Of a stretch of DNA of 64,000 nucleotides, positions 1 to 64,000 are shown piece after piece. The notes below the pieces were generated by a model. It was not told the origin of the DNA. It did not search any database and was given only the letters and a program-made list of their open reading frames with translations. Within the stretch, counting starts at the first letter, position 1. Each line of letters starts with the position of its first letter. This DNA comes from Aquamicrobium sp. (GTDB lineage Bacteria > Pseudomonadota > Alphaproteobacteria > Rhizobiales > Rhizobiaceae). The position numbers and the translations under genes were made by a program. The DNA is taken from NCBI GenBank assembly GCA_019739225.1, contig JAHHDT010000001.1, forward strand, positions 992,001 to 1,056,000. Reading direction: 5' to 3'.

Positions 1-72
1 GACACCCGCTCTCAAGCCGGGTCAAGTCCGATCGTCGCGCCACATGGGCGCCTATCGTCGCGCTCGAGGGTT

Positions 73-1371
73 TCAGGGCATCCTGAATGCCTCGTAACGC
101 AGTGGCATGCCCGGACTTATCGTCTCATCCTCGGGTGGCAGAAGTGCGATCCCGTCGGCCGCCGCCATTGCCGAAAGGTTTGCTGACGAACCGCGTCCCA
201 GCATCTCCACCACGGGCACACCCGCATCGGTGCGCCCGGTAATGCGCACCGGCACGAACTCCGTGCGCCCCCCTTTCCTGGCATACCCGAAGCCCGCCAC
301 CGCAGGCTGCCAGACCGGCACGACATCGCGGAGCCCCGCGACCGTGCGGATCGCCGGCAGCGCGATCTGGCGAAATGTGACGAGCGCGGCGTTCGGGTTG
401 CCGGGTAGGCCGAAGAAAACCGATTGCCCCAGCCTGCCGACCTTGACCGGCTTTCCAGGTCGCATGGCGACCTTCACCACCTCGAGCGGCGTGCCCCCAT
501 CGCGCATGATCGCCGCGACGTGGTCTTCGTCCCCCGCCGATACCCCGCCGGTTGTCACCAAGACGTCGCAGGCCAGTGCAGCGTCTTCCAGCGTCCGCTC
601 CAGCAGCGGCCGGTCGTCGGGCACGATGCCGAAATCCTCAACCTGCGCCCATGTCAGCCGCGACAGCATGGCGCGCAGAACAACCCGGTTGGAGTTGTAG
701 ATCTGCCCCGGCGCCAGCGGCTGTCCGGGCTCGCGCAGCTCCGAGCCGGTGGAGATGAGGCCGATGCGCGCCTTTCGAAAAAGCGAGACGCTGGCGACGC
801 CCGCGCCCGCCAACAGCGCGAGCCTTTGTGGCGACAGTGGCTCGCCGCTCGATGCCAGCAATGCGCCGCGCTCCACATCCTCGCCCGCCCGGCGGATATT
901 CTCGCCCACCCGTGGCCGCTTGCCGGAAATAATGACCTTATCGCCGTCGCGCTTGCAGTGTTCCTGCATCACGACGGCATCGAAACCCTCTGGCACTGGC
1001 GCGCCGGTGAAGATGCGCAAGGCCTCGGGTCCGCGCGCCGCCGGCGCGCGCACGCTTTCGCCCGCCGCGACCCGGCCGACGATCGGCAGCGTCCACGGCC
1101 CATCACCCGCGAGGTCGGCAAGCCGCACCGCGTAGCCGTCCATTGCCGAATTGTCGAAAGGCGGCACCGCCATCGGCGAGGCTATGTCTGCGGCAAGCAC
1201 CCTGCCCTGCGCATCGATCAGGTCGATCGATTCCGTCTCGGCGACTGCGGCGGCGATCGCGACGGCGCGTGCTGCGGCGACATCGGGCGACACCGGATGC
1301 GAGGCGTCCCCGGCCGAACAGGTTTCATCCGATGAAGGTTCGGGTCTGGTCATGGGGCTCGGTCGGGACAC
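73..1371 (-). CDS. moeA: Molybdopterin molybdenumtransferase MoeA
   Basis: MoeA motifs in translation: PPFDNSAMDGYAV, IFTGAPVPEGFDAVVMQE, TTGGVSAGDEDHV, GLPGNPNAALVTF. Confidence 0.95.
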   Translation of the reverse strand: MSRPSPMTRPEPSSDETCSAGDASHPVSPDVAAARAVAIAAAVAETESIDLIDAQGRVLAADIASPMAVPPFDNSAMDGYAVRLADLAGDGPWTLPIVGRVAAGESVRAPAARGPEALRIFTGAPVPEGFDAVVMQEHCKRDGDKVIISGKRPRVGENIRRAGEDVERGALLASSGEPLSPQRLALLAGAGVASVSLFRKARIGLISTGSELREPGQPLAPGQIYNSNRVVLRAMLSRLTWAQVEDFGIVPDDRPLLERTLEDAALACDVLVTTGGVSAGDEDHVAAIMRDGGTPLEVVKVAMRPGKPVKVGRLGQSVFFGLPGNPNAALVTFRQIALPAIRTVAGLRDVVPVWQPAVAGFGYARKGGRTEFVPVRITGRTDAGVPVVEMLGRGSSANLSAMAAADGIALLPPEDETISPGMPLRYEAFRMP

Positions 1372-1467
1372 CGTTTTCAGGACAATGGCGCACCGCGTGC
1401 TCGCGATGCGCCATATCTTGTTACAGGCGGTGTTCGCCCCGGTCCATCAGGCGATGCAATATCAGCC

Positions 1468-2997
1468 TCAGTCCCCGTCCATCGCAAAGGCGGTGTTTGC
1501 GCCCTTGGGCTGCATCGCGCGCCAGATCACCGGCCCCAGCACCGCGGCAAATGCGATCGCATAGATCGTCAGCGCGATCGGCGAGGTGAACAGGAAGGTC
1601 CAGTCGCCGCGATTGATCATCAGGCCACGCCGAAGCTGCTCTTCGGCCAGCGGGCCGAGGATGGTTCCCACCAGCACCGGCGCCAGCGGATAGCCGAATC
1701 GGCGCATCAGGAAGCCCAGCAGCCCGAACGCAAGCAGCAGCACCAGCGCGAAGACCGACCCTTCCGCCCCCACGATGCCCAGCGTCGCGAAGGTGAGGAT
1801 GCCGGCATAGAGCCACGGGCGCGGGATCATCAGCAGCTTCACCCACACGCCCACGAAGGGCAGGTTGAGCACCACCAGCATCACATTGGCGATGAACAGG
1901 CTGGCAACAAGCCCCCAGACGATGTCCGGGTTGTTGGTGAACAGCAACGGCCCCGGCTGTAGCCCATACTGCTGGAAGCCGGCGAGCATGATTGCCGCGG
2001 TCGCCGAGGTCGGCAGGCCCAGCGTCAGCAGCGGGATCAGCGTGCCGGCAGCCGAGGCATTGTTGGCGGCCTCAGGCCCCGCGACGCCCTCGATGGCGCC
2101 CTTCGGCCCCTCGAATTCCTCCTTGGCCACACCTTTCGCCGTCTTGCGCTCGGTCGAATAGGACAGGAAAGTCGGGATTTCGGCACCGCCCGTCGGCAAC
2201 GGGCCGAAGCTGAAGCCCAGCAGCGTGCCGCGCAGATAGGGCTTGATGCAGCGTTTGAGGTCGGCGAGCGTAAGCCAGACCGAGCCTTTGATGGCCTCGA
2301 CCTTCTCGCCGATATTGTGCTTCTGCGAGGCGATGTAGAGCGTCTCGCCGACCGCGAACAGGCCGACCGCCACGATGGCGATCGAGATGTTGTCGCGCAG
2401 TTCGGCGACCCCGAAGGCAAGCCGCGCCTGCCCGGTCAGCTTGTCGATGCCGACGAGGCCGATGGCGAGCCCGAGAAACAGCGCCGTCAGGCCCCGTATG
2501 ATCGAGCCGCCGAACGCCGCCGAAACGGTCATGAACGACAGCACCATCAGCGCGAAATATTCCGCCGGGCCAAACGACAAGGCCACCATCACCATGAAGG
2601 GTGCGACCACAGCCAGCCCCAGCGTCGCAAAGCTGCCGCCGAAGAACGAGCCGATCGCGGCAGCACCCAGCGCTTTGCCGCCGCGACCGTCGCGGGCCAT
2701 CTTGTTACCCTCGACGGCGGTCATGATCGATGCGGTTTCGCCGGGCGTGTTGAGCAGGATCGACGAGATCGCACCGCCATACATGCCACCATAATAGATG
2801 CCGGCGAACATGATGAGTGAGCCGGTGGCGCCGAAGGAAAGGCTGACGGGCAACAGCAGCGCCACCGTGAGCGCGGGACCGATGCCCGGCATGACGCCCA
2901 CCGCCGTGCCGAGGATCACGCCGATCAGCGCGAACAGGAGGTTCATTGGCTCGGCCGCGACCGCAAGCCCGTTCAGGAGAAGCGAGAATGTATCCAT
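1468..2997 (-). CDS. tctA: Tripartite tricarboxylate transporter permease, TctA family
   Basis: 509 aa polytopic protein with TctA motifs ([63 protein letters not shown]). Confidence 0.95.
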
Positions 2998-3012
2998 GAC
3001 GCTTTGCCTTCC

Positions 3013-3585
3013 TCAGCGGCGGAACGGGCTGTCGATCAGCCGTTCAAGCGGTCCGGCCCTCAGCGAAAGCCCGAGGCCGTGGCGGAAAAGGATGTAGAGA
3101 AACGCCGAAATGCAGACGCCGACGAGAATGGTGAACCACACCGGCCTGCGCCCCATGCCGCGCGCCGAAAGACCGAACAGCGCGCCGGAGGCCAGAATGA
3201 AGCCCGCCCCAATGCTCAGCAGCGTAATTTCGGCAACGACTGCGCCGACGATCCAGCCCACCGGCGGCCAATTCATCTCCGAGCGCTCCGGAAACTCGCT
3301 CAGGATCGCAAGCCGCACCGTAAGGAAGCCGAACACGACAAGCCCGGCCGCCACCACATAGGGAAAGATCTCCGGGCCGACCTGGGCATAGTTGCGCCTA
3401 GCCGGGTAACTGGACGCATCCCACCAGATCAGGATTGCCAGCGCGAACAGACCTAGAGCAATTGCGAGCCCTGCGAGATCACGACCGGTAGTGTGCTGCG
3501 GCTCGGAGGGGAACCGGCTTTCGCCGGCTCCATCTGTCTCGGTGGCCATTGCTGCCTCCCTACTGGGTGATGCCCAGCTCTCCAA
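3013..3585 (-). CDS. tctB: Tripartite tricarboxylate transporter small permease, TctB family
   Basis: Small four-TM protein between tctA and tctC; hydrophobicity and operon position. Confidence 0.85.
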   Translation of the reverse strand: MESWASPSREAAMATETDGAGESRFPSEPQHTTGRDLAGLAIALGLFALAILIWWDASSYPARRNYAQVGPEIFPYVVAAGLVVFGFLTVRLAILSEFPERSEMNWPPVGWIVGAVVAEITLLSIGAGFILASGALFGLSARGMGRRPVWFTILVGVCISAFLYILFRHGLGLSLRAGPLERLIDSPFRR

Positions 3586-4510
3586 GGATAGCGCCGGTCT
3601 GCTCGATCTCGCCCTTCAGGTATTCGGCGAAATCAGGACCGTCGAGATAGGTGTTCACCCAGCCCTTGGTCTCCAGCTCCTTGTTCCAGGCATCGGATTC
3701 GGCCATCGTGCGAATGGTGGAGATCAGCGCGTCGCGCTGCTCGTCGCTCAGCCCCGGCGCGCCGGCGATCATCCGCCAGTTCTGCACGTCCACGTCGAAG
3801 CCCTGCTCGACGAAGGTCGGCGCGTCCAGATAGGACTGCCGCTCCGGTGCCGTGATGCCGATCACCTTCAGCGCGCCCGCCTCGATCTGCGCCGAGAACT
3901 CGCTGTAACCGGATACGCCCACGGTAACCTGGTTGCCGAGCAGCGCGGCCAGAGCCTCGCCGCCGCCGGAATAGGGAATGTAGTTGATCGCCGCGGGATC
4001 GGCGCCTGCCGCCTTGGCGAACATGCCGGCCGCGATATGGTCGACGCCGCCGGCCGAGCCGCCCGCCCAGGTCACCGCGCCCGGATCGGTGCGCAGCGCC
4101 TCGGCAAGCTGTTCGGCATTGTCGATCTCGCTGTTGGCCGGAGCGACCACCACGACATACTCGCCGGTCAGGCGCGCGATCGGAGTGACGTCGGCGAGGC
4201 TCACCGGCGAATCGTTGGCGATGATGGCACCGACCATCACGTAGCCGCCGACGATGGTGGCCGCCCCGTCGCCGTTCGAATTGTTGACGAACTGCTGCAG
4301 GCCGATCGTGCCGCCAGCGCCGCCGACATTCTCCACCTGGATGTTGGAGACGAGGCCCTCCGACTGCAGCGTCGACTGGATCGTGCGCGCGGTCTGGTCC
4401 CAGCCGCCGCCGGGTGCGGCCGGCGCCATGATCTTCAGTTCGGAAAGCTGCGCGAAAGCGGACGTTGCGGAAAGCAGCCCGACGGCTGCGGCAAGCGCGA
4501 AAATTCTCAT
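3560..4510 (-). CDS. tctC: Tripartite tricarboxylate transporter substrate-binding protein, TctC/Bug family
   Basis: Signal peptide [20 protein letters not shown], then Bug-family pattern ([32 protein letters not shown]). Start placed at the internal Met at 4510 rather than the ORF start at 4588. Confidence 0.92.
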
Positions 4511-4683
4511 GATGTCCTCCCAGACAATGCTGTCATGACGGCCGCATACGGCCAGCCGGTATCCTCCCGGTTGCGGGCATCGTAGCACCCGAACCTGTCA
4601 TCCGCCTGTCACCGTCTTTCAGAGATCGTTTGAGAAGTCGCTCCGGCGAGGCAAGTGACGCGGGTTTAGGGGTCACCGCAGGC

Positions 4684-4748
4684 GATGAGCGGAGCGTACT
4701 TTTGGGTACGTGAGCATCGGAAGCGAAGAAAACTGCGTCAGATGCCCG
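4684..4748. repeat. Overlapping inverted repeats between the sensor kinase and tctC
   Basis: CGTAC-TTTTGG-GTACG hairpin flanked by GATG...CATC, plus an alternative GCATC...GATGC pairing just downstream. Confidence 0.4.
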
Positions 4749-4774
4749 CCGGAGTAGAGTTATCGGGCGATCTC

Positions 4775-7249
4775 TCAGCGGGGAGAGACGATCTCGCGCC
4801 AGGTCGCCAGGAAACGGCTGCGGCGCTGCTGGTCGAGCGAAACCAGCAGCGATGGCCCGAGCGCCAGCGGCTGGACCGCCCCCCTGCCCCGCGCCGAAAC
4901 CGCCTCCGAAGTAAACGGGCCGCTCGAACCCGGAACGATCGACCCCAGCGCCGCGTCGCCCGCCGAGATGGCCTGGCCCTGCGGCGACAGCGCAAAATCG
5001 ACGAAAGCCCGCGCAAGGTCCGGCTCGGATGCATCGCGCGGGATCAGCATCGTACGCGTCAGCACCAGCACGTAGTCGTCCGGCACGATGATGCCGATCC
5101 TGGCGCCCGCGGCCTGCCGCGCCAGCGCATAGGAGCCGAGAACGTTGTAGCCGAGCGCCAGATCGCCCCGTTCCACCCGGTCGAGAATATCCGGGCTCGA
5201 CCCGCTCAGATGCACACCGATGCGCCCGAATGCGGTCGCAAGCCGCCAGAAGTTGGACGAGATGAGCTGGTCCTGCGCGGCCAGCAGGTAGCCGACGCCG
5301 CTCTTGGCGATGTCGTAGGTGCCGACCAGACCGCGAAAGCGTTCCGGCTGCTCCTCCAGCAGTTCGGCAAGCCGCAGATGCGTGCGCGGCAGCTCGTCTT
5401 CGCGCACGAGATCGGGATTGTAGATGATGACGGCCGGCTCGAAGGTGAAGCCGATCACCTCGCCGCGCCACTGCGCCCAGCCCGGCACCGATTGCAGGTA
5501 CTGCGAGGAGTGGGCGAGCGCGTGGCCGTCATTGGCAAGCTTGAGTTGCAGATCAGCCGCCGACGAGATCATCAGGTCCGGCTTCGGCGCGATGCTGCCG
5601 CCGAGGAATTCCTCATACATCACCAGCGTGTCGGTCTCCCGGTAGATGACCTCGACATCGGGTCGCACCTTCTGGAAACCCTCCACGAACCGCGCGAAAA
5701 GCGGCGTGTCGGTCGTGCCGACGATCGTCAGCGAGCGCGCACCCTCGGCCGGTGGCTGCAGGGCGGGATAGCGGTTCTCGGCCGCCTCGCCCTGTGCCGG
5801 CATAACCAGCAGCGCGGCGGCGAAAATCGATACGACCGCGACAGCCGCCGCTGCCGTGTGCGCGGCCGGCTTCCTGCGGCGCAGCGGCAGCATGATCTCC
5901 ACCGCCAGCCCGCCGCCGTCGCGGTCCGCCAAGCGGAGGCTGCCGCCATGCGAATCGACGACACGCTTGACGATGGCGAGCCCCAGTCCCGAGCCCGTCT
6001 TGCCTTCCCCGGCGCTGCCCCGCTTGAAACGTTGAAGCACCGTTTCCTTCTCCGGATCGGGAATGCCCGGCCCCCGATCGCTCACAGAAAGCAGCACGGT
6101 ACCCGGCTCGGGCGATTGCGCCGCGATCTCGACCGCACCCGTCGAATAGAGCATCGCGTTGTCGACCACGTTGCGCAGCATCTCGCGTACCACCACCCGG
6201 TCCGCGAATAGCTCAGCCGCGCCGGCGTCCTCCTCCACCGACACCGACAGCCGGGCCGCAGCCACCGGATCGAGCCGCTGCCGCACCTCGTCAATCAGCG
6301 CGTCGACGCTGGTGGGCCGCGCATCGCGCATGTCCAACCGATGCGAGATCGTCGCGTCCATCAGGAGCTGCGAGACGAGCTGGCTCGCCTGCGCAGCACT
6401 CTGGTGGATGCGCGAGACCCGCGCGCGCAGCTTCTCCGGGTCCGGCTCGTCCATGGCGATCTCGGCCTGTGCGCGAAGCGAGGCCAGCGGCGTGCGCACC
6501 TCGTGCGCGGCCTCGCTCACCAGTCCGCTCAACCGTTCTATCGCCAGCCGCAGCCGGTCGGTGAAGCCGTTCAGTGCAACGACGAGCTGGCTGACTTCAG
6601 CCGGCACCGGCACCGAAACCGGCGAGAGGTCGTCGGGCGAGCGCGCGCGCAGCTCCTGCTCCAGCGTCGAGAGCGGCGCGAAGGTGCGGCCAAGCCCGAA
6701 CCAGACGATACCGATCGCCAGCAGCGTCAGTGCGGCCAGCGGCAGCATCGCGTTGGAGAGGATTTCGGCCGAAAGCAGTTCGCGTTCGTTCTGCGTCTCC
6801 GCCACGCGGATCGTCACCCAGGCGGCCTCGTCCGCCGACGAGATCAGCCGGCCGAGGCTCACCAGCCGCAGCGTCTCGCCGCGATAGTCGAGGTCCTGGA
6901 AGACCGGCTCGGCCGAATCTGCCGGCGGCAGCTCGTTGGCGAGGTCGTCATAGCCCGTCACCAGCGCGCCGTCGGGTGCCCTGACCGTGTAGAACAGCCT
7001 GTCGCTGCCGGAAAACATCGCGAATGACGCGAACGGCAGCTCGACCAGCACCGTCTCGTCCTCGATCTGCACCGCACCCGCGATCGTCAGCGCGGACGCC
7101 GCCAGCAGCCGGTCGAAGGCCCGGTCGGCCGCGCGCTCCGCGTAATCGTTGATGAAGGCGGCAAGCGCCACCGCGGCCACCAGCAGCAGCGAGACGGCCA
7201 GCGCGAAGATGCGCCGGCGGATCGAGAACGCGCTATTTGCCATCGCCAC
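4775..7249 (-). CDS. Sensor histidine kinase (TctE-like) fused to a C-terminal extracellular solute-binding domain
   Basis: Single 824 aa ORF: N-terminal TM and sensor, HAMP-like segment, H-box SEAAHEVRTPLASLRAQAEI, HATPase motifs (GPGIPD, GSGLGLAIV), second TM (AAAAVAVVSIFAAALLVMPAQG), then an SBP-like domain (SLTIVGTTDTPLFARFVEGFQKVRPDVEVIYRE...). Confidence 0.9.
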   Translation of the reverse strand: MAMANSAFSIRRRIFALAVSLLLVAAVALAAFINDYAERAADRAFDRLLAASALTIAGAVQIEDETVLVELPFASFAMFSGSDRLFYTVRAPDGALVTGYDDLANELPPADSAEPVFQDLDYRGETLRLVSLGRLISSADEAAWVTIRVAETQNERELLSAEILSNAMLPLAALTLLAIGIVWFGLGRTFAPLSTLEQELRARSPDDLSPVSVPVPAEVSQLVVALNGFTDRLRLAIERLSGLVSEAAHEVRTPLASLRAQAEIAMDEPDPEKLRARVSRIHQSAAQASQLVSQLLMDATISHRLDMRDARPTSVDALIDEVRQRLDPVAAARLSVSVEEDAGAAELFADRVVVREMLRNVVDNAMLYSTGAVEIAAQSPEPGTVLLSVSDRGPGIPDPEKETVLQRFKRGSAGEGKTGSGLGLAIVKRVVDSHGGSLRLADRDGGGLAVEIMLPLRRRKPAAHTAAAAVAVVSIFAAALLVMPAQGEAAENRYPALQPPAEGARSLTIVGTTDTPLFARFVEGFQKVRPDVEVIYRETDTLVMYEEFLGGSIAPKPDLMISSAADLQLKLANDGHALAHSSQYLQSVPGWAQWRGEVIGFTFEPAVIIYNPDLVREDELPRTHLRLAELLEEQPERFRGLVGTYDIAKSGVGYLLAAQDQLISSNFWRLATAFGRIGVHLSGSSPDILDRVERGDLALGYNVLGSYALARQAAGARIGIIVPDDYVLVLTRTMLIPRDASEPDLARAFVDFALSPQGQAISAGDAALGSIVPGSSGPFTSEAVSARGRGAVQPLALGPSLLVSLDQQRRSRFLATWREIVSPR

Positions 7250-7913
7250 CCGCAGCCCGTGCGAGATAGCCGACGCCGCGCACCGTCTCGATTTCCAGCC
7301 GCGAGCCCTCCAGCTTGCGACGCAGGCGCGAGACCTGAAGCTCGAGCGCGTTGACCGAGACGTCCTCGTCGAAATTGAAGAGCTGCGCCATCAGCCGCTC
7401 CTTGGCCACCACCTGCCCCACCCGCGCGAGCAGGATTTCGAGCAGCCGGAACTCGCGCCGCCCCAGCTCGACCTTGCGTCCGCCGACGCTCACGAAGCCG
7501 TTGGCGAGATCGACAGTTACGTCACCCACGGTGGCGAGGCTCGTCACCTGCCCCGCCGGGCGACGCATCAGCACCCGCAGCCGCGCCTCCAGCTCGCGCA
7601 GGTCGAATGGCTTGACCAGATAGTCGTCGGCGCCGCGATCGAGCAGGCTCACCTTGTCGTCGATCTCGGCGCGCGCCGTCATCACCAGAACCGGCGTTTC
7701 CGACTTGCGCCCGCGCAGTTCGGCAAGAATAGAGATTCCATCGCGCCCGGGCAGCGTCAGGTCGAGCGCCACCACGTCGAACGTCTCGCTGGCGGCAACC
7801 TCTATCGCCTCGTCGCCGTTGCGCAGCCACTCGACGGAATGGCCGGCATCGCGCAGCCTGCGCTCGATCGCCTCGCCGAGATCCTCGTTGTCCTCCACCA
7901 GCAATATGCGCAT
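7233..7913 (-). CDS. OmpR-family response regulator (TctD-like)
   Basis: Receiver MRILLVEDNEDLGEAI, VVALDLTLPGRDGI, VLVMTARAEIDDKV, KPFDLRELEARLR; winged-helix C terminus. Start at the MRILLV Met. Confidence 0.93.
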   Translation of the reverse strand: MRILLVEDNEDLGEAIERRLRDAGHSVEWLRNGDEAIEVAASETFDVVALDLTLPGRDGISILAELRGRKSETPVLVMTARAEIDDKVSLLDRGADDYLVKPFDLRELEARLRVLMRRPAGQVTSLATVGDVTVDLANGFVSVGGRKVELGRREFRLLEILLARVGQVVAKERLMAQLFNFDEDVSVNALELQVSRLRRKLEGSRLEIETVRGVGYLARAAGGDGK

Positions 7914-8081
7914 TGTCGTCGCATCGCCCTCCTCCGGCGTAGCGGGAGACAATCGCACCTGTGGCCCCTCGCTTCAACGCACCCCCCACACGTTTTGCGC
8001 AACGATGGTCTTGTGTGCGCCGCGATTGATTGTCAAAACGTTGCCAGCCGTTTCCTTTCCGCATGCGCCAAGGGACAGACA

Positions 8082-8330
8082 ATGGAAAACGACCTCGAAA
8101 GATACGCCATCGCCATCATCGTCGTGTTCGGCGCATTGGCCGTTGGCGGGCTGATGGCGGCCGGCATCGCCGCCGGCGACCGCAGCACCTTCCTTTACGC
8201 GCTCGGCGCGTCCGCGGCCGCATGGGTGGCAGGCTATGCCATGGTGTTTGGCATGCCCCGCCTCCTGGCAGTTCTGATTCTCGTTGCGTTGGTCATGGCC
8301 ATCGCCTCGACCGTCGCCTTCATCACCTGA
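8082..8330 (+). CDS. Small membrane protein, unknown function
   Basis: 82 aa, about three hydrophobic segments (MENDLERYAIAIIVVFGALAVGGLMAAG...), preceded by AAGGGA. Confidence 0.6.
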   Translation: MENDLERYAIAIIVVFGALAVGGLMAAGIAAGDRSTFLYALGASAAAWVAGYAMVFGMPRLLAVLILVALVMAIASTVAFIT

Positions 8331-8332
8331 GT

Positions 8333-8980
8333 TCAAGCGGGGTTCGAGCCAAGCAGCTCTCGCGCCCGTTCAAGCTCGTCGGGCGTGTTGACGTTGAAGA
8401 AGGGGTCGACGTCCGCGCGAGCCGGAAACTGCGCAACGGCAGCGCCGTGATTCTGCGCCCATGTGGCGACCTTGCGCTCTCCGCGCTCCAGCGCGGCCCG
8501 CAAATCCCCGCTCAATGCCACCGGCCACATGCCGAAGGTCGGATGAAGCCGCTCCACACCCTCGCCATCGACGGATGCCGCCAGGGCCAGCCCACCGCCG
8601 CCGGCATCCCGCAGACGTTCGGCGAGGTCGTCCGGCAGGAACGGCGTATCCCCTGCGGCTGAAACCAGCGAATCGCCGCCATGCGCAGCCGCCCACTCCA
8701 ACCCGGCCAGAATGCCGGCCAGCGGCCCCGGCAGGCCGCCGATCGTGTCGGCAATCACCGGAAGGCCGAAACGCGCAAAGCGGGCCGGGTCGCCATTGGC
8801 GTTGATGGCCAGCGCCGCGCACTGCGGTCGCAGCCGGGCGATCACATTGTCGAGCAGCGTCGTTTCGCCCAGCGCCAGCAGCGCCTTGTCACCGCCGCCC
8901 ATGCGGGAAGCGCGGCCGCCCGCGAGGATCACGCCCAGAGTTTCAGCCAAATGCGCCTCCGTTTGACGTCTCATCGCCAT
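8333..8980 (-). CDS. mobA: Molybdenum cofactor guanylyltransferase MobA
   Basis: GVILAGGRASRMGGGDKALL nucleotidyltransferase signature; SAAGDTPFLPDDL. Confidence 0.93.
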   Translation of the reverse strand: MAMRRQTEAHLAETLGVILAGGRASRMGGGDKALLALGETTLLDNVIARLRPQCAALAINANGDPARFARFGLPVIADTIGGLPGPLAGILAGLEWAAAHGGDSLVSAAGDTPFLPDDLAERLRDAGGGGLALAASVDGEGVERLHPTFGMWPVALSGDLRAALERGERKVATWAQNHGAAVAQFPARADVDPFFNVNTPDELERARELLGSNPA

Positions 8981-9075
8981 TGAGCACGGCCCATCCGAGG
9001 CCGGCAAGCCGCAAGGGGAACGATCGCCGTTTGCGTCCGTTGCGGGGACAGGGTGGGGCAGCAAGGGAGAAGACC

Positions 9076-9279
9076 ATGTCCGTAGCACGCATCACCGAAA
9101 TCTCCTCGACATCGACCAAGAGCTTCGAGGACGCCATCAATGTCGGCATCGAACGCGCCGGAAATACGTTGCGCAACATCAAGGGCGCATGGGTCAAGGA
9201 CCAGGAGGTGACCGTGGAGAATGGTCGGATCGCATCCTACAAGGTTGTCCTGAAAGTTACTTTCGTCCTCGAGGACTGA
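9076..9279 (+). CDS. Dodecin family flavin-binding protein
   Basis: 67 aa: SVARITEISSTSTKSFEDAINVGIERAGNTLRNIKGAWVKDQEVTVENGRIASYKVVLKVTFVLED. Confidence 0.95.
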   Translation: MSVARITEISSTSTKSFEDAINVGIERAGNTLRNIKGAWVKDQEVTVENGRIASYKVVLKVTFVLED

Positions 9280-9289
9280 TCCGTTGAAG

Positions 9290-9317
9290 CCGGCCGCGGC
9301 GGCATCGCCGCGACCGG
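9290..9317. terminator. Candidate hairpin between dodecin and the LysR gene
   Basis: CCGG-c-CGCGGCG-GCAT-CGCCGCG-a-CCGG; only a weak T tract follows. Confidence 0.4.
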
Positions 9318-9327
9318 TATTTCCCCG

Positions 9328-10170
9328 TCAGTCGAGACGGATATTGTCTGCGAGATAGTCGAGAACGGCGCGAACGCGCGCCGTCTTCCTGAGATCGGGA
9401 TGAACGAGTAGCCAGAGCTCCGTCTCCAGCTCTGCGATCGGCTCGCTCGTCCTGCGCAGCGACGCATCGTTTTCGGCGAGATAGGTCGGCAGTATCGCCG
9501 CTCCCGCACCGATACGCGCGGCGTTATGCATCGAAAGAATAGAGTTGAAGCGCAGCACGCAGCGCGCATCCATTCCCGCATCCTTCATCCACGCGTGAAG
9601 CGCGCCATAGGGCATATCCGCCGACGGTCCCAGCATCGGCACCTCATCGACAGTCCCGTTCGTTTCCGCCGGCACGTAAAGGGCCTGCCGGATGAGCCCC
9701 AGCCGCCGCCCCGCCAGATTGAGCTCCGGGTCCGAAGACGGCCGCAGCGCGATCTCGGCGTCGCGACGCGCCAGATCGTACACATCGTTCGATACGCGTA
9801 TGTCGAGCACGATACCCGGAAAGCGCCGCAGAAACTGGCCGAGAATAGGCGCAAGCAAGCCGGCAAACAGCGTATCCGTCGTCGTCAGGACGACGCTCCC
9901 GGTCGGACGATTGTCGCGTCCGGCCACTTTCCGTTCGGCCTCCATTGCGATCTCGCGCATGTCGCGCGCCGCCTTCAGAAGCGCCTCGCCCGCCACGGTC
10001 GGCTGATACCCGTGGCGAAACCGTTCGAACACGCGCGCGCCGAGCCGCGCCTCGATGGCGTTGAGGCGACGCATCATCGTCGGATGGCTTTGGCCCGTAG
10101 ACCGCGCCGCCGCTGCCAGCGACCCCGATTCGGCTATCGCCAGCAGCACGGAATAGTCGGACCAGTCCAT
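9328..10170 (-). CDS. LysR-family transcriptional regulator
   Basis: N-terminal HTH (MDWSDYSVLLAIAESGSLAAAARSTGQSHPTMMRRLNAIEARLGARVFER). Start chosen at 10170. Confidence 0.88.
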   Translation of the reverse strand: MDWSDYSVLLAIAESGSLAAAARSTGQSHPTMMRRLNAIEARLGARVFERFRHGYQPTVAGEALLKAARDMREIAMEAERKVAGRDNRPTGSVVLTTTDTLFAGLLAPILGQFLRRFPGIVLDIRVSNDVYDLARRDAEIALRPSSDPELNLAGRRLGLIRQALYVPAETNGTVDEVPMLGPSADMPYGALHAWMKDAGMDARCVLRFNSILSMHNAARIGAGAAILPTYLAENDASLRRTSEPIAELETELWLLVHPDLRKTARVRAVLDYLADNIRLD

Positions 10171-10175
10171 CGCAT

Positions 10176-10191
10176 CTTTCAATTCTGAAAG
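10176..10191. promoter_or_regulatory. Inverted repeat CTTTCA-ATTC-TGAAAG in the LysR/quinone-reductase divergent region
   Basis: Perfect 6-bp arms directly upstream of the proposed LysR start. Confidence 0.4.
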
Positions 10192-10269
10192 TCCTATCGC
10201 CACTTCTGTCTATCGATAAACGAAATTGAACACACTACCCTCTCCCGGACAAGAGATCGGGAGATCGAC

Positions 10270-11031
10270 ATGCAGGCTCACATCGTCCACGTTCATCCGG
10301 AACCGGGCTCGTTCAACGCCGCACTGACGCAGCGCGCGACAATGGCCCTCGAGGCGAACGGCGTCGCGGTCACACTATCGGATCTCTACGCGTCCCGTTT
10401 CGATCCCGTCGAGGCGGGCCGGCACTATCGCAATCGCTCAGACCCGGCGACCTTCTCCGCGCTCGCCGAGCAGCGCCACGCATGGCAGACCGACACCGTG
10501 CCCGTTGACGTGGTCCGTGAAATCGAGGCGCTGTCGAAGGCCGACCTGCTGGTCATCCAGTTCCCGCTCTGGTGGCACGGGCCGCCCGCCATGTTGAAAG
10601 GCTGGTTCGACCGCGTGTTCATGAATGGCGGGCTCTACACCAGCCGCAAGCGCTACGATGCGGGCCATTTTCGCGGCTGCCGGGCGGTCATCTCAGTCAC
10701 CACCGGTGCTCCCGAAGCGGCGTTCGGTCCGGGCGCACGGGGCGGCGACCCGGAAACCATGCTGTGGCCGCTGCATTACTCGCTCCACTATATGGGCTTC
10801 ACCGTGCTGGCGCCGTTCTGGACCTTCGGTGTGCAGGGCCATGGCTATGTCTACGAGCAGGACGACAGCCTCTCGACCAGACTCACGACGCAGCTCGACC
10901 GCTGGCAGCATCGGTTGGAGGCCATCGACGACGCCCCCGCGCTCGTCTTTCCGAGCTGGGGTGACTGGGATCAGCAGGGGCAACCCCTCGCATCAGCGCG
11001 CGTTCGGGCACCTTTGGCCGCACAGTCCTGA
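10270..11031 (+). CDS. NAD(P)H-dependent oxidoreductase / quinone reductase (flavodoxin-like fold)
   Basis: HIVHVHPEPGSFNAAL, LLVIQFPLWWHGPPAMLKGWFDRVF motifs. Confidence 0.9.
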   Translation: MQAHIVHVHPEPGSFNAALTQRATMALEANGVAVTLSDLYASRFDPVEAGRHYRNRSDPATFSALAEQRHAWQTDTVPVDVVREIEALSKADLLVIQFPLWWHGPPAMLKGWFDRVFMNGGLYTSRKRYDAGHFRGCRAVISVTTGAPEAAFGPGARGGDPETMLWPLHYSLHYMGFTVLAPFWTFGVQGHGYVYEQDDSLSTRLTTQLDRWQHRLEAIDDAPALVFPSWGDWDQQGQPLASARVRAPLAAQS

Positions 11032-11107
11032 CGACCCGCCCCGCGCTCCTGTCGCAACTCAATGCCGTGTCGCGCGTTGTGCCCGAAAAGATACAGGGAA
11101 AAGTCAG

Positions 11108-11404
11108 ATGGACGCCGCACAATTCCGCTTGCCGGTGCGTATCCAGTCAGCACCGGGCGAACCGATCAGTGAAGTCTACAGCGCCGAGCAGGCGCTTGAT
11201 CTCCTGCTGGCATGGCCGCATCATCAGGGCCGGGTCTACGAAGCAGCCTTGAAGGCCTGTTTTGCCGCTACGGTCGATGTCGAGGCAGCCGAAAAGGCGC
11301 AGCAGGCCTTCCGCGCCTTCGCACGACTGTCCGGCATACTGTCACGCGACATGATGCCGGCACTCCCCGGTGCATTCGGTTTCCGCCCGCACCTGCCGGG
11401 ATAG
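11108..11404 (+). CDS. DUF982-like protein
   Basis: 98 aa; composition and motif pattern (AEQALDLLLAWPHHQGRVYEAALKACFAA) resemble rhizobial DUF982 proteins. Confidence 0.65.
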   Translation: MDAAQFRLPVRIQSAPGEPISEVYSAEQALDLLLAWPHHQGRVYEAALKACFAATVDVEAAEKAQQAFRAFARLSGILSRDMMPALPGAFGFRPHLPG

Positions 11405-11423
11405 CGCAGCGGGGGGTCTGCCT

Positions 11424-11702
11424 CTACTTTGGGGCGCCCATATCGCCTGTAGGTCCCTTCATGTCCGGCCACGACATCGCGACGGGGCATTGCGACCGGT
11501 CCAACTGGCATCTGTACTGCTCGTCGGTCATGCCCGCCGGGGGTGCGCCGCGATACATCGGCCCCGATGAGCCGCAGGCCGAAAGAACGGTCAAAGCCGA
11601 CGCGACCAGCGCCAGCTTCAGCGGCACCGCGCTTGCGCTTCCGAAAGGGCCGACGTTTTCAATGCGGGCTCCAGCCCCTCGAACGCTTGTTCTCACGACC
11701 AA
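11424..11702 (-). CDS. Putative small lipoprotein
   Basis: Hydrophobic segment plus lipobox-like LSAC (LKLALVASALTVLSACGSSG); start uncertain. Confidence 0.5.
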   Translation of the reverse strand: MVVRTSVRGAGARIENVGPFGSASAVPLKLALVASALTVLSACGSSGPMYRGAPPAGMTDEQYRCQLDRSQCPVAMSWPDMKGPTGDMGAPK

Positions 11703-11845
11703 CTCGACCTCCTGACAGGTTTGACCGTTACCGCCCGTGGCAGGGCTGCAGCCTCACGGGCGCGCCTGCCTATAGCACGCGTGCAACAGTCGTTTCAAAC
11801 CACGGCGCAATCGCCGACCGGGATTTTGACCTACTCTGCACAATG

Positions 11846-11875
11846 AAAAAGGGCCGGCTCCGCGCCGGCCCCTTT
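11846..11875 (-). terminator. Rho-independent terminator downstream of the SIMPL gene
   Basis: GGGCCGGC-TCCGC-GCCGGCCC stem with A/T tract. Confidence 0.75.
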
Positions 11876-11879
11876 CTGG

Positions 11880-12605
11880 TCACTGCTTGAGTTCGAAGGT
11901 CACGTTGACCTGCACCCGATAGGTGTTTTCTCCGGCCTCCACCGGCACCGCGTCGGCTGCCGCCTCCATGCGATAGGCCCGGCCGGCAAGCGGCATCGGC
12001 GGCGGCGCGAAGGACTGTTCCGACAGCTCGAGGATGCGACCGAGTTCCACGCCGGCTGCTTCGGCCAGCGTGCGCGCGCGGGTCACCGCGTCCTCCACCG
12101 CGCGCTTGCGCGCCTCGGTAGTGGCGGCTGCCGGATCGTCGTTGGTAAATGTGATGTTGCCACCCTGGTTGACGCCGAGCGTCACCGAACGATCGATGAT
12201 CTCGCCCACCGCGGCGATGTCGCGGACGCGCACGGTCAGCGTGTTGGAGACCTGATAGGCGACGATACGCGGCTGCTGCTCGCTTTCATTGTTCTGCGGG
12301 TAGACATAGCGCGGGTTGATCTGCAGGCCGGCCGTCTGGAGGTCCCGCTGCTCGATGCCGGCTTCCTTCATCGCGGTGATGACCGCGTTCATCGCCTCGT
12401 TGTTAGCGTCGAGCGCGGCACGCGCGGTATCGGCCTCGCGCATCACGGCAAGGCTGACGATCGCCATGTCGGGTGCGATCGCCGTCTCGCCTTCGCCGGT
12501 CACGACTACACGCGGTGTCTGCCCGGCCTGCGTTTCCTGGGCCATGGCCACGCTCGGCAGGGTCATCGCTGCTGCCAGCAGCATCGGCAGATATCTGCGG
12601 TTCAT
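11880..12605 (-). CDS. SIMPL (DUF541) domain-containing periplasmic protein
   Basis: Signal peptide MNRRYLPMLLAAAMTLPSVAMAQ and SIMPL pattern (PRVVVTGEGETAIAPDMAIVSLAV, GLQINPRY). Confidence 0.88.
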   Translation of the reverse strand: MNRRYLPMLLAAAMTLPSVAMAQETQAGQTPRVVVTGEGETAIAPDMAIVSLAVMREADTARAALDANNEAMNAVITAMKEAGIEQRDLQTAGLQINPRYVYPQNNESEQQPRIVAYQVSNTLTVRVRDIAAVGEIIDRSVTLGVNQGGNITFTNDDPAAATTEARKRAVEDAVTRARTLAEAAGVELGRILELSEQSFAPPPMPLAGRAYRMEAAADAVPVEAGENTYRVQVNVTFELKQ

Positions 12606-12719
12606 CTGGTTCTCCAATAAGTTGTTTTCCCGACACCGGACCGACTTAGGAAGCGATTATGGGTGGATTGCGGCGGCAGTCTTGTGCCGAAGCAAAAAAG
12701 CAACTAGGTCAGCGGCGTG

Positions 12720-12795
12720 GGGCCTGTAGCTCAATGGTTAGAGCCGGCGGCTCATAACCGCTTGGTTGGGGGTTCGAGTCCCTCCGGGCCCACCA
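12720..12795 (+). tRNA. tRNA with CAU anticodon (Ile2 or Met)
   Basis: 76-nt cloverleaf: acceptor GGGCCTG/CGGGCCC, anticodon stem-loop GGCGG-CTCATAA-CCGCT, T arm GGTTCGAGTCC, encoded CCA. Confidence 0.92.
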
Positions 12796-13149
12796 GTCTC
12801 TTTCATCGATCCGGGTACGACCCGCAATGGGTAAAACCGCTCGAAGCGTTCGAGATAGAGACGCTGGAAGCGAACTGGCCGGGTGGCTCGCTGATCCCTG
12901 TTAGCACAGCGCCTATTTCTTACTGCTTTGCCGACATCACTGTCGAGAACCTCGACAAAGGTATCGAGAAGTTTGCCTTGCAGGTCCACCGCCCGCTGCC
13001 CGCATCAGAAGCACAGTCCATGCGTTGGCACTCATGAACAGACTGCCAAAGCTCACGCCGCTTTGCACGCCGCTCCACGAAGCCGACGTCGATGAAGCGC
13101 CTTGCTGCGTCTCCGCAGCGATCGCCTCCTGGATTTCATTGACGGCGCG

Positions 13150-13570
13150 CGCCACGCTTTGGTGGGAGGTGGTGGGCAGGCGTCAGCCTCCGCAACGCAC
13201 AAGCAGAACTCCTGTTGGGCGCATCTGTTCGTCTCACCGAGGGGCGTCTGATGTTCGCCGATCGCAAGACGGCGGCAGATTACGAAAAGATCGTCAATCG
13301 GCTCGGGGCCGCACGGCGGGCAAGACTCTCGGTGCAGATCCAATCATCGTGCGGCGGAGGAATGCCTCCCCGCTCAGGATGGTCTGCTTCCGGGAGCCCG
13401 CGCGCTACCGTCAAACGACCGCGATAGGGTCGGACGCAGAACGGCACCTTCGCCCTGGCAATCCCCACAACCGGACAGTCCGTTGCCGGCCCCGAAGGTG
13501 CCGGGCGGCAACGCGCGCCCACCTCGGTCGTTCAAGTCCATGCCGCATGGGCTGAAAGCTGTCGTCCGAG
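13150..13570 (+). pseudogene. Possible decayed coding remnant (perhaps a LuxR-type regulator)
   Basis: Protein-like stretches split over frames (ELLLGASVRLTEGRLMFADRKTAADYEKIVNRLGAARRARLSVQIQ; RRRNASPLRMVCFREPARYR; NGTFALAIPTTGQSVAGPEGAG) with no intact ORF. Confidence 0.25.
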
Positions 13571-13758
13571 GCACAATGAGTTGTGGTTGTGTTCCGGGCC
13601 GCGGAAATCACAGGTCTTTTCAACCTGGCAAATCGACGCCGTTCGATTGCCTATCCAGCAGGCATCACTGGCCGGTTCGCCGCAGGCGCAGCAGTGGCAT
13701 GGCCATAGGCGATGCTGAGACAGAGTTCGATCCACAAGGCGTTAGTCGCCGGTGTTCA

Positions 13759-14817
13759 TCAATCAGAGATCCGCCGCCCGGTGTCGGGTTCGAAAAGATG
13801 GAGGCAGTCCTTGTCGAAAGACAGCCCAATTGTCTCACCCGGGCGTGCCGTGTAGCGCTCCTTGATGACGGCGGTCACATCTTGCGCGCCGACTGTTGCC
13901 ACCAGATGTGTTTCCGATCCGGTCGGCTCGATGACCTTGACAGTCGCGGGAAGGCCGTTCGGGTCGATGCTGACATGCTCTGGCCTGACACCGAGAACAA
14001 TCGAGTCGCCGCCGCCGACTTGCTGTGGCAGAGCTGCCGTCAAGCCGTCTCCGAGGATCAGCGAGCGGCCGTCCTGCTCGGTTCTGCCGCGCAGGAAATT
14101 CATCGCCGGCGAGCCGAGGAACCCGGCCACAAACATGTTGGCGGGCCGATCGTAGAGTTCGAGCGGCGCGCCGACTTGCTCGACGATGCCGTCATGCATG
14201 ACCACGATCCTGTCGGCCATTGTCATCGCCTCGATCTGGTCGTGCGTGACGTACACCGTGGTCGTGCCCAGCCTCTGGTGAAGCCCCCTGATCTCGGATC
14301 GCATCTGCACGCGCAACTTTGCATCGAGATTGGACAGCGGTTCGTCGAACAGGAACACGGCAGGATCACGAACGATGGCGCGGCCCATGGCGACCCGCTG
14401 CCGCTGCCCGCCCGAAAGCTGCCTCGGATAACGGTCAAGCAGGGATTCCAGCCCAAGGATCGACGCTGCGCGCTTGACGCTGGCGTCGAACTCGCTTTTG
14501 GGCGCCTTACGCAGGCGCAAGGAAAAACCCATGTTCTCCGCCACCGTCATGTGGGGGTAGAGCGCATAGCTCTGGAACACCATCGCGATGTCGCGATCCT
14601 TCGGTGGCAGGTGATTGACGGTCCGTCCGCCGATGTTGATCTCGCCGCCGGAGATCGATTCCAGACCTGCAATCATACGCAGCAATGTAGATTTGCCACA
14701 TCCCGACGGCCCTACGAGCGTGACGAACTCCCCGTCGGCGATATCAACGCTGACGCCATTGATCACCTGTGCGGCGCCGTAGGATTTCTGCACGTCGTTA
14801 ATGCCAATCGATGCCAT
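13759..14817 (-). CDS. Carbohydrate ABC transporter ATP-binding protein (UgpC/MalK type)
   Basis: Walker [17 protein letters not shown], signature [36 protein letters not shown]. Confidence 0.95.
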
Positions 14818-14901
14818 CGCCTGTTCGCTCCATCTTGGCCGCGCCACGAAAATTCGCGTCAGCCATCATTTCCTGCTTGACGACGCATCATGTCTCGCTT
14901 C

Positions 14902-14921
14902 TTATAATATGTAAATTATAA
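14902..14921. promoter_or_regulatory. AT-rich inverted repeat in the divergent promoter of the sugar cluster
   Basis: TTATAAT-ATGTAA-ATTATAA. Confidence 0.45.
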
Positions 14922-14937
14922 TTTATAGGAATGCGCG

Positions 14938-16098
14938 ATGAAGATCGCTCGAGTGACCGCAACGCCACTGATGGCGTCATTCGCCGAGATGTTCGGCGGC
15001 GCGGACAATGTGCCCCCACACATCCGCACGCCGGCAGCGCATTTTCGCGGAATCCCGCGCGTCGGCCAGATGACAACCCTGGTGGAGGTCGAATCGAACG
15101 ACGGCATCGTGGGTTTTGGCGAGGCGTTCGGGCTACCGCATCCAATGTCGGCTACTGCGATCGTCAATAGCGTCGTTGCGCCGGTTCTCGTCGGTCAGGA
15201 AGTCGGAGAGCCTTCGGAGATGACGGGCGTCCTCTACAAGTATTTTGTCGCGCTGGGGTCGACCCGGGGGGCGGCCATGGAGGCTCTGAGCGGCATCGAC
15301 ATCGCACTGTGGGACCTCAAGGCGCGGACGGCAGGCGTCCCGCTCTCAACCCTGCTCGGCAGTACGCCGGGGCCTGTTTCCACCTATGCGAGCCCGGTCG
15401 GCTTTCACGACGATCCGGAGACGTCCGCCAAGGCGGCGCTCGACTTCCTCAAGCATGGGTTCCGGGCAATCAAGATAAAGATCGGCAGGGGAGCCGAGAT
15501 AGATGCGCTTCACGTCGGAGCCATCCGCGATGCGGTCGGTCCAGCGGTTACACTTTATGTCGACATCAACTGTGCCTACGACGTTCGTACCGCGATTGGC
15601 GTCGCGGAATCGCTTGCTCCCTACGACCTCGGCTGGTTCGAGGAGCCGATCGCGCCCGAGGACGTCGACGGACTGGCCGAGGTGCGGCGCAATTCCCCGA
15701 TCCCCATTGCCGTCGGTGAGAACGAGTTCACCTTGCCGGCCTATCGCAGATTGCTCGACGCACAGGCGGTCGATTTCCTGCAGCCCAATATCACTCGCGC
15801 CGGCGGCATCTCCGGCGTCTTGGAGATTGGGCGCATGTGCAAGGATGCAGGCGTCAAGCTGGCGCCGCACGGCGTGGGAGGCTGCACCGCTATCGGCGCA
15901 GCGCTCAACGCGTGCCGGGCGGCTCCCGGTTTCGCGACGTACGAGGCCAATAAGCTGCTGAACCCGCTTCGCGACGAGCTCGGCGCGCATCCGGCACGAA
16001 TGGAGAACGGCATGCTGGTCGCCGGAGATCTCCCCGGGCACGGCGGCGAGCCCGACGCCGAACGCCTCGCGCGCTACCGACTGGCTTACGGAGCATAG
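14938..16098 (+). CDS. Mandelate racemase/muconate lactonizing enzyme family protein (enolase superfamily)
   Basis: KIKIG (KxK), metal ligands VDIN, EEP, GEN, and late APHGVGG. Confidence 0.92.
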   Translation: MKIARVTATPLMASFAEMFGGADNVPPHIRTPAAHFRGIPRVGQMTTLVEVESNDGIVGFGEAFGLPHPMSATAIVNSVVAPVLVGQEVGEPSEMTGVLYKYFVALGSTRGAAMEALSGIDIALWDLKARTAGVPLSTLLGSTPGPVSTYASPVGFHDDPETSAKAALDFLKHGFRAIKIKIGRGAEIDALHVGAIRDAVGPAVTLYVDINCAYDVRTAIGVAESLAPYDLGWFEEPIAPEDVDGLAEVRRNSPIPIAVGENEFTLPAYRRLLDAQAVDFLQPNITRAGGISGVLEIGRMCKDAGVKLAPHGVGGCTAIGAALNACRAAPGFATYEANKLLNPLRDELGAHPARMENGMLVAGDLPGHGGEPDAERLARYRLAYGA

Positions 16099-16100
16099 CA

Positions 16101-16835
16101 ATGGAAAACGTTGTACCGATCAAGGTCCGCGAGCCCGACGAAATGGGCCAGCTCATCGGCAAGCCCGGTGAAACCCTGACCGAAACGCTGCGGCGCACGC
16201 TCATGGAGATGATCGTCTTCGGTTACTTCGAGCGCGGGTTCCGGCTCTATCCGGAGCGACTGGCCGAACAGTTCGGTGTCAGCCTGACGCCCGTCCGCGA
16301 GGCACTGATGCGGCTCGCCGCCGAGGGTTACATCGAGGGCGTTCAGAGGCGCGGTTTCCATGTCCGAGCGCTTGACGCCAAGCAGGTGGTCGATCTGTGG
16401 CAAGTGCGCCTCGGGCTGGAACTGACCGCCGGCGAAATCCTGATCGAAAGGATGCGAAGCGGTTCTCTATCGCCCGACGCGCTAGGCGTGCTGGACGACA
16501 TCATGTCCAAGCTCGAATCCAGCCCGCAGACGATCGAGCACCGCCCCAAGCTCAGCCTGAATGCCGAGTTTCATCACCGTATCGTCGAGCTTAGCGGCAA
16601 CGACATGCTGATCCAGCTCTATCGCGGCATCCAGATGCAACTGATCGGCGAATGGGTCCAGCGCGGCCTGCAATCCTGGCGCAACCGTCTCGTAGATGAA
16701 GCGGAAGAGCATCGCTCGATCGTGCGCAGTCTGCGCGCCATGGATCGCGAAGCCTACGGCGCGGCCATGCGTCAGCACATCGGCCGGTCGCTGAAGGACG
16801 CGCTTCGAGACCTCGAGGCCCACGGCCCCGGGTGA
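16101..16835 (+). CDS. GntR-family regulator (FCD domain)
   Basis: Winged-helix pattern YPERLAEQFGVSLTPVREALMRLAAEGYI plus alpha-helical FCD-like C terminus. Confidence 0.92.
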   Translation: MENVVPIKVREPDEMGQLIGKPGETLTETLRRTLMEMIVFGYFERGFRLYPERLAEQFGVSLTPVREALMRLAAEGYIEGVQRRGFHVRALDAKQVVDLWQVRLGLELTAGEILIERMRSGSLSPDALGVLDDIMSKLESSPQTIEHRPKLSLNAEFHHRIVELSGNDMLIQLYRGIQMQLIGEWVQRGLQSWRNRLVDEAEEHRSIVRSLRAMDREAYGAAMRQHIGRSLKDALRDLEAHGPG

Positions 16836-16871
16836 AGACGGAAGAGTAACGGGTATCGAAGGAGGAAAACC

Positions 16872-18176
16872 ATGTTACGCAGGTTCGGATTGTCGGCGGC
16901 GCTTGCCTGCGCCGTCGCTGCTTTGGGAGGTGCCGGCCCGGCATTGGCACAAGAAACGACGGTGAGGATGTGGACCTTCCTCAACCCGACCGGAACGTCA
17001 CCGCGCGAAGTCGCGCTCGCCAAAATCATCGACAACTTCGAGGCGGCCAATCCCGACATCGACATCGTGGTCGAGCCCCAGGCTTGGGACCAGATGACCC
17101 CGAAGTTCCTGGCGGCGCACACCTCCGGCACCGCGCCGGACGTCATCTGGGTGGTCACCGACTTCCTCGGCGATGCCATCAATTCCGGCTCACTTGCCAG
17201 CCTCAACGATCTATTCGTCAAGGACTGGAGCGAGGACCAGGTGGCCGACCGGGCCGGCCCGTATTGGGATCTGACCAATGTCGACGGCACTCAGCATGCC
17301 TTGTTCACATCACGAAACTACATCGCGATCATGTACCGGAAGGACCTTTTCGCCGAAGCCGGCATCGACCCGGCCACGATCACGACCTGGGACAAGCTGG
17401 TCGAGGTTGCGAAAAAGCTGACCGTGAAAGACAGCGCTGGCCAGGTATCGCGCTACGGCTTCGTTCAGGGTTTCAGCGAGAACCAGGCCGATCCGCCGCT
17501 GATGATCCCCTACCTCGTCGGCAAGGGCGCCGAGCTGTTCTCCGAGGATGGGAAGGCGAACTTTGCCTCGCCTGAGGGAGTCGACGGCCTGACCCTCCAG
17601 ACTGACCTGATCACCAGGCACGGCGTTATGCCCGAATCCGCGGTCAGTTGGACCGTCGACGACGTCTACGAGCAGTTTGCGTCCGATCGCGCGGCGATGA
17701 TCTTGGGTGCGAGCGTACGCGTTTCGACCCTCCAGAGCCAACTCGGCAAGGACAAGGTCGGCCTTATGTTGTGGCCGGGTTCGGGGCAGCAGGAGCATTC
17801 ACCGGCCGTGATGGCGGGCTGGGCAGTCGGCGTATGGTCGAAGAGCCAGGTCGCAGAACAGGCCGGGGAGTTTGTCGAGTACATGCTCGGCCCTGACGGC
17901 GACAAGGCCTGGGTCGAAATCGGCGGCCAGTCGCCGGGGCTTGGATCGACTCTAGACCACCTCGGCGATTTCGCCAACCAGCCGGGCAACGAGTATTTGC
18001 GCGTCGTATCCACTGGCTCGGCAAAGCATGGCTGGCTGGCGCCGATCGAGTATTCAATCGGTGGCTATCGCCAGATCCTCAACAAGGCGGCCCAGAACGT
18101 CGTCGTGAATGGCGCGGACCCGAAGCAGGCGCTTGAGGAAGCCGGCGCCGAGTTTAACCGCAGCCACAATCGCTGA
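16872..18176 (+). CDS. Extracellular solute-binding protein of carbohydrate ABC transporter
   Basis: Signal peptide and family-1 SBP pattern (VRMWTFLNPT..., DVIWVVTDFLGDAINSGSLASL). Confidence 0.93.
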   Translation: MLRRFGLSAALACAVAALGGAGPALAQETTVRMWTFLNPTGTSPREVALAKIIDNFEAANPDIDIVVEPQAWDQMTPKFLAAHTSGTAPDVIWVVTDFLGDAINSGSLASLNDLFVKDWSEDQVADRAGPYWDLTNVDGTQHALFTSRNYIAIMYRKDLFAEAGIDPATITTWDKLVEVAKKLTVKDSAGQVSRYGFVQGFSENQADPPLMIPYLVGKGAELFSEDGKANFASPEGVDGLTLQTDLITRHGVMPESAVSWTVDDVYEQFASDRAAMILGASVRVSTLQSQLGKDKVGLMLWPGSGQQEHSPAVMAGWAVGVWSKSQVAEQAGEFVEYMLGPDGDKAWVEIGGQSPGLGSTLDHLGDFANQPGNEYLRVVSTGSAKHGWLAPIEYSIGGYRQILNKAAQNVVVNGADPKQALEEAGAEFNRSHNR

Positions 18177-18236
18177 CGAGCGCATCCAACGGGCGCCGTT
18201 GTCGCGCGGCGCCCGCCAACCAACCAAGGGGCCAAC

Positions 18237-19094
18237 ATGTATTCTCGCCATGCCGGGCTGACCTACATCGTGCCGGCCTTCGCGCTGCTCGGCCTCGTGC
18301 TGTTCTCGCCGGTCTTCTACGGATTCTGGTTCAGCCTGTTTCGCATTCAGTACGGCGCACCGACGGACTTCATCGGCCTCGGCAACTTCCTTCGCCTGCT
18401 GGACGATCCCGCGCTTGGCGGAACGCTCACGCGCAGCACTGTGTTCACATTCTTCGCCGTGGCCCTGACTGTTGCGATCGCGCTTGCTCTCGCGGTATGG
18501 ATCCACAAGCTCGGCGAGCGCCGCGGCTTTGCCGTGCAGATGATCGTGATCGTGCCGTGGATCATTTCGACGGTCGTGGCAACGCTGCTGTTTCGATGGG
18601 TGTTCGTCAACGACATCGGGCTGGCGCTTTCGCTCGCCCGGTGGGCGGGATTCGGCGACATACGGCTGCTCAACGATCCGACCAGCGCAATGGCACTACT
18701 GATCGGCGTCTCTGTCTGGAAACGGATCGGCTACGCGGTCATCATCCTTCTAGCCGGCCTGAAAAGCATTCCTGAAGACCTCGAAGAGGCAGCACGCATC
18801 GACGGTGCGACCGGTTGGCAGGTTTTCCGACGCATCACGTTGCCCCTTCTCAAGACGCCCCTGCTCCTGGTGACGATCGTCCTCACGCTGTCGAATCTCA
18901 ACACGGTCGAGACGCCGCTCGTCCTGACGGGCGGCGGACCAGGCAACGCGACCCGAATTCTGCCGATGGAGATATTCGACCGCGCCTTCGTCGCCTACGA
19001 TCTCGGATCGGCAACGGCTTTGGCGCTGGTGATGTTCATCGGCAACATACTCCTCGTCCTCGCCTATGTGCGGCTTGCGAAATGGAAGACCTGA
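18237..19094 (+). CDS. Carbohydrate ABC transporter permease (MalF-like)
   Basis: Six TM segments; EAA loop (EDLEEAARIDGATGWQVFRRITLPLLKTPLLL). Confidence 0.93.
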   Translation: MYSRHAGLTYIVPAFALLGLVLFSPVFYGFWFSLFRIQYGAPTDFIGLGNFLRLLDDPALGGTLTRSTVFTFFAVALTVAIALALAVWIHKLGERRGFAVQMIVIVPWIISTVVATLLFRWVFVNDIGLALSLARWAGFGDIRLLNDPTSAMALLIGVSVWKRIGYAVIILLAGLKSIPEDLEEAARIDGATGWQVFRRITLPLLKTPLLLVTIVLTLSNLNTVETPLVLTGGGPGNATRILPMEIFDRAFVAYDLGSATALALVMFIGNILLVLAYVRLAKWKT

Positions 19095-19099
19095 CCCCG

Positions 19100-19996
19100 A
19101 TGACCGCGACCAAAACCGCACGCCCCACGACTGTGCCTTTCGTTCCGATTGCAGATCGTCGGAGAATGCTGCCGAGCGTATGGGGGCTGATGATCGCCGC
19201 TGCGTTTGCGGTTCTGGCGATCCTCAATCTATTGCCGTTGGTCTGGGGAATCCTGACTTCGTTCAAGGGTGCGCAGGATCTGTTCCGTTTCCCGCCAACG
19301 CTCTTCGACTTCACGCCGACGCTGGAGAACTATCAGCGCGTGATCGATAGCGGTTTTCTCGGCAACATGAAGATGAGCCTCTTCTACAGCGCCACCACGG
19401 TGATGGCGACTCTGGCGCTAGCCCTGCCGGCGGCTTACGCCTTCGACCGCTTCAACTTTCCGCTGCGCGGGCCTTTGTTTCTGCTCGTCGTCGCGAGCAT
19501 TCCACTTTCGCTTGGAGCCGCCGCGCTGCTCATCCCCAACTACCTCTATTTCACGCGGCTGGGGCTCACCAACGCGTGGTTCACACTGCCGTTGATCTAC
19601 ACGGCACACCAGCTGCCGATGGCCATCTGGATCATGAAGGGCACAATCGAGGGCATTCCACGCGAACTCGACGAGGCGGCGGTGGCCGATGGCGCGTCGC
19701 ACTTCGAGGTGCTGCGCTACGTCATTCTGCCGCTCAGCAAGCCGGCTTTCGGTGCGGCGGGCGTACTGACCTTCGTCGGCTCGTGGAACGAGTTCGTGGC
19801 CGGATCGGTGATGGTCGACAGCCCCGCGCTAAGGCCAATCCAACCCGCGATCTACAATTTCATCGGCTTTTTCGGTCGCGAATGGGGGCCTCTCACGGCA
19901 TCCGCCACTCTCGCCATCTTGCCGATCCTCATCGCATTCGCTCTCCTCGGTCGGCTCATCGTGTCCGGCCTGACCAAGGGTTCAGTAAAGGGCTAA
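19100..19996 (+). CDS. Carbohydrate ABC transporter permease (MalG-like)
   Basis: EAA loop (PRELDEAAVADGASHFEVLRYVILPLSKPAF). Start at 19100 inside the longer ORF. Confidence 0.92.
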   Translation: MTATKTARPTTVPFVPIADRRRMLPSVWGLMIAAAFAVLAILNLLPLVWGILTSFKGAQDLFRFPPTLFDFTPTLENYQRVIDSGFLGNMKMSLFYSATTVMATLALALPAAYAFDRFNFPLRGPLFLLVVASIPLSLGAAALLIPNYLYFTRLGLTNAWFTLPLIYTAHQLPMAIWIMKGTIEGIPRELDEAAVADGASHFEVLRYVILPLSKPAFGAAGVLTFVGSWNEFVAGSVMVDSPALRPIQPAIYNFIGFFGREWGPLTASATLAILPILIAFALLGRLIVSGLTKGSVKG

Positions 19997-19999
19997 ATC

Positions 20000-20422
20000 A
20001 TGATCAGAAGCATATCCATCGGCTTCGACGAAGCCGAGCGGGTCGTTGTTGCCGCCGCAGTGAAGGCCAAGGCGATCGGCGTTCCGCAGAACATCGCGGT
20101 GGTCGACGCTGCCGGCCATCTCGTCGCTTTCCGGCGCATGGACGGCGCCAAGTTCCTGTCGATCGACATTGCGATCGCCAAGGCGGTGACGGCAGCGGGC
20201 GCCCGCAAGGCGACCGCAGACATCATGCCGGCAACGCTGCCCGGGCAACCCGGCTTCGGCATCCAGAATCTTCACGGCGGCCGCTTTACCGCACTCGGAG
20301 GCGGTATCCCGCTTGTCGCGGGTGCCGCAATTGTGGGCGCCATCGGTGTCAGTTCGGGTTCGGTTGCCGAAGACATCATCGTCGCCGAGGCCGGCGCGGA
20401 CGCGTTTCATTCTTCGGAGTAG
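20000..20422 (+). CDS. HbpS/GlcG-like (heme-binding domain family) protein
   Basis: GlcG-type pattern: KAKAIGVPQNIAVVDAAGHLVAFRRMDGA, GGRFTALGGGIPLV, GAIGVSSGSVAED. Confidence 0.9.
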   Translation: MIRSISIGFDEAERVVVAAAVKAKAIGVPQNIAVVDAAGHLVAFRRMDGAKFLSIDIAIAKAVTAAGARKATADIMPATLPGQPGFGIQNLHGGRFTALGGGIPLVAGAAIVGAIGVSSGSVAEDIIVAEAGADAFHSSE

Positions 20423-20425
20423 ATC

Positions 20426-22114
20426 ATGTGGGATTACATCATCGTCGGTGGCGGTAGCGCCGGATCCGTGCTCGCCGGTCGGCTGTCGGAGCGAAGTTCC
20501 AACCGTGTACTGCTGATCGAAGCCGGCCGCGACGTGCCTCCAGGCAATGAAGGCTCCGCCATCCGCGATATGTATCCAGGCCGCGCGGCGTTTGACCCGC
20601 GCAACCACTGGCAGGGCCTGATGGTCACAACGCGGCCGTTCCAGGAAAACGCGCCGGCAGCCGCAAAGCGGCTCTACGAGCAGCCGCGGCTGCTTGGTGG
20701 CGGCTCCAGCATCAACGGCCAGATCGCCAATCGGGGTACGCCGGAGGACTATGACGAGTGGGCGGCCCTTGGTGCTTCTGGCTGGAACTGGAACGCGGTG
20801 CTTCCCTATTTTCGCAAGCTTGAGCGCGACCTCGACTTCCCCGGCCCGCTTCATGGAGCCGAGGGTCCGATCCCGATTCACCGCATTCCGCATGACAGGT
20901 GGCCGGGCCTTTCCCTCGCCGCGGAAAAAGCGCTGGACGAACTGGGTTTCGTCTCGATCGGTGACCAGAACGGCGTGTTCACCGACGGCCATTTCCCGAT
21001 AACGCTGTCGAACGACGGCACCCATCGCGTCTCGGCCTCAATGGCCTATCTAGGTGCTGAGGTGCGCAGGCGACCGAACCTCAAAGTCATGACCGACGCG
21101 CATGTGCTGAAGGTCGTCTTCGACGGCGACAAGGCAACCGGCGTCCTCGTGGAACAGGGAGGTTCCCGGGAAATCGTCGCAACACAGAAGGTGGTCGTGT
21201 CAGCCGGCGCGCTGCATTCCGCCGCGCTGCTCATGCGTTCCGGTGTCGGGCCAGCTTTGTCACTGAAGGCCCTCGGCATCGACTGTGTTGTTGACCTGCC
21301 TGGCGTCGGCAAGAACTTGCAGGAACATCCGGGAATCTCGCTGTCGGCCTTCATCAGACCGGGCATGAGGCTCGGCGACTCGACCCGCCGTCATATCCAT
21401 CTTGGGCTCCGCTACAGTTCCGGCCTTGATGGTGGCTCGCCGTCCGACATGTTCATGATGTTTGCGGCCAAGTCTGCATGGCATCCTCTCGGCCGCAAGA
21501 TCGCGACGGCGATCTCCTGGATCAACAAGGTGCACTCGACGGGCCATGTCGAACTGGTGAGCGCGGATCCGGCTGCGGAGCCAACCGCGACATTCAACTT
21601 CCTCAAGGACGAACGGGACCTGGGGCGCCTCTCGGCGGCGGTGCGGCTGATGGCGCGAGTTTTCGCCACGCGTGCGATGGCACCCGCGATCGACCATGGC
21701 GGGCCGTCGAGCTACAGCGGTTTCGCCAAGTCGCTGGGGCGGCAGACGGTCCGCAACTACCTTTTGACCGCACCGGCCGCGATGGCGATCGATTTTATTC
21801 CACCGCTGCGCAGTCGGTTCTTCCGCACGATGGTGTCAGGCGGCGTTTCGCTTGGCGACCTGCTCGTCGACCAGCAGGCGCTCGAGGCCTATGTCCGCGA
21901 CCATGCGTTCCCGCAGTGGCACGCCTGCGGTACCTGCAGAATGGGACCGGCCGAAGACAGCGCGGCGGTCGTCGATCCGGCTGCCGGCAGGGTGCATGGC
22001 TGCGAGGGTCTGCATGTCGCCGATGCGTCTATCATGCCGACCGCGCCGCGCGCGAACCTCAACATTCCCGTAATCATGCTCGCGGAAAAGATTGCCGATG
22101 CGCTCGGCAACTGA
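20426..22114 (+). CDS. GMC-family oxidoreductase (choline dehydrogenase-like)
   Basis: YIIVGGGSAGSVLAGRLSE, GGGSSINGQIANRG, HACGTCRMG..., HVADASIMP. Confidence 0.95.
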   Translation: MWDYIIVGGGSAGSVLAGRLSERSSNRVLLIEAGRDVPPGNEGSAIRDMYPGRAAFDPRNHWQGLMVTTRPFQENAPAAAKRLYEQPRLLGGGSSINGQIANRGTPEDYDEWAALGASGWNWNAVLPYFRKLERDLDFPGPLHGAEGPIPIHRIPHDRWPGLSLAAEKALDELGFVSIGDQNGVFTDGHFPITLSNDGTHRVSASMAYLGAEVRRRPNLKVMTDAHVLKVVFDGDKATGVLVEQGGSREIVATQKVVVSAGALHSAALLMRSGVGPALSLKALGIDCVVDLPGVGKNLQEHPGISLSAFIRPGMRLGDSTRRHIHLGLRYSSGLDGGSPSDMFMMFAAKSAWHPLGRKIATAISWINKVHSTGHVELVSADPAAEPTATFNFLKDERDLGRLSAAVRLMARVFATRAMAPAIDHGGPSSYSGFAKSLGRQTVRNYLLTAPAAMAIDFIPPLRSRFFRTMVSGGVSLGDLLVDQQALEAYVRDHAFPQWHACGTCRMGPAEDSAAVVDPAAGRVHGCEGLHVADASIMPTAPRANLNIPVIMLAEKIADALGN

Positions 22115-22299
22115 GCATGAACCTCATTTCAAACAACGGCACTAGGCCTTATCCAGCAGTGGGCATTGACACGGCAATGCTCAACGAAACGAACTCTCTT
22201 CGATGAGCTACGTACAATCGTACCAACCGTCAAAACCACCCATAGAATCGAGAGCCTGATGCGCGGGGGGCCACGCCCTCGACCCGCTAGTCGCTTGGA

Positions 22300-23220
22300 T
22301 TAATGTGAGCCGAAGCTCGACAGCACTATACGACTCATCTGCGGAAATACCTCTGGGTGATCTTCACAGAGCGCCTTGCCCTTCGTCATCAGCGAGATCG
22401 TCAGCGCCGGTTCACCCGGCTTCTGTATCCTCGCGAGATCGTGCTTGAAATAGGAAGTACGCTCATCGCCAGACCAAGGATTCCAGCCGCATTTGCTCCA
22501 CAACAGCCAATCCGTTGGCGCGCCGCCCCCAAGATAGTTGTCGACCTGAAACTTCGGCATCTTGGCTTCAGGCGAATTGCGATCACGAAACATGATGCGT
22601 TGGGCGCGTTCACGGGCGGCCTCGGAGAGGGGCAGATCGCCGTCGAACAGTTCATGCACCAGGCGCGCCGCCACGAGCGGCGTCAAAGCGTTCAGATAAC
22701 CACCGTTCCGCGAGGCGTAGGTCGCCTCCCTGCCGTAGCGGATGTCGCCCATCAGCTTCTGGGAGATGTTGCATTCGTCATATTCGGGCCATTTCAAATC
22801 ATGAAAGAAGCGGTTCAAGCCTTCTCGCCGTTCGATCCATGTTTCCAGTTCCTCGCCCGCGAGCAGGGTATCTCCGGTAGTCCCAGTCAACAGGTCGATC
22901 ACGTAGTTCGTCGCGGTATTGGACGACCACAGGATCATGTCGCGCATCGCCCGGTCGAGATCGTCGTGAGGTGTCAGCAAACCCGCATCGAGCGCGTGGA
23001 GCGCATGTATCAGATGAAAGGACTTTACCACACTGCAAGGATAGCAGACCCAGTCGCCCCGCCAGGAGAACCCCTCCGGTTCGGCACCCTTGGCCGGTTG
23101 CCGGACGACCACCATGCCGAAATTGTCCTCCCTGAGGCCACGACCCGCAAACGTGTCCAGGAATGTCGAGACACAGGTCCGGCCCATTTCAGACAGGGCG
23201 TCGCTTTGTTTGAAGAACAT
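22300..23220 (-). CDS. Serine hydrolase, class A beta-lactamase-like fold
   Basis: SVVK (SxxK) and SSN (SxN) motifs, KCG near the KTG position; no obvious signal peptide. Confidence 0.75.
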   Translation of the reverse strand: MFFKQSDALSEMGRTCVSTFLDTFAGRGLREDNFGMVVVRQPAKGAEPEGFSWRGDWVCYPCSVVKSFHLIHALHALDAGLLTPHDDLDRAMRDMILWSSNTATNYVIDLLTGTTGDTLLAGEELETWIERREGLNRFFHDLKWPEYDECNISQKLMGDIRYGREATYASRNGGYLNALTPLVAARLVHELFDGDLPLSEAARERAQRIMFRDRNSPEAKMPKFQVDNYLGGGAPTDWLLWSKCGWNPWSGDERTSYFKHDLARIQKPGEPALTISLMTKGKALCEDHPEVFPQMSRIVLSSFGSH

Positions 23221-23358
23221 ATTTTTCCCAAGCCTTTTTGATTGCCCCTCACCATCAGGATCGGAAACCTAGGTGAACCCCGAAGCACTGGAAACGCAAT
23301 TTATTTCGGCTGGCCATAGTATATTTGAGTGGGCCTGCCCCACCCTGGAAACCGCACT

Positions 23359-24498
23359 TTAGAAGAGTTTTCCCCGGGCCGTGACCGGCCAAATCGCTTC
23401 TACTCGATCGCCCCGCACTGCGACGTACCAGTCATGAAGATTGCAGGTGGGATCGCAGTGTCCAGGTACGAGAAGGAGGCGATCGCCTACGTCGAGAACG
23501 CTTTCCGGATCGTCCAGGACCCCGTGCTCGTCGGACGCCCTTACGTACTGAATTCGGGCCCTGTCGACACGCGGTAGACCGCTGTCGACGGCAAGCGCCT
23601 TAAGGCCGGCATCGCATACGGGCCTTCCGGCGATCGCGGTACTCGTCACGCCGGCCAGCACGAAGAGGGAGTTCTCCATCCCGCCCGGTCGGCCGCCTCC
23701 CTCTTCTTCCACTTGATCGTAGTGGGCATCCATGAAGATGTAAGATCCGCATTGAAGTTCGTTGATCACCCCGAGAGCGGCGTCCATGGCAAACGAGCCC
23801 GTCCCGGCACCGCCCACCGTGTGGCATTCCATGCCGGCGGCCGCGAGCATTTCGACGGTGGTGCGGGTTGCGCGTGCCGCAGCCTCGACTTTCTGGCGTC
23901 GTTCGATGGGGTCCTCGACATGCTGGAGACTGCCCTGATAGGCCTGCACCCCCTCGAAACGGAGTGAGGGCGCGTGCTTCACGGCTTGAGCGAGTTCGAC
24001 AGCGACAGAGCCCGGCGCCACCCCACAACGATGCGCTCCGCAATCAATCTCGATAAGAACCTCCAGCGTGGCACCGTGGCGCAGCGCGGCCTGTGACAAC
24101 TGGTCGACCGACCGGACATCATCTACGCAGACGATGATCCGCGCCTTCGCGGCCAGCCGGGCCAGGCGGTCCGTACGGGCCTCGCCCCAAACCTCGTTGG
24201 AAACGAGAATGTCCGTTATCCCGGCCCTGACGAACGCCTCTGCTTCCGAAACCTTCTGGCAGCAAATGCCACACGCACCTCCCTCTTCTATCTGCATGCG
24301 GGCGATATCGGCCGATTTGTGAGTCTTTGCGTGGGCCCGCAGCCGCAGGCCTGTACGCGCCACGAAGTCGCGCATGCGGCGCAGGTTGTGCTCGAACCGA
24401 TCGAGGTCGACGACCAGGGCCGGTGTCAGAATCTGGTCAATCCGCTGGCCGGGACGGGCGGGGATGTCGTAACCGACCTCAAGTGTCTCAAAGTCCAT
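23359..24498 (-). CDS. PLP-dependent D-threonine aldolase / 3-hydroxy-D-aspartate aldolase / DSD1-like enzyme
   Basis: Fold-type III pattern LRLRAHAKTHKS, GICCQKVSEAE, VGGAGTGSF; C-terminal metal-site motif PGHCDPTCNLHDW. Start at 24498 (MDFETLEVGYD). Confidence 0.87.
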   Translation of the reverse strand: MDFETLEVGYDIPARPGQRIDQILTPALVVDLDRFEHNLRRMRDFVARTGLRLRAHAKTHKSADIARMQIEEGGACGICCQKVSEAEAFVRAGITDILVSNEVWGEARTDRLARLAAKARIIVCVDDVRSVDQLSQAALRHGATLEVLIEIDCGAHRCGVAPGSVAVELAQAVKHAPSLRFEGVQAYQGSLQHVEDPIERRQKVEAAARATRTTVEMLAAAGMECHTVGGAGTGSFAMDAALGVINELQCGSYIFMDAHYDQVEEEGGGRPGGMENSLFVLAGVTSTAIAGRPVCDAGLKALAVDSGLPRVDRARIQYVRASDEHGVLDDPESVLDVGDRLLLVPGHCDPTCNLHDWYVAVRGDRVEAIWPVTARGKLF

Positions 24499-24599
24499 TG
24501 TCTGCTCACTTCCAGTTCGGTTGGCGAGAAGCCGGGCATTGTAATCGGCTTCGGAGCAAGGGCCGGTTCGCCGGCTTCCCAACTCGACGCGCCGGAGCA

Positions 24600-26162
24600 T
24601 CACGAAATCTTGCGATATCGAATCCCGCGGGCAAGCCAGCATCCCAACACACATCCCGCTACGGCCCCGTTCTTTCCGCGCCTGACGCTTAGCGTCCATT
24701 CTCCCGGAGCCGGGGCGTCGAGTGTCCGGCGCGTCGCGACCGTCCATGTGTCGGATCCGGCGGGGCATACAAGCTCCATGGGACCAACGCCCAGAAACCC
24801 TTCGAAACGTGCGTAGACGCCGCCATCGACGGCATCGATGGTCATGGCCGCATCGAGCTCGTCGCACGCGTAGCGTCCGGCGATCTCGGCGGCGTCGGCT
24901 GTCACGATATGCTCCAGCGGTATCAGACGGCTGACGAGGTTTTCTTTCCGCCGAGACATCGTCAGCGCGGCGCCGTCCTGCGTAACCACCGTTGAAGGGC
25001 CGCGGAGGCTTCCGTAAGATGCCGGCATCAGCTGTTCCGGCTCACTGGCAAAGCTGAGGCTCGCCCCTGTCTCGCCCGTGTCGATACGGCAGATGAGACC
25101 GGTCTCGGAGCATATCCATTGTCCGCGCCAGCTTTGGTCGGCTGCAATTGCGCGCGGTTTCGGAAGCCCGAGTGCGGACCTCCCGAGATGCGTCGCGGCA
25201 TGGTGCGCGTCCGCCTCATGGTTGAACGCCACGAAGATGGACAGGCGTTCGGAAGCGACATGCAGGCGGTGTGCCCGGAAGCCGCGCAGCGCCCCGCCAT
25301 GCCCGGTCGTATCGAAATCCCCGAGCTTCCCATGTGCAAGACCAAAGCCGTAGGCGGCTGGTGTGCCATCCCTGAACGTTACAGGTCTCGCCAGTCGTGC
25401 ATACAACGCGTCGGCGTCGTCGCGATGTTTGTCGACCCAGCACTCGTAGGCGAGCATATCGTTCAAGGACGCCGAAATACCAGCGTCGCCGACCCAGTAG
25501 ATGCCATTGGCAGCTGGGAAGAAACCGCACGCCGCATTGCCCTCGTATCCGGTCACGTCATCAACGGGGAAACGCGTGTCCGGGGTTGCCAGCGCAGTGT
25601 CCATTCCAGCAGGTCCCCAGATCAGGTCGCGGTAATGCCATTCCAGCGCCCTGCCGGTTTCCGCTTCGATCAATTCCGCAAGCAGCCGATAGTTGCCATT
25701 CGAATAGGAATAGCGCGTGCCGGGCTCGAAATGGCCACTTTGAACATTGGCGAACATACGAATGGCATCGCCACGGTTGAAGGTCTGACCGGCAGAGGCC
25801 CCCAACAGAACGGAAAGCGCCCAATAGTCCCTGAGACCCGACTGGTTGTTGCACAGCTCCGGCACGGACGGCCTCCCCTCCCCGAACCTAGGCAGAAGCC
25901 GCACGAGGCCGGAATCGAGGCGATCGAACTGAGCAAAAAGCGAAATCAGGACGCCGCAGGTGAACTGCTTGGAAATCGAGCATATCGGCAGTCGGGTGGC
26001 GGCTTCCATCGGACGACGCCGGGCGCGATCCGCATATCCCCAGGCTCTCGTCGCCACCACCTTGCCATCGCTGACCACACCGGCGACGCCGCCCGGCCCC
26101 GGATAGAGGCGCGGCAGGGCGTTGAGTGCAAGTTCAAGTTCGGTGGCGTGCAGATTGCTCAT
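24600..26162 (-). CDS. dap: D-aminopeptidase (serine hydrolase, S12 family)
   Basis: 520 aa; strong resemblance to recalled Ochrobactrum anthropi DAP (GPGGVAGVVSDGKVV, PICSISKQFTC, LCNNQSGLRDYWALSVL, YSNGNYR, GDAGISASLNDM, GHGGALRG). Confidence 0.88.
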   Translation of the reverse strand: MSNLHATELELALNALPRLYPGPGGVAGVVSDGKVVATRAWGYADRARRRPMEAATRLPICSISKQFTCGVLISLFAQFDRLDSGLVRLLPRFGEGRPSVPELCNNQSGLRDYWALSVLLGASAGQTFNRGDAIRMFANVQSGHFEPGTRYSYSNGNYRLLAELIEAETGRALEWHYRDLIWGPAGMDTALATPDTRFPVDDVTGYEGNAACGFFPAANGIYWVGDAGISASLNDMLAYECWVDKHRDDADALYARLARPVTFRDGTPAAYGFGLAHGKLGDFDTTGHGGALRGFRAHRLHVASERLSIFVAFNHEADAHHAATHLGRSALGLPKPRAIAADQSWRGQWICSETGLICRIDTGETGASLSFASEPEQLMPASYGSLRGPSTVVTQDGAALTMSRRKENLVSRLIPLEHIVTADAAEIAGRYACDELDAAMTIDAVDGGVYARFEGFLGVGPMELVCPAGSDTWTVATRRTLDAPAPGEWTLSVRRGKNGAVAGCVLGCWLARGIRYRKIS

Positions 26163-26246
26163 GGTTCGGGAGCGAACAGGTGGGGCGTTAAGTTCAGTCC
26201 GACTGTAGCCGATGCCCGCAAACCTTCCACTGTAATCATGAAGGGT

Positions 26247-27674
26247 TCAGGGCAGCACATGTCCGGGCCTAGAGCCCGTGACCTCCCCGTCCTTCCATAC
26301 CGCGGTGCCGTTGACATAGACCGATGCGATCCCCTCAGCCGCTTGCACCGGCGCGTCATAGGTTGCCCGCTCGCGGATCGTCGCTGGGTTGAAAACCACA
26401 ATATCGGCGAAGTGCCCTGCGCGAAGCCTGCCACGCTCCTTCAACCCGAAGCGATCCGCGGTAAGCGAGGTCATTCGACGTACGCCTTCCTCAATAGAAA
26501 ACAGCCTGACGTCCCGCGCATAGTGGCCAAGAACTCTTGGGAACGTCCCCCAGACGCGGGGGTGCGGGTGTGTGCCTCCGGCAATGCCATCCGAACAGAT
26601 CATCGTATGTTCGTAGCGAAGGATTCGCTGCACATCCTGCTCGTCCATGATGAAGAAGATGCCCGTTGCGGGGAGCAAGCGTTCAACCGCTTCATCCAGA
26701 TCTACACCCCATTCCGCCGCCACCTCCGCAAGGTCGCGTCCTGCATGTTCGGGAAATGGTTCGGACTCCGCGACGATGACGCGCTGCGCCTGGCGGTGAC
26801 GGCCGGAATTCAGGATCGTGGAGCTTGCCGTCCAAGGTGTCGTGTCGAGTCCCACGTCCTGGGTCATCCTGGCGGCGTCGATCATCCCGAGCGTGTGCGC
26901 CGACACGCCGAAGTTGCTGACGCCCGCGCACTTGTGGTGCGATATATGCACGCCGCAGCAGGAAACCCGTCCAATCTCGAGCGTTTCCTCGAGCGCTTCG
27001 ACGACACGATCGCCTTCGTCGCGCATATGTGTGACGTAAAGCTTTCCGTGCCGCTGGGCGACCCGCGCCATCTGCGTCAGCTCATCGGTGGAAGAGGCGC
27101 GCGCAGGCGCATAAAACGGCCCGGTCGAAAGCCCTATGCCGCCCTGGTCCAATGCTTCGTCAAGTGCACGGCTCATGGCGCGCAACTCGCGTGCGTCGGC
27201 CGCGCGCTCCAGATCCGCGACTTCGTTCACCCGTAGCGTCCCATGTCCGATCAAGCAGCCCGCGTTGACGGCCGGCGGCTCCGCGCGCAGACGGTCGCTA
27301 TATGCGCGGAACGAAGAGAAGCGCGGGGCATTGAGCCCGAATAGCATTCTCAGCGGCTGTGGCACGGGGTCGGGAGCAGTCAGCGGCGCGAGTGAGAACC
27401 CGCAATTGCCATTGATGATCGTCGTTACGCCCTGGCTGACCACCGACGCCATATCCGGGTGGGTGAACACGGCGAGGTCGTTGTGCACGTGCGGGTCGAT
27501 GAAGCCGGGCGCCACCGCCAGCCCGGAACAATCTTCCTCTCGTCCGCCTGCCATCTCGGGGAGGTCGCCGATGGCGGTGATGCGATCTCCTGTGACAGCG
27601 ACATCGCCTTTGCGTCTTGGACCGCCCGTCCCGTCGATTATTTCGGCATTGCGGAATATGATGTCTGCTTTCAA
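26247..27674 (-). CDS. N-acyl-D-amino-acid deacylase (D-aminoacylase) family amidohydrolase
   Basis: IDGTGGPRRKGDVAV, APGFIDPHVHNDL, GVTTIINGNCGFS. Likely TTG start at 27674 with GGAAGAAG upstream. Confidence 0.88.
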   Translation of the reverse strand: MKADIIFRNAEIIDGTGGPRRKGDVAVTGDRITAIGDLPEMAGGREEDCSGLAVAPGFIDPHVHNDLAVFTHPDMASVVSQGVTTIINGNCGFSLAPLTAPDPVPQPLRMLFGLNAPRFSSFRAYSDRLRAEPPAVNAGCLIGHGTLRVNEVADLERAADARELRAMSRALDEALDQGGIGLSTGPFYAPARASSTDELTQMARVAQRHGKLYVTHMRDEGDRVVEALEETLEIGRVSCCGVHISHHKCAGVSNFGVSAHTLGMIDAARMTQDVGLDTTPWTASSTILNSGRHRQAQRVIVAESEPFPEHAGRDLAEVAAEWGVDLDEAVERLLPATGIFFIMDEQDVQRILRYEHTMICSDGIAGGTHPHPRVWGTFPRVLGHYARDVRLFSIEEGVRRMTSLTADRFGLKERGRLRAGHFADIVVFNPATIRERATYDAPVQAAEGIASVYVNGTAVWKDGEVTGSRPGHVLP

Positions 27675-27799
27675 CTCTTCTTCCTCTCGGCACCGGTCGA
27701 GATCGGCAGGCTCTGGCTCGCCTGACCGACGCATTCCTCGGCTCCCCGAAAGTATATGCGGGACACAGGTGCGCGATAACAAAACATGCTTTCCTTTGT

Positions 27800-27816
27800 T
27801 ATAGCATTATTCTATA
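27800..27816. promoter_or_regulatory. LysR-type box TATAG-N7-CTATA upstream of the D-peptide cluster LysR
   Basis: TATAG CATTATT CTATA; same ATAG-N7-CTAT geometry as 34143..34157. Confidence 0.5.
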
Positions 27817-27827
27817 TAGGCCGACTT

Positions 27828-28730
27828 ATGAGGCGACTGACACTTCAGCGAATTCAGGTCTTTTGCGCGATCTACAAAAATGGGTCGATCAACGTCGCCG
27901 CCCAGCAGCTCGGGATATCCCAGCCAACCGCGAGCCGTCATCTCCACGATTTCGAGGCGGCCCTGAAGGTCGTGCTTTTTGAACGCCGGCAGGGCAGGCT
28001 TTACCCAACGTATGAAGCCCATTCCCTCTATGAGGAAAGCCGCATCCTCAACCATGGCATCTCGCGCCTCGAGCGGCATGTTGAATCGATGGCGCTGGGA
28101 ATCGGCAAGCAGCTCTCGATCGCCACGGTTAGCCTCTACGGCCGGGAGCATCTGGCCTACGCTTCCGAGCGTGTCCTGGCACGGTTCCCGGACCTCAATC
28201 TGAAAATCACGATCGGCCTTGCCGAGCAGCAGGTGGCCCTGATCCGCGAAGGCCGGGTCGATCTCGGCTTTGTCTCCGGTACGGTGGACGCACAGAAACT
28301 CTACTCGACCAATGTGGGCCGGGGCCGGCTCGTGGCGCTGGTGCCCGAGGGGTCGCCCCACGTTGAAGGCAACGTGCTGGAACTTGCCAAGCTCGATGCC
28401 GGCACTTCGATGATCAACATGTCGCCACGCGGCGCCATCGGGCACATCGTTAACGAGGCTCTTGCAAGTCACGGCATCGTCTCGGACGAGCGGATCGTCA
28501 GCCACTCCCTCGACGTGCTGCCGTTTCTGGCCAAGCAGTTCAACCGCTTGACCATCATCGACATTTTCACGGCCCGATCCATCGTGCTTTCAGGGATGAG
28601 GGTCGTCCCCATTCGTCCCGCGCTGACCTTCGACGTAAACATGCTGTCGAGCGCCCCTGTCCGCAACGGAACGGTCGCCTGGCACTTCTTCAGGGGCATG
28701 AAGCAGGCGCTGCAAAACGAGGAAGTCTGA
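27828..28730 (+). CDS. LysR-family transcriptional regulator
   Basis: MRRLTLQRIQVFCAIYKNGSINVAAQQLGISQPTASRHLHDFEAALKVVLFER. Confidence 0.92.
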   Translation: MRRLTLQRIQVFCAIYKNGSINVAAQQLGISQPTASRHLHDFEAALKVVLFERRQGRLYPTYEAHSLYEESRILNHGISRLERHVESMALGIGKQLSIATVSLYGREHLAYASERVLARFPDLNLKITIGLAEQQVALIREGRVDLGFVSGTVDAQKLYSTNVGRGRLVALVPEGSPHVEGNVLELAKLDAGTSMINMSPRGAIGHIVNEALASHGIVSDERIVSHSLDVLPFLAKQFNRLTIIDIFTARSIVLSGMRVVPIRPALTFDVNMLSSAPVRNGTVAWHFFRGMKQALQNEEV

Positions 28731-28733
28731 CGC

Positions 28734-30374
28734 CTACAGCGGCCGGAAATTGCGGAAGTCCCAGTGACGTCCGGGCGCTGCATCGATAAGTGCGCGCGTG
28801 TAAGGGTCGCGTGGATGAACCAGCACTGCCTCCGCCGACCCATGCTCAACGACCCGCCCCTTGTTCATAACGATCACGCGGTCGCAGATTTCGGCGGCGA
28901 CGCGGAGATCGTGCGTGATGAACAGGAGCCCGACACCCGTCTCGACCCGAATTGATTCCAGAAGTTTCAGTATCCGGGCCTGGACGGATACGTCGAGGGC
29001 CGAAACGGCTTCGTCGGCAACCAGCACTTCAGGCTCCATCATCAGCGCCCGTGCAATGCTGATGCGCTGGCGCTGGCCGCCGGAGAACTGGTGCGGAAAG
29101 CGGTCAAGAGCGGAAACGGGAAGGTCTACGAGTTCCATCAGACCTTTGGCCCGCTGCATGGCGACGGTGCGCGGCACGCCGAAGTTGGTCGGGCCTTCTA
29201 TGATGGATTCGCCAACTCGCACACGAGGATTGAGAGACCGGTATGGGTCCTGAAACACCATTTGAATACGCTGGAACCGCTCGCGAAATGCATTGCCCCG
29301 GGCGTTCACCAGTTCCTCGCCAGCCAGAACGATCCGGCCGGCACTCGGCGTTTCCAGGCCGATGATGCATCGAGCAAGCGTAGACTTTCCGGAGCCGGAC
29401 TGGCCCACGATACCCAAGATTTCGCTGCGATGCAGCGTGAGGTCGCAATCAACGGCCGCTTCGACGACCGTCGTTGGACGCAACAGGCGGCGGCGCACAA
29501 AGGTTTTGGAAAGTCCCGTTATGGAAAGGACGACATCTTCGGTCACTGACTTGCGTGACCGGGGCACGAGGCTGGGCACGGATGACACCAGCATCCGGGT
29601 ATAGTCGTTGCGAGGCGTGCGCAGGATCGTGTCGCGCGGTCCTGCCTCCACCACTTCGCCTTGGTTCATAACCACGACGTTGTCGGCAACATCGACCACG
29701 ACGCCAAAATCATGAGTGATGAAGAGAACTGCCGTGTTGAATTTTTGCTGCAGTTCACGGATCAGCGCGAGGATCTGCTTTTGAGTGCTGACGTCCAGCG
29801 CCGTCGTTGGCTCGTCCGCGATCAGCAGCTTTGGATTGAGGATCAGCGCCATGCAGATGATGACGCGCTGCCGCTGGCCCCCTGAGAGCTGATGCGGGTA
29901 GGAATCGAATATCCGCTTCGGATCGGGAAGGTGAACCGCTTCCAGCATCTCCAGAATTCGCCTTCGCCGAGTGCGCGCATCGTCACTGCAATGGATTTCC
30001 AGCACTTCCTCGATTTGATCCCCGATACGTTCGACGGGGTTCAATGCAGTCATCGGTTCTTGAAAGATCAGTGACATGCTGGTTGCACGCAACTCGCGCA
30101 GGCGGCGGGGTGTTGCCGTCAGGACGTTCTCACCCTCGATCATGATTTCGCCGCCCGTGCAACGCAGGCTCTCCGGGTCCAGAAGTCCCATGACGGAGTA
30201 GGCCGTCAGCGACTTGCCGGAGCCGGATTCGCCAACCACGCAAGTGATCTCGCCCGCCTTCACCTCGATATCGACGTCGCGCAGCAATTGCTTCCCGCCT
30301 CTACCGGCCAGGGCGACGCACAGGCCCTTAATCTGAAGGACCGGATCGTCCGCGGCCTTCTGCACGGCGGTCAT
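28734..30374 (-). CDS. Dipeptide/oligopeptide ABC transporter ATP-binding protein, two fused ATPase domains
   Basis: Two Walker A motifs (GESGSGKSLTAYSV, GQSGSGKSTLARCI) and two [16 protein letters not shown] signatures in 546 aa. Confidence 0.95.
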   Translation of the reverse strand: MTAVQKAADDPVLQIKGLCVALAGRGGKQLLRDVDIEVKAGEITCVVGESGSGKSLTAYSVMGLLDPESLRCTGGEIMIEGENVLTATPRRLRELRATSMSLIFQEPMTALNPVERIGDQIEEVLEIHCSDDARTRRRRILEMLEAVHLPDPKRIFDSYPHQLSGGQRQRVIICMALILNPKLLIADEPTTALDVSTQKQILALIRELQQKFNTAVLFITHDFGVVVDVADNVVVMNQGEVVEAGPRDTILRTPRNDYTRMLVSSVPSLVPRSRKSVTEDVVLSITGLSKTFVRRRLLRPTTVVEAAVDCDLTLHRSEILGIVGQSGSGKSTLARCIIGLETPSAGRIVLAGEELVNARGNAFRERFQRIQMVFQDPYRSLNPRVRVGESIIEGPTNFGVPRTVAMQRAKGLMELVDLPVSALDRFPHQFSGGQRQRISIARALMMEPEVLVADEAVSALDVSVQARILKLLESIRVETGVGLLFITHDLRVAAEICDRVIVMNKGRVVEHGSAEAVLVHPRDPYTRALIDAAPGRHWDFRNFRPL

Positions 30375-31261
30375 GTCCGCTTCTCCATTTTCGGATCAAG
30401 CCGGTCGCGCAGGACGTCGCCGAGAATGTTGACGCTAAGCAGCGTCATTGCCAGCGCGAAGCCGGGGAAGAACACGAGTCCCGGCTTGAGCTGAAAATAC
30501 ATACGCCCGTCGGCCATCATGTTCCCCCAGGACGGTATTTCGCTGGGAAGCCCTGCACCAAGGAAGCTCAATGTCGACTCCGTCAGTATGGCCGACGCGA
30601 AGATGAAGGTCGCCTGAACCGTCAGCGGGGCGACTGTACTCGGTATCAGGTGCCTCCACAGGATGCGCCTGGTGCGACTACCGAGCGTAATTGCCGCCTC
30701 GACGAAAGCCTCCGAGCGTACGTTGAGAATCACGCCTCTCACGAGACGAACGACACGAGGAATTTCAGGAACGGTAATGGCCACGAGAACGGTGGTCAGT
30801 GACGCACCCGTCAGCGCTATGAGGGCGATCGCAAGAAGGATACCCGGAATGGCCATCAACCCGTCCATCGCGCGCATAACAACCATGTCGAAAGCCCGGA
30901 AATATCCAGCGAACACGCCGATGATCAGTCCGATCCCAACGCTGAAAAGCGTCACCCCTGCACCGACGGTCAGCGACAGGCGTGAGCCATAGACGATGCG
31001 CGAAAACGTGTCCCGGCCGAGGGCGTCGGTCCCGAGGAAATGCGTGGAAGTGGGGCCGAGCAGGCGTTCTGCTGGCGCTATAGCAGTGGGGCTGGCGGTG
31101 GCGATCAAAGGCGCTGAAATTGCCATCGCCACAACGCATATCATCACCGCGGCAGCCAGCCATGCTGGTATGCTCGTGACTGCGGCACGCAGAACGGCTT
31201 TTGCGCCGGGCGGCGCAGCGTCTTCATAACGTGCCGGACCTGACTCTTCCAATGACGACAT
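30371..31261 (-). CDS. Peptide ABC transporter permease (DppC-like)
   Basis: FLGTDALGRDTFSRIVYGSRLSL and SEAFVEAAITLGSRTRRILWRHLIPS. Confidence 0.94.
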   Translation of the reverse strand: MSSLEESGPARYEDAAPPGAKAVLRAAVTSIPAWLAAAVMICVVAMAISAPLIATASPTAIAPAERLLGPTSTHFLGTDALGRDTFSRIVYGSRLSLTVGAGVTLFSVGIGLIIGVFAGYFRAFDMVVMRAMDGLMAIPGILLAIALIALTGASLTTVLVAITVPEIPRVVRLVRGVILNVRSEAFVEAAITLGSRTRRILWRHLIPSTVAPLTVQATFIFASAILTESTLSFLGAGLPSEIPSWGNMMADGRMYFQLKPGLVFFPGFALAMTLLSVNILGDVLRDRLDPKMEKRT

Positions 31262-31269
31262 CTGGGAAC

Positions 31270-32214
31270 TCAGTACCTAATCCGAGGATCGAAGACCGTG
31301 TAGAGGATATCAACGATCAGATTGACAAGGATGTAGACGAATGAAAACAAGAGGATAAGCGCTTGGATGACTGGGTAGTCGCGGGCGAGGACCGCCTCGA
31401 CCACCAGCCTCCCAAGGCCTGGCAGATTGAAGACCGATTCCGTCACCACCACCCCGGTGATCAGGGATGCGACACCCGCCCCGACGACCGTGACGATCGG
31501 AATGGCGGCGTTGCGCAAGGCGTGTCGGATCAGAATCGAGGTTTCCGTAGCGCCCTTTGCGCGAGCGGTGCGAATAAAGTCTTCGCCCTTGACCTCGATT
31601 ATGCTGCTGCGCGTCATACGGGCGACGAGAGCGATATACGCGCCACTCAGCGCAAGAGACGGCATGATCAACCGCTGGGCATGAGGCCAGAAGCCGCTCG
31701 ACAAAGGCTCGTAGCCCTGAACCGGCAACCACCGAAACCCAATAGCGAAGGCATACATCAGCATGTAGCCTATCACGAAGACAGGCAGCGACAGTCCGAG
31801 GGTCGAAAGCCCCATCAGAGCCCTGTCAACAAGATTGCCCGGCTTGCGGGATGCGAGGACCCCCAGAGGTATCGCCACCAACATCGTTAACACGAATGTG
31901 CTCATGCTTAGCGCGATCGTCGGCCCGATACGGTCGCCGATGAGATCTAGAACCGGAGCGCCGGAGATGAGCGAAACACCCAGATCCCCAGTCGCCAGCC
32001 GCTGCAGCCAGCCGCTGAGCTGAACCAGAATCGACTGATCGAGACCCATGCTGACACGAATGGCTTCGAGTTGTGCTTCGGTCGCGTCTTCGCCGGCCAT
32101 GATGGTAGCAGGGTCATTCGGCGTGAGCCGCAGTGCGGCGAAGACGATGATTGCCACAAAGGCCATAACCGGCAGTGCAGTAATGATGCGTCTGAGCACG
32201 TAAAACAACAACAT
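31270..32214 (-). CDS. Peptide ABC transporter permease (DppB-like)
   Basis: MLLFYVLRRIITALPVMAFVAIIVFAALRLTPNDPA; EDFIRTARAKGATETSILIRHALRNAAIPIVT. Confidence 0.95.
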   Translation of the reverse strand: MLLFYVLRRIITALPVMAFVAIIVFAALRLTPNDPATIMAGEDATEAQLEAIRVSMGLDQSILVQLSGWLQRLATGDLGVSLISGAPVLDLIGDRIGPTIALSMSTFVLTMLVAIPLGVLASRKPGNLVDRALMGLSTLGLSLPVFVIGYMLMYAFAIGFRWLPVQGYEPLSSGFWPHAQRLIMPSLALSGAYIALVARMTRSSIIEVKGEDFIRTARAKGATETSILIRHALRNAAIPIVTVVGAGVASLITGVVVTESVFNLPGLGRLVVEAVLARDYPVIQALILLFSFVYILVNLIVDILYTVFDPRIRY

Positions 32215-32327
32215 GCGCGTTGGACTTCCTGGGATCGTCGCGCGCTCCGGCTAACGGGCAAGCGAGATTCAACTGGTAAGTTGGCGGCGGAACCGGAGGA
32301 TAGCCGGTCCCGCTGCCATGGTAGGGG

Positions 32328-33914
32328 TTAGTCGGCAGCTTTGCGGACGTTCCAGAATACCGTTACCGGCGCCTCCAGAAAGCCGGTCCAGTCGTTGCTG
32401 AAAGCGGCCGGAACCTGGAACTGGCCGAGCGGTCCGGCCGCGACTTCCTCCATGGCTTTCTTCTGGATCTCGAGAGTGATCTCCTTGCGCGCTTCGGCAT
32501 TCGGCGCCTTGGCGTACTGCATGCGCAGCTCGAGGATCTCTGGAATATTGGGGCGGGTCACAGCCTTGCCGTCGGTTGCTAGCATCGAATTGCCGAACGG
32601 GTCCTTGGCAATTGCCATGCTCGCGCCGGTGATGAAGATGTTCCAGCCACCTTCGTCAGGGCCCTTGTCATTGGTCAGATTGCTTACCGCAGACTGCCAG
32701 TCCATGGTCTTGAGCTGCACGTTGAAGCCGACGTCGCGCAAAGCCTCGGCAATAACGACCGGCTGCGTGGAAAACAGTGCGATGTCGGTCGGGTGAAGGA
32801 TGACCACGGGCTCGTTGTTGTAGCCGGCTTCCGCCATCAGAGCCGTGGCCTTCTCCTTGTCCGCTTCGACGATCCACTCCCTGCCGGCCTCGTCTCCGTT
32901 CACCGTGCCGCATCCCATTATCGCAGCGCAAGGCTGGGAGTATTCAGGATTGCCGACCATGGCATCCAGAATGTCCTTCTGAGCGATGGCAGCAAGTGCG
33001 GCCTGCCTGAGCAGTTTGTTGTTGAATGGAGGTTGCCGCGGGTTCATCGCAAAGAAAGTCCATGAGCCCAGGTGGTCCAGCACCTTCACGGTTACATCTG
33101 GATTTTCTTTCAGCAATGGTATCAGGTCGTAGGGGAGCTGCTGGATGTAATCCACCTCGCCATTTGCCAGCGCGTTCACTGCCGTCATCTGGTCTGGCAT
33201 CGTCACCCATTCAACACGCTCGACACCCACGACTTTGCCGCCTGCAGTCCAGTCGGCGGGTTCGTCGCGTGGGATGTAGTCGGGGTTCTTCTCGTAGACT
33301 GCCTTGATGCCAGGCTGGAACTCTTCGTTGACGAAGCGGTACGGGCCTGAGCCGGTGTAATCGGTGATTGCCTCGGAGGCTGGAGTTTCCGCCACCTTCT
33401 TGGGCATGATGAAGAGCGGCCGGGCACCCAGCTTGGAGAGCCCCTCGAGGATAAGCTCGGTAGGTTGCGTCAGTTTGATCTCGAAGCTTTTATCGTCCAG
33501 CGGCTTCATTTCCTCGACCAGCGTCATTAGCGGACCACCGGTCCCATCGACCTCGGCCCAGCGCCGGATCGAGGCGATGCAATCTTCCGGCGTCACCGGC
33601 GAACCATCGTTCCATTTGAGACCGTCGCGCAGCGTGAAGGTGTAGACAAGCCCGTCTTCAGACGTCGTCCAGTCCGCCATCTGCGGGCGCACCTGAAATT
33701 TCGAATCGAGACCGAGAAGCGTGTCGTAGATCATGTATCCATGATCGCGGCTGATGTAAGCCGTCGTCATAATCGGGTCCATCAGGCGCAGGCCCGTTTG
33801 CATAACGACACGCAGCGTATCCGGCTGCGCATGACTTGCGGCGGGATTAATCGTCAGCATACCGAGCGCCAGCAGGCACGCACGGCTTATCGAACGGACC
33901 GACGGTGATTTCAT
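32328..33914 (-). CDS. Peptide ABC transporter substrate-binding protein (SBP family 5)
   Basis: Signal peptide; WTTSEDGLVYTFTLRDGLKWNDGSPVTPEDCIASIRRW signature. Start at 33914. Confidence 0.94.
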   Translation of the reverse strand: MKSPSVRSISRACLLALGMLTINPAASHAQPDTLRVVMQTGLRLMDPIMTTAYISRDHGYMIYDTLLGLDSKFQVRPQMADWTTSEDGLVYTFTLRDGLKWNDGSPVTPEDCIASIRRWAEVDGTGGPLMTLVEEMKPLDDKSFEIKLTQPTELILEGLSKLGARPLFIMPKKVAETPASEAITDYTGSGPYRFVNEEFQPGIKAVYEKNPDYIPRDEPADWTAGGKVVGVERVEWVTMPDQMTAVNALANGEVDYIQQLPYDLIPLLKENPDVTVKVLDHLGSWTFFAMNPRQPPFNNKLLRQAALAAIAQKDILDAMVGNPEYSQPCAAIMGCGTVNGDEAGREWIVEADKEKATALMAEAGYNNEPVVILHPTDIALFSTQPVVIAEALRDVGFNVQLKTMDWQSAVSNLTNDKGPDEGGWNIFITGASMAIAKDPFGNSMLATDGKAVTRPNIPEILELRMQYAKAPNAEARKEITLEIQKKAMEEVAAGPLGQFQVPAAFSNDWTGFLEAPVTVFWNVRKAAD

Positions 33915-34142
33915 GCGACATCTCCATAAAATGTACCGGGGATACGCTTGAGAGCGGGTGTGTGGCAGACGCACGGCGCAATCGGAATTGAATGCAGAAT
34001 TGCATCCATGATGCCCTGTCGACTTTCGCCTTCACCAGATGACATGTGTTCCCCATTTTTGTCATGTATCTTTGCATCAGGTGCGGTTGGGGATCATAGG
34101 GAAACGCCTGGCGCCAAGAAAGAAACTTTCCTTTCCCATTCC

Positions 34143-34157
34143 ATAGTATATCGCTAT
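34143..34157. promoter_or_regulatory. LysR-type box ATAG-N7-CTAT upstream of the peptide transporter operon
   Basis: ATAG TATATCG CTAT; CCATAGTATAT 11-mer also occurs at 23314..23324. Confidence 0.45.
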
Positions 34158-34439
34158 CTCCCTGGGAGCGCTTTTGGCTTTCGTCTGCCGATATCTGCCC
34201 CAGGGGACTTGCTGGCTGCTTGCTTCTGTCAGCTTTGGACAGCCTGAAGGGTGAGCGATCTTCCAGGCCCGAGGGAAGCGGCCACAAATTTCGCGGCGTC
34301 GTCACCACGACGATGCGGCGCTATGGACCAACGATCGCGGTGTTGGGCGGCGCTTTGGTCTTCGCGCTGTTCCACAGGTTCGAGGGACTTCGCCCCAAGT
34401 GGTCTAGGGGAAGATCTTTCACGTCGTATCCATCGAAAT

Positions 34440-34949
34440 TTATTCAGTTCGTTGCGCCATCTGCTCCAGTGCGTGCTTGGTCTCTCGATGGAGCCTGAAC
34501 GGGTCAGCCACGATCATCCCTTCGGCAGCGCCAATGAGCCTGATCGCCGCATGTAATTCTTCTGCCTCGTCAGGAGCAGGGCCCCGATTGAGCGCTCTAC
34601 GAAACCTCGACCTCGCTTCAATGATCTCCACGGTGAGGAATACGTTGATCTGCAAGGCCGAGAGGCGGCCGTAAGCCAGCGGTAGGACGATCAGCGGCAA
34701 TCGCCCTTCCCGCATTGTTCGACCGTTGCGCCAGAGCAGATAGTTGCGGGTCCAGGCACCTCTGATCATCCAACCTTCGATTTTCATGACCGCTGCGATC
34801 TGTGCGACGGCGTGATGGACAGGAGGATGTGGCTGCCAACGGCTGGTCGACATGTACGCGAGCCATCGAACTGCGGGAGGAATACGTACGTCGCATTCCG
34901 GAACCTTCGTCCGGACAGACCTATGGACTTCGCTACCTAGGTTAGCCAT
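34440..34949 (-). CDS. Hypothetical protein
   Basis: 169 aa ORF with protein-like composition; no family recognised. Confidence 0.4.
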   Translation of the reverse strand: MANLGSEVHRSVRTKVPECDVRIPPAVRWLAYMSTSRWQPHPPVHHAVAQIAAVMKIEGWMIRGAWTRNYLLWRNGRTMREGRLPLIVLPLAYGRLSALQINVFLTVEIIEARSRFRRALNRGPAPDEAEELHAAIRLIGAAEGMIVADPFRLHRETKHALEQMAQRTE

Positions 34950-34952
34950 TAT

Positions 34953-34982
34953 ACGACCTATCTGGTCGAGATAGTAGGGTAT
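34953..34982. promoter_or_regulatory. Composite palindrome upstream of the hypothetical and Rrf2 genes
   Basis: Perfect CTATCT-GGTCG-AGATAG at 34957..34973 in an ATAC...GTAT frame. Confidence 0.45.
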
Positions 34983-35115
34983 GCTTCCTCACCTGACAAC
35001 CCTTCGACCTCCCCTGCCCGGTCGGGTTGCATGCAAGAGCCCGGCCCACTAGCTTGGTGGCCCCTTGGATCAATTTGCGTTCCGTCCGGCCGCGCTCAAG
35101 ACAACGAACGAGACA

Positions 35116-35565
35116 ATGATTTCACAGAAGGCAAAATATGCGCTGCGGGCTCTGGTCGCGTTGGCCCGCGCGCATGGCAACGACGATACCCAGATGATCT
35201 CCGAGATCGCCGAGCAGCAGCGCATTCCCAAGAAGTTCCTGGAACAGATCCTCCTGGACCTGAAGCACCACGGCATCGTGGTAAGCCGGCGCGGCAAGGC
35301 GGGAGGCTATATGCTTCTCAAGAGCCCGGACACGATCACCTTCGGCGAAGTGATGCGCATTATTGACGGCCCGATCGCTCCGCTCCCTTGCCTCAGCCGC
35401 ATGGCCTATCGTCGCTGCGAGGATTGTCGCGAGGAAAAGAGCTGCGAAGTCCGACGTGTCTTCTCCCGGGTCGCGACGGCCACACGCGACGTTCTGGACG
35501 GCACCACCATCGCCGACTGCATCGGCGGCTCCGCGAACGAAGAAGCCCGCAAGCTGACCGCGTAG
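35116..35565 (+). CDS. Rrf2-family transcriptional regulator
   Basis: MISQKAKYALRALVALA, RIPKKFLEQILLDLKHHGIVVSRRGKAGGYML; three-cysteine C-terminal segment. Confidence 0.92.
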   Translation: MISQKAKYALRALVALARAHGNDDTQMISEIAEQQRIPKKFLEQILLDLKHHGIVVSRRGKAGGYMLLKSPDTITFGEVMRIIDGPIAPLPCLSRMAYRRCEDCREEKSCEVRRVFSRVATATRDVLDGTTIADCIGGSANEEARKLTA

Positions 35566-35623
35566 GAGAACACTGTTTCTGATTTCGCCTTGAAATTGGA
35601 AGACGCATGCCCTCTATTACACG

Positions 35624-35639
35624 ACTAATCCGATAGAGT
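35624..35639. promoter_or_regulatory. Imperfect dyad ACTAATCCGATAGAGT upstream of the sulfate operon
   Basis: ACT.ATC/GAT..AGT symmetry; candidate Rrf2 operator. Confidence 0.25.
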
Positions 35640-35664
35640 TTTGTCGCTAACTATGGAGGTAGCC

Positions 35665-36699
35665 ATGTTGCTCAATCGACGATCCATGCTGTTCACCGCC
35701 GCGCTGGCGACCTCGGTCCAGTTCGGCGGTCTCGGCTTTGCCTTTGCCGATACGACGCTGCTCAACGTATCCTACGATCCAACGCGCGAACTGTATCGCG
35801 AGTTCAACGAAGCCTTCGCCGCGCACTGGAAGGCGCAGACCGGGGAGACGGTCACCATCCAGACCTCGCATGGCGGTTCCGGCAAGCAGGCCCGCGCCGT
35901 GATCGATGGCCTCGACGCGGATGTCGTCACGCTGGCGCTCGAAGCCGATATCGACGCGATCGCCAAGAACTCCGGCAAGATCCCCGCCGACTGGCGCGGG
36001 CGGCTGGAGAACAACAATGCGCCCTACACCTCGACGATCGTGTTCCTGGTCCGCAAGGGCAATCCCAAGGGCATCAAGGACTGGGGCGACCTCCTGAAGG
36101 ACGACGTGCAGGTGATCACGCCGAACCCCAAGACGTCCGGCGGCGCGCGTTGGAATTATCTAGCCGCCTGGGCATGGGCCAACGAGGCGTTCGGCGGCAA
36201 CGAAGAGAAGATCAAGGGCTACATCGCCGAACTCTACAAACGGGTTCCGGTGCTCGACACGGGCGCGCGCGGCTCCCTGACCACATTTGCACAGAGACAG
36301 ATCGGGGATGTGCTGCTGGCCTGGGAGAACGAGGCCTATCTGGCGGGCGCCGAGTTCGGCGACGACCAGTTCGACATCGTGGTCCCGCCGTCGTCGATCC
36401 TGGCCGAACCGCCGGTGGCGCTCGTCGACGGCAATGTCGACGCCAAGGGCACGCGCGAGGTGGCCCAGGCCTATCTCGAATATCTCTACTCGGAGGAGGG
36501 CCAGCGGCTGGCGGCCAGGCACTTCTACCGCCCGGCCAAGCGCGACCTGGTGCCCGCCGAGGAGCTCGCGGCGCTGCCAGACGTCAAGCTGATCTCTATC
36601 GACGATCCGCTGTTCGGCGGCTGGGCGAAGGCGCAGCCCTATCACTTCGGCGACGGCGGCGTGTTCGACCAGATCTATCGCCCCGCCTCGTCGAACTGA
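35665..36699 (+). CDS. Sulfate ABC transporter substrate-binding protein
   Basis: [45 protein letters not shown]. Confidence 0.96.
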
Positions 36700-36709
36700 G
36701 GACAGCATC

Positions 36710-37570
36710 ATGACCACCCTCGCAGCGGCGAAGGGGTGGCAGTTCAGGAGGCCGAGCGTCATTCCAGGCTTCGGGCTGACGCTCGGCTTCACGATCGCCT
36801 ACCTCACGCTGATCATCCTCATCCCTCTGTCCGGCGTTGCATGGCGCACGACGGAACTTGGCTGGGCCGAGTTCTGGGCGATCGCAACCGATGAGCGCAC
36901 CCTGAAGGCGCTGCGGATTTCCTTCGGCGCCTCCCTGATCGCGGCGATCATCAACGTGGTGTTCGGCACGCTCGTGGCCTGGGTGCTGGTGCGCTACCGC
37001 TTTCCCGGACGCCGCATCGTCGATGCCGCCGTCGACCTGCCTTTCGCCTTGCCCACGGCGGTCGCAGGCATCGCGCTTGCCTCGATCTATGCGCCGAACG
37101 GCTGGATCGGCCAGCTTCTGACGCCCCTCGGCATCAAGGCGGCATTCACCCCCCTCGGCATTGTCATCGCTCTGGTCTTCATCGGGCTGCCCTTCGTGGT
37201 GCGCACGGTCCAGCCGGTGATGGAAGAGATCGATCGAGAGGTGGAGGAGGCTGCCGCTACGCTGGGTGCCAACCGCTTCCAGACGATCCGCCGGGTCATC
37301 CTGCCCGGTCTCGCGCCGGCGGTGTTGACGGGCTTTGCGTTGGCCTTCGCACGCGCCGTCGGCGAATATGGCTCTGTGATCTTCATTGCGGGCAACATCC
37401 CCTACGTGTCGGAGATTGCGCCGCTGCTGATCGTCATCCGGCTGGAGGAGTTCAATTATGCGGGCGCGACCGCCATCGCGGCGATCATGCTGATCATCTC
37501 CTTTTCCATGCTGTTTGCCATCAACCTGATCCAGGCCTGGAGCCGCAGGAGGTATGGCTATGGCGCTTGA
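36710..37570 (+). CDS. cysT: Sulfate ABC transporter permease CysT
   Basis: Six TM permease; [22 protein letters not shown]; operon position. Confidence 0.94.
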
Positions 37571-38465
37571 ACTCATGACTGACATGTCGCAAACGGTTGC
37601 GTCTCGCCCGGCAGGCACGCGCCGCTACCGACGCGCGACCACGGAAGGTCCGCTCGCCAAGGGCATCCTGATTGCGATGGCACTCGGCTTCCTGGCGCTG
37701 TTCCTTGTGTTGCCGCTGATCGCGGTCTTCATCGAGGCGTTCCGCAAGGGCGCGGGCGAATTCCTGTTCGCGCTCCGCGAGCCCGACACGCTGGCCGCCA
37801 TGCGGCTGACGTTGACCGTGGCGGCCATCGCCGTGCCGCTCAATCTCGTCTTCGGCGTGACGGCAGCCTGGGCGATCGCCAAGTTCGAGTTCAAGGGCAA
37901 GGCCTTCCTGACGACGCTGATCGACCTGCCGTTCTCGGTCTCGCCTGTCATCTCGGGCCTGGTCTACGTGCTCCTGTTCGGGGCCGGATCGGTGCTCGGA
38001 CCATGGCTGAAGTCGCACGGCATCGAGATACTGTTCGCCGTGCCGGGCATCGTGCTGGCGACGATCTTTGTCACCTTCCCCTTCGTCGCACGCGAACTGA
38101 TACCGCTAATGCAGGACCAGGGCACCGGCGACGAGGAAGCAGCGCTGTCGCTCGGTGCTTCCGGCTGGCAGACCTTCAGGCTCGTCACGCTGCCAAACAT
38201 CAAGTGGGGGCTGCTCTACGGGGTGCTGCTCTGCAACGCGCGTGCCATGGGCGAGTTCGGCGCGGTGTCCGTGGTGTCCGGTCACATTCGCGGCCTCACC
38301 AACACCATGCCTCTGCATGTCGAGATCCTCTACAACGAATACAACTTCGTCGCCGCCTTCGCCGTCTCGACGCTGCTTGCAGGTCTCGCGCTGGTGACGC
38401 TCGTCCTCAAATCCTTCCTGGAATACCGCTATGGCGACGAGATCGCCGCCGCGGCCAAGCATTAG
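37554..38465 (+). CDS. cysW: Sulfate ABC transporter permease CysW
   Basis: [44 protein letters not shown]; overlaps the cysT end. Confidence 0.95.
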
Positions 38466-38476
38466 GAGCGCCCGCC

Positions 38477-39601
38477 ATGGACGTCTCGATTCAATCGGTC
38501 CGCAAGGAATTCGATGGCTTCCCAGCCCTGCACGACGTGTCGCTCGACATCCGCTCGGGCGAGCTCATCGCGCTGCTCGGTCCATCCGGCTCCGGAAAGA
38601 CGACGCTGCTTCGGCTCATCGCCGGGCTGGAGCGCCCGACGGATGGGGCCGTGTTCTTCGGCGACGAGGATGCTTCGCATCGCTCGGTGCAGGAGCGGAA
38701 CGTCGGCTTCGTCTTCCAGCACTATGCCCTGTTCCGGCATATGACAGTCGCCGACAACATCGGCTTCGGGCTGAAGGTGCGGCCGGGAGCGACCCGACCG
38801 ACGAAGGCGGAGATCCGTCGCAGGGCATCGGAGCTTCTGGACCTCGTCCAGCTTTCCGGGTTGGAAAACAGGTATCCGAGCCAGCTTTCCGGCGGCCAGC
38901 GACAGCGCGTGGCGCTGGCGCGCGCGCTGGCCATCGAGCCGCGCGTACTCCTCCTCGACGAGCCGTTCGGCGCGCTCGACGCCCAGGTGCGCCGCGAACT
39001 GCGTCGCTGGTTGCGCGAGATCCACGACAGGACCGGCCATACGACTGTCTTCGTCACCCACGACCAGGAGGAAGCGCTGGAACTCGCCGACCGCGTCGTG
39101 GTGATGAGCCAGGGGCGCATCGAGCAGATCGGATCGGCCGACGAGGTCTACGATCGCCCGAACTCACCCTTCGTCTACGGCTTCATCGGCGATTCCAGCA
39201 CGCTCCCGGTGCGGGTAGAGAACGGCCAGCTCTGGCTGCAGGATCGATCCATCGGTTTGGACGCGTCTGACGTGCCGGCGGGGCCGGCGACGCTCTACTT
39301 CCGCCCGCACGACATCGAACTGCTCGAGGGTTGCGGCGGCTGCATCGCAGGCACCGTCTCCGCCAGCCGGCGTGTTGCCGGCACCAGGGGGGTGGAACTG
39401 GAGGTGGGCGGCGCGCGCGAATGCGTCGAGATCGAGCTTCCCGTCGACTTTCCCGCCGGCACGAACGGTCGGATCGCATTCCGGCCCAAGCGCTGGAAGG
39501 TGTTTCCGGAAGGGAATCAGGATAATTCCAGGCCAGTTGAGGAAGAGCGGCACATCACAGGACTCGACGAGAGCGAACTGATGCTGGCCGCGACCTTGTA
39601 G
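38477..39601 (+). CDS. cysA: Sulfate ABC transporter ATP-binding protein CysA
   Basis: Walker [36 protein letters not shown]. Start at 38477 inside the longer ORF. Confidence 0.96.
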
Positions 39602-39654
39602 GCAGACCAGGACATGTATTTCCTCGCTGGGATCAGCAAAGGACCACGACGCAC

Positions 39655-41187
39655 TTGAGTCTCATCCGGCGCGCCGGGACGGTCGGCGGACTGACGCTGC
39701 TCAGTCGCCTGTTTGGCTTCGGGCGCGATGTCGTCATGGCAGCTATCCTCGGCGCTGGCCCTCTGGCCGACGCCTTCATGGTCGCCTTCCGCCTGCCTAA
39801 CCATTTCCGTGCCATCTTCGCGGAGGGCGCATTCAACTCCGCCTTTATCCCGACCTACGCCGCGTTGCGCCACCGCGGGGGCGAGGCAGTGGCCGCAGCA
39901 TTCCGGTCGACCATCCTGTCATGGTCGCTGGTCGCAAACGGCATTCTCCTCGTGGTCGCCCTCACAGCAACGGGCTGGGTCGTCGCGATCCTGGCACCCG
40001 GCCTGACGGATGATCCCCGGCAGTGGGAGCTGGCCGTCGCCCTGACGCGGATCACGTTCCCCTATCTCGCCTGCATGGCAGTCGTCACGCTCCTGTCCGG
40101 CGTGCTCAACGCGCATGACCGCTTTGCCGCGGCTGCCGCAGCACCCATCCTGCTCAACGTGGCCATGACAGCGGCTCTGCTGCTGGCCTTCGCATTTCCG
40201 ACGGCGGCGCATGCCGCCGCCTGGGGCGTGGTCGTGGGAGGCGTGCTGCAGGTGGTGTTTGTCGCCGCGGCCTGCGCCAAGGGCGGACTGAGGATCAGGC
40301 TGTCGCTGCCGCGCCTCGATCCGGCGGTCATGACCTTCTTCCGGCGCTTCGGCCCTGCCATCCTGGGCGCGGGCGGCGTGCAGATCGCGATGTTCGCCGA
40401 TACCATCATCGCGACTTTCCTGCCCATCGGATCGCTCTCTTACCTCTACTATGCCGACCGCCTCTACCAGCTGCCGCTGGCAGTGGTCGGCATCGCCATC
40501 GGGACCGCGCTGCTGCCGGACCTGTCCAGACGAGTCGCCGATCCGGGCGACGCCTCGGCACCCGCCGCCCTCGGCCACGCGGTTGCTGTCTGCCTGGTTG
40601 TCGGCATCCCCTGCGCCATCGGCCTGGCGTTGCTCGGCGATCTCGTGATCGAGGTGCTGTTCGCGAGAGGCGCCTTCACCCCGGCCGCGGTCGCGGGCGC
40701 GGCCGGCGCGCTCGCCGCCTATGCCATCGGCCTGCCAGCCGCCGTGTCGCTGCGAGCGCTGGTCGCCGGCTTCCACGCCCGTGGCGACACGCTCACGCCC
40801 GTCAAGGCGCTCGGCCTGTCGACGGTGGTGAACGTCGGCCTCAAGCTTTTGCTCGTCGGCCCGCTTGTCCACGCGGGCCTGGCGCTGGCCACCGCCGTCG
40901 GCGTCACCGTCTATGCCGGAATCCTTGCCTTGTGGCTCGCTCGCGGCAAGTCGATCAGGATACCGTTCGACGATAGATCGCGGATCGTGACCACAACTGC
41001 GGGAAGTTTGCTGGTATCTGCCGCCATCCTGCTGTTGCGCGCGCCGATCGAAGCGCTGTCGATGACCGATGCCCCGCAATGGCAGGCTGAGGCTACGCTC
41101 GCTGCCCTGGGCATGCTATCTATTGGCCTCTTCGCCATCGCCTTCGGTGCGGCGGAGATGTGGAACCGGAGACGCAAGCGACGATGA
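39655..41187 (+). CDS. murJ: MurJ/MviN-like lipid II flippase (TTG start)
   Basis: TVGGLTLLSRLFGFGRDVVMAAILGAGPLADAFMVAFRLPNHFRAIFAEGAFNSAFIP; about 14 TM segments. Confidence 0.9.
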   Translation: MSLIRRAGTVGGLTLLSRLFGFGRDVVMAAILGAGPLADAFMVAFRLPNHFRAIFAEGAFNSAFIPTYAALRHRGGEAVAAAFRSTILSWSLVANGILLVVALTATGWVVAILAPGLTDDPRQWELAVALTRITFPYLACMAVVTLLSGVLNAHDRFAAAAAAPILLNVAMTAALLLAFAFPTAAHAAAWGVVVGGVLQVVFVAAACAKGGLRIRLSLPRLDPAVMTFFRRFGPAILGAGGVQIAMFADTIIATFLPIGSLSYLYYADRLYQLPLAVVGIAIGTALLPDLSRRVADPGDASAPAALGHAVAVCLVVGIPCAIGLALLGDLVIEVLFARGAFTPAAVAGAAGALAAYAIGLPAAVSLRALVAGFHARGDTLTPVKALGLSTVVNVGLKLLLVGPLVHAGLALATAVGVTVYAGILALWLARGKSIRIPFDDRSRIVTTTAGSLLVSAAILLLRAPIEALSMTDAPQWQAEATLAALGMLSIGLFAIAFGAAEMWNRRRKRR

Positions 41188-42917
41188 GTTTCGAGCAGGC
41201 CGCGATCCTGATCCTGCTCACCAGCATGCTCATCGTCTTCGCCCTCGATCGTTTCCGCATGGAACTGGTGGCGGTCGGCGGCCTCGGTCTGGGTGTCGCA
41301 CTCGGGCTGGTCGGACCGGCCGAAGCCTTCACCGGCTTTTCCAACCCGGCCTTCGTCACCGTCGTGGAAATCCTGCTCATCGTGCAGGTGCTTGGGCGCT
41401 CCGGCATCCTCGATCCACTGGCCAAAAGCGTCTCCTCAGTCGCCAGCACCGAGACCGGGATACTGGCAATGCTCTGCGTAGTGACGGCGAGCCTGTCGGT
41501 GTTCATGAACAACATCGGCGCGCTGGCACTGATGATCCCGGTCGTCACCAGCGTGTGCAGAGTGAACGGGATCGACAGCCGGCGGGTTCTCATGCCGGTC
41601 AGCTTCGCGGCTCTCCTGGGCGGGCTCTGCTCGGTCATCGGCACGCCCGCCAATCTTATTGTCAGCAACCAGCTTGCCGCGGCGACGGGACGTGGCTTTG
41701 CCTTCTTCGACTTCGCGTGGGTTGGAGTACCCGCGGCACTTGCCGGAATTCTCGCCCTTCTCGTCTGGCCGCGACGCGTCCTGGGTCGCGATCCTGTAGT
41801 GCGCGGACGCCTGCCACCCCAATCGCTCAGGAACGTCGTCAGCGAAGTACAGGTGCCGCTTGGCTCGCCTCTTGTCGGACTGCCCGTGGCGGAAGCGGGC
41901 TTAACGATCCATGCCATGCGGCGCGGCGGCGCCAACCTCCTTCACCAGCGGAGTGGTACCGCTATCGAACCTGGCGACGTGCTGCTCGTCGAAACCAGTC
42001 TGCCGCATCTTGAATCCTTGCTGGTGGACGCCGCAGCGTCGCTGCCGCACGTCGTGGCGGATTCCGCGGGAGCGCAGCGTGTCGAAGCCGTCATTATGCC
42101 AGAAAGCACGCTGGTCGGGTCGCGCATCGGAACGCTCGATCTGCTCCATTCTCGGGGCATCGGAGTGGTCGCGGTCGCCACACAGACTCCGCGCATTGAA
42201 GGTTCGCTTGCCGATCTGCGGCTTACGATCGGCGACGTGCTCTACCTCATCGGCGATCAGGCAGCCATCGACGAAGCGATTGACGAGGCCGACATCCTGC
42301 CGCTTTGGCCAAAGCCCGAGCGCGAGACTGCCGAAATCCGTTGGCCGCCTGCCTTCGCGTTCGCCGGCGGTATCGCACTGGCGGCGTTCGGTCTCGCGCC
42401 CCCGGAACTCGCCTTCGGCCTCGTCGTGATCGTCCTCGCCGGCCTCGGCAGCCTCAATCTCCGCAAGGGTCTGGCCGAACTGGACTGGCCGATCCTGCTT
42501 ATGCTGACGACGATGATACCGCTCGGTGAAGCGGTGCAGACGACCGGCGCGGCGACCGTGCTCGCCGGCGGCCTGATATCCGTCCTGCCCGCGGATAGTC
42601 CGCTCATCCTGGCCGTCGCAATGATGGGCATCGCCATCGTCATCACGCCTTTTGTCAACAACGCCTCGACGGCCGTGGTGCTCGGCCCCATCGCCATCGG
42701 CTTGGCGACGGCTTCGGGCGTCTCGCCCGAACTGCTGCTGATCGCGGTCGCTCTCGGCGCCTCGGTCGACTTCCTCACGCCGATCGGACACCACAACAAC
42801 ACCATCGTCATGGGGATTGCGGGCTACCGGTTCGCAGACTTCCTGAAGGCGGGATGGCCAGTGACCGTCGCCGTGATGGCCACGGCGACAATCGCGCTCT
42901 GGATATGGTGGATGTAA
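41184..42917 (+). CDS. SLC13-family permease with TrkA-C-like domains
   Basis: FMNNIGALALMIPV, GTPANLIVSNQL, FVNNASTAVVLGPIA, DFLTPIGHHNNTIVMG; ATGA overlap with murJ stop. Confidence 0.92.
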   Translation: MSFEQAAILILLTSMLIVFALDRFRMELVAVGGLGLGVALGLVGPAEAFTGFSNPAFVTVVEILLIVQVLGRSGILDPLAKSVSSVASTETGILAMLCVVTASLSVFMNNIGALALMIPVVTSVCRVNGIDSRRVLMPVSFAALLGGLCSVIGTPANLIVSNQLAAATGRGFAFFDFAWVGVPAALAGILALLVWPRRVLGRDPVVRGRLPPQSLRNVVSEVQVPLGSPLVGLPVAEAGLTIHAMRRGGANLLHQRSGTAIEPGDVLLVETSLPHLESLLVDAAASLPHVVADSAGAQRVEAVIMPESTLVGSRIGTLDLLHSRGIGVVAVATQTPRIEGSLADLRLTIGDVLYLIGDQAAIDEAIDEADILPLWPKPERETAEIRWPPAFAFAGGIALAAFGLAPPELAFGLVVIVLAGLGSLNLRKGLAELDWPILLMLTTMIPLGEAVQTTGAATVLAGGLISVLPADSPLILAVAMMGIAIVITPFVNNASTAVVLGPIAIGLATASGVSPELLLIAVALGASVDFLTPIGHHNNTIVMGIAGYRFADFLKAGWPVTVAVMATATIALWIWWM

Positions 42918-43061
42918 CGATAGCGATTGCCTTGCAGAATTTGCGAGCCGACAATCAGCAACCGACTCCACTGTGTCACGAGCCACAGCATCGGCTCCCC
43001 GAGCTATGAAAGCTGGGCGAGCTCACGACTGCTGCGTTTATCGCCTTAGAGAAGCGGCGGC

Positions 43062-44111
43062 TCAGGTCGCCTCCAGTACCATATTGAGGGGCGTAGCCGC
43101 GGCACGGCGCACGTTCTTGAAGCCTCCGGCACGGATCACCTCGCTGAGTCGCTTCTCACCCGCCTGGGCGCCGAGTGCCAGTCCGGTTTCCTGTGCCAGC
43201 GAGGTCGGGACGCAGATCATCGTCGAGGCGGAATAGTAGAGGCGACCGACCGGGTTGACGTTGTCTTCGAGCGTGTCGCCAGCCATTGGCTCAACCACCA
43301 TCCAGGTGCCGCCTTCAGCGAGCGCCGTGCAGATGTGCGCCGCCGCGGCTTCGGGGTCACCCATGTCGTGGAGGCAGTCGAAGCAGGTGACCAGGTCGAA
43401 GCTGCCGCCTGGAAAGTCCTGCGCCCGGCCGACCTCAAACGCCACGTTTTGCACACCGTGAGCCCTGGCATGCGCGATGGCGGCAGCGATCGACGCGGGA
43501 TGGAAGTCATAGCCGGTGAAGCTCGACTTCGGGAAGGCCTGCGCCATCAGGATCGTCGACAGGCCATGTCCGCAGCCGACATCGGCGACTTTTGCACCGG
43601 CTTTCAGCTTGTCGACCACACCATCGAGTGCCGGCAGCCACTCCTGCACCAGCGCATTGACGTAGCCCGGTCTAAACAAGCGCGCCACTGCACAGAACAT
43701 GCAGCCAGCCTGTTCGCCCCACGCCACGCCCTTGCCCGTCTTGAAGGCCGCCTGAACCTTCGCCTGGTTCTCGACCATCGCCGCCGCCGTATCGAAGGCG
43801 CCGATCAGGTTGACCGGGCTATCCGGCTCGGCGAAGACATAGGCCTGTTCGGGCGTTAGCGAGAAGCGCCCACCATCCTGGCTGACGTAGCCGGAAGCGG
43901 CCTGAGCAGAGAGCCACTCACGCACGTACCGTGACGCGCAGCCAGCTTCCACCGCAATCTCGTCGGCAGTCGCCGGCCCCCTCTTCCTCAAAGCGCCGTA
44001 GAGGCCGAGTGTGTCGCCGACGCGAACCAGGGGCACGCTAAAGGCGCCACCGAGGTCGCCGAGCACGCGGCCAACAAGTTCGTTCAGCTTGGTTTCGTCG
44101 ATCTGTGTCAT
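43062..44111 (-). CDS. Class I SAM-dependent methyltransferase
   Basis: VADVGCGHGLSTILMAQAFPKSSFTGYDF; N-terminal winged-helix region. Alternative start at 44126. Confidence 0.9.
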   Translation of the reverse strand: MTQIDETKLNELVGRVLGDLGGAFSVPLVRVGDTLGLYGALRKRGPATADEIAVEAGCASRYVREWLSAQAASGYVSQDGGRFSLTPEQAYVFAEPDSPVNLIGAFDTAAAMVENQAKVQAAFKTGKGVAWGEQAGCMFCAVARLFRPGYVNALVQEWLPALDGVVDKLKAGAKVADVGCGHGLSTILMAQAFPKSSFTGYDFHPASIAAAIAHARAHGVQNVAFEVGRAQDFPGGSFDLVTCFDCLHDMGDPEAAAAHICTALAEGGTWMVVEPMAGDTLEDNVNPVGRLYYSASTMICVPTSLAQETGLALGAQAGEKRLSEVIRAGGFKNVRRAAATPLNMVLEAT

Positions 44112-44258
44112 GTTGTGTTCCTCCATTTCCGCGGACGGCTTCTGCCTCCGGGATCTGAAGGATGCGCGTGAAGGTGTTTGCCCGCATGAGGCGGCTGTCC
44201 CGACGAGGCCGAAACGCGACCTTGGCCCAAGGACAGATGTCCTACTCCCGCTCGTCTT

Positions 44259-45317
44259 TCAGCGTGACAACGATTTGACGATCGCCTGCGAGCGACTGTG
44301 CACGCCCAGCTTGTCGAAGATCACCGAGAGCTGATTGCGGACGGTCTTCTCGCTTTTGCCAAGACGCGCCGCGATCGTGCGGTTGTCGAGCCCTTGGACG
44401 ATCAGGTCCAGGACTGCGGTTTCGGCGAGCGTAAGGTGAGCTTCGTGGAAAGCTCGGGATTGTTGCGGTTGATCCTGTCCGAGAAACGCTGCCAGCTCGG
44501 CCTGGAACTCCACCCACGCAGGCTCGTCGGGCAAGAGGACGTGATTGTTGCTGTCTAATGGTACGAAGCGCGCCCCAGCTATGGTGGCAGCCAGTTTGCA
44601 ACCCTCGTTGAACGGCACCCGCATGTCTCCCCGGCAATGCATGATCAGTGTCGGCACCGTCAGCCTCGCAGCCAGGTCCATCACATCTATGCCTTGCATT
44701 TGCCAAAGCAATTGAGCCGCGACGTCGGCCGTCGCCGTCTGCCGCTCTAGATCGCCCCACCACCGATGCTGCTCCGGCTTGCCATCGGGTATGAACAGGT
44801 TGGTAAAGAACCGGCAGAACGCCGGATTGTCGCGGCCCCAGCCGATGCGGATGAAATTGACCAGCGTTTCGGCCTCCAGGCGCTCCGCATCGGACTGCGC
44901 GCGCGCACGCCCGCCCTGGCCGTAGGCGTTAACGAGTACCAGATGAGAGACGCGCTCCGGGTGCCTAAGCGCATATGCAATGCCCAATGCGCCCCCCTGC
45001 GACAGGCCAAGCATCACAAAGCGCGGCTCCTCGATCGTCGCTGCTACGGCCTCGAGATCGGCATGCCAGGCCTCAAGCGACAGGTCAGCTACATGGCGGT
45101 CCGACAGGCCGCAGCCGCGCGGGTCGTAGCGCACGAAGCGATTGTGCGCTGATAGCGCCTCCACCCAAGGGCGCCACACCGGACTATCCAGATCATAGTC
45201 CACATGGCTCAGCCAGTGCGCCGCCCTCAAGATCACCGGCCCTTCCCCGCACGAGGCGACCGCGATGCGCGTGCCATCGGTGGCGGTGCAGAATCCTATC
45301 GTCTGCCGCGGCTTCAT
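44259..45317 (-). CDS. Alpha/beta hydrolase fused to C-terminal LuxR-type HTH domain
   Basis: Hydrolase GLSQGG nucleophile elbow; C-terminal LTLAETAVLDLIVQGLDNRTIAARLGKSEKTVRNQLSVIFDKLGVHSRSQAI. Confidence 0.92.
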   Translation of the reverse strand: MKPRQTIGFCTATDGTRIAVASCGEGPVILRAAHWLSHVDYDLDSPVWRPWVEALSAHNRFVRYDPRGCGLSDRHVADLSLEAWHADLEAVAATIEEPRFVMLGLSQGGALGIAYALRHPERVSHLVLVNAYGQGGRARAQSDAERLEAETLVNFIRIGWGRDNPAFCRFFTNLFIPDGKPEQHRWWGDLERQTATADVAAQLLWQMQGIDVMDLAARLTVPTLIMHCRGDMRVPFNEGCKLAATIAGARFVPLDSNNHVLLPDEPAWVEFQAELAAFLGQDQPQQSRAFHEAHLTLAETAVLDLIVQGLDNRTIAARLGKSEKTVRNQLSVIFDKLGVHSRSQAIVKSLSR

Positions 45318-45443
45318 CCGCCGAGATTAGCGCAGCAGCACCAGTCGCGATAGCGGAAGCAGATGCCGTCCGACCCGCGTTGCTGGATTCCTGGAAATTG
45401 TTACAAACCGGAATTCCTGCCTGGTCACCGGCAATATCAGCAT

Positions 45444-45635
45444 TCAGGCATGGGAAAGACTGATCTCTACGGCCAACTCGCGGGCGCCAAGAGGGCGTGT
45501 GACGTAGACCTCGTCGATGTGGCCGTCGCCGCAGGTGTCGTGAAAGCCATCGGGGTCGCGCGTATAGGCCACCATCGCAGCTTCGGCGAGGCGCGGGTTG
45601 TTGACTGTATGATCGCTGGCAAAATTCAGCGTCAA
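45444..45635 (-). pseudogene. Short fragment ORF, possible truncated gene remnant
   Basis: 63 aa (MTLNFASDHTVNNPRLAEAAMVAY...); N terminus vaguely resembles threonine-aldolase starts. Confidence 0.15.
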
Positions 45636-45824
45636 ATCACCATTTGCGAGGCCGTAGCGCGCGCTGGCGCTAGCGGCGTTTTTTTGCCGTCAACCGGCGA
45701 TGGTACTCCCTAGCGTTTGAATCGCTTCTCTTTGGCGGTTCAATCGCCTGCGTTTATCATCTCCCATTACTTCAATGGGTTAGCTGAATCGCTCTGGACT
45801 TGTCTCTTGCATCAATGAGCGCCG

Positions 45825-46202
45825 TCAGCGGATCACCGGGCAGTTGTGCCGATCGGCGAACGTAATGATCGCTGCGCGATAGCCGTGCCCGCGACCCTTC
45901 ACGCGCACCGTGCGCGGGCCGGAACCGATCACGCGAACGTCGCGCAGGCCCATGCGGTAGGCCTTGCTTACGGCCTCGCGCGGCGAGCAGCCGCGGTCGC
46001 GATAGGCGTGGCGGCGGTGGTCGCGGCGATCGCGAAAATCATGACGGCCGCGATCCTCGAAATGCAGCCCGACATTCGGACCGGCATTGCCGAAACCGAA
46101 ATAGATGCCGCCGCTCTGCGCCTGCGCGGCAGCCGGCATGGCCGACAGCGCACCGAGGCCTATGAGCGTGGAAAGGGCGGCGGTCTTGACAATCTTCAGC
46201 AT
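45825..46202 (-). CDS. Putative secreted small protein, His/Arg-rich
   Basis: Signal peptide MLKIVKTAALSTLIGLGALSAMPAAAQA; RGRHDFRDRRDHRRHAYRDRG segment. Confidence 0.75.
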   Translation of the reverse strand: MLKIVKTAALSTLIGLGALSAMPAAAQAQSGGIYFGFGNAGPNVGLHFEDRGRHDFRDRRDHRRHAYRDRGCSPREAVSKAYRMGLRDVRVIGSGPRTVRVKGRGHGYRAAIITFADRHNCPVIR

Positions 46203-46294
46203 GGTCGTCTCCGGTAGCGCTGTGCGTGTTGCGATAAGCAGCACATTGCCACCGTCAAGCTGAACGCGCCGCGAACCGGTCGTTCATCCTGCAT

Positions 46295-46888
46295 TCAGCC
46301 AGCCCGGTCGAGCCGCCTTGCCCAGTATTCCATCGTCTTGATGGTCTCCTCCGTTTTCCCGACGTCGCGCCAGGAGAATCCGGTCGTGAGCCCCTCGATG
46401 CGGGCGTAGCCCCGGTTGCGCCAGAAACCATCGAGCGGTTTGTGGTCGGCCGGCCGCAACGGATGGTCCGCCGGCCTGATGACGGCAGAGAAGACGCAGG
46501 CGCCAAACCCTGCTTCCGCCGCCGCCTTTTCGCGTTCCTCGAAGAACCGGACCCCGCCCCCCTGCCCGCGATAGCGCTTCTCCAGCACCGATTCACCGAA
46601 ATAGAAGAAGTCGGCAGGGTCCAGCCCACGCGCTGCAAATGGCTGCGCAAACGCCTCGAAATGATCGGCCAGCGGCGACGCGGTGGCCGCTCCGACGAGC
46701 CGGCCGCCATCGAAAGCGCCGATCACGACGGCGCCCGGTGAACCCATATAGGTCGCGAGGTAGCGCCGTTCGTAATCGAGGTCGCCGTCGTAAAGGTATG
46801 GGAAATCGCGGAAAACCGTGATCCGCAGCCGCGCGAGGTCGTCGAAGGCAGCTTCGGCCTCGGCGCGGGCGAGCCTGCGCACCTCCAC
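46295..46888 (-). CDS. GNAT-family N-acetyltransferase
   Basis: FGESVLEKRYRGQGGGVRFFEEREKAA acetyl-CoA binding motif. Confidence 0.85.
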   Translation of the reverse strand: MEVRRLARAEAEAAFDDLARLRITVFRDFPYLYDGDLDYERRYLATYMGSPGAVVIGAFDGGRLVGAATASPLADHFEAFAQPFAARGLDPADFFYFGESVLEKRYRGQGGGVRFFEEREKAAAEAGFGACVFSAVIRPADHPLRPADHKPLDGFWRNRGYARIEGLTTGFSWRDVGKTEETIKTMEYWARRLDRAG

Positions 46889-46892
46889 CCGT

Positions 46893-47306
46893 TCAGTCCT
46901 TCGCCACCTGCGCGGTCCAGTCGGCGAGATTGTAATAGGTGGTCACGCGCGAGATGAGCCCATCGTCGATCTCGAAGAAGATGCCGGCCGGCAGCGAATA
47001 GGTCTGGCCATCGGCTTCGGGCAGCCCCTCCGCGGTTGCGAGATAGGTCCCGCGCACGGTGAACTCGGCCGCCGCGCGGCCGCCACCCTGGTTGACCATG
47101 ATCGCCACGTCCGACAGTTCCTCGCGATAGTGCCTATCCATCATGCCCAGGAACCAGCGGAACTTTTCCTTGCCGATCTCGCGGCCGCCCTGGTTGATGT
47201 CGTGGGCAACCTCCTCGGAAAGACATGCCAGCATCGCGTCGCGGTCGCCCGAATTGAAGGCGGCGATGTAGCGCTCGATCAGCGTGCGGGTCTCGGCTTC
47301 GCTCAT
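46893..47306 (-). CDS. SnoaL-like / NTF2-fold protein
   Basis: IERYIAAFNSGDRDAMLACLSEEVAHDINQGGREIGKEKFRWFL. Confidence 0.85.
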   Translation of the reverse strand: MSEAETRTLIERYIAAFNSGDRDAMLACLSEEVAHDINQGGREIGKEKFRWFLGMMDRHYREELSDVAIMVNQGGGRAAAEFTVRGTYLATAEGLPEADGQTYSLPAGIFFEIDDGLISRVTTYYNLADWTAQVAKD

Positions 47307-47410
47307 GGTCGGTTCTGTCCTTGTCTATTGTCCGTCTTTTAGCCGCCGCGCGGCCGCTCGGATGGATGGAAAACGGCAGGGGAGGCCGTAGCAGCGACGC
47401 GTCGCGACCT

Positions 47411-47857
47411 TCAGGGTTCCTCGTCCAGCATATAGTCGAAATAGTCCTCAGGTTCGGCAAGGTCGCTCTCGCTGGCGGTCACCTTGCCACGCACGGAAAC
47501 GCCCGCCTCGTGCACCGTCTCGCGGCTGCCGGAGACGAGATGATGCCACCAGTAGAGGTCGCGCCCTTCCGCAACCAGCCTGTAGGCGCATGTCTGCGGC
47601 AGCCACCGGATGGCTGGAACGTTCTCGGGTGTCAGCCCGACGCAATCCGGCACCACCGCCAGCCGATTTTCATAGTCGTGGCAGCGGCAGGCACCCGCAT
47701 CGAAGAGGCGGCAGGCGACGCTCGTCCAGTAGATCTCGCCGCTGTCCTCGTCCTCGAGTTTGGACAGGCAGCATTTGCCGCAGCCGTCGCAAAGCGCCTC
47801 CCATTCCTGCGGCGTCATCGCCTCGAGCGTCTTCGTTTTCCAGAAAGGCTGCGTCAT
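47411..47857 (-). CDS. YcgN-like cysteine-cluster protein
   Basis: [44 protein letters not shown]. Start at MTQPF (47857). Confidence 0.92.
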
Positions 47858-48026
47858 CGGGCCGGTTTGCGCGCTTGAGCCCGTCCGGTCAAGCGCCATG
47901 GAGACGCGCCTTGCTTTCGCCGCGAAATTGCCCGGCTTTCGACCATCTCCCCCCTTCGGGGGAACCATTGGACGCGCGTCGAGTTGGTGTGGCGAACGGG
48001 ACGATCGGACAGGAGTTTACCGCACG

Positions 48027-49943
48027 ATGAAACGAGCACCCATCCTCACAGGCACAGCCTTGGCGCTGGTCATGGCCGCAGCACAGGCTCAGGCCGCGCC
48101 ATCCGTGGCAGCAATGAAGGTGAGCGAGGCGCGCGCGACCGCACCGGTTGTTCTTGCCCAGGCAGACGAGCAGCTCAGCGAAGAAGAACTGCTGAAGCGT
48201 CAGCGCGAGGCCGAGGAAAAGGCAAAGGAAGAGGCGCCGGCCGCAGAAGAGCAGGCTCCCGCCGAGCAAGCAGCACCTGCGGAAGAAGCACCGCCCGCTA
48301 CAGAGGAAGCGCCTGCCCCGGCCGAGGCAGCACCCGCTGAAGAGCCGGCGGCCGAACCTGCGCCTGAGCCAGAGGCAGGGCCGGAACCCGAAGCCGCGCC
48401 AGCGCCCGATGACGAGCCCGGCCTGCAGTTCGAGCAGGATGAGGAGGCACCCGCCGAAGAGGCCGCACCGGCACCTGAGGCTGCCCCTGCACCCGCCGAA
48501 GAAGAGCCGGCCATGGAAGAAGAAGCTCCGGCCGCAGACGAGCAGCCCGAGGAAGCTCCGGCCGCAGAGGAAGCACCCGCTCCGGAAGCCGATGAGCCCG
48601 CTCCGACGCCCGAGCCAGCGCCTGCGCAGGAGCCAGCAGCCGAGGAGGAAGCTCCTCAGGCTGATGAGCCCGGTCTCCAGTTCGAGGAGGAGCAGGCCCC
48701 GGCTGACGAACCGCAGCCGATCCCGTCCGGCGAGGGCGAACCCGTCCCGACCGACAAGCCACAGCCCATCCCTTCCGGTGAAGGCGAGGCTGATCCGGCC
48801 GATGAGCCGCAGCCTGTCCCGTCTGGCGAGGGTGCGCCTGACGAGGAGGCGACCGGCGAGGAAGCCCCGATCCTCGACAGCCAGAAGGAAGGTGATGCCG
48901 CGCAGCAGCAGCCGGAAGGCGAAGGCGAAACGGAAGAGCAGGGCTTGACCTTCGAGGAAGAAGCCGGGCCTCCGCCCGCGTCGGATGCCGAAGCGCAGAA
49001 GCTTGAGGAACCTGTCGAAGTTGAGTCGCTTCGCGCCGAGGAAGGACGTCGCATCGAACGTCGTGACCGCCGCGAGCGCCGCGAAGGTACCGATGTTCTA
49101 CGCGAGATCGGTGACCGCTTCGTGATCCAGCTCAACAACCAGGTCGTGGTTCAGAGCGACGATCGCGAGCGAATCGGCCGCGACGCCGACGAGGTCTACT
49201 ACGAGGAGCTGCCGCGGGGCCGTGTCCGTGAGACGATTGTGCGCCCCAACGGCGTGCAGGTCGTGACGGTGCGCGATCGCTACGGCGACGTGATCCGCCG
49301 TTCGCGCATCATGCCCGACGGTCAGGAATATGTGCTGGTCTACACCGATCGCCGCGACCGTGAGGAGCGCCGCGAATGGCGCGACCCGGCTCGCGACCTG
49401 CCACCGCTGCGCCTCACCATCCCGCGCGACGAGTACATTCTCGATGCCCGCCGCGTGCAGAACGAGGACGCCTACTACCAGTTCCTTGACCAGCCGCCGG
49501 TCGAGCCGGTGCGTCGCCTCTACACCGTCGATGAGGTGAAGTATTCGGCCCGCGTTCGCGACAGTGTGCGCCGCGTCGACCTCGACACCATCACCTTCGA
49601 GTTCGGCTCCGCTTCGATCTCCGAGAGCGAGATTCCGCGCCTCGAAGGTGTGGCAACCGCGATGGAGCGCCTGCTGGAGGAAAATCCGGCGGAAACCTTC
49701 TTGATCGAAGGCCATACGGATGCTGTCGGTTCCGACGAGGCGAATCTGGCCCTGTCAGACCAGCGTGCGGAATCGGTTGCGATAGCACTGACCAACGTGT
49801 TCGCAATTCCGCCCGAAAATCTGGTTACACAGGGCTACGGTGAAACCTACCTGAAGGTGGATACCGAAGAGCCTGCGCGTGAGAACCGCCGCGTTGCCAT
49901 ACGCCGCATCACGCCTCTCGTCTCGCCGGTGGCGAGCCGCTAG
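48027..49943 (+). CDS. OmpA-family protein with long Pro/Ala/Glu-rich N-terminal region
   Basis: Signal peptide, low-complexity acidic region, C-terminal OmpA-like domain (ITFEFGSASISESEIPRLEGVATAMERLLEENPAETFLIEGHTDAVGSDEANLALSDQRAESV). Confidence 0.92.
   Translation: MKRAPILTGTALALVMAAAQAQAAPSVAAMKVSEARATAPVVLAQADEQLSEEELLKRQREAEEKAKEEAPAAEEQAPAEQAAPAEEAPPATEEAPAPAEAAPAEEPAAEPAPEPEAGPEPEAAPAPDDEPGLQFEQDEEAPAEEAAPAPEAAPAPAEEEPAMEEEAPAADEQPEEAPAAEEAPAPEADEPAPTPEPAPAQEPAAEEEAPQADEPGLQFEEEQAPADEPQPIPSGEGEPVPTDKPQPIPSGEGEADPADEPQPVPSGEGAPDEEATGEEAPILDSQKEGDAAQQQPEGEGETEEQGLTFEEEAGPPPASDAEAQKLEEPVEVESLRAEEGRRIERRDRRERREGTDVLREIGDRFVIQLNNQVVVQSDDRERIGRDADEVYYEELPRGRVRETIVRPNGVQVVTVRDRYGDVIRRSRIMPDGQEYVLVYTDRRDREERREWRDPARDLPPLRLTIPRDEYILDARRVQNEDAYYQFLDQPPVEPVRRLYTVDEVKYSARVRDSVRRVDLDTITFEFGSASISESEIPRLEGVATAMERLLEENPAETFLIEGHTDAVGSDEANLALSDQRAESVAIALTNVFAIPPENLVTQGYGETYLKVDTEEPARENRRVAIRRITPLVSPVASR
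48702..48845 (+). repeat. Three tandem 48-bp coding repeats (16 aa)
   Basis: ADEPQPIPSGEGEPVP / TDKPQPIPSGEGEADP / ADEPQPVPSGEGAPDE. Confidence 0.8.
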
Positions 49944-49981
49944 TTCCCTGCCCCGTTCCCGCCAGTCGGGAATGATGGCGA

Positions 49982-50022
49982 AAGCCCGGCCGGATCCCCC
50001 TCCCCGGCCGGGCTTTTCTTTT
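49982..50022 (+). terminator. Rho-independent terminator after the OmpA-family gene
   Basis: AAGCCCGGCCGG ... CCGGCCGGGCTTTTCTTTT. Confidence 0.85.
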
Positions 50023-50092
50023 GAGCCTTGAACTTTGGTCACGGTGACGAACGCATCGCGCGGTGCCACAGTGTGGCGGAGGGAGGAAACCC

Positions 50093-52216
50093 ATGAAGCC
50101 CATCAGCGGAGCCATGCCGCTTGCCGCACTCGAGGCAGTCGCCATCGACACCGAGACGACCGGCCTCGACACGGCGCGGGCACGCATCATTCAACTCGCC
50201 GGCATCGGCATCGAACTGGGCCACGTAAAGCCAGACGAATCTTTCGAGACGCTGATAGACCCGGGCGAGCCTATTCCCGAAGCATCGAGCGAAATCCACC
50301 GCATTCGCGACGGCGATGTCCGGGACGCTCCCTCCTTCGCCGAGGCGTTTGCCGCCTTCTCCGCGTTCCGCGCCGATCGGGTGCTCGTCGGTCATTCGAT
50401 GGGCTTCGACCTGGCTGTACTGCAGGGCGAGGCCACGCGCGCGGGCCTGCCGTGGGCGAAACCCCGCTCGCTCTGCGTACGCCTGCTCGGTGTGGTCGCA
50501 AACCCCCGCCTTCATGACCAATCGCTGGATACGCTGGCAAGCTGGCTCGGCATTTCCATTTCCGGCCGGCACAGCGCAAAGGGCGATGCGCGCGCCGCCG
50601 CCGAGATTTTCGTCGCATTGCTGCCTTACCTTGCCGAACGCCACGTGCGAACGCTCGCCGAAGCGGAACGCGCCTGCCTGGGCCTGTCCACCCGGCTTGA
50701 AGACGGTCACCGTGCCGGCTGGGTCGAACCGGTTTCCCGCCCGGACCTGTCCGCGTCCACCAGCGCGATCGACCCCTATGCCTACAGCCACCGCGTCGAC
50801 GACCTGATGGCCAGTCCGGTCGTGGCGATCGCGGAAAACGCCACGGCGAAAGACGCGATCGACATCATGGCCGAACGTCGCATCAGCTCGATCTTCGTGT
50901 CGGCTGACGGCATGCCCGATGGACCGCTGTCCGCCTACGGCATCGTCACCGAACGCGACGTGATGCGCCGCATCGCCGCCCATGGCGCACAGGCGCTGGA
51001 CATGTCGGTCGGCGAGATCGCCACGCGTCCGCTCGCCAGCATCGCTACCGAAGCCTTTGTCTATCGCGCCGTCGCCCGCATGGAGCGGCTGCACATCCGT
51101 CACCTGGCGGTCCGCGACGAAAGCGACAGGCTCGTCGGCGTCATTTCCGCGCGCGACCTCCTGCGTCTGCGCGCCGGCGCGGCGATCAGCCTCGACGATG
51201 CCATCGGGTCTGCCAGCAGCGCCGAAGCCATGGCGCAGGCCTGGGCAACCCTGCCAGCGGTTGCACGCAGCCTCGGTGCCGAGGAGCTCGACGCCCGCAT
51301 CATCGCCGGCGTCGTCAGCGAGGAGGTTCGCGTGATGACCCGGCGCGCCGCCGAACTCGCCGAGGCCGTGATGAAACAGGCCGGCCACGGTTCTCCGCCA
51401 TGCCCCTACGCGCTTCTGGTGCTGGGTTCCGGCGGGCGCGGCGAAAGCCTGCTCGCGCCCGATCAGGACAACGCCATCGTCTTTGCCGAAGGCGCTCCGG
51501 GCAGCGAAGCCTGCCGCTGGTTCGCCCAACTCGGCAGCCACGTCTCGGACATCCTCGACACGGCCGGCATCCCCTACTGCACCGGCGGCGTCATGGCCAG
51601 AAACGAAGCCTGGCGCGGCTCGCTGGAAACCTGGCGGGCTCGCATCGCCGACTGGGTGGGACGGTCGAGCGGCGCCGACCTGCTCAACGTGGACATCTTC
51701 TTCGACCAGCGCCCCGTCCACGGCGACCTGTCGCTCGGGGTGCGGCTGTTCGATAGCGCCTTCGATGCGGCCGCCAACCAGCCGGTTTTCGCCAAGCTGA
51801 TGGGCGAAAAGCTGTTTTCCGCCTCGAACCCGTTCACACTGCTCGGCAACATCCGGACGGAGGAAGGCCGCATCGATCTCAAGCTGCACGGCCTGTTCCC
51901 GATCGTCGCTGCCGCCCGCGTCCTGGCAATCCGCCACGACATCCGCCGCCGTTCTACCCGCCAAAGGCTAGAGGGCCTTGCCGAACGCGGCCTCGGCAAT
52001 GTCGGCGAGATCGCAAGGCTGCTCGAGGCGCATCGCCTGTTCATGACACTGATGCTGGAGCAGCAAAGCCGCGACCTCGAAGCCGGCATCCCGGTCTCCA
52101 ACAAGGTCGAGATAGCAACGCTTCCCACGCCCGTCCGGTCAGACCTCAAAGCAGCACTCAAGGCAACGCAGCTCGTGCCGGACTTCGTGCAGGGGCTGAT
52201 GTTTCGATCTAGCTGA
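50093..52216 (+). CDS. DnaQ-like 3'-5' exonuclease + two CBS + DUF294 nucleotidyltransferase-like protein
   Basis: Exonuclease motif AIDTETTGLD...HSMGFD...GDARAAAEIF; CBS repeats (VDDLMASPVVAIAENATAKDAIDIMAERRISSIFV; GEIATRPLASIATEAFVYRAVARMERLHIRHLAV); DUF294 motif LLVLGSGGRGESLLAPDQDNAIVF. Confidence 0.9.
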   Translation: MKPISGAMPLAALEAVAIDTETTGLDTARARIIQLAGIGIELGHVKPDESFETLIDPGEPIPEASSEIHRIRDGDVRDAPSFAEAFAAFSAFRADRVLVGHSMGFDLAVLQGEATRAGLPWAKPRSLCVRLLGVVANPRLHDQSLDTLASWLGISISGRHSAKGDARAAAEIFVALLPYLAERHVRTLAEAERACLGLSTRLEDGHRAGWVEPVSRPDLSASTSAIDPYAYSHRVDDLMASPVVAIAENATAKDAIDIMAERRISSIFVSADGMPDGPLSAYGIVTERDVMRRIAAHGAQALDMSVGEIATRPLASIATEAFVYRAVARMERLHIRHLAVRDESDRLVGVISARDLLRLRAGAAISLDDAIGSASSAEAMAQAWATLPAVARSLGAEELDARIIAGVVSEEVRVMTRRAAELAEAVMKQAGHGSPPCPYALLVLGSGGRGESLLAPDQDNAIVFAEGAPGSEACRWFAQLGSHVSDILDTAGIPYCTGGVMARNEAWRGSLETWRARIADWVGRSSGADLLNVDIFFDQRPVHGDLSLGVRLFDSAFDAAANQPVFAKLMGEKLFSASNPFTLLGNIRTEEGRIDLKLHGLFPIVAAARVLAIRHDIRRRSTRQRLEGLAERGLGNVGEIARLLEAHRLFMTLMLEQQSRDLEAGIPVSNKVEIATLPTPVRSDLKAALKATQLVPDFVQGLMFRSS

Positions 52217-53078
52217 ACGTCCCCGCCAGCTTCGTACCCGTCCGCTCAAGCACCTCGTCCGGCACGAAGAAGTCGGCCGCGAGTGCTCCCGTGGCGCCGG
52301 GTGCATAGATGGAAAAGTCGGTCACGCCTTCTGCGCGCAGCACCTCCTCGTCGATGAAGAAATTGCCGGTCGCCTCGCGCGACGGTCGCGTCAGGATGGC
52401 GTGGGCGGCATCCGCCATGATTTGCGGCGAGCGGCTCATCGCCGCCACCGCCTCGCCGCCGAGCAGGTTGCGCACGGCGGCCGTGTCGATGGCCGTCAGC
52501 GGCCACAGCGAGTTGACGGCGATGCCGTCGCCGGCAAACTCGGCGCTCATGCCCAGCGTACACATCGACATGCCGAACTTGGCCATCGTGTAGGCTACAT
52601 GGTTTTTGAACCACTTGGCCTCCATGTCGAGCGGCGGCGCCAGATTCAGAATGTGAGGATTATCCGACAACTTCAGGTGCGGAATACACATTTTGGAGAC
52701 GAGGAACGTCCCGCGCGTATTGATCTGGTGCATCAGGTCGAAGCGCTTCATGTCCGTCTGAAGCGTGCCGGTAAGCTGGATCGCGCTGGCATTGTTGACG
52801 CAGATGTCGATGCCGCCGAAGGCCTCGACCGTCTTCTTCACCGCGGCTGAAACCTGCTCCTCTTCGCGGATGTCGCACAGCACCGGCAACCCACGGCCGC
52901 CCGCCGCCTCGATCTCCTCCACCGCCGAATAGATGGTACCCGGCAGTTTCGGGTGCGGCTCGGCCGTCTTGGCAGCGATCGTCACGTTGGCACCGTCGCG
53001 CGCGGCCCTGAGCGCGATAGCCAGCCCGATCCCGCGCGACCCGCCCGAGATGAACAGCGTCTTTCCCTTGAGCGACAT
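52209..53078 (-). CDS. SDR-family oxidoreductase (HSDL2-like)
   Basis: KTLFISGGSRGIGLAIALRAARDGANVTIAAKTAEPHPKLPGTI; NNASAIQLTGT. Confidence 0.93.
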   Translation of the reverse strand: MSLKGKTLFISGGSRGIGLAIALRAARDGANVTIAAKTAEPHPKLPGTIYSAVEEIEAAGGRGLPVLCDIREEEQVSAAVKKTVEAFGGIDICVNNASAIQLTGTLQTDMKRFDLMHQINTRGTFLVSKMCIPHLKLSDNPHILNLAPPLDMEAKWFKNHVAYTMAKFGMSMCTLGMSAEFAGDGIAVNSLWPLTAIDTAAVRNLLGGEAVAAMSRSPQIMADAAHAILTRPSREATGNFFIDEEVLRAEGVTDFSIYAPGATGALAADFFVPDEVLERTGTKLAGTFS

Positions 53079-53103
53079 GAAATCCTCCTCTCGGCCCTCG
53101 GGG

Positions 53104-53301
53104 CTATTCAGGCAAAATCAGTTCCGTGCGCGTCCGGCTCGAACGCGTTTCGACGCCTTGCGTCCCAACGCTGGCGCTTCTCGACGCGGTTTCCACCGAC
53201 GTCCCGCTGACGCGCGCCGTGGCCGCGCCGCCATAGACCGTGCAACCCGAAACGGCGGCCATCAGCGCGGCGAAAACGACATATCGCAGCATCTCAGCCA
53301 A
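53104..53301 (-). CDS. Putative small lipoprotein
   Basis: Lipobox-like AVSGC after hydrophobic N terminus; overlaps the HlyU-like gene end by 8 nt. Confidence 0.5.
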   Translation of the reverse strand: MAEMLRYVVFAALMAAVSGCTVYGGAATARVSGTSVETASRSASVGTQGVETRSSRTRTELILPE

Positions 53302-53578
53302 AGATCTTGTCGCCCTGCTCGTCGATGACCTGCCTTGCCTTGCGCAAGGTCACGTCGATCGCATCCTGCTTCGCGGCAAACCGGTCTGCGCGGATGAAGC
53401 GATGCTCCTTCACCTCGCCGCCGATGTCCTTGCTGATGACCCCGCAGGTCTGGTACTGGCCGCCCTCGGTGAACGGCGTGGCGCGAATGGTGAAGCCGTT
53501 ATGCTCCACGGGTTCGCCTGCGGCTTCCGGCCCCGCCTCGCCACCACTACCACCGAAAAGCTTCTTCCAGAACGACAT
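53294..53578 (-). CDS. HlyU-family protein
   Basis: MSFWKKLFGG...EPVEHNGFTIRATPFTEGGQYQTCGVISKDIGGEVKEHRFIRADRF. Confidence 0.92.
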   Translation of the reverse strand: MSFWKKLFGGSGGEAGPEAAGEPVEHNGFTIRATPFTEGGQYQTCGVISKDIGGEVKEHRFIRADRFAAKQDAIDVTLRKARQVIDEQGDKIFG

Positions 53579-53669
53579 CGCAGAATTCTCCCGTCAGGCC
53601 GCGCGAACGGCACGGCCGCTACCGACTGCCTTATCTATAACGGCAGCGACGCGCCAAGGGAAACCGCCA

Positions 53670-54089
53670 TCACGCGCTCAGATGCATCACGATCTCGCGC
53701 CGATGCGGCCGCTCGCGGTGCTCGAACAGGTAGATGCCCTGCCACGTGCCCAGCACCGGCAGCCCCTGCGTCACCGGTATCGACAGCGAAACCGCCGTCA
53801 GCGCCGCCTTGATGTGCGCCGGCATGTCGTCCGGGCCCTCGGTCGTATGGACCACCCAGCCCATGGACGGATCATCGGCGGGCGGCACCAGCCGACGGAA
53901 GAAGGCGTCAAGGTCGCGCCGCACATCCGGGTCGGCGTTTTCCTGAATCAGCAGCGAGCAGGAGGTATGCCGCACGAACAGCGTCAGCAGGCCGGTATCC
54001 ACCCGCGCCTCGCGAACGAAGGCGAGCGCTTCCTCGGTGATCTCGTAAAGGCCGGGGCCGGTGGTGGCGACTGTGATCCGGGACTGCAT
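53670..54089 (-). CDS. YjbQ family protein (UPF0047)
   Basis: LLTLFVRHTSCSLLIQENADPDVRRDLDAFF; GTWQGIYLFEHRERPHRREIVMHL. Confidence 0.93.
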   Translation of the reverse strand: MQSRITVATTGPGLYEITEEALAFVREARVDTGLLTLFVRHTSCSLLIQENADPDVRRDLDAFFRRLVPPADDPSMGWVVHTTEGPDDMPAHIKAALTAVSLSIPVTQGLPVLGTWQGIYLFEHRERPHRREIVMHLSA

Positions 54090-54097
54090 GGTGTGCC

Positions 54098-54712
54098 TCA
54101 CAAGCGCCGCACCGGCTGGCGCAGCACGGTCTTGAGCTTTTCCGGCGCCGTCTTGCGCGGGTCGGAAATGTAGATTTCGTGATGGTGCCCGGTCTCGGCG
54201 AGCCCGTTCTCCGGCAGGAATTCCTCGTGCAGGCGGCGCAGTATCGGCCCCTCGTCGTCATAGGAGCCGACATGCATGACCTGCACGCTCAGCCCCTCAT
54301 CGTAAGCCTCCAGCCGCAGCGTCTCCGGCGGCGCGCCGAACTTCGCTTTCGCCTTCTCCACCGCCGCCTCGAACATGGCTTGCGTGATCCACTCCGGCTG
54401 CATGATCATCATCGTCCACGACCAAGCATCCTTGTCGCGGGTCAGGAAGGTGGACATATCCTGCGCCCACCACAATCCCTCGAGCGGCATCACCGCATAG
54501 TCGCGGCCCAATTCCTTCTTCGACATGAACTTCAGCGGATAGCTGACCGAATAGAGCCATTCGACCGCGCGCTTGTAGGCCGGCGCGGTGTTGGGGTCGC
54601 CATGCCCGTCGATCTTGACGAACTGCATCGACGGCACGTCGACCACAGTGAAGCGCCCTGTTGGCGGCTGCCACAGAGCCTTCATCGTCTTCTTGAAATC
54701 AACCTTGTCCAC
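54098..54712 (-). CDS. GyrI-like domain protein
   Basis: FTVVDVPSMQFVKIDGHGDPN; GLAETGHHHEIYISDPRKTAPEKLKTVLRQPV. Confidence 0.88.
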   Translation of the reverse strand: MDKVDFKKTMKALWQPPTGRFTVVDVPSMQFVKIDGHGDPNTAPAYKRAVEWLYSVSYPLKFMSKKELGRDYAVMPLEGLWWAQDMSTFLTRDKDAWSWTMMIMQPEWITQAMFEAAVEKAKAKFGAPPETLRLEAYDEGLSVQVMHVGSYDDEGPILRRLHEEFLPENGLAETGHHHEIYISDPRKTAPEKLKTVLRQPVRRL

Positions 54713-54881
54713 AGACGCCGCCTCGACCTTTGCCGGGGCCAGTCAACCAGCGGCGAGGCACTGGCGCAAGTCGGCCAGTCCCCGCGACATGATCATCCTG
54801 ACAACGCGGTTCCTGCAATCTCCTCGCTGGACGAGACAGGTCCAACGTGATCGGCCTGCGCGCCGTTAAGGTTGGCAATGC

Positions 54882-55970
54882 CTACTCCGGCATCGCTCCG
54901 GTATAGATCGCGGTCGGCCTCAGCAGTCTGCCCGTACGCTGCTGCTCGATGGCGTGCGCCGTCCAGCCCGCGCTGCGGCCCACCGCGAACACCGGCGTGA
55001 AAGCGCGCCGCGGAATGCCCAGAGCGTCGAGAAGGATCGCCGTATAGAATTCGACATTGGTGTCGAGCCGGCGGTCCGGCTTGGCGATCTCCAGTGCCCG
55101 GCGCGCATAGGCCTCCACCTCGGCCGCGAAACCAAGGTCGGTTCCGCGCCCGCCAAGCCGCTCCACGGCCTGCTTCAGCACATCGGCCCGGGGGTCGCGC
55201 ACTTTGTAGATGCGATGGCCAAAGCCCATCAGCCGCTCGCCGCGCGCAAGGGCGGCATCGATCCATTCGCCGATCCGATCTGGCGTCGCGATGGTGTCGA
55301 GCATGTCGAGCACCGGTTCGGGCGCCCCGCCGTGCAGCGGCCCCGTCAGCGCGCAGTAGCCGGCCAGCACCGACATCGCGAGGTCGGCCTGCGTGGAAGC
55401 GACCACCCGCGCGGCGAAGGTGGAGGCGTTCATGCCATGGTCGGCCACCGTCACCAGATAGGCATCGAGCGCCTTCGCCTCCTCGTCCGACGCGACCTCG
55501 CCCCGCATCATCCGCAAAAGGTCCGCCGCGTGTCCCATCGACGGGTCAGGCTCGACCGGTGCCTCGCCCTGCGCCTGGCGCACGAGGCATGCGGCAATCA
55601 CCGGCATCGCGCCGACGATGGCTGCCTCCGGCGGCATGCCGTCTGCCGGCGAGATTCCCGCGACGCCGATGCGAAACGCCTCGATCGTCGGCACGCCATC
55701 GGTCACCGGCAGAACCGTTTTCATCCGCGCAAAGGCGGCAACCCTTGCCTCGCCCAGCCAGCGCCGCACGTCCGTCTCATCCACCGGCTTCGCAGAAGCA
55801 GCGCCCCAAAGCCGCGCGACAAGACCCTCGAAGTCTGTCCGCTCGGCGAGGTCGCCGATGCGCGTGCCGGCAACGATCAGTTCGCCGTGCTCGCCATCGA
55901 CGTGGGAAAGCGCGGTCACCGCTGCCGCAACCCCGTCGAGTCCTGCTGCCGATTTGGTGTGAATGGTCAT
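54882..55970 (-). CDS. Citrate synthase family protein
   Basis: GPLHGGAPEPVLDML, GFGHRIYKVRDPRADVL, NVEFYTAILLDALGIPRRAFTPVFAVGRSAGWTAHAIEQ. Start at MTIHTK. Confidence 0.9.
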   Translation of the reverse strand: MTIHTKSAAGLDGVAAAVTALSHVDGEHGELIVAGTRIGDLAERTDFEGLVARLWGAASAKPVDETDVRRWLGEARVAAFARMKTVLPVTDGVPTIEAFRIGVAGISPADGMPPEAAIVGAMPVIAACLVRQAQGEAPVEPDPSMGHAADLLRMMRGEVASDEEAKALDAYLVTVADHGMNASTFAARVVASTQADLAMSVLAGYCALTGPLHGGAPEPVLDMLDTIATPDRIGEWIDAALARGERLMGFGHRIYKVRDPRADVLKQAVERLGGRGTDLGFAAEVEAYARRALEIAKPDRRLDTNVEFYTAILLDALGIPRRAFTPVFAVGRSAGWTAHAIEQQRTGRLLRPTAIYTGAMPE

Positions 55971-56017
55971 CGATCTGTCTCCTGCTGCATCGCAACAAGG
56001 TGATGCCCCTTCCATCA

Positions 56018-56047
56018 TTGATCAATATTGATTAGCTTGATCAATAT
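56018..56047. promoter_or_regulatory. Tandem TTGATCAATAT repeats (each with a perfect TTGATCAA palindrome)
   Basis: 56018..56028 and 56037..56047, 19 bp apart, in the divergent region between the citrate synthase paralogues; second copy overlaps the start codon. Confidence 0.7.
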
Positions 56048-57254
56048 GAAAAATGCGCCGACGCCCGCTTATCTCACCGCCCGCGAAGCCGCTGCCGAGC
56101 TCTCGGTCACGCCCGCGACCCTCTACGCCTATGTCAGTCGCGGCCTGATCCGCTCCGAGGCGGTTGGCGACAGCAGAAGCCGCCGCTATCGCGCCGACGA
56201 CATCCGCGCCCTGCGCGCGCGCCGCAACGCTTCGCCAACGGCCCAAGGCGAAGCGGCGATGCCCGTGCTTGATTCCGCCGTGTCAACGATCACCGAGGCT
56301 GGCCCGATCTATCGCGGCGTGCCTGCAGTCGCCCTGTCCGATACGGCCACGCTGGAGCAGACGGCGCAGATCCTGTGGGACGCGCGCAGTGCCGACCCGT
56401 TCGAGGCCGGAAACATGCCGGTGGTCAGCGCGGAGATGCAGGCAATCATGCAGGCGGCCTTGCCGGCCAAGCCGCTGCCGCGCGCGATCGCCGCCCTGTC
56501 GCTGGCCTGCGACGCCGACCCCCGCGCCCACAACCGCTCGCCCGAAGGCCGCATGGCCGCCGGCGCGCGCGTCATGCGCCTCGTCGCGGCCGCGATCCTC
56601 GGCACGGATCCATCGCCGCGTCCGCTGCACCTGCAACTGGCCGAGGCGTGGATGCCGGGCGAGCCCCGCGCCGGCGAGCTGGTGCGCCGCGCGCTCGTGC
56701 TTCTTGCGGACCATGAGCTGAACGCCTCCACCTGGACCGTGCGCAGCGCCGTCTCCACCGGCCTCAGCCTCCACGACGCCCTGATTGCCGGCCTTGTCGC
56801 GCTTAAGGGTCCGCGCCACGGCGGCGCCGGCCCGCTTGCGGCCCGTTTCGTGACGGAGCTTGCCGAGGGCGACATCGCCGACAGGGTGGCCGACCGTGTA
56901 GAACTGGGCGAAACGATCCCCGGCTTCGGCCATAGCGTCTATGCGGATGGCGACCCGCGCGCGGATGTTTTGCTGCGCGCGCTCATCAAGGCCGGCGCCG
57001 ACAGGCGGCTGGCAGCCGAGGCCCCGGCGCTCGTCACCGAGGCGACGGGCCTGCATCCAAACATCGATTACGCGCTGGCAGTGATGATGCGTATGTTCAG
57101 CATGCCTGTCGGACACGAGACGGCGATCTTCGCCGTCGCCCGCACGGCCGGCTGGGTCGCGCACGGCATCGAACAACTGGAGACCGGCACGCTCATCCGG
57201 CCCCGCGCCCGTTATGTAGGCCCGGAGCCGGGACGATCTCACTCCACCGGCTAG
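56046..57254 (+). CDS. Citrate synthase family protein with N-terminal HTH DNA-binding domain
   Basis: HTH (AYLTAREAAAELSVTPATLYAYVSRGLIRSEAVGDSRSRRYRADDIRAL) followed by citrate-synthase domain (GPRHGGAGPL, PGFGHSVYADGDPRADVL, PNIDYALAVMMRMF). Confidence 0.92.
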   Translation: MKNAPTPAYLTAREAAAELSVTPATLYAYVSRGLIRSEAVGDSRSRRYRADDIRALRARRNASPTAQGEAAMPVLDSAVSTITEAGPIYRGVPAVALSDTATLEQTAQILWDARSADPFEAGNMPVVSAEMQAIMQAALPAKPLPRAIAALSLACDADPRAHNRSPEGRMAAGARVMRLVAAAILGTDPSPRPLHLQLAEAWMPGEPRAGELVRRALVLLADHELNASTWTVRSAVSTGLSLHDALIAGLVALKGPRHGGAGPLAARFVTELAEGDIADRVADRVELGETIPGFGHSVYADGDPRADVLLRALIKAGADRRLAAEAPALVTEATGLHPNIDYALAVMMRMFSMPVGHETAIFAVARTAGWVAHGIEQLETGTLIRPRARYVGPEPGRSHSTG

Positions 57255-57257
57255 ACG

Positions 57258-57683
57258 TCAGACCGGCAGCGCCTCCTCCGCATACTGCGCCGCGTATTCG
57301 GCGTTTGGCGGGATCGGCTTGATGATATCGATCAGCACGCCGTTCGGGTCGGCGGTGATGAAGTGGCGCTGGCCGAAATCCTCGTCGCGCAGCGAACGCA
57401 GCACCGGCAGCCCGGCGGCCACCAGCCGGTCATGCACGGTATCCACGTCTTCGACCTCGAAGTTGAGCAGCAGGCCCGACACGCGGCCCCTGCCCTGTTC
57501 GGGGATGGTCTCATGGCTGCCGTCGAGGATCGCGAGGTTGATCGTCTCGTCCTCGCTCGATGTCAGATGGACGTACCAGTCGCTTTCGAACATCACCGTG
57601 AACCCGAAATGCTGGACATAGAACGCAGTCGTACCGGCAACGTCGCCGGTCATGATGACGGGGTAATAGCTGGTCGCTTTCAT
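57258..57683 (-). CDS. VOC-family (glyoxalase/bleomycin resistance-like) protein
   Basis: [53 protein letters not shown]. Confidence 0.9.
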
Positions 57684-57708
57684 GGTCTTTCCTTTCGCTT
57701 GGGTGTCA

Positions 57709-57757
57709 CATACAATCTGCATGTATCTACTTAACTAACATACAGGCTGCATGTATG
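57709..57757. promoter_or_regulatory. Two copies of an ATACA...TGTAT operator-like repeat between VOC and TetR genes
   Basis: CATACAATCTGCATGTAT (57709..57726) and CATACAGGCTGCATGTATG (57739..57757); second overlaps the TetR start. Confidence 0.7.
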
Positions 57758-58351
57758 CAAGACGAAAAATCACAACGCCGTTCCAATCGCGAGCGCACGG
57801 AGGCAACCCGCGCCGCGCTGCTTGATGCGGCACGAAAACTGTTCGTGGAAAAATCCTATGCGGAGACCGGCACGCCGGAAATCGTGGCCGCCGCCGGCGT
57901 CACGCGCGGCGCGCTCTATCACCATTTCGCTGACAAGCAGGCCCTGCTGCGCGCCGTTGTGGAAGCGGAATCGCAGGCCGTGGCCGACGAGGTGGAGAAA
58001 GCAGCACCCGTCAGCCTCGCGCCACTCGACGCACTGAGGGTTGGCAGCGCTGCCTTTCTCGCGGCAATGACGCCCCCCGGCCGGACCCGGCTGCTGCTGC
58101 TCGATGGCCCTGCCGTGCTGGGCCGCGCAGGCATGGACGAGATCGAGAGCCGGCATGGCGGCCGCACGCTGCGGGAGGGATTGACCGCGGCCATGGAAGA
58201 CGGCGCGATCCGCCGGCTTCCTGTGGACGCGCTCGCCGCGCAGCTTTCGGCCGCCTTCGACCGCGCTGCGCTCGCCATCGAAGCCGGCGCTCGATCGGAA
58301 GACCACGCCGAGGTTCTGTCAGCCCTCCTGACGGGGCTCTCCGACCAGTGA
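57755..58351 (+). CDS. TetR-family transcriptional regulator
   Basis: TRAALLDAARKLFVEKSYAETGTPEIVAAAGVTRGALYHHFADKQALLRAVVE. Confidence 0.95.
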   Translation: MQDEKSQRRSNRERTEATRAALLDAARKLFVEKSYAETGTPEIVAAAGVTRGALYHHFADKQALLRAVVEAESQAVADEVEKAAPVSLAPLDALRVGSAAFLAAMTPPGRTRLLLLDGPAVLGRAGMDEIESRHGGRTLREGLTAAMEDGAIRRLPVDALAAQLSAAFDRAALAIEAGARSEDHAEVLSALLTGLSDQ

Positions 58352-58960
58352 CGGCACCGCCAGCCCGAGATAGCCGCGTATCGCGCGGCCCAGGCGCCGC
58401 TGCAGATCGTCGAAATCCCTCTGCCCCGCCTGGATCGCAGCCTCGGACATGCCGCGCGCCAGCGCCATCACGTCCATCCCGGTGCGCTCCGGCTCGGCGA
58501 CATTCCGGTCCCGAAGCACATCGATAATCAACTCGCGCATGCGCGCCTTGAGCGCATGTATCTCGTCGTCTAGCTGAAGCTCCGGCTCCTCGCGCTCCAG
58601 CGCCTGCGCCAGCGCGGGCCGTCGCAGGTGATGGCGCAGGCTTGCCGCCGTCAGCGCATCGATCGCGAAGGCGAGGTCCCGGCCCCTCGCCTCCAGGGCC
58701 GCCTGCTCGAAATCGGCCAGCATCTCCTGCCGCATGCGCCGGATCAGTTCGGCGAGAATGGCCTGCTTGCCGGGAAAGTATTGGTAGAGCGAGCCCACCG
58801 ACACTCCCGCCAGCGCGGCGACGTGGTTCGTCGTCAGCCCATGCCCGCCTTCCGTCTCCAGAATGCGAGCAGCCGCCTCCAGGATGGCCGCGCAGGTCGC
58901 CCGGCTGCGGCCTTGGCGCGGCGCCTTGCGGGGGTTCAGTCTGGTTTCGTCACTGGTCAT
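58319..58960 (-). CDS. TetR-family transcriptional regulator
   Basis: RATCAAILEAAARILETEGGHGLTTNHVAALAGVSVGSLYQYFPGKQAILAELI. Confidence 0.95.
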   Translation of the reverse strand: MTSDETRLNPRKAPRQGRSRATCAAILEAAARILETEGGHGLTTNHVAALAGVSVGSLYQYFPGKQAILAELIRRMRQEMLADFEQAALEARGRDLAFAIDALTAASLRHHLRRPALAQALEREEPELQLDDEIHALKARMRELIIDVLRDRNVAEPERTGMDVMALARGMSEAAIQAGQRDFDDLQRRLGRAIRGYLGLAVPSLVGEPRQEG

Positions 58961-59037
58961 CGGATGCGAGTAGAAACGCGAGCAATTGTTCGCATTATTG
59001 TCGAAGGCAATTCGTGGTCAACCCGGACGGAAAATTT

Positions 59038-59796
59038 ATGCCCGGCAGATTCGACTTTCACGGCAGGACGGTTCTCGTCACCGGCGGCGGGCGCGGCATC
59101 GGCCTCGAAATGACGCGTCAACTCGCAGCGAAAGGCGCCCGGGTGGTGGTGGTCGGCCGCGATGCCGACGCGCTTGCGGCCGTCACGGCGGAGCTAGGCC
59201 AAGTCGTGGCGACAAGGCGGGCAGACCTGGGCGCCCCCGGCGCGGTGCCGTCGCTGGCGGCATGGATGCGCGAGAACCATCCGGATTGCAGCGTCCTCAT
59301 CAACAACGCCGCCATCATGCACCACCTCGATCTGACCACGCATAGCCTCGACCGGCTCGAGGCGATCGACGCGGAGGTCGCAATCAACATGACGGCGCCG
59401 CTGCAGCTCGCCGTGGCGATGCTGCCGCTGTTGCGCACGCACCGCTCGGCGGCGGTCGTCAATGTCACATCGGGCCTCGCCATCGCACCCAAGCGGGAAG
59501 CGGCGGTCTATTGCGCCACCAAGGCGGCGCTGCGCAGCTTCACCCGTTCGCTGCGCGATCAGTGCCGCGCATCGGGCCTGCCGATACAGGTTTCGGAAGC
59601 GGTGATGACGCTCGTCGACACCACGCTCTCCCGCCCCGGCGCGGTGCGCAAATATCCGCCGGCTCGCGCCGCCGCCGACCTTATCGCCGGGGTTGAGCGC
59701 GGCCAGGATGAAATCTGGATCGAAAAGACGAAGCTGCTGCGTGTCGTCCATCGCCTCTCACCCGGCCTCGCCTACCGCATCATGCGCGACCGCTGA
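59038..59796 (+). CDS. SDR-family oxidoreductase (DltE-like)
   Basis: RTVLVTGGGRGIGLEMTRQLAAKGARVVVVGRD; INNAAIMHHLDL; YCATKAALRSF. Confidence 0.93.
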   Translation: MPGRFDFHGRTVLVTGGGRGIGLEMTRQLAAKGARVVVVGRDADALAAVTAELGQVVATRRADLGAPGAVPSLAAWMRENHPDCSVLINNAAIMHHLDLTTHSLDRLEAIDAEVAINMTAPLQLAVAMLPLLRTHRSAAVVNVTSGLAIAPKREAAVYCATKAALRSFTRSLRDQCRASGLPIQVSEAVMTLVDTTLSRPGAVRKYPPARAAADLIAGVERGQDEIWIEKTKLLRVVHRLSPGLAYRIMRDR

Positions 59797-59826
59797 AACC
59801 GCAATTGTCGAAGGGAAACGTCCCCG

Positions 59827-60396
59827 ATGTCCGAGCTTGCCGCTTTCTCCGCCCAGCTTCTGCGCAGACCGCGAGAGGTCTCTGCCATCGCGCCCTCCTC
59901 GCCTCACCTGTGCCGGGCGATGGCGGCGCAGATCCCGCGCTCGGCCCGTCGGGTCGCCGAATTCGGCCCGGGAACCGGCAACGTGACGCGTGCGATAATC
60001 GACGTCGGCATCGAACCGGAAGACCTCAGCCTGTTCGAGATCAATCCGGCCTTCTGTCAGGTCCTGCGCGCGACCTACCCGGCCGTCGCCGTCTTCAACG
60101 AGCCGGCCGAGATGCTGGCGCTTGCCGGGCCGGCTCCATTCGATGCGGTCGTCTCCGGCCTGCCGCTCCTGTCGATGTCCGCGGCAACACAGGAAGCCAT
60201 CGTCTCGGCCGCCTTCTCCGGGCTGGGTGAGGACGGCGTCTATATCCAGTTCACCTACGGCCCCGTCTCGCCGCTGCGTGAAACCATCGCCGCGCGGCTG
60301 GGTCTCGGCTACACCCGCACCCGTCGCATCTGGCGCAACCTGCCGCCCGCGACCGTCTATGTTTACCGGCGCGCACGTTCCGCCGCCTCACCCTGA
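59827..60396 (+). CDS. SAM-dependent methyltransferase, phospholipid N-methyltransferase-like
   Basis: REVSAIAPSSPHLCRAMAAQI; VAEFGPGTGNVTRAII; VVSGLPLLSM. Confidence 0.88.
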   Translation: MSELAAFSAQLLRRPREVSAIAPSSPHLCRAMAAQIPRSARRVAEFGPGTGNVTRAIIDVGIEPEDLSLFEINPAFCQVLRATYPAVAVFNEPAEMLALAGPAPFDAVVSGLPLLSMSAATQEAIVSAAFSGLGEDGVYIQFTYGPVSPLRETIAARLGLGYTRTRRIWRNLPPATVYVYRRARSAASP

Positions 60397-60939
60397 AGGC
60401 AGCGTTGTGTCGCCCGCACCCAGCGATCGCTGCATCAGCACGGTGTCGACCCATCGGCCGAGCTTGAAGCCCACCGAGGTGAACGTTCCGGCATGGGCAA
60501 ATCCCATGCGCCTGTGCAGCGCGATGGAACCCTCGTTGCCGCTGTTGCCGATCACTGCCAGCATCTGCCGCCACGGCCCCTTTTCGCAGCGCGCAATCAG
60601 CTCGCCCAGCAACGCGCTGCCGATGCCCTTTCCCGCAAGTCCGTCGGCGACATAAACGGAATCCTCGATCGAAAACCGATAGGCCGGCCGCGGCCTGTAA
60701 GCCGTGGCATAGGCGTAACCGACCACCTGCCCGTCGAGTTCGGCGGCAAGATACGGAAGCCCCGCGGCAAGCACCGCCGCGCGCCGCGCCAGCATCTCCT
60801 CGACCGCCGGCGGCACTTCCTCGAAGGTCGCCAGCCCATGAAGCACATGATGCGCGTAGATCTCCCGGATCGCCGCCATGTCGGCCTCGCCCGCATCGCG
60901 AACGGTTACGCTTGTCCTGGGGGCACCCGCATCAGCCAT
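60388..60939 (-). CDS. GNAT N-acetyltransferase (phosphinothricin acetyltransferase-like)
   Basis: VRDAGEADMAAIREIYAHHVLHGLATFEEVPP; GKGIGSALLGELIARCE. Confidence 0.92.
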   Translation of the reverse strand: MADAGAPRTSVTVRDAGEADMAAIREIYAHHVLHGLATFEEVPPAVEEMLARRAAVLAAGLPYLAAELDGQVVGYAYATAYRPRPAYRFSIEDSVYVADGLAGKGIGSALLGELIARCEKGPWRQMLAVIGNSGNEGSIALHRRMGFAHAGTFTSVGFKLGRWVDTVLMQRSLGAGDTTLPSG

Positions 60940-61042
60940 GGCTTCACCTGCTCGCTCGACGTTGCATGCCCGCCATCATGCGCGATGATTTAGAATAAGG
61001 AAAGATTTGCCTGTTGATGATTCATATGAGATTTTCTTTGAT

Positions 61043-61978
61043 ATGAGAGGCCTCAATCTCGACTATCTGCGCACCTTCGTTGCCGTCGTGGAGCACGGGG
61101 GCTTTTCGGCGGCGGCCGCCCGGCTGGGACTGACGCAACCTGCCGTCAGCCTGCAGATCCGCCAGCTCGAAAAGCGTCTGGGCGTCAGGCTCATCGAACG
61201 GGTCGGACGTGGCACACGCCCCACGCCCGCAGGCGCGGAACTTCTACACCACGCCGGAAGGATAGAAGGCGAGGTCGCGGCCACGCTTGACGCTGTCGGG
61301 CGCCATGCATCCGGCACGATGGGTCTTGTGAGACTCGGCACCGGCGCGACCGCCTGCATCTTCCTCCTGCCGCCGCTGTTGCGCGAACTGCGCGAGCGCT
61401 TTCCTGATCTCGAAATCACCGTCAGCACCGGCAACACGGCTGAAATCGTCCGGGCCGTCGAGGAAAACACACTCGACATCGCTCTGGTCACCATGCCGGC
61501 ATCGGGCCGCATTCTCGAAATACAGCCGGTCATGGAGGAAGAATTCGTGGCAATCGCCCCGCCGGGCACTGTGTTGCCCGGTCCCGCGACCCCTGCCGCA
61601 CTGGCGGAAATGCCGTTGCTGCTCTTCGAACCGGGCGGCAACACGCGCCGTATCGTCGATCAATGGTTTGCCTCTGCCGGCATCCAGTTCAAGCCGGCGA
61701 TGTCGCTCGGCAGCGTCGAGGCGATCAAGGAACTGGTCGCGGCCGGCCTCGGCTGCTCGATCCTGCCGGCATCGTCGCTCGGCGCGGAGAAACGAAAAGG
61801 CGCAGCCTCGTATTCTCGCCTGTCGCCGCCGCTGCATCGCACCCTGGCGAGCGTCGTGCGGCGCGACAAGCCGCTCACCCGCGGCATCAGGGAAATGCTG
61901 CGTGCGCTGGAGCGACTGGCACCGGATGCTCCCGCCTCTCGTCCCACGTCATCGGACAAAGAAAAACCCGGCGTGTAG
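61043..61978 (+). CDS. LysR-family transcriptional regulator
   Basis: MRGLNLDYLRTFVAVVEHGGFSAAAARLGLTQPAVSLQIRQLEKRLGVRLIER. Confidence 0.95.
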   Translation: MRGLNLDYLRTFVAVVEHGGFSAAAARLGLTQPAVSLQIRQLEKRLGVRLIERVGRGTRPTPAGAELLHHAGRIEGEVAATLDAVGRHASGTMGLVRLGTGATACIFLLPPLLRELRERFPDLEITVSTGNTAEIVRAVEENTLDIALVTMPASGRILEIQPVMEEEFVAIAPPGTVLPGPATPAALAEMPLLLFEPGGNTRRIVDQWFASAGIQFKPAMSLGSVEAIKELVAAGLGCSILPASSLGAEKRKGAASYSRLSPPLHRTLASVVRRDKPLTRGIREMLRALERLAPDAPASRPTSSDKEKPGV

Positions 61979-61988
61979 CCGGGTTTTT
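61962..61988. terminator. Bidirectional rho-independent terminator overlapping the LysR stop codon
   Basis: AAAAACCCGGC-GTGTA-GCCGGGTTTTT. Confidence 0.88.
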
Positions 61989-62024
61989 CAATTTAGCTTC
62001 AAACGCTTGAGCTTGCTTCCAGAC

Positions 62025-64000
<1,976 letters not shown>

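Follow-up and report, generated by a model that had tools for sequence, protein, structure and literature searches.

A 64,000-nucleotide stretch of the genome of an Aquamicrobium species (hereafter the window) contains a single gene in which a TctE-type histidine kinase is continued, beyond its ATPase domain, by a solute-binding protein (SBP) of the MctA type. The segment that lies behind the ATPase domain and joins the two halves looks, from its sequence, like an intact and cleavable signal peptide. The reading that we prefer, and to which we give a probability of about 60%, is that the gene product is a precursor which signal peptidase I would cut into a kinase and a free citrate-sensing SBP that docks on the 2CSK_N domain of this kinase. 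What the analysis itself shows is the architecture, its conservation, the gene context, the protein family with its site residues and the signal-peptidase signature.

Organisation of the fused gene and its operon

The fused ORF (4775..7249, minus strand, as are all its features) starts with GTG, has no internal stop and encodes 824 amino acids. Its kinase half comprises TM1 (residues about 12-32; 7154..7216), the periplasmic sensor region 2CSK_N (residues 22-163; 6761..7186; Pfam PF08521, E 5.9e-33, with a match spanning the full profile, 1-140), TM2 (residues about 165-187; 6689..6757), a HisKA domain (residues 241-301; 6347..6529; Pfam PF00512) and a HATPase_c domain (residues 350-457; 5879..6202; Pfam PF02518, E 1.6e-21). 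Both transmembrane segments were located in the sequence and are helical in the structure model. The phospho-acceptor H249 (6503-6505) is invariant in the alignment, and the kinase motifs taken together (H249, N360/N364 of the N-box, D391-GPG and the GSGLGL G-box) are invariant or nearly so. By its domains and motifs this half is a histidine kinase of the 2CSK_N/TctE type, for which kinase activity and a response to citrate can be predicted.

A hydrophobic stretch (residues about 465-483), preceded by RRRK, separates HATPase_c from the binding protein. It is the core of a signal-peptide-like segment (residues 457-489; 5783..5881) with an RRRK n-region, a hydrophobic h-region and a PAQGEA c-region, delimited by sequence, alignment and motif counts. 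The predicted mature SBP (residues 490-824; 4778..5782) was assigned to the MctA/3c9h family by sequence and fold matches, and overlapping Pfam matches to SBP_bac_11, 6, 1 and 8 are found across residues of about 515-775.

The fusion stands between a response regulator gene, upstream, and tctCBA, downstream, all on the minus strand. The regulator (REC and winged helix by Pfam and NCBIfam; ORF as listed 7233..7958) has its likely start at an ATG near 7913 and its gene overlaps the kinase start; its best NCBIfam match is TctD, with 195 bits, which is below the equivalog cut-off of 337. The transporter genes encode TctC (ORF as listed 3560..4588, likely start near 4510; Pfam PF03401), TctB (ORF as listed 3013..3585; Pfam PF07331) and TctA (1468..2997; Pfam PF01970, E 1.3e-143). 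A scan of the gap between the fusion and tctC for terminators and promoters gave nothing convincing, and no further SBP copy of the same kind was found in this genome. Molybdenum cofactor genes lie on either side of the operon (73-1371 and 8333-9088), MoeA-like and MobA-like as judged by eye from the sequence.

The initial annotation had described a TctE-like kinase with a C-terminal SBP in one ORF, adjoined by TctABC and a TctD-like regulator; the Pfam domains and the stop-free 824-residue frame confirm the former, and the Pfam and NCBIfam matches the latter. It had also called the SBP ABC-type, which is correct for the fold and not for the context, as the neighbouring transporter is a tripartite tricarboxylate transporter.

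Fused and unfused pairs in other genomes

A search for this architecture across genomes yielded full-length, single-ORF relatives in independent genomes at 82, 79, 64-66 and 56-60% identity. Those at genus level share 79-82% with the window; the fusions of Devosia, Aureimonas, Yoonia, Loktanella and other Rhodobacterales and Hyphomicrobiales share 56-67%, that of Peteryoungia 59% and those of Azospirillum 40-44%, and Mesorhizobium is also among the Alphaproteobacteria with a full-length fusion. In comparison with two close relatives, dN/dS was 0.10-0.17 in the sensor, kinase and SBP regions and 0.47-0.63 in the linker; purifying selection acts on both halves of the fused gene. The copies of Mesorhizobium sediminum (L051, about 8118-8160) and Devosia A8/3-2 (L062, 6716-8221) are frameshifted. 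In RefSeq the fused proteins (L176-L179) carry only the product name 'extracellular solute-binding protein', which hides the kinase half.

In many other Proteobacteria the kinase and the SBP are encoded by two genes that adjoin each other next to tctCBA, which bears out the earlier remark that separate proteins are the usual arrangement. Most of the other loci examined have such a separate pair together with the regulator and Tct genes; where the retrieved stretch included the regulator, TctC and TctA, 27 unfused pairs were in tandem and 14 divergent. Because the fusion joins genes that are otherwise adjacent, the kinase and the SBP can be considered to share a function. Outside the Alphaproteobacteria, only unfused pairs and no fusion were seen among the matches listed in a phylum-wide sample.

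In a tree of 80 concatenated kinase-SBP pairs, 29 fused proteins, that of the window included, form one clade (SH-aLRT 100). The other fusions are placed elsewhere (G306; G386 with G670; G798; G797), so that four changes between the fused and unfused states are needed in this tree and four to five across trees, all of them being quick LG+G4 trees with some long branches. When Azospirillum had been added to such a quick tree, a single origin of all fusions was rejected (AU test, p 1e-117).

Some unfused loci have features of their own. In G575 (L157) and G661 (L158) the SBP lies in frame behind the kinase with a single TGA between them and starts with a lipoprotein-like signal, LAAC and LAGC, respectively. 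The unfused SBPs of G027 (L088) and G020 (L089) carry a hydrophobic segment at the N-terminus in which no clear signal-peptidase site can be made out and which may be an anchor that is not cleaved. At G223 (L109) one kinase-regulator pair is flanked by two SBPs of the MctA/3c9h-type family, and no Tct genes were found in that stretch.

A predicted cleavage site at the junction

The junction passes from RRRK through the hydrophobic run to PAQGEA and then AEN. The predicted site, G487-E488-A489, has the n-h-c layout of a signal peptide with a small residue at -3 and alanine at -1, and the cut by signal peptidase I is predicted between A489 and A490 (codons GCG and GCC; 5780..5785) from the conservation of A489 and the sequence. 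From residue 456 to residue 508, A489 is the sole column without any variation, in alignment A1 as well as in the 29-member clade (29/29), and at -3 all but one of the 29 members have A, V, G, S or T. Its codon is GCG in 14 members, GCC in 11, GCA in three and GCT in one; since four different alanine codons are used, it is the residue and not the DNA that is conserved. Linker length and sequence drift apart from A489.

A site of the form [AVSGTCIL]-x-A after the h-region is present in all 36 fused junctions, and in 30 of them together with a proline 4-8 residues before the cut, although these counts are not independent as the sequences are related. The same combination occurs in only 2/84 TM1 and 6/84 TM2 segments of the same kinases. 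In the signals of unfused SBPs the small-x-Ala site was found in 42 of 44, with the proline in 20. Moreover, separate fusions carry the same cut-site signature, and P484 and A489 are kept in Azospirillum too. The internal signal of the Aureimonas junction (L058) has a twin-arginine-like start, GRRHVLSG, and because of this the SBP half may there take another export route.

Points against the cleaved-precursor reading are the following. A home-made E. coli cleavage matrix, trained on too few peptides, gave the junction a moderate score of 7.0 against 10-18 for known E. coli peptides; genuine unfused SBP signals had a median of 2.9 with it, and it was superseded by the motif and conservation counts with TM1 and TM2 as controls. 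The h-region of the window is long (19 residues) and could remain as a membrane anchor. The lipobox of G575 and G661 and the absence of a clear cut site in G027 and G020 suggest that tethering is tolerable, and the structure models are of moderate confidence.

In the rival reading of a tethered sensor, the third hydrophobic segment would remain in the membrane as a lasting transmembrane helix and the SBP would stay attached, acting by its high local concentration or by signalling via TM3 to the ATPase domain. The single ORF, the positive-inside topology and the long h-region are consistent with such a tether, and because some unfused SBPs of the MctA-type family appear to be membrane-held (by a lipobox or an uncleaved anchor), membrane attachment is compatible with function. 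Nevertheless, all that the linker conserves is a signal-peptidase site, maintained through synonymous codon variation, while the remainder drifts in length and sequence, unlike a signalling helix. A permanent tether is possible, less supported than cleavage, and we consider it unlikely.

Family and predicted ligand of the binding protein

The nearest solved relatives of the SBP half are Agrobacterium 3c9h (E 4e-65) and the metal-citrate-binding protein MctA (E 2e-43). A fold search with a model of this half (pLDDT 67, moderate confidence) returned 3c9h and MctA chains at ranks 1-15, and the same 15 chains ranked first for the whole-protein model, also of moderate confidence. By sequence and modelled fold, the SBP half belongs to the MctA metal-citrate-binding family.

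The citrate-site positions of MctA were taken from the titles of mutant PDB entries (S26A, D28A, S79A, S164A, T199A and Y221F/A; several of these structures are of the apo state according to their titles). In an alignment that allows for a two-residue offset in the chain, S26, D28, S79, S164, T199 and Y221 correspond to T512, D514, S563, S650, S685 and Y707, four positions being identical and two conserving the hydroxyl group. D514, S563, S650 and Y707 are near-invariant among fused and unfused SBPs, the S685 column has Ser or Thr in nearly all of them, and the T512 column varies. In Azospirillum thermophilum (L180, 16441-18936) the fused gene heads a citrate-lyase locus without TctABC, and is immediately followed by genes for malic enzyme and a fumarylacetoacetase-family protein, citCDEFXG and a 2-hydroxycarboxylate transporter gene. 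Because of the kinship with MctA, the conserved site residues and this citCDEFXG context, citrate or a near relative is the leading predicted ligand.

MctA has been named as an ABC transporter's binding protein, and the same fused precursor might accordingly supply an SBP for uptake, by an ABC or the Tct system, with the fusion serving only to couple expression. We regard this as improbable: neither the operon of the window nor the usual neighbourhood in relatives contains ABC permease or ATPase genes, the TctCBA found there instead has its own TctC, and the kinase is the recurrent partner of the SBP. This same TctC, the known partner of TctE-type kinases, is on the other hand a point against the MctA-type SBP as the partner of the kinase.

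Integrity of the fused frame

The separate SBP genes of unfused relatives could suggest that an internal translation start yields the SBP on its own, one of two refutations of the fusion that had been foreseen. This is very improbable, as no conserved in-frame start ahead of the internal signal sequence was found in the window and its relatives: the window ORF has no ATG, GTG or TTG between residues 453 and 483, and its only candidate, the ATG at residue 453, is missing from the closest relative (96% identical). The other, a sequencing or assembly error that joined two ORFs, which might be thought of in a high-GC genome with frameshifts in two relatives, is ruled out because uninterrupted single-ORF homologues occur in many independent genomes and species.

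Proposed mechanism

According to the cleaved-precursor reading, the fused gene would be translated into a single precursor whose kinase part inserts through TM1 and TM2, and the segment after the ATPase domain, serving as an internal signal sequence, would direct the export of the SBP. Signal peptidase I would probably cut after A489 and free the SBP, and the signal sequence left behind would anchor the C-terminus of the kinase in the membrane. We infer this cleavage, the identity of the ligand, the docking and the sign of regulation. The SBP would close on binding citrate or a similar tricarboxylate, possibly together with a metal, and would then dock on the 2CSK_N domain and switch the activity of the kinase; phospho-transfer to the TctD-like regulator would in turn control tctCBA. 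Being synthesised as one chain and then separated, the parts of the sensor would probably be made in equal amounts.

The initial annotation had seen an additional membrane crossing followed by a periplasmic SBP. The hydrophobic segment and the periplasmic location stand, with the segment now read as a cleavable signal peptide; covalent tethering of the SBP is not the best reading given the marks of such a signal and A489 as the only invariant linker residue. Because the segment looks like a cleavable signal, the proposed ligand input from both ends is better understood as the normal input from an SBP to the periplasmic domain, with both partners produced from a single gene.

The odds seem to us evenly balanced for a broader proposal, that of a family of polyprotein kinases, each with its own ligand-binding partner and with more than one origin, in which cleavage would set a 1:1 supply. 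Its bolder form is that cleavage may be partial or regulated, with the uncut kinase sensing through a third transmembrane helix that follows its ATPase domain.

Comparison with known systems

The kinase family, the SBP family, the operon type and SBP-to-kinase signalling are already known. As far as the searched literature goes, the fusion of kinase and SBP genes, which came about more than once and conserves a predicted cleavage site within the product, is new, as is the general pairing of MctA-type SBPs with TctE kinases; no description of the fusion architecture was found in the open literature searched. In Bordetella pertussis, citrate-loaded BctC acts on the TctE-type kinase BctE (PMC5812351; PMC9602780), which is the described precedent for signalling from an SBP to a kinase of this type. 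The TctDE and BctDE systems, beside TctCBA and BctCBA, resemble that of the window in the 2CSK_N kinase, the OmpR-type regulator close to TctD and the adjacent tctCBA genes, whereas in them the signalling SBP is TctC or BctC, encoded by a separate gene; the operon of the window has an additional SBP, of the MctA type, in one ORF with the kinase. Both in sequence and in fold, this SBP is of one family with MctA (7f6e series) and Agrobacterium 3c9h, and it keeps the citrate-site positions; however, MctA was described as part of an ABC transporter, whereas the SBP of the window is joined to a kinase and has no ABC transporter genes beside it.

Only about ten SBP-activated kinases have been characterised (PMC9602780). 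The fusion is genetic evidence that links an MctA-type SBP to a TctE kinase, and from it we predict that the unfused neighbours also work in pairs, as a second dedicated citrate sensor beside TctC. Moreover, it would represent a bacterial signalling polyprotein with a predicted cut site that can be tested in hosts that are easy to work with, Azospirillum brasilense Sp7 among them.

Histidine kinases of the BvgS type also have a periplasmic-binding domain built into the same polypeptide. There it is N-terminal to the kinase core, whereas in the protein of the window the binding domain comes after the ATPase domain, from which it is separated by an additional hydrophobic segment that carries a predicted cut site. 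A further likeness is to fbcH of Bradyrhizobium, the cytochrome b/c1 precursor, a single chain which signal peptidase splits, at a signal sequence inside it, into a membrane protein and an exported protein. The precursor of the window would be divided in the same manner, although fbcH gives rise to a respiratory complex and not to a sensor.
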